Positions 1 to 37,678 of a stretch of DNA of 37,678 nt are shown here, piece after piece. A model generated the notes under the pieces. The model saw only the letters and a program-made list of their open reading frames with translations. It was not told the origin of the DNA and ran no database searches. Every line of letters begins with the position of its first letter. Position 1 is the first letter of the stretch. The stretch lies in the IMG/VR virus record IMGVR_UViG_3300042362_000131, positions 1-37,678 of that record; one strand, given 5' to 3'. This stretch comes from a virus. The translations under genes were made by a program, and so were the position numbers.

Positions 1-33
1 GTGTCAAAAGTACGCAAGAACGCGAGCATATGA
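1..33 (+). CDS. 3' end of the helix-turn-helix gene (partial)
   Basis: Reading from base 1 gives VSKVRKNASI and a TGA stop at 31-33, the same as the end of the gene at 37232-37486. It is the broken second appearance of that gene caused by cutting a circular map, not a separate gene. Confidence 0.85.
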   Translation: MSKVRKNASI

Positions 34-89
34 TACAGAGATGTAATCAGAATAGGGATAGACCACCAAATAGCTTCATTTTTGTCAGC

Positions 90-107
90 AACCATAACTA
101 AACGCAA
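90..107 (+). promoter_or_regulatory. Variant start-associated leader before the SSB-like gene
   Basis: The bases just before the ATG at 108 contain AACCATAAC followed by AAACGCAA. These are the two halves of the leader element repeated at 34303-35116 (ACGCAAACCATAAACAAA), but in swapped order. There is no Shine-Dalgarno sequence here. The similarity is seen directly; a shared role in translation or regulation is inferred. Confidence 0.45.
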
Positions 108-674
108 ATGAATAACATCCTGTCAGTAAATCCCGGTGATTGGGTCAAGGGTACCGTCACCGCCGACGTTAGCAACGCTAAGGCCATTACCACCAAAACC
201 GGGAAGACCATTTTCAAGGCTACCTTGAGAGATGGTCAGCAGTTGGTGGAGGCCACGAGCTTTTCTAAGACTTTTGAGCACATTGATGGCAAGCGGGTCC
301 AGTTTTCTGGCCCCAGTATTCGTCGTGGAGATGATTACAATGGCAAGGTAGGGGTTACATTCGGAGATAAGGTCGTTTTTAAGGCCGTAGGAGAGCCTAC
401 CCCTAGCCAGACTGCCCCAGAAGCCCCAGAACCCCGTAAAATCGATTCTAGGCCCATTCCTGCGCCTTCTAGGGTAGAGGGTGTGACGGTTGGAATGGCG
501 ATCAACAAGGCCGTTGATACATTGATTGCCGAGGGGGCTGGCACCGCGACGAGTCTAGTCACGGAGGCGAACGTCTGGCGATTGGCATCAGATTTGATCC
601 GCGTTGCTCAGCGTTTGCAGTCGGGCGACCTTTATCCCAAGGTAGAAGACGTAACCGAGGGGGTTCCATTCTAA
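108..674 (+). CDS. SSB-like single-stranded DNA-binding protein
   Basis: This 188-residue protein probably coats single-stranded DNA during phage replication and recombination. Residues about 10-95 have the alternating beta pattern of an OB fold (KGTVTADVSNAKAI, KTIFKATLRDG, KRVQFSGPSI). Residues about 96-120 are a proline-rich linker, and the protein ends in an acidic stretch closing with Pro-Phe (VEDVTEGVPF). That resembles the acidic, PF-ending tip by which bacterial SSB recruits partners. The final TAA overlaps the next ATG (TAATG), and a nuclease and helicase follow. A second, diverged start of the same gene lies at 37561. The fold assignment rests on pattern, not on a database match. 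Confidence 0.65.
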   Translation: MNNILSVNPGDWVKGTVTADVSNAKAITTKTGKTIFKATLRDGQQLVEATSFSKTFEHIDGKRVQFSGPSIRRGDDYNGKVGVTFGDKVVFKAVGEPTPSQTAPEAPEPRKIDSRPIPAPSRVEGVTVGMAINKAVDTLIAEGAGTATSLVTEANVWRLASDLIRVAQRLQSGDLYPKVEDVTEGVPF

Positions 675-778
675 TGAACGACGATGACTATTGCTTCTGG
701 AGTGTAGTAGCTGGTGCGATTGTCGGAGCAATCTTCACCGTTGGCATCATCCTCCTAATCGTAGATTTACTATTCTAA
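674..778 (+). CDS. 34-residue single-pass membrane microprotein
   Basis: A 34-codon reading frame starts at the ATG that overlaps the SSB stop (TAATG) and ends with a TAA that overlaps the ATG of the nuclease gene (again TAATG). The product has an acidic N-terminus (MNDDDY), then an uninterrupted hydrophobic stretch of about 25 residues (VVAGAIVGAIFTVGIILLIV). A single transmembrane helix is evident. Its position between two coupled genes argues that it is really translated. Function unknown; a membrane anchor, or a small antiholin or superinfection factor, would fit but is not shown. Confidence 0.65.
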   Translation: MNDDDYCFWSVVAGAIVGAIFTVGIILLIVDLLF

Positions 779-1608
779 TGCACGCTTACACCCTAGCGGG
801 AGAACCCCGCCACTATCAGGACACGAAGAAGGGGGCAAAGAATCCTACCCGTCCAACCACCATCAAGGACATCAAGGAACAGAAGTTGTTGCCGTCCGTA
901 ACGGACATCTGCAAGATGCTCTCCGCTCCCGGCCTTGAGGAATACAAAATTGGTCAGGTCATCCAAGCCTGTTTTGAGGACACACCATCCTCGGGCGAGG
1001 ATTTCCTGAACTACAAGAAGCGCATCCAAGAGAAGGCTGGGCAAGATGCGGCTGGTGCCGCCGATCTAGGAACCATCATCCACAACAGCTTAGAAACCTA
1101 CTTGGCTCGGCACGAAGAGTGGGATGGCACCACAAAGGTGTCTATGCCTGACGGTCGAGAGGTTCCTATCCGCGAGTTTGTCCTTCCCGCCGCCATTGAG
1201 GTGGAGAAACTGGGGCTAGCAGATCAGATTTGCGAGTCCATCACGGTATCGCCCGATTTCGGCTACGCTGGCACCGTGGATCTTTGGGGCCATCGCCCGG
1301 TGGTGGACGAGAAAGATCCGCTGCTGGTTGTGGTTGATTTCAAGAGCAAGCGCACTAAGCCCGGAGTTCCGGTGGAACCAATCGAGACGCACCCAATTCA
1401 GATCGCCGCCTATTCAGCAGCCATAAGCAATGCGGACCCGTTTCGCTATTGCTACTCACACGGGTACAACATCTACATCAGCACCACCGAAATCGGTCGT
1501 GTCGATGTGGTGGAGTATGACCATGAAAAGCTAAGTCGGTCAGCGCGAATCTTTGAGCATTTGCTTGCTCTTTGGCGTTGGCGTTACTTCGATCCACGTC
1601 AGGTTTGA
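778..1608 (+). CDS. PD-(D/E)XK nuclease of the RecB/Cas4 type
   Basis: This 276-residue protein is probably a phage exonuclease acting with the SSB-like protein in recombination or replication. The nuclease core is visible: His102 in GTIIHNSLE, Asp168 in GYAGTVDLW, the Asp187-Phe-Lys189 pair in VVVDFKSK, and Gln208 with Tyr212 in QIAAY. Together these are the RecB-family motifs H, D, D-x-K and Q-x3-Y. The start at 778 is chosen because it overlaps the upstream stop and gives the family's usual length; an in-frame ATG at 691 would lie inside the microprotein gene. No iron-sulphur cysteine cluster like that of Cas4 is seen. Confidence 0.88.
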   Translation: MHAYTLAGEPRHYQDTKKGAKNPTRPTTIKDIKEQKLLPSVTDICKMLSAPGLEEYKIGQVIQACFEDTPSSGEDFLNYKKRIQEKAGQDAAGAADLGTIIHNSLETYLARHEEWDGTTKVSMPDGREVPIREFVLPAAIEVEKLGLADQICESITVSPDFGYAGTVDLWGHRPVVDEKDPLLVVVDFKSKRTKPGVPVEPIETHPIQIAAYSAAISNADPFRYCYSHGYNIYISTTEIGRVDVVEYDHEKLSRSARIFEHLLALWRWRYFDPRQV

Positions 1609-1651
1609 TTCCATCGGGGGGAGCGCATCCGAACAACGCTCACAAAAACAT

Positions 1652-2050
1652 ATGAAGACAGAACAACTGATTGAGACTCGTTGGAAGTACGATTTTCCGA
1701 GCCACTATCGGAAGGTCATCGCCGAGCTTGAGGCGGAGAACGCCGAGCTTCGCTCTAAGTTAAATGATCCCGCAGCCATTTTGCTTGCTGGCGGACACAA
1801 CCTCACGCACGAACAAGTTGCTGCCCTATTGGGCGAGCGGTTTGTGCACGACATGAATCACCTCAGGGAGCACAACCAACTGCTGCGCCGAGACCGGGAA
1901 CGTATGGACTGGCTATCGGAGGAAGCCTTCTCAATACATATGCTGCTGGAATCTGGTGGCGTCGAGGTGTCGTGCAGGGACGGACGCTATGATGGCGAGA
2001 CGCTGCGCGAAGCTGTTGACGAGGCTCGCAGGGAAGGAGGCGTGTCATGA
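1652..2050 (+). CDS. Coiled-coil accessory protein with a (R/M)LDWL-type motif
   Basis: A 132-residue protein of unknown function. Residues about 17-35 (VIAELEAENAELRSKL) form a short coiled coil. The C-terminal part has RDRERMDWLSEEAF, then TLREAVDEARREGG. The same two blocks (DKERLDWL and YRAAIDAARAEKGG) occur in the protein at 2283-2648, so the two are paralogues; similar small proteins are common in phage early operons. The ATG at 1652 was preferred over one at 1553 because the latter overlaps the nuclease by 56 bases. The end of the gene contains the AAGGAGG that serves the next gene. Confidence 0.75.
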   Translation: MKTEQLIETRWKYDFPSHYRKVIAELEAENAELRSKLNDPAAILLAGGHNLTHEQVAALLGERFVHDMNHLREHNQLLRRDRERMDWLSEEAFSIHMLLESGGVEVSCRDGRYDGETLREAVDEARREGGVS

Positions 2051-2286
2051 GTATGTCAGATCATGCATATTCAGCAATGTGCGCATACGAGAGTGCTAGG
2101 AGTGCTTCTCATAGGGACAGTCTAGAATTGAAGGCTCATCTTGAGCGTTTATTTATCGAAGCGATGATGATCCATCTCAAAGAATGTCATGGCATAGGCG
2201 AAAAGAAAATCTCTGAGATGCTTGGTGTTAAGAGATCGTTGGTGAGAAAGTTTTTGAAGCAGCGCAGGGAAGGAGGTGCGACGTGA
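2047..2286 (+). CDS. Small helix-turn-helix protein
   Basis: A 79-residue basic protein. The C-terminal part (KKISEMLGVKRSLVRKFLKQ) reads as a helix-turn-helix, so it may bind DNA. It starts with ATG overlapping the previous stop (ATGA), six bases after a GGAGG ribosome binding site. It has the same C-terminal EGG ending as its neighbours, which is the coded form of the next gene's ribosome binding site. A second ATG at 2053 is also possible. The regulatory target is unknown. Confidence 0.72.
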   Translation: MSMSDHAYSAMCAYESARSASHRDSLELKAHLERLFIEAMMIHLKECHGIGEKKISEMLGVKRSLVRKFLKQRREGGAT

Positions 2287-2648
2287 GTGATGCACCAGAA
2301 ATTATAGATGCTGCCGGAATCTTTCAGCGATTTCCTGACACTTGGGACACCATTTATCAGTACATCAAAAAGCTAGAACAAGAGAATGATGCTCTGAACG
2401 AAGCGGTGGAGAGCCTACGCACTACCCTGTGGGGAATGGAGTTTGAGCTAGAGAAGACGCGGAAAGAGATTGATGCGCTGCGTAAGGACAAGGAGCGGCT
2501 GGATTGGCTACTCTGCGAAGATACTAAAGAGTTCGTAACGCCACTAGGACGAGGAAAGCGGATCACAGATGCATATCTTCGCGGTCCGGCAGAATCGTAT
2601 CGCGCCGCCATTGACGCCGCACGCGCCGAGAAAGGAGGTGTGACGTGA
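2283..2648 (+). CDS. Coiled-coil accessory protein, paralogue of the 1652 gene
   Basis: A 121-residue protein starting with GTG (ACGTGAGTG) that overlaps the upstream stop and follows AAGGAGG by six bases. Residues about 25-75 form a coiled coil rich in Glu and Lys, leading into KDKERLDWLLCED and then YRAAIDAARAEKGG, the block shared with the gene at 1652. The segment GMEFELEKTRKEIDAL also recurs as GLEFELEKANKQIDGL in the next gene, so all three probably arose by duplication. Function not known. Confidence 0.75.
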   Translation: MSDAPEIIDAAGIFQRFPDTWDTIYQYIKKLEQENDALNEAVESLRTTLWGMEFELEKTRKEIDALRKDKERLDWLLCEDTKEFVTPLGRGKRITDAYLRGPAESYRAAIDAARAEKGGVT

Positions 2649-3175
2649 GCGACAAACGTGAATTTACTACCGCTGAGTTAACCGCAGCAATCCTTCGCAC
2701 GGTTGCAAAGGAGTCTGAGCGAGAACGTCGCGAGCTTGGCGTGGATCACAACCCGGTATGTAGCGACTGCGCTGCGCTGCGCGGTAAGGTCGAGCAGTTA
2801 GAACGCGCAATCCTGCGGTACGCGCACATCGAGGAGAGCCTAGCGTCTACCGTGCGGGGGCTGGAGTTTGAGTTGGAGAAGGCGAATAAACAAATTGATG
2901 GGCTATATGCTGAACTAGCCTCAACTGGTGCCGAGGAGGTGAGGCAGACCAGAGCAGAAAACCATCAGATAAGTCAAAAGGCGAGCAAGCTTTGCTACGA
3001 TCTAATCGCTAGAGAGCGTGAGCTAGAGAAAGCCAACGCTGCGCTGGATCTACTAAACACCCATTGTATGTCTGCCGACCCTATCATGGGTCGGTCTACC
3101 TACCGATGGACAATCGAGCACGATGAACCAGACATCCGCGCCGCCATTGCGGAGCTACGAAAGGCCCGAGCATGA
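2645..3175 (+). CDS. Coiled-coil protein with a CxxC pair
   Basis: A 176-residue protein with a GTG start after AAGGAGG. It has one possible metal-binding pair (VCSDCAALR, residues about 38-46) and coiled coils over most of residues 50-140, including GLEFELEKANKQIDGL. That segment is nearly the same as one in the upstream gene. It ends with DIRAAIAELRKARA, echoing the IDAAR block of its neighbours. It overlaps both flanking genes by four bases, so the set is one translation-coupled operon. Role unknown, perhaps structural or adaptor. Confidence 0.72.
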   Translation: MSDKREFTTAELTAAILRTVAKESERERRELGVDHNPVCSDCAALRGKVEQLERAILRYAHIEESLASTVRGLEFELEKANKQIDGLYAELASTGAEEVRQTRAENHQISQKASKLCYDLIARERELEKANAALDLLNTHCMSADPIMGRSTYRWTIEHDEPDIRAAIAELRKARA

Positions 3176-3534
3176 ACGAAAAAGAACTTGAGGCTTATGC
3201 CAATCTGGTAAAACGCGTCAATAAACTGGAGCAAGAACTACGATTTAACGAAGAAGATCACACAAGTTTAAGTTGCGAAACTGCTGATCTGCGCGATGAG
3301 AACATTAAATTGCTGCGCGAAAATAACAGGCTAACCCTTGAAAATGAAGTATTGTCGCAAGGCAGACCACAGACAGAACTGGATGCCGCTAAATTGGCTG
3401 TTGAAAATACCGAGCTGCGAACTCAGTTGAGCAAAGAGATAGAAGAATACAAAGAGGCAAGGACAACTTGGCAGTTCCAAAAGCACATCCTAGAAAGTAA
3501 ACTTCAGAGACTGCACAAAGAGAAAACAGAATGA
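3172..3534 (+). CDS. Long coiled-coil protein next to the helicase
   Basis: A 120-residue protein that is almost wholly a coiled coil (for example VKRVNKLEQELRFNEED and ENIKLLRENNRLTLENEVL). It overlaps the previous stop and the helicase start by ATGA junctions. Position right before a DnaB-like helicase raises the possibility of a helicase partner, but no loader motif or ATP-binding site is present. Function is therefore inferred from position only. Confidence 0.7.
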   Translation: MNEKELEAYANLVKRVNKLEQELRFNEEDHTSLSCETADLRDENIKLLRENNRLTLENEVLSQGRPQTELDAAKLAVENTELRTQLSKEIEEYKEARTTWQFQKHILESKLQRLHKEKTE

Positions 3535-4790
3535 ATCACGAACAAGTGTTTATCGGCTCCTGCTTATTGGAGCCTACCCTCATCGACACCGCCGTAGCTC
3601 AGGGGCTTAAGGCCGATGCGTTCACATCGAACGACCGCAAGGCCATCTGGCTCCAGCTATTGGAGAACCGTACCAACTCCCGGCTGACGGATATGCAGTC
3701 CATCTTCCTTGAGATGGGCAACGCTTGCCCAGCCGAGGAACTGCTTGCTTGCGAAGCCTCCGCTCCCACCCAGACTCACGGGAAGAAAGCTCTCAAGGCT
3801 ACGATGGAGGCTGCCATCATCAGCGACCTACGCCCTGCCCTGCGGGATGCGCTGTCGATGATCGACGACAAGGAGAGCTACACGAAGATCAAGGAAGCCA
3901 TCGAAGGTCTGCCCAACCACCTCAAGCCGGAAGAGCGGACAGAGGTGAGCCTTCCCGAGACCGTGGACGAGGCCATATCGTGGATTGCCGGGCAGATTAG
4001 CGGCAACACGGCTAACGAGAAGGTGGTGGTTACAGGTATGCCGCGCTTCGACGATAGTGCCGGGGCTATTGGGATGCATGAGTATGTCATCGTTGGTGCT
4101 CGCACATCTACAGGTAAGTCCTCCTTCATGACCCAGCTTGCCGCGCACAACCTCTACCGTGGTCTAAAGGTGGCCTACTTCACCTTAGAAACCTCGGCCA
4201 AGGCTGTGCTCTTGCAGATGGGTGCTCAGCGTGCGGGGGTCAATCTCCGCCGCCTCTCGATGGAGTTTACGAATAAGCAGGACGCCCTGAAGAAGGAGGT
4301 GGAGAAGCTGCGCAATATGCCCCTGCTGGTGTACGAGCGAGACCTATCGCTTGAACAGATTGAGGCTCGCTGCCGCTTGCTGGCCTCAACGTGGAAGCCC
4401 GATCTCGTTATCATCGACTACCTCGGCTTGATTCGCGTCAACGCAGACGGTGCTTACGAACGCATGACCAAGCTCTCCAAGAGCATGATTCCGCTGAAAA
4501 AGGCACTAGGCTGCACCCTAATCGTCGCCGCCCAACTCAACCGCGGCAACGAACGAGAGGATCGGCCACCTAGCCGCACCGACTTCCGCGACACCGGAAG
4601 TATCGAAGAGGACGCCCACCGTGTGCTGGCCCTGCACCGCCCCAGCAAGGATGACGCGGGACAGATTCAAGGATATGACCGGACGGAGTACCTTCAGGAA
4701 CTCTACCAACTCAAGAACCGCGATGGTAGTCTGGCTCAAACCAGATTGACATTCTTTGCACCACACACCAAGTTTTCCGAGAGGACATAA
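3531..4790 (+). CDS. dnaB: DnaB-like replicative helicase
   Basis: A 419-residue RecA-fold hexameric helicase that would unwind the phage replication fork. Residues 1-105 match the helical DnaB N-terminal domain in outline (MNHEQVFIGSCLLEP, a typical start). The motor shows Walker A GARTSTGKS at 189-197, Walker B DLVIIDYL at 291-298, the sensor segment VAAQLNR around 333-339, and DTGSIEEDAHRV near 354-365, the usual DnaB signature after the sensor. It is somewhat shorter than bacterial DnaB (about 470). No primase domain is fused and no separate primase gene was recognised. Start is an ATGA overlap with the coiled-coil gene. Confidence 0.95.
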   Translation: MNHEQVFIGSCLLEPTLIDTAVAQGLKADAFTSNDRKAIWLQLLENRTNSRLTDMQSIFLEMGNACPAEELLACEASAPTQTHGKKALKATMEAAIISDLRPALRDALSMIDDKESYTKIKEAIEGLPNHLKPEERTEVSLPETVDEAISWIAGQISGNTANEKVVVTGMPRFDDSAGAIGMHEYVIVGARTSTGKSSFMTQLAAHNLYRGLKVAYFTLETSAKAVLLQMGAQRAGVNLRRLSMEFTNKQDALKKEVEKLRNMPLLVYERDLSLEQIEARCRLLASTWKPDLVIIDYLGLIRVNADGAYERMTKLSKSMIPLKKALGCTLIVAAQLNRGNEREDRPPSRTDFRDTGSIEEDAHRVLALHRPSKDDAGQIQGYDRTEYLQELYQLKNRDGSLAQTRLTFFAPHTKFSERT

Positions 4791-4794
4791 ACAC

Positions 4795-4998
4795 ATGAAT
4801 GAAACTGAACTACTAGCCCTGTACCGTGAAACCGCTGCGTTGCGTCAGCAACTGGCCGATGCCGAGATCCGAGAGATGGAACTCAAGAATCGGATCGAGA
4901 ACGCACTTACATACGTCAATATGTGCAGCGGAAGTTTGACTAACCAAGAAATGGATGAAGTGGTTAGTGAACTCACTTGCCTTCTGAACGGCGAATGA
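4795..4998 (+). CDS. 67-residue coiled-coil protein
   Basis: A small protein with a helical N-terminal half (LLALYRETAALRQQLADAEI) and no recognised domain. The ATG at 4795 follows the helicase stop by four bases and is preceded by the A-rich ACATAAACAC, which resembles the leaders of the early genes. An ATG upstream at 4756 would overlap the helicase by 35 bases. Its stop overlaps the next ATG. Confidence 0.65.
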   Translation: MNETELLALYRETAALRQQLADAEIREMELKNRIENALTYVNMCSGSLTNQEMDEVVSELTCLLNGE

Positions 4999-5303
4999 AA
5001 CGCACCCCTCTCAAGCGGGTGAGCAGCAAGCGCAGCAAGGAGCTAAAGGAATACGCCAAGCTCCGTAAAGCCTACCTTGAGGCTCATCCCTACTGCGAGG
5101 TGTATCTGGCCGAGAACGGCCTTAAATACGAAGGAAAGCCCATCGACGCGCCCTTGGCGACGGACATCCATCACCGCCGAGGACGCTGGCATGGCCGACT
5201 AAACGAAACAGAACATTGGCTCGCTGTATGCCGCGAGTCACATGAACGAATCCATTACCATCCCCAATGGGCATACGAACGGGGATATATGCTTCCAAGA
5301 TGA
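4995..5303 (+). CDS. HNH endonuclease-like protein
   Basis: A 102-residue basic protein. The core is DIHHRRGRWHGRLNETEHW, then LAVCRESHERIH, the beta-beta-alpha metal arrangement of HNH nucleases with the first His pair and the closing CxxxH.IH. Only single cysteines are present, so the usual structural zinc is incomplete. This resembles small phage HNH proteins linked to recombination or packaging. The start at 4995 overlaps the previous TGA (ATGA). It overlaps the next ATG in the same way. Nuclease activity is inferred. Confidence 0.75.
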   Translation: MKRTPLKRVSSKRSKELKEYAKLRKAYLEAHPYCEVYLAENGLKYEGKPIDAPLATDIHHRRGRWHGRLNETEHWLAVCRESHERIHYHPQWAYERGYMLPR

Positions 5304-5500
5304 ATCCTACAAATATCACAGACAACTACCTCCGCATCCTTGCCGCAGGCCAAGACGATGTTCTTTCCTCCCTCGAAACGGGGAACCCAAAGGACTTCTT
5401 CGCCGCCCTTGAGCGGCACAAAGCTCTCACCGAGAGTGTCAAAAATGGAGTCGATGCCTATATGCATCTGACCTACGAGAATGACGGTAGTGGCATTTGA
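5300..5500 (+). CDS. Conserved-looking 66-residue hypothetical protein
   Basis: Begins at the ATG overlapping the HNH stop. The sequence is soluble and mainly helical (NITDNYLRILAAGQDDVL, FFAALERHKALTESVKNGVD). No motif was recognised. It overlaps the SWIM gene by 20 bases, so translation is probably coupled. Confidence 0.65.
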   Translation: MNPTNITDNYLRILAAGQDDVLSSLETGNPKDFFAALERHKALTESVKNGVDAYMHLTYENDGSGI

Positions 5501-5747
5501 CAAGCTAAGCTACCACGTTCTCTCCGAAACGGTCCATCAGCAACACTATCTGGTGGACCTTTCTGCACATGGAGGAAACGGCGAGTGTAGCTGCACCGAC
5601 TTCACCACACGCCGATTCCCTGTGTTCAAAAAGACGGGCAAGATTGTGCAGCACGGGAAGCCAGAGGCCACCCGCTGCAAACACATCAACGCCTGTCTTA
5701 CAGAACTGGGGAGTCTGGTAATAGACCGAATGAACGGACGCGCATGA
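5481..5747 (+). CDS. SWIM-type zinc-finger protein
   Basis: An 88-residue protein carrying a CxC...CxH pattern: GECSCTDF at about residues 34-41 and RCKHINACL at about residues 65-73. This is the SWIM zinc-binding arrangement found in proteins that bind DNA or other proteins, including recombination factors in archaea and eukaryotes. It stands alone here, with no helicase or transposase domain. Placement among nuclease and helicase genes suggests a recombination accessory role, which is inference. The overlap with the following microprotein is ATGA. Confidence 0.7.
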   Translation: MTVVAFDKLSYHVLSETVHQQHYLVDLSAHGGNGECSCTDFTTRRFPVFKKTGKIVQHGKPEATRCKHINACLTELGSLVIDRMNGRA

Positions 5748-5818
5748 TTCTCATCCTTTCACTTATCGCGGCTGCAAGCATCAGCCTGCTAGTTGATACC
5801 TTCAGCGACTGGGCCTAA
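5744..5818 (+). CDS. 24-residue hydrophobic microprotein
   Basis: A 24-codon frame begins at the ATG overlapping the SWIM stop (ATGA) and stops with a TAA overlapping the next ATG (TAATG). The product is hydrophobic (MILILSLIAAASISLLV) with a short acidic tail (DTFSDWA). It could be a single membrane helix. The tight coupling at both ends mirrors the 34-residue membrane protein at 674-778. Because it is so short, translation is likely but not certain. Confidence 0.5.
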   Translation: MILILSLIAAASISLLVDTFSDWA

Positions 5819-6222
5819 TGCCAAAGCCTCCGAAAACCCGTTGCTCAGGAACATGGACAGAGAGTCGTTATTGGGGTTTTATCCGCTCTGCCCTGCGCCG
5901 AGCCTTCACCCGCTATCCCGTCAACTACCACGTTCGCAACGCAGCTAAACGTCCCTACAAGGGGCCGAATAAGCTACAGAAGAACGAGTTCCAATGCGGT
6001 GTGTGCAAGGAGTGGTTCATCCAGAAGGCCACCCAAGTGCATCACCTTGTAGAGTGTGGCTCTCTCAAGAGCTACGCAGACCTACCCGGCTTCGTTGAAC
6101 GTCTATTCTGCGAAGCTAACAATTTACAGGTCGTTTGCAAGAGATGTCATAGTAAGATAACGCATACACAAGATGCTAAACCTAGACCAGCCAGAAGACC
6201 AAAAGCGAATCGATTGGATTGA
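5818..6222 (+). CDS. HNH endonuclease
   Basis: A 134-residue protein with a complete zinc-bound HNH finger: CGVC at about residues 60-63, the catalytic VHHLVECGSL at about 75-84, then NLQVVCKRCHSKI near 101-113. The N-terminal half is basic and aromatic. Small free HNH proteins of this kind are common in phages and may nick DNA in packaging, recombination or homing. It is the second HNH gene within 1 kb and is not closely similar to the first. The last 50 bases overlap the next gene in another frame. Confidence 0.85.
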   Translation: MPKPPKTRCSGTWTESRYWGFIRSALRRAFTRYPVNYHVRNAAKRPYKGPNKLQKNEFQCGVCKEWFIQKATQVHHLVECGSLKSYADLPGFVERLFCEANNLQVVCKRCHSKITHTQDAKPRPARRPKANRLD

Positions 6223-6376
6223 GAAGTACGTCATTGCCATCGATTTTTACATCAAGGACGACGAAGATCCGCGCTTCGTGATTACGTTCGTTGACGATGG
6301 ACAAGAGCACATGATTATGTGCGATGGCCCCACGTTAAGAACCGCCCTTGATCGGGCTATGGAGACTACCAAATGA
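6173..6376 (+). CDS. Small acidic protein with an RIDWIEK motif
   Basis: A 67-residue protein. It begins DQPEDQKRIDWIEKY and ends TLRTALDRAMETTK, which parallels the RLDWL and AIDAAR blocks of the proteins at 1652 and 2283. In the middle is a beta-like acidic section. It overlaps the HNH gene by 50 bases and the phosphoesterase start by four. Function unknown. Confidence 0.65.
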   Translation: MLNLDQPEDQKRIDWIEKYVIAIDFYIKDDEDPRFVITFVDDGQEHMIMCDGPTLRTALDRAMETTK

Positions 6377-7359
6377 GCACACAAAACCCCATCGGATCAG
6401 AAATCGTAGATAAACTGCTTGCGGTGTTCCCTAATCTGCCAAGCCACCAGTTGGCTCGCATGATTTACAAAGAAAACCCAACCGTCTTCCCTAATCAAGA
6501 AGCGGTGCGCAACGCCATCCGCTACCGCCGAGGGGCTATAGGAAAGGCTCATAGAGAAACGGTTAACTTGGAAGCCCCAACCACTCCTGCACGATCTATC
6601 CCCAAGTCTTGCGTTCGTGAGTGGTCCCCCTTCATCATGGATGGGGTGGATAAGGTGGCTATCCTCTCAGACATCCATGTTCCCTACCATACCGAGGAGG
6701 CCATTGAGTGCGCGGTGAAGCGCGCCAAGAAGCAGGACGTGGACGGCATCATCCTCAACGGCGACACCATCGACTGTCATAGCCTTTCTCAGTTTATCAA
6801 AGACCCTCGCGCTCGGTCGTTCAAGCAAGAGCGTGAGACGACGAATGAGCTATTGGAGTATCTAAGACAAGAATTCCCTGATACCCGTATAGTCTGGCGA
6901 GACGGCAACCATGAGGATCGCTTTAAGACCTACATGATGCAGAAGGCTCCCGAGGTCTACGATGAGAAATTTTGCTCCATCGACAAGCTACTCAACTTTG
7001 AGGATTTGGGCATCGAGTATGTCACCGACAAGCGCATCATCATGCTGGGTGGACTAGCCGTGATGCATGGGCATGAGTTCCACAAAGGCTTCGCGCCCCC
7101 GGTGAACCCTGCTCGCGGAGCCTACCTCAAGGCTAAGCAGAGCGTCATGGTCGGCCACCACCACCGCACCTCAGAGCACACGGAAACGGCCCTAGACGGG
7201 ACGATGACCACTACTTGGAGTGTAGGGTGCCTCTCAGACCTGCACCCCGCTTATAGCCCATACAACAGCTATAACCACGGGTCAGCCATCGTTACCCTAG
7301 ACGGCAGCTATTACGAGGTAGCCAACTACCGTATCGTCAACGGACGAGCGTTGAATTAG
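6373..7359 (+). CDS. Calcineurin-like metallophosphoesterase
   Basis: A 328-residue protein with all five metal-binding blocks of the family: LSDIHVPYH (Asp100, His102), LNGDTID (Asp131), DGNHEDR (Asn179, His180), VMHGHEF and VGHHHR. It should cleave a phosphoester, possibly in nucleic acid. An N-terminal 60-residue part (VFPNLPSHQLARMIYKENP, then a basic YRRG) looks like a helix-turn-helix extension, which would point to a DNA or RNA substrate. It is the last gene of the plus arm; its TAG overlaps the TAA of the convergent ejection protein gene. The true substrate is unknown. Confidence 0.92.
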   Translation: MSTQNPIGSEIVDKLLAVFPNLPSHQLARMIYKENPTVFPNQEAVRNAIRYRRGAIGKAHRETVNLEAPTTPARSIPKSCVREWSPFIMDGVDKVAILSDIHVPYHTEEAIECAVKRAKKQDVDGIILNGDTIDCHSLSQFIKDPRARSFKQERETTNELLEYLRQEFPDTRIVWRDGNHEDRFKTYMMQKAPEVYDEKFCSIDKLLNFEDLGIEYVTDKRIIMLGGLAVMHGHEFHKGFAPPVNPARGAYLKAKQSVMVGHHHRTSEHTETALDGTMTTTWSVGCLSDLHPAYSPYNSYNHGSAIVTLDGSYYEVANYRIVNGRALN

Positions 7360-10079
7360 TCCCTGCCGCCAAAGAGGTATTGGTCAACGGCACGCTGTTG
7401 GTCAACAGTTAGGCCGTCCAACATCTCATTGTAGTTGTTGAAAAGCTCTTTCCCGCCCTCATTGATTGCCTGTTGAATAATAGCGATGTCTCGTGCCGCT
7501 TTGTTTGGTGAAAGCATAGCTGCACGCGCCCTCGGGAAGGCAACAATGTCGGCCGGATTAGCCTTTTGAATGAACTTCATGCCAGCAATGGACTCAAGGG
7601 CCATTGACGTAGCACGGGCTGCAAACAAGTTGGGGTATGGTGCCGTTGCAAGCAGTCCAGACATCTGCTGAAGGCGAGAGGTTTTCTTAGCCTTTTCAAG
7701 AGCCAGTTTCGTATCGTAGGCCACCCAAGCCTCAAGAGCACCCATGCGCCGATCTCCGATGAGATCGCGCATAGCATCCATACGGTCTTTAGAGCCAAAG
7801 ACATTTGTAACAATCTTATCTACGTCAAACTGCTCGCGGGTTCCCTTAACTGAGGAAGCAGTAGCGTTACGCGAGTTCTCAAAGATGCGCTGAAAGGCCA
7901 TATCTCCAAGATCCGTGCGCTGCTGTGCTGGCATCCCATTAATAAACTTCTTGATATAGTCTGGGCGCATCTCGCTGTTAAAAACAACAGCGTCCAAAAC
8001 CTCTTCTGGATTTCGAGCCGAGAACTGATAGTTGCCATTACGGCTCAATGAGAGCATTGACTCAGCTAAGCCATTGCGACGGCTCTTTGCCAATGCGACT
8101 GCCTTATCAAAAAAGGCATTGGCACTATCAATTCCAGCTTCTTGGGCGATTCCAATAGCTTGGTCTAGATCGTCCATAGATGGCAACGTAGGACGAGTAA
8201 ATACACCGCCAACTCGCTGCAATGCATCTTGTTGTTCAGCGAGCCTGCGAAGCACCTGAACTCCCTTGGTTCCGCCAAAAAGCTGGTCCCTAATAGTCGC
8301 ATCCTTCATGGAGTCCATCTTACGAACCAATGCAGCCACATTGATGACATCTTGGCCCATTACCTTAGTGGTGGCATCTCCACGCATCGTGTCGATTGTG
8401 ACACGCCTAAGCTGATCGAAAACAGGCTTAGGAAGCAGTTTTTGAGTAACCTCCCAGTCGGTTTTCTTACCTTGAATCAAGGTGTCAACCAAGTCACTTG
8501 GATTATCAAAGAGATTATTCGATAGCTTTCTTGCAAACTGATTGGTCTCCATATCAGCAATAAAGCCAGCGTAGTCTTTATTGTACTGAAGCATCAGTTC
8601 CCTTGCTTTACCAGAAAGCGACTCCGTGGATTTCTCCAAGTCGGTACTCAATGCTCTATATAGCTTCCTAGCGACACCAGCATCAAGGTCTCCATACAGA
8701 TTCTGATTTCCACCAACAACCTCTCCTAAACGGGAGCGAATGTAGCGAACATTCTGAAACTGCTGCGTCATTGACGTAGCGTTTTCAAGGTCAGAAAGAA
8801 TGCCGCCAACAGAAGGCATACTCTCGATGTTGATAAATTGACCAGTTTCCGGGTCTTTACCGCGAAGCGTAGAAATCTTTCTTAGCTCAGAAATAGCTTT
8901 CTTGGTTTCATTAAGAGAAACAAAGAACTTACCAACGCCCTTCTTTTGGGACTGAGCTTCAATTTCTGCAATTGCCGCATCGAAAATTTTATTGGCGTTT
9001 TGCTGAGCGGTTTCGCTAGTCATTCGCGCCCCTTCAATGGAAGCCTCAACAATCTTATCGGGCGGTAAATCAATCCTTGGAGCAGCGGCATCCATCACAC
9101 TCATCGCTTGCCTATCAATGTTCTGAGATGCAAAACCAAGCTGACGTTGAACTTGTTGGCGGGTTTGTCTATCGGCATCTGTAACAACCTTTGCGATGTA
9201 GTCGCCCACGGCACGGGCCTGCCTAGAGCCGGGATTAGTGGTTGTTTCTCGAATTGCCTGACCAACCTCTGCGGAAGTTGCTGGGTTCACTCCAAACTCA
9301 GAAAGAGTCTTCACGGCCTCTTCGCCCTCCCGCTCAATAGATTTGTTATATCTACGGATACCCATTGCCTCCTTAACTCTTGAAGCTACCTTTCCAGCAA
9401 CAAGCGGAAAGGCAACGCCAATAGCAGTCTCACCAAGTCCTTCTGCGGTTCGCCGAGCAGCAATCTCTTCTGGATCAATCGGCTGACCAGTTGCAAACCG
9501 AAACAAAACATCTTGAATGGCACCAGCGGTCTGCCCAGCCGCAGCGGTTACTCCAGACAACTCGGCAACCTTAGCCAAGGTTCCTGCGGCAGTCGGAGTT
9601 CTTGCAATACCAGCAGCAATGCTAGTTGCTACCTCGGGAACCCTTCCAGAAAGCTCAACAATATCGCCAAGATCAAGACCAGCCGGATTATCAATAACGT
9701 AACGGTCCTTTACGTTTGGACTATCGGGAGATCCGGCAGGGACAAGATTACGGCCTTCGGTAAGGGGAATCCAATTTCCCTTTCCGTAAAGCATATCGTA
9801 ATAGTTGCGCTTAGATTCTTGGGTTGATGCAAAACTAGCTTTAAACCGTTCATCTAGCGGAGCATACTGCTCGCTTGGCGGCATAACTGGCTTGTTGAGA
9901 CCAGCCTCAAGCTGCATATTACGAGCAGAAGCCTGAGCCATTTGTTCTGGCGTTCCAGCAACAATCTCAGGAGTTGGCATCTTGGTTTTTGCCACTTCAT
10001 ACAAACGCCTTGCTGATTTGTCGTCGCCCGCCTTTTCAGCATTGCGAGCAGCCTCCATGTAATCAAAGTACGTTAGCAT
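7356..10079 (-). CDS. Large internal virion / ejection protein, 907 residues
   Basis: The last gene of the minus arm. The protein is long, mostly helical and low in cysteine, with a short TPR-like start (YMEAARNAEKAGDDKSARRLYEVA) and a weakly hydrophobic, small-residue section at about 140-240 (VATSIAAGIARTPTAAG). It lies after the tail nozzle gene with two further helical proteins, the position of ejection proteins in podoviruses. No transglycosylase motif was seen. The synonymous codons here look more A/T-rich than in the tail genes around 14-16 kb. The role comes from position and composition, not from a recognised domain. Confidence 0.7.
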   Translation of the reverse strand: MLTYFDYMEAARNAEKAGDDKSARRLYEVAKTKMPTPEIVAGTPEQMAQASARNMQLEAGLNKPVMPPSEQYAPLDERFKASFASTQESKRNYYDMLYGKGNWIPLTEGRNLVPAGSPDSPNVKDRYVIDNPAGLDLGDIVELSGRVPEVATSIAAGIARTPTAAGTLAKVAELSGVTAAAGQTAGAIQDVLFRFATGQPIDPEEIAARRTAEGLGETAIGVAFPLVAGKVASRVKEAMGIRRYNKSIEREGEEAVKTLSEFGVNPATSAEVGQAIRETTTNPGSRQARAVGDYIAKVVTDADRQTRQQVQRQLGFASQNIDRQAMSVMDAAAPRIDLPPDKIVEASIEGARMTSETAQQNANKIFDAAIAEIEAQSQKKGVGKFFVSLNETKKAISELRKISTLRGKDPETGQFINIESMPSVGGILSDLENATSMTQQFQNVRYIRSRLGEVVGGNQNLYGDLDAGVARKLYRALSTDLEKSTESLSGKARELMLQYNKDYAGFIADMETNQFARKLSNNLFDNPSDLVDTLIQGKKTDWEVTQKLLPKPVFDQLRRVTIDTMRGDATTKVMGQDVINVAALVRKMDSMKDATIRDQLFGGTKGVQVLRRLAEQQDALQRVGGVFTRPTLPSMDDLDQAIGIAQEAGIDSANAFFDKAVALAKSRRNGLAESMLSLSRNGNYQFSARNPEEVLDAVVFNSEMRPDYIKKFINGMPAQQRTDLGDMAFQRIFENSRNATASSVKGTREQFDVDKIVTNVFGSKDRMDAMRDLIGDRRMGALEAWVAYDTKLALEKAKKTSRLQQMSGLLATAPYPNLFAARATSMALESIAGMKFIQKANPADIVAFPRARAAMLSPNKAARDIAIIQQAINEGGKELFNNYNEMLDGLTVDQQRAVDQYLFGGRD

Positions 10080-10081
10080 TT

Positions 10082-11380
10082 TTATCGAGTAGTTGATCGG
10101 AACCCAAGATTGCGACCAAGAAATTTATTGGCAAGAGCTGCATCAGCTTCGGATTCTGGAGCAATTGCTTGATTGGCTTTAGTGTCAACAATATCGCTTC
10201 CACGAAGCCTGAGTAGACGTTCGCGGGCCATACGGATCTTTTCGAGAGACGCTTCTTTATTAAGAGTTGTACGGAGCGCAGCAGCACTATCAGCAACCAT
10301 AAGAGCATCTCTGTCTGTAAACGGACCAAGTGGATTTCCACCACGTTCTGACTGAGCTTTTAGCTGAGCGATTTCGTCAAGAGTAAGCGCAGCTCTAATC
10401 GCAGAAAAAGTAATATCAAGTTCTTCGGTTTTGGGGGTAAAAGCATAGGGAACATAACGTCCTTCTATGTTTCCACCAGCACCAGCCATTACAAGGCTTT
10501 CGGCCTTATCAAGATTTTTAAGTAAAAATTCTAGCTTAATATTTGCGGCTTTAGCTGCCTGCTGCTTTTTTACTTCAGACTCTGATTTCTTTTCTGCTTT
10601 TTCTGCTGCCTCAATAGCAGCCGGGCCACCGGGAGTGGCGCGAACAGTTGTATTCCTTGGATCAGAAGATACATACTCAAAACCAAACTGAGGAGTGGGA
10701 CGCGGATCTTCTTGCGTCTCCAACTTTCGATTCAGCAATCTAGTCTCGGCCTCAGTTTTAAGCCTATTAGCTTCATCAAGTTCAGCCTTACGGCGATCAT
10801 TCTCGGCCTGACGAGCAGCATCAGCTTCTGCTTTACGCTGAGCAGCCGTCATATTCTGACGATTTACGAAATTATTAGAAATAGAAAGGGCTTGGTCAAT
10901 TGGTAGCCCAGCGTTGATTGCAATAGGCAACGGATCAACACCGCTGTCAAAGGCTCCCTGAAGCGACTTAGCAATATCGGCCTGCCGCTTTTGAGCCGCT
11001 TCTTGGGCATTAAGCTGCTCGATGGTCTTATAACCAAAAGCAGCAGCAGCACGCTTATCGCCACCAGCCATATTAACTAGAGCCTGCCTAATAGCATCTT
11101 TCTTCTCGGTCTCAGTAGCGGATTCTGGCACTCGACTATTAATGTAGTCGCTAACGCTTTTCCTCTGCTGAGCTGAAGCAAAGATGTTATTTACAGAGGA
11201 ATCAAGCAGCCTATCTGCTTCTTTATTCTTAAAATAGGATTCAACACCTTGTCCGATACCTTCTGTCAAACCAGCAATCCCACGCCCAATGGCCTGACTG
11301 CCAGCAAGCGAACCTTGAAGGAAAGGCGTGTAATCAATGCGCCCCAGTTCTGGACGAATACCTGTTCCAATGCGTGCCAT
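10082..11380 (-). CDS. Internal virion / ejection protein, 432 residues
   Basis: Starts MARIGTGIRPELGRIDYTPF, followed by a Gly/Ala segment (QGSLAGSQAIGRGIAGLTEGIGQG written across residues 22-46) of the kind seen at the start of phage core proteins. The middle (about residues 185-290) is a strongly charged coiled coil (AEADAARQAENDRRKAELDE). It sits two bases before the 907-residue gene and after the Gln/Ala-rich protein. An internal core or ejection role is inferred from that order. Confidence 0.68.
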   Translation of the reverse strand: MARIGTGIRPELGRIDYTPFLQGSLAGSQAIGRGIAGLTEGIGQGVESYFKNKEADRLLDSSVNNIFASAQQRKSVSDYINSRVPESATETEKKDAIRQALVNMAGGDKRAAAAFGYKTIEQLNAQEAAQKRQADIAKSLQGAFDSGVDPLPIAINAGLPIDQALSISNNFVNRQNMTAAQRKAEADAARQAENDRRKAELDEANRLKTEAETRLLNRKLETQEDPRPTPQFGFEYVSSDPRNTTVRATPGGPAAIEAAEKAEKKSESEVKKQQAAKAANIKLEFLLKNLDKAESLVMAGAGGNIEGRYVPYAFTPKTEELDITFSAIRAALTLDEIAQLKAQSERGGNPLGPFTDRDALMVADSAAALRTTLNKEASLEKIRMARERLLRLRGSDIVDTKANQAIAPESEADAALANKFLGRNLGFRSTTR

Positions 11381-11402
11381 AAATTAGAGGGATTTAATGA
11401 GG

Positions 11403-13289
11403 TTATCCGGTGGGAGGTCTTTTTTTGGCAAATGGGTTAACAAACCCACCAGAGGCAAAGCCGCCAAAAGCAGATCCAAGACCAGACATAAGTCCACCAA
11501 TAGCTGCACCTTGGGCACCAGCACGCGCACCATAGGTAGCAGCCTGATAGTTGCCAAGGTTGGCCTGATTCTGGAGGGCTAGGTTAATGCCAGCATTGGG
11601 ATCAAACACCTGACCGCCCATCGCCTGCATCATGCCTGCCGCCATACCTTGTTGCTGCTGGCCTACGCCAAGAGCACCAGACGGACGGCCAAGCACCGTA
11701 GCCATAGGATCAAACGCCGCTCCATACATTCCTACAAGGTTCTGCTGGAAGGCGCGGTTGGCGGCCAATTCACCCTGACGAGCCTGACCCAAAAGACCAA
11801 GGTTTGCAATGCCCTGTTGCTGTTGAGAGGCTTGGAAAGCGCGGTTTTGAAGGCCGAGGTTCGCCATCATCTCCTGATTGGTGAGACCAACCTGAGTCTG
11901 CGTAGCCTGATTAGCTAGGGCAGTACGCATCGCGGATTCCAAGTTTGCCTGACCAGCGACGTTAGCAGCCTGAGCACCAAACTGTCCCGCCTCATTAAAA
12001 GCAGCTTGGTTGGCAGCATTGGCCTGCATCTGGGCCTGCTGGTTAGCCATCTGGAACTGAGCAGCAAGTTGAGCATTGCCCTGAGAGGCGGCGTTCTGTG
12101 CAGCAGCAGCAAACTGAGCGGCTTGATTCTGAGCGGCTGCACCAAACTGCGCAGCCTCATTGGCAGACATTGCTCCAAACTGAGCGGCCTGATTGAGAGC
12201 CTGTTGATCGGCCAAAGAAAGTTGAACACCTGCCGCTTGATTAGCCAAGGCGGAGCGCAACTGAGCCTCTTGATTCATCTGAGCACGACCAAGATCCTGA
12301 CCATACACACCCGTAGCAAATCCACGGCTTGCATTGAGGTCGGCCAGATAAGCCTGATTGAGCGCAGCAGCCTGCTGGATGTCCTGAGCCTGACGCTGAC
12401 GAACAGCTTCAGAACGAGACATAGCTTCAGCAGCAATCGCCTGATTGCTCATTTCTAGACCACGGGAAGCAAAAGCCTCACGGGTAGCCTGCTGGGCGTT
12501 ACGAAGTTCCTCCGGCGAAAGCTGGCCTGTAGAAACAGCCATCTCCGCAGCACGGCGACGGAACGTATCGGAAGCTGCAGTAGGAGCCGCCTCCATAGCC
12601 TGTCCGTAAAGTTGCTGTCCAAGGGCACCCTGCCCAATCGTCTGGGCAGCAACGTCGGCAACACGCTGGGCGCGGGCAGCATCATAGCCCTGAGCTGCAT
12701 AGCCCTGAGCGTTATAACCTTGGGCCTCAATCGTAGGAGCAGCACCAAGCATAGCCGCTTGCATTGTGGCAGCGTCATACCCCTGAGCCTGCATGGTGGG
12801 GGCAGCACCAATGAGAGCAGCTTGCGCTGGCGTGATGTTTACATCACCAAAAATGCGTGTATTGCTAAGAGCCGTTTGAAGGTCTTTATAAGAATCCCTC
12901 TCTCCTCCCATTGCTCGCGCAGCCTCAAGCTGAGCAAACATCTGGGGGTTAGCCTGCATAAGTGCAGACAGATAACCACCGCTTTGGCTCTGGAGGGCGC
13001 GGATGTCTGCATCCCGCTGAAGACGATCAGCCGTTTCCTGAGCCTTTACAAGATCAGGGGTGATTTGGTTAAGGATGTCAATCGCACCAGCCTGTCCACC
13101 AACACCACGAAGATACTGCTCCTGTTCTTGGAGATTGAGTGCCGTGTACTGCGGACGGAATTGCTGTTCAGCAGCCAGAATCCTGCCCTGCAACTCAGGG
13201 TCGGCCATCTTATTGATGAAATCCAAAGAGGCTTGACCGGGATCAACGGCTGCCGGGGGCGGGGGAGGTGCTGAAATCGAAGTTTTCAT
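11403..13289 (-). CDS. Gln/Ala-rich internal virion protein with short repeats
   Basis: A 628-residue protein dominated by Ala, Gln, Gly and Asn. Two kinds of internal repeat are visible. Around residues 165-210 there are units like QGYDAATMQAAMLGAAP and AQGYNAQGYAAQGYDAA. Around residues 350-450 there are units like NQAAQFGA and NEAAQFGAAAQ. A proline run occurs near the start (APPPPPAA). The C-terminus is Gly-rich with GLMSGLGSAFGGFASGGF, possibly membrane-active. Such proteins are typically ejected with DNA in short-tailed phages. Starts directly after the stop of the gene at 13290. Confidence 0.72.
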   Translation of the reverse strand: MKTSISAPPPPPAAVDPGQASLDFINKMADPELQGRILAAEQQFRPQYTALNLQEQEQYLRGVGGQAGAIDILNQITPDLVKAQETADRLQRDADIRALQSQSGGYLSALMQANPQMFAQLEAARAMGGERDSYKDLQTALSNTRIFGDVNITPAQAALIGAAPTMQAQGYDAATMQAAMLGAAPTIEAQGYNAQGYAAQGYDAARAQRVADVAAQTIGQGALGQQLYGQAMEAAPTAASDTFRRRAAEMAVSTGQLSPEELRNAQQATREAFASRGLEMSNQAIAAEAMSRSEAVRQRQAQDIQQAAALNQAYLADLNASRGFATGVYGQDLGRAQMNQEAQLRSALANQAAGVQLSLADQQALNQAAQFGAMSANEAAQFGAAAQNQAAQFAAAAQNAASQGNAQLAAQFQMANQQAQMQANAANQAAFNEAGQFGAQAANVAGQANLESAMRTALANQATQTQVGLTNQEMMANLGLQNRAFQASQQQQGIANLGLLGQARQGELAANRAFQQNLVGMYGAAFDPMATVLGRPSGALGVGQQQQGMAAGMMQAMGGQVFDPNAGINLALQNQANLGNYQAATYGARAGAQGAAIGGLMSGLGSAFGGFASGGFVNPFAKKRPPTG

Positions 13290-13622
13290 TTATGCAAATC
13301 GCTCGAATGTGGAGGCATTATACACTCTAAACCTGTTATTTCCGTCCTTGTTGCGCCGCCACCCAATGTAGGGCAAACGGTAGGGTGCTTGGTCGAAGAA
13401 CCACTTGAGGCAGTCGTTTCCAACGGCACAATGAACATACCAACAGTCTGGGTTCTCGGGGTTCCAACTATCGTCCCCCTTAGCCAGTTCAATCGGCTTA
13501 GCCATGAGGAAGCGATCCTCTAGGCTTAACACTACGCCATTAGTCAGATACCAACTAAGCTGTTCCTCAAAGTTGAGGCCGCGCTCCACAAACATCTTTT
13601 TAGCCTCATAGATAGGCTTCAT
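13290..13622 (-). CDS. Conserved-looking 110-residue tail-region protein
   Basis: A protein rich in Trp, Tyr and Asn (DDSWNPENPDCWYVHCAVG, LPYIGWRRNKDG) with no recognised motif. The ATG overlaps the stop of the nozzle gene (TAATG), so the two are coupled. Similar small proteins often lie beside tail genes of environmental podoviruses, but that is a recollection, not a search result. Confidence 0.7.
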   Translation of the reverse strand: MKPIYEAKKMFVERGLNFEEQLSWYLTNGVVLSLEDRFLMAKPIELAKGDDSWNPENPDCWYVHCAVGNDCLKWFFDQAPYRLPYIGWRRNKDGNNRFRVYNASTFERFA

Positions 13623-15808
13623 TACGATGCTTCAGTAACAGAGCGGAAGGCTTGATAGGCTTCTAGCTTCACCATGCGGAGCTTAGGACGGCCTTTCGTG
13701 GGGACAAACTTTAGCTGCATTCCATAGGCGCGGATGTTGCCAATACGGCCACGAATAGAGCTATCCTCACCAATAGGCAGGTCTTCCTCAAGGCTTTCAG
13801 CCAATGAGTACATTGGGGCTTCCTTGTCGATGTTTTCGGAAATCATGGTGATGTCCGCATCGCTAGGCTCATACTCAGAGCTTTCAACGTGAACCTCGTA
13901 GGCATTGAAGCTCTTGCGGCCAACGTCGTCAAAGACATACTGGCGGGTAACTACCTCTGACTCAATCGGGTACGGGATAGAGTCGCCGCCGGGAACCGTG
14001 TAGATGTAGTCGAACCCATCCACGCGCTCATCAATGGTATGCACGCCACCAAAGCGGTTAACGGCATAGAGCTTGTTGATGCCGCCAGCCCCAGACACGA
14101 TGAGGTTGCTGATGTCCCAGCCCTCTTGGTCGATGATGTCCAAACTCTCCCAGCCCTGATTCAACAGGTTGTAGACAAGGATGGCATTGTTGCGCGGACT
14201 GTTATCTAGTGGTACTGCAATCCAATAGCGATTGTCGTGGTAGATCGCCACAGCGTTGTGGGCGTAGTCTGGATTGATCCGCTTGATGAGCGGGTTAATC
14301 GGGTCAGACAGGGGTAGCCCCGCGCCACGAAGGTTGTACAAGTCTTGGAAGGACGTGGAGTAGACGCCGTTGTCGGACAGGAAGAAAATACGGTCGCCAA
14401 TCGTAACCACACTCTTCTGCGCCACCAACCCTGCCTCACGGGTGATTTCCTTCAAAGAAATATCCGCAATAGATCCGCTCAGCCCGAGCATTAGATGGAT
14501 CGAATTGCGGTTGAAGATAACAGCGTTATCCTCAGTAAATGGGTGAACATACTGGAGATAGTCCGCAATCCCAGCCGTAACCTTTAGCTGGTTTTGGATG
14601 CGGTCATAAGTGTCAGAGTCGAATACGTCCGATAGGAGGATTTCATCCCTGACGTTCCGGTCCGTAATTGTTTCGCTGCCGCTGCTGCCCGTGGTGTTGT
14701 AGTAATAGGGGACAATCAAACGCCGCTGGTGGTAGACACCCCACGCCGGGGCGGGCATATGCGTGAAGCCAAGCTGGGACGGCTGCTTCTTGGCGTACAC
14801 CACCTTATGCGAAGTTAGATCGGGAACTTCAGCGTAGAAAGTAAAGGTATCGGCGTTTGCTACCGTAGCAATAACATACCCCTCCTCTTGCTCAACAAGA
14901 GTAGAACTTCCTTTATCAACAACATGAATCCTGTCCCCAACCAAAAGACCGTGAGCCGTTTCGCTAACCGTTACAATACCGTTTGCAATTACGGTGTTGT
15001 TGTTTGAATCCAAGTAAGTGGTTGCGGCGTAATCTCCATTAGCCACCTTCGTAAAAGCTGGCGTGCCGCTAAAGCTGCCATTCCATTGCAGAGCCGTAGC
15101 CCCGTCGCGGAATATGAAAACCTTGTTGAAGGCTTGCAGCATATTCACGGGTTGTGAAATGAAGATGCCAGAAGGGTAGGCAATCGTCGTCGTTGCCTTG
15201 GTCGCCATGTTGATAGCGATGGCGTTCGAGAACAGAGCGAGGATGATGTACTCGTCGTTGTTCGATGCTGGATTTGAGAACAGGCATGAGCCGAAAGCTC
15301 CGTTGATGCTGCTGGTTCCGAGGATAGCTCCACCAGCCTTAGAGCTAGCAGTAACTGAGTAGGTCTCGCTTCCGGTGGCACCAGCAATCGTGTAGGTAAA
15401 CGTATTAAGGCCAGTAACGGTAATGGTCTTGTTGCCGTTGGGGTCTACCGTGCCGGGGCCAACATCTACAATAGCAACAGCGTAGGACGACGAGAAACCG
15501 TGATTGGTTGACGTAGTGATGGTTACCGTCGTGCCGCTGCGGGTGGCCGAGCTAATAACCACTTGCGGCCACAGATAGAACGGCAGAGCAAGCGTCTCGT
15601 CTTTCGTTCCAATAACAGGGCCAAACGTATCTACGCCGGGACGCACCTGCCACGTCCCATCCACGTTCATCCGTCCATTGACGGACATAGCAAGCTCCCC
15701 GGCCTGCAATTGGTCAGGACGGAGGCGGTTGTTAAATCGGGAAAAGCCAATATCTGCCGTCTCGGCAATAGGCGTATCCCGGCCACTAAAGCTGCTGTAA
15801 CGTGCCAT
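13622..15808 (-). CDS. Tail nozzle / tail tubular protein B-like
   Basis: A 728-residue, beta-rich protein. It begins MARYSSFSGRDTPIAETADI and has the spaced repeating beta segments expected of a nozzle or propeller (for example ADYLQYVHPFTEDNAVIF, TIGDRIFFLSDNGVYSTS, NRYWIAVPLDNS, INKLYAVNRFGGVHTID). In podoviruses this type of protein forms the end of the tail tube. Residues about 84-160 hold an extra domain beginning ISSATRSGTTVTI and ending near TGSETYSV. The same domain is inserted in the tail protein at 24124-24972. It follows a cluster of tiny virion-type genes. Confidence 0.8.
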   Translation of the reverse strand: MARYSSFSGRDTPIAETADIGFSRFNNRLRPDQLQAGELAMSVNGRMNVDGTWQVRPGVDTFGPVIGTKDETLALPFYLWPQVVISSATRSGTTVTITTSTNHGFSSSYAVAIVDVGPGTVDPNGNKTITVTGLNTFTYTIAGATGSETYSVTASSKAGGAILGTSSINGAFGSCLFSNPASNNDEYIILALFSNAIAINMATKATTTIAYPSGIFISQPVNMLQAFNKVFIFRDGATALQWNGSFSGTPAFTKVANGDYAATTYLDSNNNTVIANGIVTVSETAHGLLVGDRIHVVDKGSSTLVEQEEGYVIATVANADTFTFYAEVPDLTSHKVVYAKKQPSQLGFTHMPAPAWGVYHQRRLIVPYYYNTTGSSGSETITDRNVRDEILLSDVFDSDTYDRIQNQLKVTAGIADYLQYVHPFTEDNAVIFNRNSIHLMLGLSGSIADISLKEITREAGLVAQKSVVTIGDRIFFLSDNGVYSTSFQDLYNLRGAGLPLSDPINPLIKRINPDYAHNAVAIYHDNRYWIAVPLDNSPRNNAILVYNLLNQGWESLDIIDQEGWDISNLIVSGAGGINKLYAVNRFGGVHTIDERVDGFDYIYTVPGGDSIPYPIESEVVTRQYVFDDVGRKSFNAYEVHVESSEYEPSDADITMISENIDKEAPMYSLAESLEEDLPIGEDSSIRGRIGNIRAYGMQLKFVPTKGRPKLRMVKLEAYQAFRSVTEAS

Positions 15809-15840
15809 AGATGAATCCCTAACCAGCGGTTAAGGTTCAA

Positions 15841-15984
15841 CTATGATACCTTACGCCGCTTGAAATCTACGCCCTTAATTGTACCTTTGTTTCGGGAAGC
15901 ATAGAACACTTGTTCGCCTCGCTTCGGGCCATATTCCTCGGTCATGGCGGCTTTAATCTTCTTACCCTTCTTCGTGAGTGGCAT
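15841..15984 (-). CDS. 47-residue basic protein (MPLTKKGKKI type)
   Basis: A short frame that starts MPLTKKGKKIKAAMTEEYG, continues GEQVFYASRNKGTIKGVD, and stops at a TAG. This pattern is familiar from very small basic proteins in many environmental phages, so I trust it despite its size. It starts two bases after the stop of the upstream gene. Possibly a capsid or DNA-associated minor protein; no function is established from the sequence. Confidence 0.78.
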   Translation of the reverse strand: MPLTKKGKKIKAAMTEEYGPKRGEQVFYASRNKGTIKGVDFKRRKVS

Positions 15985-15986
15985 GG

Positions 15987-16220
15987 TTATCGGTAGTTAG
16001 AGGTTTTCTTAGCAATCTTCTTGGGCTGCTTAACAAACTGCTTTCCGGCCTTCATGCCCTTACGCTTGGCCCTATTGGTGGCGGCGCGTTCAGCAGGGCT
16101 AAGAGCCTCCCAAGCAGCCTTGGGTAGATAGCGTTCGCCAGTTTTGAGGCTAGGCTTGCCGGATAGGGTGCGCCATTCCTGACGGGTCCAATTGGCTAAG
16201 CTGCGCTGTTGTGGCTTCAT
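15987..16220 (-). CDS. 77-residue basic conserved phage protein
   Basis: Begins MKPQQRSLANWTRQEWRTLS and continues with GERYLPKAAWEALSPAERAA and a Lys-rich tail (GKQFVKQPKKIAKKTSNYR). This TRQ-W...GERYLP...GKQFVKQP pattern recurs, as I recall it, in small proteins of marine phages. The ATG at 16220 overlaps the previous stop (ATGA), so it is preferred to an ATG at 16292. Probably a minor, DNA- or capsid-associated protein; role unproven. Confidence 0.75.
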   Translation of the reverse strand: MKPQQRSLANWTRQEWRTLSGKPSLKTGERYLPKAAWEALSPAERAATNRAKRKGMKAGKQFVKQPKKIAKKTSNYR

Positions 16221-16402
16221 TTGGCCGTCTTGTACCCTCCGCCCTTTTTCTTGTACTTGAGGGCTAGAAGCTGTGCCTTTCTCGCGGACCATTGGCCCGG
16301 CTTGCCGCCCTTGCCGCCAGACTTAATCGACTCAAAAAGACGCTTCCTCATGCCGGGCTTTGTGTAAACCCCGGCTGAGTTAACTGTTGAGCGGCGTTTC
16401 AC
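16217..16402 (-). CDS. 61-residue basic conserved phage protein
   Basis: Reads MKRRSTVNSAGVYTKPGMRK, then Gly/Lys-rich SGGKGGKPGQWSARKAQLLA and GGGYK. It is strongly basic. I recall the same KRRS-VN-AG-YTKP...QWSARKAQ pattern in many environmental phages and some plasmids. Overlaps the upstream gene by four bases and is coupled to the next. Function unknown, possibly nucleic acid binding. Confidence 0.78.
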   Translation of the reverse strand: MKRRSTVNSAGVYTKPGMRKRLFESIKSGGKGGKPGQWSARKAQLLALKYKKKGGGYKTAK

Positions 16403-16575
16403 TTGCAGGGCTTACGCTTGCCCATTTCACACTTACGTTTTCCACATTTCATTTTATTGTCCTCCTTGTATTCCATCATGTCCTCCGCAGCTTCGATAGC
16501 CTCGTCGGCCTCCTTCATGCGGCGGTAGAGCATACGCTCTTGGTTCTTATAACGACGTTCGTTGCGGTCTTTCAT
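16399..16575 (-). CDS. 58-residue Lys/Cys-rich protein
   Basis: Starts at the ATG at 16575, two bases after the preceding stop. The first part is a charged helix (ERRYKNQERMLYRRMKEADE) and the end is basic with three cysteines (KMKCGKRKCEMGKRKPCK), which could bind a metal. No family recognised. An in-frame GTG at 16605 would overlap the neighbour by 28 bases and is less likely. Confidence 0.65.
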   Translation of the reverse strand: MKDRNERRYKNQERMLYRRMKEADEAIEAAEDMMEYKEDNKMKCGKRKCEMGKRKPCK

Positions 16576-16577
16576 GG

Positions 16578-16820
16578 TTAGCAGTCCCAAGCTCGGCGGG
16601 ACCAATAGTTGGCAGACAGTTTATTGGTCTTTCCCTTGATGCCGCCAGAACGAGCACAGTAGCTCTTCTTACGGGAGGGCTGGTTCTTCTTGATGGTCAT
16701 ATTAGCATCGCCAAAGCGGACAATGCGCTCCTGCCCATTCTGGCAGGCTTTCACTCGAAACTTCTTTCGCTCCCCCGGTGTGCGTTGGGGAACATTGCAT
16801 TTCATCTTAGACTTATCCAT
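16578..16820 (-). CDS. 80-residue conserved phage protein (FGDANM type)
   Basis: A basic protein with the order KKFRVKACQNGQERIVRFGD, then ANMTIKKNQPSRKKSYCAR, and an aromatic end (SANYWSRRAWDC). I recognise this pattern from small proteins widespread in phages and large viruses, with FGD-(P/A)NM and a closing YWS...W. Start is the ATG at 16820, two bases after the homing endonuclease stop. Its first 23 residues align without gaps to the start of that endonuclease (13 identical). Molecular role unknown. Confidence 0.82.
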   Translation of the reverse strand: MDKSKMKCNVPQRTPGERKKFRVKACQNGQERIVRFGDANMTIKKNQPSRKKSYCARSGGIKGKTNKLSANYWSRRAWDC

Positions 16821-16822
16821 TG

Positions 16823-17530
16823 TTATACCCTGCAAAAGGTGTGACCAGCGGCAGTTTTATAAATACCAGAAATCTGTTGATTAATTGAGCTAGAACCAGA
16901 CTTTCTTCCAAAAAACTTAAGTGCCGCAGCAGTAATTGATTCAAAAACCTCTCCAGTTTCTTTGCACATGATCTTTATGTTTTTACCGCCATTAAGAATC
17001 CATTGATTCCTTGGCCTGATAAAAACATTACTTGGGATTACCGCTTTAATGGTCCGGTGCTTAACATTAAAGTCTTTTGCAATTGATGAGAGTGTCTCGC
17101 CGTTTTTGTAACGCTCGATAATCTCATGCCTATTACCCCAAACCTTTAACATTGGCTTACTTATAGATCCGCCCAAACATAGATTATATGTGTTTGGACT
17201 AAGAACATATGCCTCATTAACAAGTTCAGCCTCTAAAAGGTAGGCGTCGGCCTCACAGTCAAAATCAGCCAAGACTTTAACTGTAAAGTTGTCGTAGCCA
17301 TATTTAGCAACAGCAGCACAAAATCCACCTCTTACTCTTTGCGCCCTAGTTTCAGCAGATTTTTGGCTAACTACACCACAACCAATGTAACCAGAGTTAA
17401 TCGAATTACGTTTTGTTACCCCCAAATAGGTCTTTCCATTGACCATATTGGTTGTTTCATAGACCACAAACTTCTTACCGCCCTGCACATCACGGCGCGG
17501 GACGTTGCACTTCATGGTCTTCTTATTCAT
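16823..17530 (-). CDS. GIY-YIG homing endonuclease
   Basis: A 235-residue endonuclease. The GIY-YIG core runs from about residue 20: FVVY (22-24 as GIY), TYLG (35-37 as YIG), and the catalytic-type Glu in AYLLEAELV near 100, then SPNTYN. After it come a helix-turn-helix-like part (NGETLSSIAKDFNVKHRTIK) and a NUMOD-like DNA-binding part (VFESITAAALKFFG, then SINQQISG). The N-terminus MNKKTMKCNVPRR copies the start of the next gene, suggesting insertion at that gene. Codons look more A/T-rich than those of the neighbours, consistent with a mobile origin. Confidence 0.9.
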   Translation of the reverse strand: MNKKTMKCNVPRRDVQGGKKFVVYETTNMVNGKTYLGVTKRNSINSGYIGCGVVSQKSAETRAQRVRGGFCAAVAKYGYDNFTVKVLADFDCEADAYLLEAELVNEAYVLSPNTYNLCLGGSISKPMLKVWGNRHEIIERYKNGETLSSIAKDFNVKHRTIKAVIPSNVFIRPRNQWILNGGKNIKIMCKETGEVFESITAAALKFFGRKSGSSSINQQISGIYKTAAGHTFCRV

Positions 17531-17690
17531 CACGCTTGAGAAGCTTAATTAGCTTCGTAAGTGTATAGGCAATAGAGACTAACACCAGAATAAAGGCAGC
17601 GATTTCATTCACTTGAGTAAGTGTAATCGTTCCCAATGAGCCTCCAACGGTAACGGCAAATACCTTCACGATGTCGTTGTCGAAGATCAT
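17523..17690 (-). CDS. 55-residue small membrane protein, holin or antiholin candidate
   Basis: A frame from the ATG at 17690 (overlapping the upstream stop as ATGA) to TAA at 17523. The product has one clear transmembrane helix at about residues 30-45 (IAAFILVLVSIAYTL) and a basic-acidic tail (TKLIKLLKRDE). Its position straight after a holin-like gene, and before the endonuclease, makes it a plausible second holin or antiholin. The class is inferred from size and topology. Confidence 0.72.
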   Translation of the reverse strand: MIFDNDIVKVFAVTVGGSLGTITLTQVNEIAAFILVLVSIAYTLTKLIKLLKRDE

Positions 17691-18109
17691 TTGCGAATCA
17701 GGCTGGTCATCCGGCTACCAAACCACCAAGCCACGGCGGTTCCGGCCAACATCATGAAGCTCTGGATAGCTTCGACCTTTAGGTATTGGTCTTCAATCAG
17801 GAAGAAGCTGATGAATGAGCCAAGTACCAAACCAATAGTCAGGAAGGGGCGGGTGACGGCGCGGACGTTAGCTGCCCACGGAGACACCTTCTCGGTCATG
17901 TCGGCAGCAGATGCGGACTGTGATGCCGCAAATGCGTTCCATGCCGCAAGTGCTTCAGCACTAGCAGCTTGCTTATCAAGCATATCTAGGGCGAACTTGT
18001 TATCCTGCCGCTTTTCCCAGATGCGGAGAGCACTCGTAGCCAACGAGCCAAAAAGACCAAACAGACCTCCAGTTCCGGCGTTGAAGAGGAGTTCGGTGAC
18101 TACGCTCAT
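17687..18109 (-). CDS. Holin-like protein with three hydrophobic segments
   Basis: A 140-residue protein with a Gly-rich hydrophobic N-terminal segment (GTGGLFGLFGSLATSAL), a charged helical middle, and two transmembrane helices near the end (FLTIGLVLGSFISFFLI and SFMMLAGTAVAWWFG). This layout matches the three-segment holins associated with gene-transfer agents and some phages. It would make the hole that lets the endolysin at 36147-36527 reach the cell wall. The lysin itself lies in the other arm. Confidence 0.75.
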   Translation of the reverse strand: MSVVTELLFNAGTGGLFGLFGSLATSALRIWEKRQDNKFALDMLDKQAASAEALAAWNAFAASQSASAADMTEKVSPWAANVRAVTRPFLTIGLVLGSFISFFLIEDQYLKVEAIQSFMMLAGTAVAWWFGSRMTSLIRK

Positions 18110-18110
18110 G

Positions 18111-18698
18111 TTAGGTAACGTAATTCACCTGAGCCACACCACGCCAACGAGTGCCGCTGTCGTCCGTGATGAACACAAAGACGTGGGTCTTGCCTGTGCT
18201 AATGGAAGGCGCGGTGTCGTTCGGCCACTTAACCTCAGTCGGCCAAGTGATCGTGCCGGACGTATTCTCGATCTCCACAATCATGCCATACGCACCGCTG
18301 GGTACGTTGCTGAACGTAAAGGTGGAGTTGCCGTTAATCGTCTTCGTGAAGTAGTTGCCCTGCGAGCAATCAATATCTAGCAGGGATACAGCCGTAACCG
18401 ACCCCTTGTACTGCCCCGTTACCTCAAGGCTCGTAAACTTGCCGGAATTGGCCGTAGAAGAGCCAATAGGAAGCGGGGTAGCAAACAACTGAGCCGCCGT
18501 AGTCTTGCGCAAAGCCGTATCGGCTGAGCTATGGACTAGGATGGTGTCGGCAGAGGCGAGGACGGTCTTGGCCGTCTGGTCCGTAATGGCTCCCGGCAAA
18601 AGCACCGCATCATCAACGTGGTTGTTGAGATTGGTCGAGCTAACTAGGTTCGACGGCGAGGTCGTCCCGTAGGTGGTGCCTTTTTGAATTTGAGCCAT
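18111..18698 (-). CDS. Tail fibre / receptor-binding protein, short form
   Basis: A 195-residue protein. The N-terminal half is a low-complexity fibre section (SPSNLVSSTNLNNHVDDAVL, TDQTAKTVLASADTILVHSS). The last ~100 residues (from GQYKGSVTAVSLLDIDCS to RWRGVAQVNYVT) closely match the end of the larger fibre at 22071-23474. That shared beta-rich tip probably binds the host or forms the trimer end. It precedes the holin-like gene by one base. Confidence 0.78.
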   Translation of the reverse strand: MAQIQKGTTYGTTSPSNLVSSTNLNNHVDDAVLLPGAITDQTAKTVLASADTILVHSSADTALRKTTAAQLFATPLPIGSSTANSGKFTSLEVTGQYKGSVTAVSLLDIDCSQGNYFTKTINGNSTFTFSNVPSGAYGMIVEIENTSGTITWPTEVKWPNDTAPSISTGKTHVFVFITDDSGTRWRGVAQVNYVT

Positions 18699-18709
18699 GA
18701 CTTAGTATA

Positions 18710-19153
18710 TCAAGGCTTTGTGGGCCAAACTACATTATGCGGAAACCCTGCCTGAGAGGGAACATCGCGGAGAGCCTGACGATAAGCCGTCCATTGAATC
18801 TTGGCGGTGTTGTCCAACGGCGTGTCGTTAAGCTGGGTCCAATCACACTCGGCCAACTTGGTATTGCGCTCGCGGCGCATCTGATCCGCCTTTTGCCTAT
18901 CAATCTCAGCCTGCTCTTCGGGGGTATACGAACGCCAGAGCTTAGTCTCTACCACCTCGCTTGGAAGGATGGCAAACACCGAGCCAACAAACTTCTCTTG
19001 AACATCACCCTCCTCAAGACGGACTGGAAGCCAACCAAGCTCCCGAAGCCCATCATCATCCATCTGGTCGAGGCCAGAGATATTACGCCATGAACGGGGA
19101 AGTCCACGGGGGCCGTCGGCAATAACGCCGTTTTCAACGAAGCAGTAGTTCAT
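18710..19153 (-). CDS. Tail fibre assembly chaperone-like protein
   Basis: A 147-residue protein whose C-terminal part reads RNTKLAECDWTQLNDTPLDN, then WTAYRQALRDVPSQAGFPHN and VVWPTKP. This is the motif set of phage tail assembly chaperones encoded beside fibres. The first 60 residues (YCFVENGVIADGPRGLP) are typical of the domain that contacts the fibre. It overlaps the end of the sulfotransferase fusion gene by 20 bases and lies just upstream of the short fibre, its likely client. Confidence 0.85.
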   Translation of the reverse strand: MNYCFVENGVIADGPRGLPRSWRNISGLDQMDDDGLRELGWLPVRLEEGDVQEKFVGSVFAILPSEVVETKLWRSYTPEEQAEIDRQKADQMRRERNTKLAECDWTQLNDTPLDNTAKIQWTAYRQALRDVPSQAGFPHNVVWPTKP

Positions 19154-20912
19154 GGGAATAATTTAGGCTCTTGATTTCTTCAAAGGGATGGGTCCAGTCG
19201 CCATACTTCTGTTGGCGGAACAACCGCATGGAGTTGTAATAGGGCGTCTTATTGCCGGGTTCGGCATACAGATAATACCCCATAATTGGAATGACAACCC
19301 AAGTGGGGATACCCATAGCCGCAGAAAGATGGCTTACAGACGTACAGGAGCTAATTACTAGGTCGCAAGAACTGACTGCCTTATGAGTATCGTGCCACGT
19401 TTCAAGTGGTACGTCCTGTACCCAGCTTGGCTTGAACTCTAGATCGGCATCCCGCTGAAGGGAGATAAACTCTACGTCGTCCCGCTTGACGGCATCAAAG
19501 AACAATTGGGCCGGGAATAGCTTGTGGTGCTGGGCCTCAAACTGCTTGTTGCCCGACCAACGAAGCCCTACCCGTAGCTTCTTACCGGGAACAGTAAAGT
19601 CGGTGTCGATGTATGCATCTCCTCGGATAGATCTACGGTTTAGCCCAAGGTAGACAGGGCTAGACATTCCAGCCATCCAATAGTCGTGGTAGACCCCATA
19701 TTCTGCCCCATGCTGGACAACGGCTGCCACGTCAGGCTGCTTTTGCAGGAGGCTGACCAAAGGGCCGCTGCACGAGACAATCACCCGACATCCTCGCCTG
19801 CTGAGATTGCCAGCGTACCTTACCTGATGGATCTGATCGCCCAGACCGCCTTCTAGTTGGAGCAACACGGTCCCTTCGCTCTTGCCGTCCCATTCGGGCT
19901 GCGGAGTTTTCGGTGGAGCATCACCAACAATCTTCACCTTCCTGCCGCGTTGAAGCAGTTTGTAGCCTTCCTCAATCTTTCCTTCGCGCAGTTCGTACCA
20001 TCCACGGTTGTATGCGGCGCGATGGTCGGTAGGACGTTCCGCCTTTAGTTTGTCTGCGATGCGTCTACCCTCGGCGAAATCGCCCATCGTCGAAGCCGTC
20101 AGCTGCAAATCGAGAAGATCAATGTCCGGCGTGGTTCGCGGTTTAGGAAGCCAAAACTCAGGCTGGCAGAATTCGCTGTAGTGGTGCTTTAAAACATCAC
20201 GCGGCGACTGATTGTGCTGCCGCCCTAGCTTCGGCTTGATGTCGTGCAGGCCAGCTACGCCGTGCAGCCCCTCGTCGTCCTCCTTTACGGTAGATCCATC
20301 AATGCGATCAAAGTCGTACTCAAACGGGTCGAGGCCAAGGAAGTCGTGGATGCGCTGAAGCTGGGTGCGCGGGTCGGCCAGAAGGTCTTCGTACTCTACA
20401 AACAAAAAGCACTCTGGGTCGGCTTGGTATCCAGCCTGCAAGACCTGATAGGACGATTTCAGGTGCGCCGTAAGTCCCGACTGCTGAATGAAGTCGTCTA
20501 GGTTTTCTGGTTTTGCCACGCGGACAAAGGACGCCATGCAGTCTGGCACGCTGCGAACTGTGGCGATGATGCGCGGCTTGTGGCCTAGCACTTGAGCCAT
20601 TGCAGAAACAACTACTGGGAGCGGCCAGTTGCGTGCCTTGTCGATGACAACGGGCTTAGACGTAATCTCGTCGTAGTAGCCGTGAATCAAGCCACGCATT
20701 GCGTTGGCTAGTTTCTTCCGGTCGCGGTCGTTCTTTTCTAGTAGCGGCTCACGATGCCACGTTGTCGCCAACGCATCAAGCGCAGCACCGAGACCAGATG
20801 TAGTTGAAACGTGTGTCTGCGGATTCTGGTTCAGAATTGCCGCAAGTACCGTTGATCCAGAACGCGGAAGGCCAGACAAGAAGTGCAGCTTCTTGGTCGA
20901 TTTGTTGTTCAC
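19134..20912 (-). CDS. Sulfotransferase, TPR-like and GT-B glycosyltransferase fusion
   Basis: A 592-residue multidomain protein. Residues 8-250 are a PAPS-type sulfotransferase: LSGLPRSGSTVL at 12-23 is the 5'-phosphosulphate loop and RSVPDCMASFVRVAK at 120-134 the 3'-phosphate site. Residues about 264-328 form TPR-like helices (NRGWYELREGKIEEGYKLL). Residues 340-592 are a heptosyltransferase-like GT-B half, with PEWDG, LLQLEGGLGDQIHQVRYA, VGLRWSGN and CDLVISSCTSVSHLSAAMG. The usual Asp in the last motif is replaced (SSCTS). No signal peptide is seen, so it is probably cytoplasmic. It may modify a fibre or a host glycan; the substrate is unknown. Confidence 0.85.
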   Translation of the reverse strand: MNNKSTKKLHFLSGLPRSGSTVLAAILNQNPQTHVSTTSGLGAALDALATTWHREPLLEKNDRDRKKLANAMRGLIHGYYDEITSKPVVIDKARNWPLPVVVSAMAQVLGHKPRIIATVRSVPDCMASFVRVAKPENLDDFIQQSGLTAHLKSSYQVLQAGYQADPECFLFVEYEDLLADPRTQLQRIHDFLGLDPFEYDFDRIDGSTVKEDDEGLHGVAGLHDIKPKLGRQHNQSPRDVLKHHYSEFCQPEFWLPKPRTTPDIDLLDLQLTASTMGDFAEGRRIADKLKAERPTDHRAAYNRGWYELREGKIEEGYKLLQRGRKVKIVGDAPPKTPQPEWDGKSEGTVLLQLEGGLGDQIHQVRYAGNLSRRGCRVIVSCSGPLVSLLQKQPDVAAVVQHGAEYGVYHDYWMAGMSSPVYLGLNRRSIRGDAYIDTDFTVPGKKLRVGLRWSGNKQFEAQHHKLFPAQLFFDAVKRDDVEFISLQRDADLEFKPSWVQDVPLETWHDTHKAVSSCDLVISSCTSVSHLSAAMGIPTWVVIPIMGYYLYAEPGNKTPYYNSMRLFRQQKYGDWTHPFEEIKSLNYSHELLLR

Positions 20913-20914
20913 TT

Positions 20915-20950
20915 AGTCTTTATGGCAGAACCTATCGTTAAGTAAAGACT
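20915..20950. repeat. Inverted repeat between RCC1 and sulfotransferase genes
   Basis: AGTCTTTA at 20915-20922 and its exact complement TAAAGACT at 20943-20950 are separated by 20 bases. The pair fills the 43-base gap between the two genes. On the plus strand it is followed by TTT; on the coding (minus) strand there is no clear T run. It could be a weak terminator or an operator. Confidence 0.5.
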
Positions 20951-20955
20951 TTTGC

Positions 20956-22065
20956 CTACTCCTCAGTAGTTGCTATGTTGTGACCGTCGCCGCACGCAAT
21001 ATTGCTCCACGTCGTTAATGCTCCAACTTGTACGGGAGATGAACGGCTGGTTATGTTTCCTAGGCCAAGTTGGCCGAATTGGTTACCTCCCCAAGCCCAC
21101 AATGTTCCGTCGGTTTTAGTGGCTATAATGTGTTCGTAACCACACGCAACGTTGCTCCACGTTGTCAACGCTCCAACTTGTACAGGAGAGGAACGCATGG
21201 TTGTGTCTCCTAGGCCAAGTTGGCCGTATTGGTTACGCCCCCAAGTCCACAATGTTCCGTCTGTTTTGGTGGCTATAGTGTGGTAGGGGCCGCACGCAAT
21301 ATTGCTCCACGTCGTTAATGCTCCAACTTGTACGGGAGATGAACGGCTGGTTATGTTTCCTAGGCCGAGTTGGCCGTATTGGTTACGCCCCCAAGCCCAC
21401 AATGTTCCGTCCGTCTTAGTGGCTATAGTGTGAACGCGACCACCCGCAATGTTGCTCCACGTTGTTAACGCTCCGACTTGTACAGGGGATGAACGATCGG
21501 TTATATCTCCTAGGCCTAATTGACCGTAGTTATTGCGTCCCCAAATCCACAAGGTTCCGTCTGTTTTGGTGGCTATAGTGTGGTAACGGCATCCTGCAAC
21601 TTTGTCCCAAGTTGTTAACGCTCCGACTTGTACAGGAGATGAACGATTGGTTATATCTCCTAGGCCGAGTTGGCCGGAGTGGTTACGTCCCCAAGCCCAC
21701 AATGTTCCGTCAGTCTTAGTGGCTATGGTGTGGGTGCCGCCACACGCAACGTTGCTCCACGTTGTTAACGCTCCGACCTGAACAGGGGATAAACGGCTGG
21801 TTGTGTCTCCTAGGCCAAGTTGGCCGGAGCTGTTAAATCCCCAAGCCCACAACGTTCCGTCGGTTTTAGTGGCTATAGTGTGGATAAGGCCACACGCAAT
21901 ATTACTCCATGTGGTTAACGCTCCAACCTGAACAGGGGATGAACGATTGGTTGTGTCTCCTAGGCCAAGTTGGCCGAGGCTGTTAAGTCCCCAAGCGTAA
22001 AGATCATACTCTTTCTCACCAGCACCACCAGCACCCATCGCAAGTTTGATGACGTTCGGGTCCAT
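20956..22065 (-). CDS. RCC1-type seven-bladed propeller protein
   Basis: A 369-residue protein made of an N-terminal 25-residue lead (MDPNVIKLAMGAGGAGEKEY) and seven tandem repeats of exactly 50 residues; the last is cut short. Each repeat follows G-x-N-x-x-GQLGLG-(D/N)-x-T-x-R-x-SPVQVGALTTW, then (A)CG-xx-H-x-IATKTDGTLWAW. This is the RCC1 blade. Seven blades would close one propeller, though the short last blade needs the N-terminal strand to complete it. It lies among fibres, so a receptor-binding or adhesion role on the virion is likely. Differences between repeats are concentrated at a few positions. Confidence 0.88.
   Translation of the reverse strand: MDPNVIKLAMGAGGAGEKEYDLYAWGLNSLGQLGLGDTTNRSSPVQVGALTTWSNIACGLIHTIATKTDGTLWAWGFNSSGQLGLGDTTSRLSPVQVGALTTWSNVACGGTHTIATKTDGTLWAWGRNHSGQLGLGDITNRSSPVQVGALTTWDKVAGCRYHTIATKTDGTLWIWGRNNYGQLGLGDITDRSSPVQVGALTTWSNIAGGRVHTIATKTDGTLWAWGRNQYGQLGLGNITSRSSPVQVGALTTWSNIACGPYHTIATKTDGTLWTWGRNQYGQLGLGDTTMRSSPVQVGALTTWSNVACGYEHIIATKTDGTLWAWGGNQFGQLGLGNITSRSSPVQVGALTTWSNIACGDGHNIATTEE
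20990..22012 (-). repeat. Seven tandem 150-bp repeats within the RCC1 gene
   Basis: The coding sequence repeats every 150 bases about seven times, with high DNA identity (for example the phrases CCTAGGCCAAGTTGGCC and GCTCCAACTTGTAC recur in each unit on the plus strand). High similarity between units suggests recent expansion or continuing homogenisation. Repeat number may vary between related phages or collapse in assembly. Confidence 0.9.
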
Positions 22066-22070
22066 AGATA

Positions 22071-23474
22071 TTAGTTAACGTAGTCAACAAGGGCAGCACC
22101 GCGCCAGCGCGTGCCACCATCGTCGGTTACAAAGATAAAGATGTGAGTTTTGCCCGTGGTTAGGGTTGGTGCCGTATCCTTGGGCCACTTTACAGCGGCA
22201 GGCCAAGTGATAGCACCAGAAGTGTGTGTGAGTTCAAGAGCGAACGCGAATGAACGACTAGACGGAGGATTGCTAAAGGTAAACGTAGAGTTAGCTGCAA
22301 TGGTTTTGGTGAAGTAGTTGGCCGTTGAACAGTCGATGTCCAATGCTCCTACCGCCGTGATATTGCCAGCATAGTTGCCATTAAGGTCTAGGCGGGCAAG
22401 AGGGGTTCCTTCGTTAATGCCAATGCGGTCAACCGAGGCATCCGAGAAGAACAAGTTGGCCGCCGTATCACCCTCAATGCGAAAGTCCTTATCGGCACCC
22501 GCGTCATTAAAAGTAAACGTGCCGCCATCAAAGCCTACATTGCCAGAGGCATCAAGGGTTGTGAATTTACCAGCCGCAGCCGTGGTTGCGCCGACGGTGC
22601 CATTGATGTTGATCGAGGCTGTTCCCGTAAGGTTGGTGACCGTTCCCGAGCTAGGCGTACCCAAGGCATCACCATTGACCACAAACGCGCCAGCGGTGCC
22701 TGTATTGACTCCTAGAGCCGTAACAACGCCAGTACCCGTGGTGATGGTGGATGGCGCGGCTCCAGCACCGCCGCCAACAACAATGGCATTAGACGCCAAT
22801 GCGCTGGACGAGGCTAGGGTTCCACTTGCCGTAAAGGCCAAGACACCGCCAGACGTGCCAGAGGTTAGGCCCGTGCCGCCATTAGCTACAGCCAAAGTGC
22901 CAGCTAGGGTAATCGTACCGCTTCCGATGACAGGACCTCCCGAGGTGGTTAGGCCCGTAGTCCCACCAGATACGTCAACACTTGTAACGGTGCCCGTGTA
23001 TTGATCGGCAGACGAAATCGTAAAATTGGGGTAGGTTCCCGAGATGGTGGTCGTTCCACCCTGCGTTAGAACCACCGTCTGATCCGGCGCGGAGTTGGTA
23101 ATCGTGAAGTTGGGATAAGTCCCAGAAGTCGAGATGCCCGTGCTCGCCGTAAGAACCACCGTTTGGTCAGGGGCAGAATTGGTTACGGTAATGCTGCCCG
23201 TAGAAGTAATTGGCCCACCAGACACGCTAATGCCCGTACCAGCAGTAAGATCGACACTCGTTACGGTGCCAGCACCGTTAGTAGTCCACTCGACATCCGT
23301 TGCCCCAGAGTTAAGGCTTAGCACCTTATTTGCATTACCCGTATAAGAGGGCAGCAAATTAACTCGCGCATCGGCGGCAGTAGTAGCTCCGGTGCCACCT
23401 TGATTGATGGCTACGGTGCCACTAATTGCCGTGGACACGGGAGTGTCCAACAACAGCGTCTTAAAGATGTCCAT
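22071..23474 (-). CDS. Long tail fibre protein
   Basis: A 467-residue fibre rich in Thr, Gly, Ser and Val. The shaft has many repeated short beta units (VTSVDLTAGTGISVSGGPIT, APDQTVVLTASTGIST, APDQTVVLTQGGTTTISG). A central piece (GGTFTFNDAGADKDFRIEG) resembles the pre-tip repeats of environmental phage fibres. The last ~100 residues (from GNYAGNITAVGALDIDCS to RWRGAALVDYVN) form a tip shared with the short fibre at 18111-18698. It is likely a host recognition protein on the virion. Confidence 0.82.
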   Translation of the reverse strand: MDIFKTLLLDTPVSTAISGTVAINQGGTGATTAADARVNLLPSYTGNANKVLSLNSGATDVEWTTNGAGTVTSVDLTAGTGISVSGGPITSTGSITVTNSAPDQTVVLTASTGISTSGTYPNFTITNSAPDQTVVLTQGGTTTISGTYPNFTISSADQYTGTVTSVDVSGGTTGLTTSGGPVIGSGTITLAGTLAVANGGTGLTSGTSGGVLAFTASGTLASSSALASNAIVVGGGAGAAPSTITTGTGVVTALGVNTGTAGAFVVNGDALGTPSSGTVTNLTGTASININGTVGATTAAAGKFTTLDASGNVGFDGGTFTFNDAGADKDFRIEGDTAANLFFSDASVDRIGINEGTPLARLDLNGNYAGNITAVGALDIDCSTANYFTKTIAANSTFTFSNPPSSRSFAFALELTHTSGAITWPAAVKWPKDTAPTLTTGKTHIFIFVTDDGGTRWRGAALVDYVN

Positions 23475-23476
23475 TA

Positions 23477-23803
23477 TTAGAGGTAGTTGAGTTCCTGCGC
23501 CTCAATTACAGCATCAGTAGAAGCTTCGCGGATTGCGCGGGCTTTAAGGGCCATAGTGCGCGTCCAATAGGCTGAGCTATTGGCTGGCATACGGAAGCCC
23601 TTGGTGGCCGTAGGATCGGTGGTTCCGTCGAAGGTAACACGAATATCCGCTCCCGTCACCTGCACCAAAAGATGTTCCGTATCGGTAGCCAGCGTCCAAT
23701 CAAGGAAGGCTACAGCCGATGAGCTAACCGTGCGCTGCTTGTGCGTCGTGCCATTCTGCGGAATAGCCTGCGACGGGGTATTGACGATGCGTGCGTTAGG
23801 CAT
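23477..23803 (-). CDS. 108-residue virion-type protein, tandem paralogue B
   Basis: A small beta-rich protein. The middle (LLVQVTGADIRVTFDGTTDP) and end (RAIREASTDAVIEAQEL) align with those of the next gene upstream in the operon (VDVQTNDVMVTFDGSNPSST; KFIRAGGSDAAVQATPF). The two therefore arose by duplication. They sit between connector and fibre, which suggests minor virion or tail decoration roles. No named family recognised. Confidence 0.75.
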   Translation of the reverse strand: MPNARIVNTPSQAIPQNGTTHKQRTVSSSAVAFLDWTLATDTEHLLVQVTGADIRVTFDGTTDPTATKGFRMPANSSAYWTRTMALKARAIREASTDAVIEAQELNYL

Positions 23804-23806
23804 GGC

Positions 23807-24121
23807 TTAGACGGAGAAGGGGGTTGCCTGTACGGCGGCATCACTTCCGCCAGCGCGGATAAACTTAGCCAGTCGCGCCGTTTCCTTGTTCCAAAGAAAA
23901 GGCTGCACACCAGCCTTGAACAGATGGCCGTTCGTGGATGACGGATTGCTACCGTCAAACGTCACCATCACGTCGTTCGTCTGCACATCGACCAAAATGT
24001 ACTTGGTCTTGGAAGAGGTCCAATTCGCATCAAGCGAAACGACTGCGGTGCTAACCGTCAGGCGCTGATCGGCTTCGCCAGTCGGCTGGGGGTAGAGATT
24101 GACTACGAGTGAGTTATTCAT
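23807..24121 (-). CDS. 104-residue virion-type protein, tandem paralogue A
   Basis: Shares the beta core (VDVQTNDVMVTFDGSNPSST) and C-terminal segment (KFIRAGGSDAAVQATPF) with the gene three bases downstream. N-terminal parts differ (MNNSLVVNLYPQPTGEADQR here). It starts two bases after the stop of the connector-type gene. A decoration or tail-attachment subunit is possible. Confidence 0.75.
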   Translation of the reverse strand: MNNSLVVNLYPQPTGEADQRLTVSTAVVSLDANWTSSKTKYILVDVQTNDVMVTFDGSNPSSTNGHLFKAGVQPFLWNKETARLAKFIRAGGSDAAVQATPFSV

Positions 24122-24123
24122 GT

Positions 24124-24972
24124 TTAGCGGAACTGGCGTGAGGTGTAGGTAGAGATGCGGCGGAACAGGTTGTTCATATTACGCTGCTGACCAGCCTTAG
24201 TAAGTTCGGTGTCGAGGTACATCTGCGCAACAGCCTCTTCAGCCATTGCCTTGTCCACTTGACCGTCCATCCGAAGGAAATCTGCATAGGTGGCGTGCCC
24301 GACGTAATAAAACCACTCTTGAGGAATGGTAGCAGATGCCGTCGTATAAGGACCATCCCAAATAGCTTTATAGGTAACAAAAAAGCCATCAAGCTCAGGA
24401 TAGTTGCCAACAATGTTGGCTCCGTTGCTATCAACAAAGAAGTCGTATTCCCAGCCGCCAACACCCTGCACGGGGTTGCGGTCATGCAGGCGCATAAAGA
24501 TTTCTACGTCAGGCATCGTAACGGGGGTAAGTAGTCCCGTGCCTGTGTAGGTTTCGGTGCCTGTACCAGAGGCCAGTTCGTAGGTTACGGTCTGCCCATC
24601 AACAGAAGTGATTGAGTATGTGCCGTTTGGATTAGTGCTACCACTTAGCCCAGACACTGTGACATTTTGTCCCACTACAACATCGAAGTCCACACCGCCC
24701 GTAACGAAGGTAACGGTGGTCCCGCTGCGCGTAGCAGAAGAAGCCATGCGGGTGCCGTTAGCAGAATCGTAGCTGTACGGCACAATGCCATTAGGGGCAG
24801 GGCGAGCATCCAACCGCATATAGCGCGGCCAGACATCGCAGGAGTCGTAGGCTTGCCGCAGCCGCCTGTTAGCCATCGCCAGAATCTTCGTGGATTCTGT
24901 AGGCGCAAATTCATCAACTCCCGCAAGGGACTCGATAAGGTCGAACAGGTCGGTGTAGGTGCGGTTGGTCAT
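24124..24972 (-). CDS. Tail tubular protein A-like connector with inserted domain
   Basis: A 282-residue protein. It begins with a helical part typical of head-tail connector or tail tube A proteins (TDLFDLIESLAGVDEF, ILAMANRRLRQAYDSCDVWP) and ends with helices (VGHATYADFLRMDGQVDKA, AVAQMYLDTELTKAGQ). Residues about 76-148 hold an extra beta domain (from SSATRSGTTVTF to TGTETYTGTG) that also occurs in the nozzle protein at 13622-15808. The start overlaps the upstream stop by one base (TAATG). Connector role inferred from order and helical pattern. Confidence 0.75.
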   Translation of the reverse strand: MTNRTYTDLFDLIESLAGVDEFAPTESTKILAMANRRLRQAYDSCDVWPRYMRLDARPAPNGIVPYSYDSANGTRMASSATRSGTTVTFVTGGVDFDVVVGQNVTVSGLSGSTNPNGTYSITSVDGQTVTYELASGTGTETYTGTGLLTPVTMPDVEIFMRLHDRNPVQGVGGWEYDFFVDSNGANIVGNYPELDGFFVTYKAIWDGPYTTASATIPQEWFYYVGHATYADFLRMDGQVDKAMAEEAVAQMYLDTELTKAGQQRNMNNLFRRISTYTSRQFR

Positions 24973-25280
24973 TACGCTTTATTGGGCGAAAGCTCTGGCA
25001 TCTTCTTGTTGAAATAGGACATGAACTCGCGGCTATGCACCGTCTCATGGCCGTACTTCTTCACCAGCCGGAAGTACTCGCGGGCAGGCATAACGCCCAC
25101 ACACTTACCCAAACCGGGAATGGCCTTGTGGCCCTTCATTAGAGAAGCCTGCGCCTTAGCTACATTAACACGCTCCGCCTCCGTAGCCTTCTCAAAATCT
25201 AGGCTGCGGATGATTTCTTTACGAAGCTCGTTATCGATTTCTTCCCGTGTAATTTCGGGTGAAGCTACTTTGATATGCAT
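24972..25280 (-). CDS. 102-residue hypothetical protein after the capsid terminator
   Basis: A helical, charged protein (ITREEIDNELRKEIIRSLDF, EFMSYFNKKMPELSPN) with no recognised motif. Its ATG follows directly after the T run of the terminator at 25281-25312, so its transcript must either read through or use another promoter. Similar short proteins often separate capsid and connector genes. Confidence 0.7.
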   Translation of the reverse strand: MHIKVASPEITREEIDNELRKEIIRSLDFEKATEAERVNVAKAQASLMKGHKAIPGLGKCVGVMPAREYFRLVKKYGHETVHSREFMSYFNKKMPELSPNKA

Positions 25281-25312
25281 AAAAAAGCCACCCCCAGTTA
25301 AGAGGGTGGCTT
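25281..25312 (-). terminator. Rho-independent terminator after the capsid genes
   Basis: Read on the minus strand: a perfect 7-base GC-rich stem, GCCACCC with GGGTGGC, plus two A-T pairs, a 10-base loop, then TTTTTT. The stem arms are at 25287-25293 and 25304-25310, and the T run is the complement of 25281-25286. It lies between the 156-residue gene and the connector block, so it should reduce transcription of tail genes relative to capsid genes. Confidence 0.88.
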
Positions 25313-25331
25313 ATTCTAACACAAGAAGTCT

Positions 25332-25802
25332 TTACGAGGTGGGGACTTCCATCTGACGCCAAGCCAGCACCCAGCTACCAGCCGTGAGGCTAGACACCGT
25401 GCCGTTAAGCTCAACGATCAGATCCACAGCCGACGCCGTGTTGTTGGCGTAGCCGTTCACGACATTGGAGGTCGTGTGCGTACCCGAGTCGGTGCCAACG
25501 AAGGCATCGCCCGTGTTCCAAATAACCTTCGTCAGAGCGTCAACGTCGCCGTTGTCGATGAACTCATCCGGATCAGCCGCCGTCACACCAAAGTCAATGG
25601 TAAGGTCGGACGCACCAGCCGGATCAACCACCTGATAAAGGACGGCAGTATCAATGATACCACCAGCCCCGAGCTTACCAGCCTTGAACTGGTTCGCCGC
25701 ACCAATGGTGCTAAGGAACCCCGTGCGCTGGAGATCGACGTAATCAAACGCAACCTTGTGCGTGAAGCCCGCCGCTGCTTCGTTAATCGTAAGTTTAGCC
25801 AT
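25332..25802 (-). CDS. Probable capsid-associated / decoration protein
   Basis: A 156-residue acidic, beta-rich protein (GFTHKVAFDYVDLQRTGF, VVDPAGASDLTIDFGVTAAD, NNTASAVDLIVELNGTVSS) lying straight after the major capsid gene and before a terminator. This position and composition fit a decoration protein. A clear AGGAG ribosome binding site lies about ten bases before the ATG. No family match is claimed. Confidence 0.68.
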   Translation of the reverse strand: MAKLTINEAAAGFTHKVAFDYVDLQRTGFLSTIGAANQFKAGKLGAGGIIDTAVLYQVVDPAGASDLTIDFGVTAADPDEFIDNGDVDALTKVIWNTGDAFVGTDSGTHTTSNVVNGYANNTASAVDLIVELNGTVSSLTAGSWVLAWRQMEVPTS

Positions 25803-25825
25803 GTGAGTAGACTCCTAGTTAGTGT

Positions 25826-26809
25826 TTAGCTGAGCGTGGTGATCTTACCATGCGCACCCGGATGCTTAACCAACAGGGTGAGGGCGCAATCAACATAACC
25901 GCGCTCGCCACCGCCGAGATTCGGCAGGCGGGTCGATCCGAGCGGAATAAGCTCCGCAACACCGTAGAACTCAGGATTCACGAGGTAACCCGTGTCCTTG
26001 TTCGTGGTGTCCGGCGCGCAGTCCGGGTTCATGTTAACGATGGACACGATGCCATGGTCGGACTCATAGAGTTCAACCGACAGCTTGATCGTGGCCTCGC
26101 CGCCCTCGTAAGCCACACGGCGAACCGAGTAGTCCGAGCCACCCGAGGTACGGGCGAAGTCGCTGATGACGCGGCGGAGGGCCGTGTCAGCAACCAGCGT
26201 CAGACCATTCGACGTACCCGTAACGCGGTAGATCGAGGTGATGAGGTTGTTAAACACCGTCTCGTTAAACGTGCTGGAGGCATGGATGGAGCCAGCCGGG
26301 GTGCGGTAGGCAGCGGGAACATCCGCCGGACCAGCCGAGTCAATCCAGTCGCCGAGGCCGCGCAGGCCGTAGGGCGTGCCAGCACCATCTTCAACCGTGC
26401 GGTCGTTGTTGGAGCACAGGGTCGCTTCGATGTCGCGCTTGATCTCGCGGACAGCCTTGGCCTCCGCCTGAGCGATCTTGGCCGGACCAACGCTATCAAC
26501 AGCGTTCTGGAGGTCACTCACCATGAAGTCGCGGCGGAACTTCTGGATGTAATTACCCAGACGAGCGCGGTTGGCAAACTTGTCCGTGAAGACGGTGACA
26601 TCGCTACCCTCGGCAACGCCCGTGGTCACGGGAGCCGAGAGGCTGTCAACGGTCCACTCCACGAAGGTAGCGGACGCCTTGGACTTAGCAGCGGAAGAGA
26701 GAACCGGAGTCTCCTCGGGGGCGAGGATCGTCAGGACATCGAGAAGGTCTTCGCGGTTAGAAACAGCGGAACCCGGATTGGTCGTATCGTAAGTATTGGA
26801 AAAGGCCAT
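25826..26809 (-). CDS. Major capsid protein, SU10-like HK97 fold
   Basis: A 327-residue protein starting MAFSNTYDTTNPGSAVSNRE. The opening pattern (REDLLDVLTILAPEETPVLS, then VEWTVDSLSAP) matches the SU10-type (DUF5309) coat family as I know it. The central part (AVREIKRDIEATLCSNNDRT) is the long helix typical of HK97-fold coats. The end (YLVNPEFYGVAELIPLGSTR) is also family-like. It sits after the scaffold gene and before a small decoration gene. This subunit would build the icosahedral head. Confidence 0.9.
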   Translation of the reverse strand: MAFSNTYDTTNPGSAVSNREDLLDVLTILAPEETPVLSSAAKSKASATFVEWTVDSLSAPVTTGVAEGSDVTVFTDKFANRARLGNYIQKFRRDFMVSDLQNAVDSVGPAKIAQAEAKAVREIKRDIEATLCSNNDRTVEDGAGTPYGLRGLGDWIDSAGPADVPAAYRTPAGSIHASSTFNETVFNNLITSIYRVTGTSNGLTLVADTALRRVISDFARTSGGSDYSVRRVAYEGGEATIKLSVELYESDHGIVSIVNMNPDCAPDTTNKDTGYLVNPEFYGVAELIPLGSTRLPNLGGGERGYVDCALTLLVKHPGAHGKITTLS

Positions 26810-26821
26810 TGTAGTAGTAGT

Positions 26822-27919
26822 TTACTTGCGTTTAGAGAGTTGTGCTGCACGAAGGGCGATGAAGTCGCTTACGCTACCTGAGTCCGCCAACCGCTTAGAC
26901 ACTTCCTTCATATTGCGCTCACCCGAAGAAGGCGTCCGGTCACCCGCAGCCGCTGTAGAGGATGGGGAGCCGGGGGGCGTCAACTTGGGAGAGGGCTTGC
27001 TGTCCATCGGAATTGTTTTTCGCGCAAACATCGAATTGGCAGCATGGGCCAAGATGTAGGGCAACTGAGGAGCAACATCCGGCAATGCTTCTTCCATGCC
27101 CTTGAGGCGCGGATCGTTAAGCATCGCAAAGAACTGGCGTTTGATGTCATTGTCTTCTTGGGTGGCAAGCCACTCAAGTTCCTTGACCGCTTGTTGCTCG
27201 AAAGCAGAACGAAGACCTTTGCGCTGGATGCCAGCTTCAATGTCCTTTTTCTGCGCTGGGAGAAACTTGTCGCGCGCCTTGCGGGCATTGCGGAGAGTCT
27301 CCTTTACCTGAGCCTTAGTCAGTTCGCGCCCATCCACCGTAGCGGCAATATCTTCAAAGCCGAGGTGTTCAGCGCGATCCAGAATATCTTCTGCCCACTC
27401 AACAACATCAGCTACCTCTTGGACTTTCTTCCCAAGATCCTCAATAGAGGAGATGCTGGCGTAGGGATTATTCTCGACCTTCGGCTCAAGGGGCTTGTTG
27501 TTCTGCTGTTGGGCCATGTAGGCTTCCAACTGCGCTGCTTTCTCCTCGGCTAGCTTTCGCTTGGCTGTAAGTTCCGCAATGCGCTTGAGCAGGCCAGACT
27601 TGCCTTTCTGAGCGAGTTCTTGGATGTCCTCATCGGAAAGTTCCGAGAGTTCAACTTGTGAAGGAACGTCCTTGCCCGTCGGATTCGGTTCAGCCTGAGC
27701 TTGGTCGTTGCTCGCCTGCTCTTGCTGTTCCTCTTCCGCTGGCGCGGATTGGCTGGTGGGCTGTTCGGCTGGGCGACTGGCGGGATTCAAAGCCCCGTCA
27801 GGCTTAACCTTCAACTCACCGAGACGGCGAACCGCGTATTGGCTCGCTGTCATATTAGACTTTTCTGAGACCACCGACTGTTTAGCGTCCCCGGCGACGG
27901 ACGTAGCTTCATCAGACAT
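26822..27919 (-). CDS. Capsid scaffolding protein
   Basis: A 365-residue, highly charged helical protein placed between portal and major capsid genes. The N-terminal third is low-complexity and acidic (APAEEEQQEQASNDQAQAEP), followed by coiled coils (AELTAKRKLAEEKAAQLEAY) and a basic C-terminus (IALRAAQLSKRK), the usual capsid-binding end of scaffolds. The ATG at 27919 is chosen because MSDEATS is a typical scaffold start; an ATG at 27973 in the same frame is also possible. No protease domain was seen. Confidence 0.82.
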   Translation of the reverse strand: MSDEATSVAGDAKQSVVSEKSNMTASQYAVRRLGELKVKPDGALNPASRPAEQPTSQSAPAEEEQQEQASNDQAQAEPNPTGKDVPSQVELSELSDEDIQELAQKGKSGLLKRIAELTAKRKLAEEKAAQLEAYMAQQQNNKPLEPKVENNPYASISSIEDLGKKVQEVADVVEWAEDILDRAEHLGFEDIAATVDGRELTKAQVKETLRNARKARDKFLPAQKKDIEAGIQRKGLRSAFEQQAVKELEWLATQEDNDIKRQFFAMLNDPRLKGMEEALPDVAPQLPYILAHAANSMFARKTIPMDSKPSPKLTPPGSPSSTAAAGDRTPSSGERNMKEVSKRLADSGSVSDFIALRAAQLSKRK

Positions 27920-28019
27920 TGTTGGTTTTCCGCGTTTTAACGCCTCGCGTTGGCGATAGCGGGAATATACCATGCTTTAGAAAAGACCCACTATGGAGCT
28001 AACAGAGAAAATTAGATGC

Positions 28020-28041
28020 CATGTCGAATAGGCTTGACATG
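28020..28041. repeat. Inverted repeat upstream of the scaffold gene
   Basis: CATGTC at 28020-28025 and GACATG at 28036-28041 are exact complements separated by ten bases. They lie in the 190-244 base gap ahead of the scaffold gene. It could be an operator or a hairpin at the start of the capsid transcript. No convincing promoter hexamers were seen beside it on the minus strand. Confidence 0.4.
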
Positions 28042-28064
28042 ACGAAAAAATCCCCCTCACACTC

Positions 28065-28093
28065 CCCCTTTCTTTTAGGGGTTTCTTTTATTT
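28065..28093 (+). terminator. Weak terminator-like hairpin, plus strand
   Basis: CCCCT (28065-28069) and AGGGG (28077-28081) flank a seven-base T-rich loop and are followed by TTTCTTTTATTT. On the plus strand this would stop transcripts running antisense to the capsid genes. The stem is only five base pairs, so confidence is low. Confidence 0.35.
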
Positions 28094-28138
28094 CACGTTT
28101 CGTCTGTCGCGGTTTTCAGAGCGACACAGCGAACAACG

Positions 28139-28159
28139 GCCCCTTTAAGAAAAAGGGGC
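28139..28159. repeat. Strong hairpin just after the 69-residue gene
   Basis: An 8-base perfect stem, GCCCCTTT with AAAGGGGC, and a 5-base loop. On the minus strand it begins about five bases after the stop of the gene at 28164-28373. There is no T run after it, so it may protect the 3' end of the message or act as a Rho-dependent pause, not as an ordinary terminator. Confidence 0.5.
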
Positions 28160-28163
28160 TACG

Positions 28164-28373
28164 TCATCCTCTACGAGAAACAATACGATCATATCCACCC
28201 ATTTGGAGGATATCGTCGCATTGGAGGATTCGACCGCTAATCTGCTGGATGCGGTCGGAGGATACGTCGTGAAGCTGCTGGATCAGCGATTCGCGCAAAG
28301 CGTAGATTCCATCAAGGAACTCAACGTATGCGTCAATGTGGATGAGGCTATCTAGATTATCTGGCTTTTGCAT
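28164..28373 (-). CDS. 69-residue helical protein downstream of the portal
   Basis: Starts at the ATG overlapping the portal stop (TAATG). It is helical (IDAYVEFLDGIYALRESL, VSSDRIQQISGRILQCDDIL) with no recognised family. Many short-tailed phages have a tiny gene between portal and scaffold. Function unknown. Confidence 0.65.
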   Translation of the reverse strand: MQKPDNLDSLIHIDAYVEFLDGIYALRESLIQQLHDVSSDRIQQISGRILQCDDILQMGGYDRIVSRRG

Positions 28374-30463
28374 TAGTAACTAGGAGTCTGCTGCATGGCC
28401 TGCGTATTGGTATCTCCCATTGCAGCGGGAGCCGTACCAATACGGCCAATCTGGGCGTTCTGCTGCTGCGTCATCTGGAATTGATACTGCTGAGCGTACT
28501 TCTGGAAGCGGGCTTGGAATGCTTGATCGTTCTGTAGACGCTGGGCAACGTCAGGCTGCTGGACGTAAGACTGAATCACCTGCATTGCGATTTGCGCACC
28601 GTTCGGACGCGCACCAACTTCAATGCCTGCGTAGATCTTGGAGAGGTCGTCCGTGACTTGCTTCGTGATTTGGTCCGTCGCCTGCCCAGCAGGTCGGAGA
28701 ATGGAGTCAGCAACAACCGGATTGATGGCACTCGCGGCCAATTCGAGAAGCATGTCCACGTCCATGCGGCCATTCCGGTCAAGCTGAAGTAGCGTAGAAA
28801 ACTGCGTAATCTGTGCTTCAATGTTATCGGGATCATTTTGCATGACATCATAGTTGATAATAATGTCAAAGTTTTCATTCGGGTCGCCCTTGCTATAACG
28901 CTGAGGATCAGAGACACCCGTAACGCGGAAGAACACTTGATCGGGGCCAAACCGCTGGAAGCACTTGTAGGCTAGGCGCAGCACGTCGCGGACGTGCGTG
29001 AGGAACTTGTCTACAAAGTACTGCTGCTGAATCTGCGACAGCGGGTTGTTAATATCGAGGCCAATAATCTTGTCGGCCTGAGCAAGCTGGGTCTGCTCCA
29101 TTTCCATCGAGCCGGGATTGTATTGCGGCACCGGACCAAACTGGAACTCGCCAGCGCGGCGATAGGGAACATAACGACCCGGACCCCAATCGGACGGGGC
29201 GTTGCCCACAGGGTGCATGATGGGCGGCATCGTAGCCAGACTGTTGCGGTCGATGCGACTATCGCGCTCAGTCTTCACCTGCCATTGGATGCCCTTCAGC
29301 ATTTCCGGCACCGACTGAATATCGTAGAGACGCTTGTTGTCTTCGGATAGCTTGGTAACGACAAACGGATAGTCTTCGTACCCATTCATCAGTTCAAACT
29401 TTGCATAGTCAGGAACTTCCTGCTTGCCATACACCTCGCGGTGGAACACCGTGCAGTAGATCCCCTCCGAGTTGTCCTCTTCGTCAATCAGTCGCTGATA
29501 GCCATAGATGACCTCATACAACTCCGACGCATCGTACGTCACGGTGGTGTAAGTGAACTGGTTGCGCCGTTCAAGTCGGAGGGGGTCTCCCGCTTCTTTG
29601 CAGTTTTCGATAACGTACTCCACCCAGTCCTTATCCCAGCCGTTGCTGCTAATCTTGTTACGCAGTTCCTGCGCAGTCATTAGCACACGCCAGAAGCAAT
29701 AAGGAGCGCGTTGAGGATCGGTGGCATAGGCCGGGAAAAGAACGTCCCCATCCGGCGCAACTGCTTGCACCCAAGGACGATCAACACTACGCCTAACCAC
29801 CGGAAATTCAGCCGTACCAGTTTTGCGTAGGTCATTAAGGATACGCTTAGCTTTCTTTTCGGGGATTCCATTAAACTGAGCTTGGAGCAGCGCAATCATC
29901 TGCGCGTCATTCTGCTTCTCCAGAATCATCTTTACCACGTCGGGGCTGATAGCCATCAACTGGTCAAGCGATAGGGTTTGCTTGAACGTGCGGTCTTCCC
30001 GCTGCCAGCCAACGTAAGTCACCATCAGTCCGCGCTCCAGCAGGTAGTTGGCACCAAGCTCCATTTGCCGCTTAAACTGCGGGATGTAGGAAGCCACCAT
30101 CCACTTGAGGAACGCACTCACCGTGCGAGCGCGACCAATATCGCCAGCCTCTACAGGATAGGCACGGATGTTGGCTCGCGTAAGAGCGGCCATGAAGATA
30201 GCAACGTAGCGATTGACGCGCTCATTGATGACGTGTGCCTCGTTGTCAGCAGCACCATCCCACGGAAACGCATCAGGCCCATGCTTACGAAGATCGTCCG
30301 ACTTGCCCGGCCAGATGTTGCGGCGATAGTCATAGCTGTCGCGGCATTGGTCAAAGTAAAACTCCAAATCGTTCGCCGTGCGGTCGAACGCATCGACAAG
30401 TGCTTTGACGTTCGGGGTATTCTGAACGTAGGTCAGGGCTTCGGCGTTATCTTCGTTAATCAT
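28373..30463 (-). CDS. Portal protein
   Basis: A 696-residue protein with the layout of podovirus portals. It has an early RNIWPGKSDDLRKHGPDAFP followed by WDGAADNEAHVINERVN, a common portal start motif. The stem and wing region is beta/alpha (VQAVAPDGDVLFPAYATDPQ), and a long helical end with Gln-rich QFQMTQQQNAQIG matches the barrel part of large portals. It starts with an ATGA overlap on the upstream gene and lies next to the terminase. Twelve copies would form the DNA gate at one capsid vertex. Confidence 0.9.
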   Translation of the reverse strand: MINEDNAEALTYVQNTPNVKALVDAFDRTANDLEFYFDQCRDSYDYRRNIWPGKSDDLRKHGPDAFPWDGAADNEAHVINERVNRYVAIFMAALTRANIRAYPVEAGDIGRARTVSAFLKWMVASYIPQFKRQMELGANYLLERGLMVTYVGWQREDRTFKQTLSLDQLMAISPDVVKMILEKQNDAQMIALLQAQFNGIPEKKAKRILNDLRKTGTAEFPVVRRSVDRPWVQAVAPDGDVLFPAYATDPQRAPYCFWRVLMTAQELRNKISSNGWDKDWVEYVIENCKEAGDPLRLERRNQFTYTTVTYDASELYEVIYGYQRLIDEEDNSEGIYCTVFHREVYGKQEVPDYAKFELMNGYEDYPFVVTKLSEDNKRLYDIQSVPEMLKGIQWQVKTERDSRIDRNSLATMPPIMHPVGNAPSDWGPGRYVPYRRAGEFQFGPVPQYNPGSMEMEQTQLAQADKIIGLDINNPLSQIQQQYFVDKFLTHVRDVLRLAYKCFQRFGPDQVFFRVTGVSDPQRYSKGDPNENFDIIINYDVMQNDPDNIEAQITQFSTLLQLDRNGRMDVDMLLELAASAINPVVADSILRPAGQATDQITKQVTDDLSKIYAGIEVGARPNGAQIAMQVIQSYVQQPDVAQRLQNDQAFQARFQKYAQQYQFQMTQQQNAQIGRIGTAPAAMGDTNTQAMQQTPSY

Positions 30464-30663
30464 TTCAGAATGGATCTAAGGTGAGTTACAATCCGCTTAG
30501 CCGCATTACGGTCTAGTCCGGTTTTGTCGGAGAGGGCAGTTGGTTCGATTGGTTGATACTGGGCGTGTAGGGTTCGATGCAATATCTCAAACCCAAGCAG
30601 ACGATCCACTTGTTCACTTAGCCACTCTTTGTTTGATGTTGGGTCATCCTCGGAGTTCTGCAT
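30460..30663 (-). CDS. Small winged-helix-like protein before the portal
   Basis: The C-terminal half (ALSDKTGLDRNAAKRIVTHL) reads as a helix-turn-helix. The conservative start is the ATG at 30663 (67 residues, 20-base overlap with the upstream gene); an ATG at 30702 or a GTG at 30735 would extend it to 80 or 91 residues. The stop overlaps the portal start. It may help DNA packaging or regulate the late operon, which is inference. Confidence 0.6.
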   Translation of the reverse strand: MQNSEDDPTSNKEWLSEQVDRLLGFEILHRTLHAQYQPIEPTALSDKTGLDRNAAKRIVTHLRSILK

Positions 30664-31036
30664 GACGGTAAGTAGTTGATCCGCTTGCGTCTGTGATTGC
30701 ATCAATGACGATGCGCTTGCCAATAAGTTTACCACGGTATTTCCGCCCGATCTTCACCGGGATCTTACCGTCTTTATGCTCCAGCTTTACCATCACCCAG
30801 TCGGGGTTACGCGCCGGATGCAACACCACACCGTTTAGCTTGTTAGGCACAGCCAGCGGCACTTCTAGCGCAAGCTCCACCTCAGCCACACCCTCGGGCG
30901 TAAAGTAGGTGTTCTTGCCATAGCCCGTGTAGTGCTGGCCCTTGGTCAGCTTCGTGTTCTTAATAGCCAACAAATCGTTGACGGTCTTGCCCAGCTTGTC
31001 GGCCAAAGCAATGATTGGGGTATTGATAGGTTCCAT
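30644..31036 (-). CDS. 130-residue protein between terminase and portal
   Basis: A protein with a helix-turn-helix-like opening (IIALADKLGKTVNDLLAI) and a beta-rich rest (VPNKLNGVVLHPARNPDWVM, then KIPVKIGRKYRGKLIGKRIV). Its ATG follows an AGGAGG site by five bases and overlaps the terminase stop (TAATG). No known family is assigned. Proximity suggests a packaging or portal accessory role. Confidence 0.68.
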   Translation of the reverse strand: MEPINTPIIALADKLGKTVNDLLAIKNTKLTKGQHYTGYGKNTYFTPEGVAEVELALEVPLAVPNKLNGVVLHPARNPDWVMVKLEHKDGKIPVKIGRKYRGKLIGKRIVIDAITDASGSTTYRHAELRG

Positions 31037-32643
31037 TAGTATCCTCCTGTAGTTCTTCGAGACTTGTTAAATGCTTTGTCGTCAACGTAGCGGATGCCAT
31101 CAATCGCCGCATACCGCAGCACGTCGATAGGATCCTTGTGTGCCTCATCTGGGCCACCATCCGCCGTGTACTCCTGTAGCGCGGCAATGATGTTTTGGCA
31201 CCGATCAGAAATGTAGAAGTGTGGGCGGTTGACGCTATCCATGGGCACCCTGCGATTGTAGGCCATCTTGGTCTGCAACGCCTGTAGCCCGTCCTCAATG
31301 TCCAAGCCGGGGGCCGGGACAAAGGTAAGCCCAGCATCAGCCAGATCCTCTATGATGGACGAAGCCCCATTCTGCGTCTGGTACTTCGCGGCACCAAGCC
31401 GAGGGTCAATCAGCCGCTCAAAGATGGTTTCCCCTTCTTCCATATTGCCGATAAGCTCCACATAGTCCCTGATGCCATAACCCAACCCCTTGGACCCTTC
31501 TCCGCCGATCCACTTCCCGCCATGCCACTTGGCCCAATCCCCCACGTTGACATCCGGCCATTCCCGGTAGACCCAGAATGTACCGCTCTCATCAACGGCA
31601 ATCCAAGCCATGAACCAGTTCTTTCGGCCAGCGGGGTCAAGGATCATGTAGCGCGTGAGCCCCTTGGTAGGGATCTTCTCATGCGGTACGACGTTCACCT
31701 CTACCGAGAAGTTGGGGAACTGGGTACTCTTGCTCTTCGTCGGAACGCCGTAGGCACGGCATAGAATCTCGTCCTCGGGACGATTCTTTAGATCCTCAGC
31801 AATACGCTCGTACCCGCCAAAGGGATTGTCGCGGGAATGGAAGTAGATGATGCCCGCATTGCGGTTCTTGCTCTCCTGTAGGAACGGAACCTTCCGGTGG
31901 TTGAGTAGCTCAGCCTCTTTCCACTCCAACGTCCGCGCACCCTCTAGATAGTCACGGACCACTTCCGTATACCCATCAATAGGGGTGAACGTCACAATCA
32001 TCTTGGCGTTGCGCGTAGCCAGACGGAACCTCAGCGTAGCCAGAAGCTCAGGGCCAATTAGGTACTCGTCGCACCAAGTACCAATGTTAATCCACTTAGC
32101 CTCCCGGCTACCCAACTCCGCACCCTCAAGGATGGTGTCGTTATTTAGGAACTGGGAGTAGGTCTTGAAGATGATGTGGCTCTTGCTCCCCGGCAGGATG
32201 AGGCTCGACTTGCTAAAGCCATTCTTTCGCGTGTAGGAGACATTCTCCTCAGTACCAAGAGTTTTGCGCTTAAGCTCCTCGGGAAGCGCATCGTAGATCG
32301 CGGACTGCTGCTGTCTGATGGAAACGTCAGCATTTTGGGCGAAACACATTATAACCGCCCCCACGTTCTCAATCGCTGCCTTCACCACCGCATGAGCAGC
32401 CCAACTCGTTTTAGACGAACGATTACCACCACTTACAAGAATCTCGTTCTTCTTAGACAGTAGATCCTCCGCCTCGCCCCAATTCACCAGCTTAAACCCA
32501 TACCGATAGGGATCACGCTCAGCGTTCTCAATGGCCTCATGGTAGACACCCCACAGTTGAACCAACTGCTTGGGGTCCATCCGCGCCATCTCCTCCATCG
32601 TAGGAGGCGTCAGTATTGGGTGCTGCTTCCAGACTAGGGACAT
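31036..32643 (-). CDS. terL: Terminase large subunit
   Basis: A 535-residue packaging motor. The ATPase has Walker A SGGNRSSKTS at 71-80 and a Walker B-type INIGTWCDE at 185-193 with the catalytic-type Glu. The nuclease half shows MILDPAGRK near 330 (first acidic residue), RLIDPRLG, and KDPIDVLRYAA near 512. It would cut concatemers and pump DNA through the portal. The first codons overlap the stop of a 54-residue frame. The sequence start ATGTCCCTAGTC is the same as that of the upstream small gene. Confidence 0.93.
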   Translation of the reverse strand: MSLVWKQHPILTPPTMEEMARMDPKQLVQLWGVYHEAIENAERDPYRYGFKLVNWGEAEDLLSKKNEILVSGGNRSSKTSWAAHAVVKAAIENVGAVIMCFAQNADVSIRQQQSAIYDALPEELKRKTLGTEENVSYTRKNGFSKSSLILPGSKSHIIFKTYSQFLNNDTILEGAELGSREAKWINIGTWCDEYLIGPELLATLRFRLATRNAKMIVTFTPIDGYTEVVRDYLEGARTLEWKEAELLNHRKVPFLQESKNRNAGIIYFHSRDNPFGGYERIAEDLKNRPEDEILCRAYGVPTKSKSTQFPNFSVEVNVVPHEKIPTKGLTRYMILDPAGRKNWFMAWIAVDESGTFWVYREWPDVNVGDWAKWHGGKWIGGEGSKGLGYGIRDYVELIGNMEEGETIFERLIDPRLGAAKYQTQNGASSIIEDLADAGLTFVPAPGLDIEDGLQALQTKMAYNRRVPMDSVNRPHFYISDRCQNIIAALQEYTADGGPDEAHKDPIDVLRYAAIDGIRYVDDKAFNKSRRTTGGY

Positions 32644-32798
32644 ACAGACTTGTGCTTTGTTCTAAAAGACAGCCGAAACCACCAGAAGCCTATGCCAAAC
32701 CACCAATAGCTAGAGCGGTCATAAACCTCTCGCTTAAGAAGCGTGATGCCCAAGTAGGGGCTATCGGCTTTACAGAACTCAATTTTGACTAGGGACAT
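32634..32798 (-). CDS. 54-residue Trp-rich small protein between terminase genes
   Basis: A frame from the ATG at 32798 to a TAG that lies ten bases inside the large terminase gene. The product begins MSLVKIEFCKADSPYLGI and has an aromatic core (SSYWWFGIGFWWFRLSF) and a basic end. The aromatic core could touch membranes, or be buried. The first 12 bases of the gene are the same as the first 12 of terL, so the pair may reflect a local duplication of the initiation region. Expression is likely from its placement, not proven. Confidence 0.55.
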   Translation of the reverse strand: MSLVKIEFCKADSPYLGITLLKREVYDRSSYWWFGIGFWWFRLSFRTKHKSVCP

Positions 32799-32806
32799 AT
32801 ACCACC

Positions 32807-33406
32807 TTAACCCTCAACTCGGGACTCCACCACGCTATTGTCCCCTCCTTCGTCATCGTCGCCGTCCACTTCAATGACGGACTCCACTCGCTCAACAGGG
32901 GTCGTGAGTATTGCAATGGTGTCATTCCGTAAAGCTGCTCTAGCCTCCTCAATAGCCTTCATAGCGTCAGCAAGCGACGGCTTCCCCGTCCTATGCTCCA
33001 CCACCACCTTCTGCTCCCCAAGAGCCTGCAAGCCCTTGTCCACACTAATGCCATAGCTTAGCGTTAAGTCTTTAAGCGGCGTCTTCATCAACGCCTCATC
33101 ATCCTCCATCAACATCTCTGTCTTCTTCGCCACCAACGCCCGCATCCTCTCCGCCATCTCAAAGCCATCTAACGCAAGCTCCTTGCGCCTTACATCCAAA
33201 GCACGCTCATGCCGCGCCCTCAAAGCCGATAGTGCCACAAACCCTATACCCGTCTCCTCCATCACCTTCGCATACGTCTCCCCATTAGCCAGCATATCCA
33301 ACGCTAACGCCGCCTCCTTAGGCTTACGCTTCTCTATGTAACGGTGGTTGAGGTTGGCTTGCGCCTCCCCCACGCTCTCCACAATAGCCTTAGACTTCTT
33401 GCCCAT
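32807..33406 (-). CDS. Probable terminase small subunit
   Basis: A 199-residue charged helical protein. Residues about 33-75 include a helix-turn-helix-like part (ANGETYAKVMEETGIGFVAL). The middle is a long helix set and the C-terminus is very acidic (VIEVDGDDDEGGDN). It is the first gene of the minus arm and lies just before terL. Small terminases recognise the packaging site, often near their own gene. Identification is from position and domain layout only. A promoter with no room for a ribosome binding site lies immediately upstream. Confidence 0.72.
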   Translation of the reverse strand: MGKKSKAIVESVGEAQANLNHRYIEKRKPKEAALALDMLANGETYAKVMEETGIGFVALSALRARHERALDVRRKELALDGFEMAERMRALVAKKTEMLMEDDEALMKTPLKDLTLSYGISVDKGLQALGEQKVVVEHRTGKPSLADAMKAIEEARAALRNDTIAILTTPVERVESVIEVDGDDDEGGDNSVVESRVEG

Positions 33407-33412
33407 GCAAAT

Positions 33413-33442
33413 GTTCTACAGGTAGTGCTAAGTAGTCGTCAA
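33413..33442 (-). promoter_or_regulatory. Promoter candidate for the late arm
   Basis: On the minus strand, TTGACG (33442-33437) is followed after 18 bases by TAGAAC (33418-33413). The predicted start of transcription, about seven bases further, falls at 33406, the A of the terminase small subunit ATG. This would make the message leaderless. The -35 box is near consensus; the -10 matches only four of six positions. Confidence 0.45.
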
Positions 33443-33517
33443 GACCTATTTGCAAGATTTTTTAAAAACCAACCATCCCTAAGTGAGACATTCTGTCACA
33501 CCTTGTCTACCCACCAC

Positions 33518-33783
33518 ATTGCACCCACTCCCACCACTTGCTCAGTACGGTGGCTCCCCATTTTCAGAATTTTTAAAAACGCCTTGTTGACCTATCGAGA
33601 TACAGACGGGCACCGACGGTGCGACCCCCTCCCCCCCCCTGCTGCAAATGGCTGGCGATTGTAAATGTGGTGCAATAACTAACGCAACCAGACACAAAAG
33701 CAATCAAACCGCGCCTGCACTACCCTCGCGTTTGAAAGGGAGTTGCCCTATGGGGGGAGAAAGGATTGCACGAGGATTGCACC
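33518..33783. repeat. Four ATTGCAC(C) sites
   Basis: ATTGCACC occurs at 33518-33525 and 33776-33783, its complement GGTGCAAT at 33669-33676, and ATTGCAC at 33765-33771. The last two plus-strand copies are part of a longer AGGATTGCAC repeated with an 11-base period (33762-33771, 33773-33782). Such spacing on one face of the helix fits binding by a phage protein. Confidence 0.55.
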
Positions 33784-33986
33784 GAGTGTCTGACGCCTGA
33801 CGCATGGGGAAGGCAACTGCCCTTGCTTTGCCATAAGGTGACCACTAGGTTTCCCTGTCTCTCTCTCTCTCTCTTGTCTCTTCTAACTAGGGGAGCCTTT
33901 GGTTGCGCGGATTTAGGTTGCGCGGATTGGCTTATTGCAAATTAGGAGAACTTTAGAAAAGACTCAAAATAGTTCTTGCATCATCC

Positions 33987-34008
33987 AGAAGAGTGCGCAT
34001 TCTCTTCT
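33987..34008. promoter_or_regulatory. Inverted repeat before the early arm
   Basis: AGAAGAG (33987-33993) and CTCTTCT (34002-34008) form a perfect 7-base inverted repeat with eight bases between. It abuts TATAGC at 34008-34013, which could be a -10 element; the nearest TTGCAT is too far (26 bases) to be its -35 box. This layout would suit an activator or repressor site at an early promoter. Confidence 0.35.
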
Positions 34009-34054
34009 ATAGCCAAGGCAGAAAGCCGAGGCAAAAAACAAAACAGAAAGAGAC

Positions 34055-34303
34055 ATGACAACTGCAGAAACCTACCTATCGAAGATTCGCCAAGCGGAGG
34101 TTGACGGGAAGGAAGTCTACGTTTGCACTCACTTAAAGGCAACGCGCATAACGCAAGCGGCCTTTGCCAAGTGGCGCAAAGCTGGGCGCGACCTGTTCAA
34201 GCTCTCGAAAGACGGTGCCTTGCTTATGGCTACCGGGAAGAAATACGTTCGCTTGACTTCCGGAGCCGACATTCCCCTTGTTCGGATTATCTACGTTTCT
34301 TAA
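34055..34303 (+). CDS. First early gene, 82-residue unknown protein
   Basis: First gene of the plus arm. The protein is basic, with TRITQAAFAKWRKAGRDLFK and a beta-like end (TGKKYVRLTSGADIPLVRII). No family recognised. Leader bases are A-rich (CAAAAAACAAAACAGAAAGAGAC) but without a strong ribosome binding site. As a first-expressed gene it may target host functions, which is inference from order only. Confidence 0.72.
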   Translation: MTTAETYLSKIRQAEVDGKEVYVCTHLKATRITQAAFAKWRKAGRDLFKLSKDGALLMATGKKYVRLTSGADIPLVRIIYVS

Positions 34304-34320
34304 CGCAAACCATAAACAAA
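34303..34320 (+). repeat. Start-associated leader repeat, copy 1
   Basis: ACGCAAACCATAAACAAA, beginning on the last base of the upstream stop codon and ending seven bases before the ATG at 34328. It is identical to copies at 34546, 34758 and 35099. No Shine-Dalgarno sequence lies between it and the ATG. Confidence 0.92.
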
Positions 34321-34327
34321 TACACAA

Positions 34328-34546
34328 ATGAAAGTTCGCAAGTTAGGTTGCATCACTCAGGTTTCTTTCAGCGCGGCGGACGTTGCCGCCTTTAATGCTC
34401 AATGGCCTTGCTCTTGTCTTCCCGAAAAGCGGGGCTTTGTTGAATTTGAACGCAACGGCGATTTAGTGGGCGCGCCGGATTGGATGGACGGCCCCGAAGG
34501 CTTGGCCTTCGTTTCAGATTGCCAAGACTTTGCAGATAAGAACTAA
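34328..34546 (+). CDS. 72-residue unknown early protein
   Basis: A small protein with three cysteines (GCITQ, PCSCLP) and an acidic C-terminus (FVSDCQDFADKN). No motif was recognised. It is flanked on both sides by copies of the 18-base leader repeat, like a cassette. The stop TAA at 34544-34546 shares its last base with the next copy. Confidence 0.7.
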   Translation: MKVRKLGCITQVSFSAADVAAFNAQWPCSCLPEKRGFVEFERNGDLVGAPDWMDGPEGLAFVSDCQDFADKN

Positions 34547-34563
34547 CGCAAACCATAAACAAA
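34546..34563 (+). repeat. Start-associated leader repeat, copy 2
   Basis: Exact copy of the 18-base element. It ends eight bases before the ATG at 34572. Confidence 0.92.
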
Positions 34564-34571
34564 TATGCACC

Positions 34572-34757
34572 ATGAGAGATTACTACTGCTATAACCATAA
34601 CGGACAATTCGTCCGCGCTTTCGCCACCGCAGAAGAGGGTACGGCATGGATTAATGATCAAGTGCGTCAATGGCGAGAACAAGGGCGGTTCGGGCTTACA
34701 TATCGCTGCTGTTATAACGGGACAACTTCAACGGAAGTAGCGCGTGCAACTTCTTAA
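34572..34757 (+). CDS. 61-residue unknown early protein
   Basis: Begins MRDYYCYNHNGQFVRAFATA and has a Trp/Arg-rich middle (INDQVRQWREQGRFGLTYRC). It looks like a small folded beta-alpha unit. The ATG at 34572 is preferred: an ATG at 34565 is in another frame and closes after nine codons. Unknown function, cassette-like position between two leader repeats. Confidence 0.68.
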   Translation: MRDYYCYNHNGQFVRAFATAEEGTAWINDQVRQWREQGRFGLTYRCCYNGTTSTEVARATS

Positions 34758-34775
34758 ACGCAAACCATAAACAAA
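34758..34775 (+). repeat. Start-associated leader repeat, copy 3
   Basis: Exact 18-base copy, beginning directly after the upstream TAA and ending eight bases before the ATG at 34784. Confidence 0.92.
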
Positions 34776-34783
34776 AACACATC

Positions 34784-35095
34784 ATGACTAAAGAACAAGA
34801 AATTGCTATCATCCGTGAATTCGCCGCCAAGCTCGGGGAGAACAGTTATTTCGGCCCCGTGCTTGCTGAGGCTTTGCCGGAATTGGAGCAAGACATTAAA
34901 AACGATATCACTCCCTGTCTGTCCCTGCGCAACATTAGAGACGAGGCTTTATTTGCCTTGGAAGCGGCGAAACAAGAGCGGGCAACGGCGGAGATTAAGG
35001 CGGAACGTATCGTAACCAGCGCGAGGGAATACAAAGATACGATTTTGGCTTCTGCCAGAAAGTTGCTCATTGAAAAGTCCAAAGAGCTTTACTAA
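34784..35095 (+). CDS. 103-residue coiled-coil early protein
   Basis: A helical protein: an N-terminal helix (MTKEQEIAIIREFAAKLGEN), an acidic segment (LAEALPELEQDIKNDI), and a long coiled coil (FALEAAKQERATAEIKAERI) to the end. No motif is recognised. It is preceded by leader repeat copy 3 and followed by copy 4. Confidence 0.7.
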   Translation: MTKEQEIAIIREFAAKLGENSYFGPVLAEALPELEQDIKNDITPCLSLRNIRDEALFALEAAKQERATAEIKAERIVTSAREYKDTILASARKLLIEKSKELY

Positions 35096-35098
35096 CTA

Positions 35099-35116
35099 AC
35101 GCAAACCATAAACAAA
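35099..35116 (+). repeat. Start-associated leader repeat, copy 4
   Basis: Exact 18-base copy, four bases after the upstream stop. It ends 18 bases before the ATG at 35135; the extra space contains AAAGGAC, the only ribosome-binding-site-like sequence among the four exact copies. Confidence 0.92.
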
Positions 35117-35134
35117 AAGAAAGGACATACACAA

Positions 35135-35449
35135 ATGAAAACCACCGTCAACTTCTACAGCTTCGCGGATGCTTTCCGCCGCATGGATCGCGCAAACCAG
35201 TTCTCGCGGGCTGGACTCTCTGCCCTCTTCGACTATTTGGAAGAGCTTGAACAGGAAACAGGGGACGAGTACGAATTAGACGTTATCGCCCTTTGTTGCG
35301 ACTTCGCGGAATATGACACCGCAGAGGATGCGGCGCGGGAGTACGGATGGACGCCGGAGCATGGGGCGAGTCCCTTGGCGTGGCTACAGGAGCAAACCTC
35401 TGTCATTGAGGTTCACGGCTACCCGCAAGTTATTGTCCAGAGTTTCTAA
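35135..35449 (+). CDS. 104-residue conserved-looking phage/plasmid protein
   Basis: An acidic protein with FADAFRRMDRANQFSRAGLS, then LFDYLEELEQETGDEYELDV and IALCCDFAEYDTAEDAAREY. I recall this arrangement (LFDYLEELE...ELDVIALCCD..EY) from hypothetical proteins spread over phages and mobile elements. Its molecular role is not known to me. Its acidic surface could suggest DNA mimicry, but that is speculation. Confidence 0.78.
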   Translation: MKTTVNFYSFADAFRRMDRANQFSRAGLSALFDYLEELEQETGDEYELDVIALCCDFAEYDTAEDAAREYGWTPEHGASPLAWLQEQTSVIEVHGYPQVIVQSF

Positions 35450-35524
35450 GCCACACTTAACCCAACCCCTTGCCCTGCTTGCCTTAATTGGCGGCGGGGT
35501 TTTGGGGTGCCGGGATTCCCGGTT

Positions 35525-35540
35525 CAACCATAAAAACACA
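35525..35540 (+). promoter_or_regulatory. Degenerate start-associated leader
   Basis: CAACCATAAAAACACA precedes the ATG at 35541 directly. It keeps the ACCATAAA core of the exact repeat but lacks ACGCAA. A small palindrome (CCGGGATTCCCGG, 35510-35522) lies just upstream. Confidence 0.6.
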
Positions 35541-35789
35541 ATGCAAAAAAATATCGTTATCACTCCGCCGTTTGCTCAGTCGTTAATGACTGGGGTTGTT
35601 TACGCGCAATTCACGGGCAACCATTGCACGCTCCACTATTCGGACGGAACAACTGAAACCGCACGCATCACGGACCTGCTCGCGGAGCAGGTCCGGGTTT
35701 ATTATCGCTACCAATCGGAGAACGGTCCAGAGGCCGAAGAGCCTTCATTTTTTGAGGTCGTTTCTCAGGTTCAAGCGGAAAGAGTTTAA
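35541..35789 (+). CDS. 82-residue unknown early protein with internal hairpin
   Basis: Beta-rich (QKNIVITPPFAQSLMTGVVY, GNHCTLHYSDGTTETARI) with an acidic helical end. The ATG at 35541 is chosen over upstream in-frame ATGs that would overlap the preceding gene because it carries the leader element. A perfect 11-base-pair hairpin lies in the coding sequence at 35671-35695. No family recognised. Confidence 0.7.
   Translation: MQKNIVITPPFAQSLMTGVVYAQFTGNHCTLHYSDGTTETARITDLLAEQVRVYYRYQSENGPEAEEPSFFEVVSQVQAERV
35671..35695 (+). repeat. Perfect 11-bp inverted repeat in a coding region
   Basis: CGGACCTGCTC (35671-35681), a GCG loop, and the exact complement GAGCAGGTCCG (35685-35695), followed by GGTTTATT. 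It is GC-rich and would form a very stable hairpin in mRNA. It could slow translation or transcription, or be a protein-binding palindrome. Confidence 0.85.
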
Positions 35790-35802
35790 CCATAGAAACA
35801 CA
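35790..35802 (+). promoter_or_regulatory. Degenerate start-associated leader
   Basis: CCATAGAAACACA lies between the stop TAA at 35787-35789 and the ATG at 35803. With the end of the stop codon it reads AACCATAGAAACACA, a variant of the AACCATAAACAAA half of the repeat. Confidence 0.6.
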
Positions 35803-36150
35803 ATGAAAACAAATTGCACAATATCGGTTAATGGCGTTAAATTTGCGCCTTCAGGTTCAGCTCTCGTTGAGTCTTTATTCAATCCCGAAGGTACGGCATC
35901 GGGCATTTACAAAATAAAGCGCAATGGCGTTTTGTTTTGTAAGCCTAGTGGCGATCCTTTCGCGTTCCTTGTAGCCAATCGGTCGACCTATTGCTATTTT
36001 GTCTCGTGTTCAAAAAAAGAGTATGGGCAGATTCGCTATCAATACTCAACTTGCTCAATAGATGAAAAAAGACTTGGGATTGATTCTTTGTCTTACGGCG
36101 AAAAGAATCGGCTCGCTGAAAGCATTTGGGAAACAGTTTCGACACAATGA
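35803..36150 (+). CDS. 115-residue unknown early protein
   Basis: Begins MKTNCTISVNGVKFAPSGSA and is beta-rich with Cys and Tyr (STYCYFVSCSKKEYGQIRY). There is no recognised domain. The ATG follows the degenerate leader, and the TGA overlaps the start of the lysozyme-like gene (ATGA). Confidence 0.7.
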   Translation: MKTNCTISVNGVKFAPSGSALVESLFNPEGTASGIYKIKRNGVLFCKPSGDPFAFLVANRSTYCYFVSCSKKEYGQIRYQYSTCSIDEKRLGIDSLSYGEKNRLAESIWETVSTQ

Positions 36151-36527
36151 AAAAGACATTCCTTGCCCTGTTGTTAGCCCTGCCCGCCTATTCCGCGCCG
36201 CCTGAATCGTTTTGGCGGGCTTTGCATCACGTTGAAACCTCGGGCCGCCTCGGACCCATTAAAGGCGACAATGGGGCCGCCCTTGGCCCTTTGCAAATCC
36301 ACCGTGCGTACTGGAAAGACTCTGGTGTTCCGGGGACATATTCGCAATGCGCTGATTTAGCTTATTCCCGCCGCGTTGTAACCGCCTATTTGCGCCGTTA
36401 TGCTCGCAACGCATGGGAGCGGGGCGACGCATTTAGCCTAGCCCGCGTGCACAATGGGGGGCCGTCAGGAGCCAATAAACGCGCAACTTTGCGCTACGGT
36501 CAAAAGGTAGTTAATGCAATGAAATAA
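36147..36527 (+). CDS. Secreted i-type-lysozyme-like endolysin
   Basis: A 126-residue protein with a Sec signal (MKKTFLALLLALPAYSA, likely cut after residue 17). The mature part has Glu30 in ALHHVETSG as likely catalytic acid, GDNGAALGPLQIHRAYW at 40-56, and ARVHNGGPSG at 99-108. These are the core blocks of invertebrate-type (destabilase) lysozymes, here without their many cysteines; a related transglycosylase is possible. It would cleave peptidoglycan after export. It sits in the early arm, far from the holin-like genes. The start overlaps the upstream stop. Confidence 0.8.
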   Translation: MKKTFLALLLALPAYSAPPESFWRALHHVETSGRLGPIKGDNGAALGPLQIHRAYWKDSGVPGTYSQCADLAYSRRVVTAYLRRYARNAWERGDAFSLARVHNGGPSGANKRATLRYGQKVVNAMK

Positions 36528-36529
36528 CA

Positions 36530-36934
36530 ATGAATGACAAAATATCGTCAGCGGTTCGCTTTTGGGAAAAGATGCAGGAAAAGGTGCGGCGCATGGAAGA
36601 AGAAGAGGCCAAGCTAATGGCCTCCGCCGACAAGCGCACCCGCGCCCCAATCTTCACCAGAACCCGCATCAGTAGCGGCTTCGGCAAGGGCATGATGAGG
36701 CGCGACAAATGGCGCGAAGGAATGCCGCGCATCACTCAGGAAGCCTGTGCCGTCGTGCATGAATATGCCTTAGCCCGTGCCGCAACCAAGGGCTACGTCG
36801 GACGCAAGAGCTATGGCGAGCGAGCAGGAATCAGCACCGCGACCCTCAACCGTTGCGCGAATGAAATGATTTCGGGCGAGATTTATCTTGACCCTGTGGA
36901 TGGTATTTGGAAAGTGAAACACGTTCAGGGCTAA
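36530..36934 (+). CDS. 134-residue basic protein with winged-helix-like end
   Basis: The N-terminal half is a charged helix (EKMQEKVRRMEEEEAKLMAS). The C-terminal half (RKSYGERAGISTATLNRCAN, then EIYLDPVDGIWKVKH) resembles a winged helix-turn-helix with the beta wing at the end. It may bind DNA as a regulator or replication accessory. It starts two bases after the endolysin stop. Confidence 0.68.
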   Translation: MNDKISSAVRFWEKMQEKVRRMEEEEAKLMASADKRTRAPIFTRTRISSGFGKGMMRRDKWREGMPRITQEACAVVHEYALARAATKGYVGRKSYGERAGISTATLNRCANEMISGEIYLDPVDGIWKVKHVQG

Positions 36935-37012
36935 CAGGGAAAGACCACCGCCCTTTCGGGCGAGCACACGGGTGCAAGTGGCTCCCATGCGGGGGCTTAG
37001 GTGGTTGTCCTG
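36935..37012 (+). ncRNA. Predicted cloverleaf-like structured RNA
   Basis: This fills most of the 100-base gap between two genes. Closing helix: GACCACC (36943-36949) pairs with GGTGGTT (37000-37006), extended by CAGG (36935-36938) with CCTG (37009-37012) across an internal loop. Inside are three hairpins: GCCC-TTTC-GGGC (36950-36961), GCAC-ACGG-GTGC (36964-36975), and a 7-pair stem at 36980-36986 with 36991-36997 closed by ATGC, including two G-U pairs. It lacks a T-loop and anticodon loop of tRNA form. Structure is by hand pairing; transcription and role are unproven. Confidence 0.5.
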
Positions 37013-37034
37013 TTGCCAACAAAGAAAGAAAAAC

Positions 37035-37235
37035 ATGAGCCTTAACATCGAAGACGCTCGCGCTATTGTTTACGAACTTAGCGCGATGGCTTTCCTCACT
37101 AGAGGGAGCCTATCCCCATCTGAGCGGTACGAGAAGGTGATGCTTCGCCGCCGGGAACTTCTTCAGTTCCTCGACCATCAGCACGAGTTGCTGCACGGTC
37201 GCCGCGATCCACTCCTTGACGATCCACACCCATGA
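37035..37235 (+). CDS. 66-residue helical early protein
   Basis: Starts at the ATG after an A-rich leader (AAAGAAAGAAAAAC). Helical, with ARAIVYELSAMAFLTRGSLS and RRRELLQFLDHQHELLHGRR. No domain recognised. An upstream in-frame ATG at 36972 lies inside the predicted structured RNA and is less likely. Its stop overlaps the next ATG. Confidence 0.65.
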   Translation: MSLNIEDARAIVYELSAMAFLTRGSLSPSERYEKVMLRRRELLQFLDHQHELLHGRRDPLLDDPHP

Positions 37236-37486
37236 ATGGCCTCTGGATTCACTCGGACATCCTTGAACGGCAAGACCTGTCTCACGCCGAGCGGATGGTA
37301 TTAGCTTTCATCGCGTCATTCCCGGAGGGCTACTTCGGGAGTGATGGCTATATCGCACAGTCTTTGCATATGAACAAGAGAACTGTGGAGCGTGTGGTGT
37401 CTTCGCTCTATCGTTCTAATTCCCTAGAAAGAAGGGGAAATTCGCGTTTCTGCGTGTCAAAAGTACGCAAGAACGCGAGCATATGA
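37232..37486 (+). CDS. Winged helix-turn-helix replication-initiator-like protein
   Basis: An 84-residue protein: LSHAERMVLAFIASFPEGYF, then SDGYIAQSLHMNKRTVERVV and SSLYRSNSLERRG. This is the typical winged HTH of replication initiators and regulators, with the recognition helix at NKRTVERVVSSL. It lies directly before the SSB-like gene and the replication block. The last 33 bases are part of the 127-base terminal repeat. It could recognise an origin or control the block; neither is shown. Confidence 0.75.
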   Translation: MNGLWIHSDILERQDLSHAERMVLAFIASFPEGYFGSDGYIAQSLHMNKRTVERVVSSLYRSNSLERRGNSRFCVSKVRKNASI

Positions 37487-37580
37487 TACAGAGATGTAAT
37501 CAGAATAGGGATAGACCACCAAATAGCTTCATTTTTGTCAGCAACCATAACTAAACGCAAATGAATAACATCCTGTCAGT
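37454..37580. repeat. Terminal direct repeat, right copy (127 bp)
   Basis: Identical to bases 1-127. After base 37580 the similarity drops sharply: I count about 24 differences in the next 98 bases. Confidence 0.95.
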
Positions 37581-37678
37581 TAATCCCGGTGAGTATGTCA
37601 AGGGTGCCGTCGTTGCCGATGTGAGCAACGCCAAGGCCATCCAAACCAAGAGCGGAAAAACGATCTTCAAAGCCACCC
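37561..37678 (+). CDS. SSB-like protein, second diverged copy (partial, 5' end)
   Basis: The ATG and first codons are the same as those at 108, after which the protein reads SVNPGEYVKGAVVADVSNAK against SVNPGDWVKGTVTADVSNAK. It runs off the end of the sequence after about 39 codons. It is either a strain variant of the same gene caught when a circular map was opened, or a true tandem paralogue. Confidence 0.85.
   Translation, partial: MNNILSVNPGEYVKGAVVADVSNAKAIQTKSGKTIFKAT

Follow-up and report, generated by a model that had tools for sequence, protein, structure and literature searches.

The window analysed here is a complete IMG/VR virus record of 37,678 nucleotides (IMGVR_UViG_3300042362_000131). 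Its early operon contains a run of small genes on the + strand. The run opens with an 82-aa gene (34055-34303) preceded by a different A-rich leader, GGCAAAAAACAAAACAGAAAGAGAC. It continues with a 72-aa gene without a family match (34328-34546), a cassette carrying a 61-aa gene (34564-34757), a 103-aa gene (34784-35095) and a 104-aa gene (35135-35449) assigned to PHROG 9974, of unknown function. The 18-mer ACGCAAACCATAAACAAA is found in this run in four exact copies, at 34303-34320, 34546-34563, 34758-34775 and 35099-35116. All are on the + strand and confined to the early operon. As described in the initial annotation, every copy occupies a gap, of 24-39 bases, that separates one stop codon from the following ATG. 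Copies 1 and 2 precede the 72-aa gene (ATG at 34328) and the 61-aa gene (ATG at 34572), and in both cases the TAA stop of the previous gene shares the first base of the repeat. Copy 3 precedes the 103-aa gene at 34784. Behind copy 4 come AAGAAAGGACATACACAA and then the 104-aa gene at 35135. At up to three mismatches, a mean of 0.06 sites is expected by chance, and none of 100 shuffled sequences gave four. The repeated leader is a real, functional-looking feature of the window.

A scan of the window at the same tolerance gave no 18-mer site beyond the four exact copies. The shorter forms reported in the initial annotation are present on the + strand. The degenerate leaders AACCATAAAAACACA (35526-35540) and AACCATAGAAACACA (35788-35802) directly abut the ATG codons at 35541 and 35803, and a half-swapped form, AACCATAACTAAACGCAA (90-107), precedes the SSB-like gene at 108 and occurs a second time at 37543-37560. 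These forms have the core AACCATA in common. It occurs at 10 sites in the window, of which only those at 10295 and 34593 do not precede a start.

The first ca 120 bases of the window recur at its end, so that the early genes continue, downstream of the early operon, with the SSB-like gene at 108. Positions 1-107 and 37454-37560 form an identical junction followed by two SSB-like alleles that diverge soon after the ATG. Both alleles are present in relatives (L024 and L025). Either a strain mixture in the assembly or an allele exchange at the start would account for the two versions. The early operon also encodes a small protein (36147-36527) with a signal-like N-terminus and a Destabilase/lysozyme-like match (3.7e-07), and homologues of this protein occur in several close relatives.

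Leader-associated genes and cassette borders

An exact scan of viral contigs identified 10 contigs at 53-55% GC with the repeat before an ATG, as well as 4 GC-rich contigs (L007, L008, L010 and L011) whose sequences are unrelated and which were set aside. Extra matches to a looser pattern, ACGCAAACMAYAAACAAA, over all viral contigs were mostly outside the phage family and not at start codons. Relatives were also collected by a terminase search, from which 80 loci were taken out of 462. The initial annotation proposed to look in relatives for the 18-mer with up to three mismatches and to record its distance to the ATG. Among close relatives in IMG/VR, with the window included, the leader was found at this tolerance before 35 genes in 18 contigs, 2-18 bases upstream of the ATG. 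The products of these genes form 12 families without mutual similarity at E 1e-3. The leader therefore belongs to the junction rather than to a particular gene. One of the families is the ArdC anti-restriction protein (Pfam ArdcN, 4e-35, and a zincin-like peptidase domain). The remaining families consist of small proteins; nearly all of these either match no family or have no known function. In L015, an ArdC-type gene with both domains (4335-5192) is itself an exchangeable cassette; for this reason, the early region may be an anti-defence island.

Gene content changes at the leaders. In L015 and L022, the 72-aa gene is followed by the 103-aa gene, and a single leader replaces copy 2, the 61-aa gene and copy 3 of the window. 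The coding DNA on both sides of the missing gene is 96-97% identical to that of the window. In terms of sequence, this comparison shows that one gene was gained or lost precisely between two leader copies. Moreover, the end of the 103-aa gene and the leader behind it are followed by three different genes, one in the window and L025, one in L015 and one in L036. The 103-aa gene itself is internal in L015 and opens the operon in L025 and L036, behind another A-rich leader.

The initial annotation had suggested that the repeat could be a seam for swapping early genes. A strict version of this idea, in which the 18-mer is kept as a short homology for cassette exchange and expression is secondary, appears unlikely to us. 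The exchanges described above fit with it, as does the number of homology-block edges that fall at leaders (251 of 2060, compared with 20 expected at random positions). However, this strong enrichment is lost when leaders are compared with other early gene starts of the same regions, since homology breaks are about as common there (17 of 22 leaders versus 63 of 94 other starts, p = 0.09). In addition, spacers such as AAGAAAGGACA belong to the junction and do not travel with the gene, so that many joints fall at the ATG rather than within the 18-mer. The part of the suggestion that stands is that neighbours switch exactly at the leader. On our best reading, the leader would mark the borders of exchangeable cassettes, and the breakpoint counts do not point to a special recombinogenic role.

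Hairpins and hammerheads in the junctions

Junctions are of two types, compact (24-39 bases) or long (ca 64-98 bases). In the long type, the order is stop codon, strong hairpin, second hairpin, A-rich leader and ATG. The window contains a long junction at 35450-35540 (-38.5 kcal/mol for the whole junction, + strand). Two hairpins are predicted in its first part (35450-35525), at ca 35465-35508 and ca 35509-35523, and the leader AACCATAAAAACACA follows. In close relatives, the first stem, CAACCC...GGGTTG, stays paired while inner pairs switch between GC, TA, CG and AT, as counted on a hand alignment. The loop of this first hairpin is mostly GNRA or UUCG. Such covariation supports the view that the hairpins are under selection for RNA structure. 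L083 and L091, whose terminases are 76-78% identical, have the same junction layout with different sequences.

No terminator-like site was called at 35450-35540, and a wider look for intrinsic terminators at the junctions found none at the right place. The hairpin junctions run on into A-rich sequence without a T run. The absence of a U run after the hairpin excludes ordinary intrinsic terminators. Integron attC-like sites were also considered for the hairpins, and by eye their core sites and spacing do not fit.

In five relatives, the early operon contains a Hammerhead_II motif (RF02276), with scores of 38.2-39.4 bits for a gathering threshold of 37. The motifs are at 11902-11963 in L005, 6989-7050 in L006, 6867-6928 in L039 and 1281-1342 in L012, all on the - strand, and at 3321-3382 on the + strand in L017. 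In the three contexts that were read (L005, L006 and L039), the hammerhead is directly 5' of an A-rich leader and a start codon. In L039, it sits at the junction that matches the hairpin pair of the window. A hammerhead search of the window found none, and an Rfam search of its early region returned nothing up to E = 1.

These elements raise the question of mRNA processing. In phage T7, RNase III sites cut the early transcript into single-gene messages. Hammerheads of prophages have been proposed to process transcripts, and ribozymes flank ardA (PMC3088659). By analogy, hairpins, hammerheads and leader could together cut the early transcript into single-gene messages, with the processed mRNA carrying the 18-mer in its 5' end region. 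The hammerheads of the five relatives and the covarying tetraloop hairpins of the long junctions argue for this model. We nonetheless find it quite improbable as an explanation of the repeat, because the compact junctions, which hold all four exact copies of the window, have no hairpin, and the window has no hammerhead. The present motifs resemble the published phage hammerheads in that self-cleaving motifs lie between early or accessory genes, one of them anti-restriction. They differ in that, in the present set, only relatives of the window have them, in their position ahead of an A-rich start leader, and in alternating with plain hairpin junctions (PMC3088659).

Conservation of the exact leader sequence

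According to the initial annotation, the absence of the leader from relatives carrying the same genes would speak against a function. In close relatives, leader and gene go together: at 73-100% identity, the leader precedes ArdC in 7 of 8 cases. This is no longer true at 62% identity or less, where ArdC genes lack the 18-mer and have another leader instead. The exact 18 bases are thus not required across the wider family. Several of these more divergent genes are still preceded by hairpins and by an A-rich leader, to which AAGGAG is added in some cases. Relatives with a 75-79% identical terminase use other leader sequences. A repeated leader resembling the 18-mer was sought in every clade of the family and was not found; distant clades share at most short, mostly A-rich stretches. 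From the sequences compared, the exact 18-mer is clade-specific, and part of the identity of the copies may reflect recent spread.

The exact sequence could even be without special function, if an ordinary A-rich leader was recently duplicated or copied by gene conversion and the repeats are what remains of this. The copies of the window are identical, the orthologous leaders of L015 and L025 show a one-base difference (CATAAAC versus CACAAAC), and more distant relatives use other leaders, as expected from this scenario. However, the genes behind the copies are unrelated, so that whole-gene duplication was not the way in which the leader spread, and near-identical leaders persist in contigs of many metagenomes. 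We give this explanation a slim chance.

It is very improbable that the repeat is bound by a regulator of phage or host origin (as a stoperator-like site or promoter), or is a small-RNA target, and thereby coordinates the early genes, two other options of the initial annotation for which no positive evidence emerged: its single orientation, exact sequence and restriction to the early operon would suit such a role, but promoter-like sites at leaders are at chance level (2 found, 2.2 expected), relatives deviate from the 18-mer at several positions and no dyad symmetry is seen. More generally, no sigma-70-like promoters above chance were detected at the junctions, in a scan that does not cover the promoter type of the likely host.

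Start sites, likely host and known systems

Three of the exact copies have no Shine-Dalgarno (SD) sequence, in agreement with the initial annotation, and the fourth has AAAGG ca 15 bases 5' of the ATG. The accompanying statement that the phage elsewhere relies on strong AAGGAGG sites has to be corrected. Only 3 of the 43 other curated starts have such a site, and 9 of 43 have any 4-base SD-like match. The starts behind the four exact copies have a mean unpaired probability of 0.76, versus 0.50 in the 43 other genes of the window (p = 0.00015, n = 4). Their A content is 50-65%, versus 33% at other starts of the window.

Searched with the terminase, the genome collection yielded a single cellular relative, carried by a contig of an uncultured Opitutae MAG. 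By profile search, relatives turned up in 6 of 384 Opitutae genomes. The host is probably a freshwater member of Opitutae (Verrucomicrobiota), with the reservation that the cellular matches may be phage contigs binned with the MAG. SD-like sites were counted in two of these six genomes. Their frequencies, 13% and 14%, are not enriched over the upstream controls (14% and 13%), whereas the same method gives 48% versus 0% in E. coli. Verrucomicrobia such as Akkermansia and strain IMCC26134 have been listed as SD-scarce (PMC10783764). Work in Flavobacterium shows that starts without an SD are helped by adenines upstream and by weak structure (PMC6847099).

We consider it about evenly probable, and perhaps slightly better, that the 18-mer forms the core of a portable, SD-independent translation leader for early genes that also marks cassette borders. 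Among the four options of the initial annotation, an SD-independent translation signal is the one that the sequences support best, with an SD-scarce likely host class, A-rich unfolded starts and 12 unrelated gene families behind the leader. The region before the ATG is A-rich and weakly folded, as expected for such a leader in an SD-scarce host, the host itself being only probable. In the mRNA, the A-rich and unfolded leader would allow the ribosomes of this host to start at the next ATG, whatever the gene. The hairpins upstream in longer junctions would separate the leader from the RNA of the preceding gene, and in some relatives a hammerhead before the A-rich leader would cleave the transcript at that point. 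The leader, often with the preceding TAA stop, would remain in place as genes are gained and lost beside it, and would thereby mark the edge of an exchangeable cassette. With A-rich, unfolded, SD-free starts in a likely SD-scarce host, a portable leader would be a sensible way of making inserted genes translatable. Against this reading, A-richness by itself would not need an exact 18-mer, and the degenerate copies of the window differ in sequence, as do the leaders of relatives with a 75-79% identical terminase. For several leader copies, the spacer contains an AAAGG-type site as well; together with the variable distance to the ATG, this indicates that the leader is not always the sole start signal.

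T4-type phages reportedly have mobile regulatory cassettes made of a promoter and a stem-loop, described by Arbiol et al. in 2010. The present junctions are similar in placing a stem-loop and a presumed expression signal between small, plastic early genes and in moving with gene exchange. Unlike in those cassettes, no sigma-70-like promoter above chance was detected at the leaders, the signal looks translational and compact junctions lack a stem-loop.

A second comparison, made in the initial annotation, is with the start-associated sequences (SAS) of cluster K mycobacteriophages. Their consensus, GGGATAGGAGCCC, has an AGGAG core able to pair with 16S rRNA, and a subset is preceded by an ESAS, a 17-bp imperfect inverted repeat (PMC3203893). 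The likeness holds for position and architecture. Both are short asymmetric repeats in one orientation, directly before the starts of many unrelated genes and conserved across related phages, and the repeat may take in the stop codon of the gene before it. A subset of the leader sites has two hairpins upstream, a possible counterpart of the ESAS that differs in sequence, number and layout; in some relatives a hammerhead stands there instead. The likeness does not extend to sequence and SD content. ACGCAAACCATAAACAAA is not within two mismatches of GGGATAGGAGCCC and lacks AGGAG; it is A-rich and SD-free, at a variable distance from the ATG and in a probably SD-scarce host class. We therefore do not file the leader as an SAS, though it would work like one. 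The Kozak-like A-rich starts of Bacteroidetes resemble the proposed leader in that adenines upstream and a low degree of structure promote initiation without an SD; those starts reflect a genome-wide base preference, whereas here an exact 18-mer is repeated before exchangeable early genes only (PMC6847099).

As a tentative generalisation, which we regard as possible but doubtful, a family of phages of SD-scarce Verrucomicrobiota may use a modular intergenic RNA, in which a hairpin pair or self-cleaving hammerhead is followed by an A-rich, SD-free leader that stays unfolded, as a universal socket by which any inserted early genes, some of them anti-defence, are isolated and expressed. The architecture of hairpins and A-rich leader may be wider than this phage family. 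For the choice of start codons in bacteria that barely use SD sequences, one leader serving a dozen unrelated genes makes the sequence requirements directly testable. If correct, the portable-leader reading would show how phages make freshly captured small genes, including ArdC, work at once. The leader would then also be a marker for exchangeable, possibly anti-defence, cassettes in uncultured freshwater phages. In two less related phages, L235 and L236, whose ArdC is ca 55% identical, two hairpins and an A-rich stretch precede the ArdC gene together with a strong AAGGAG-type site.
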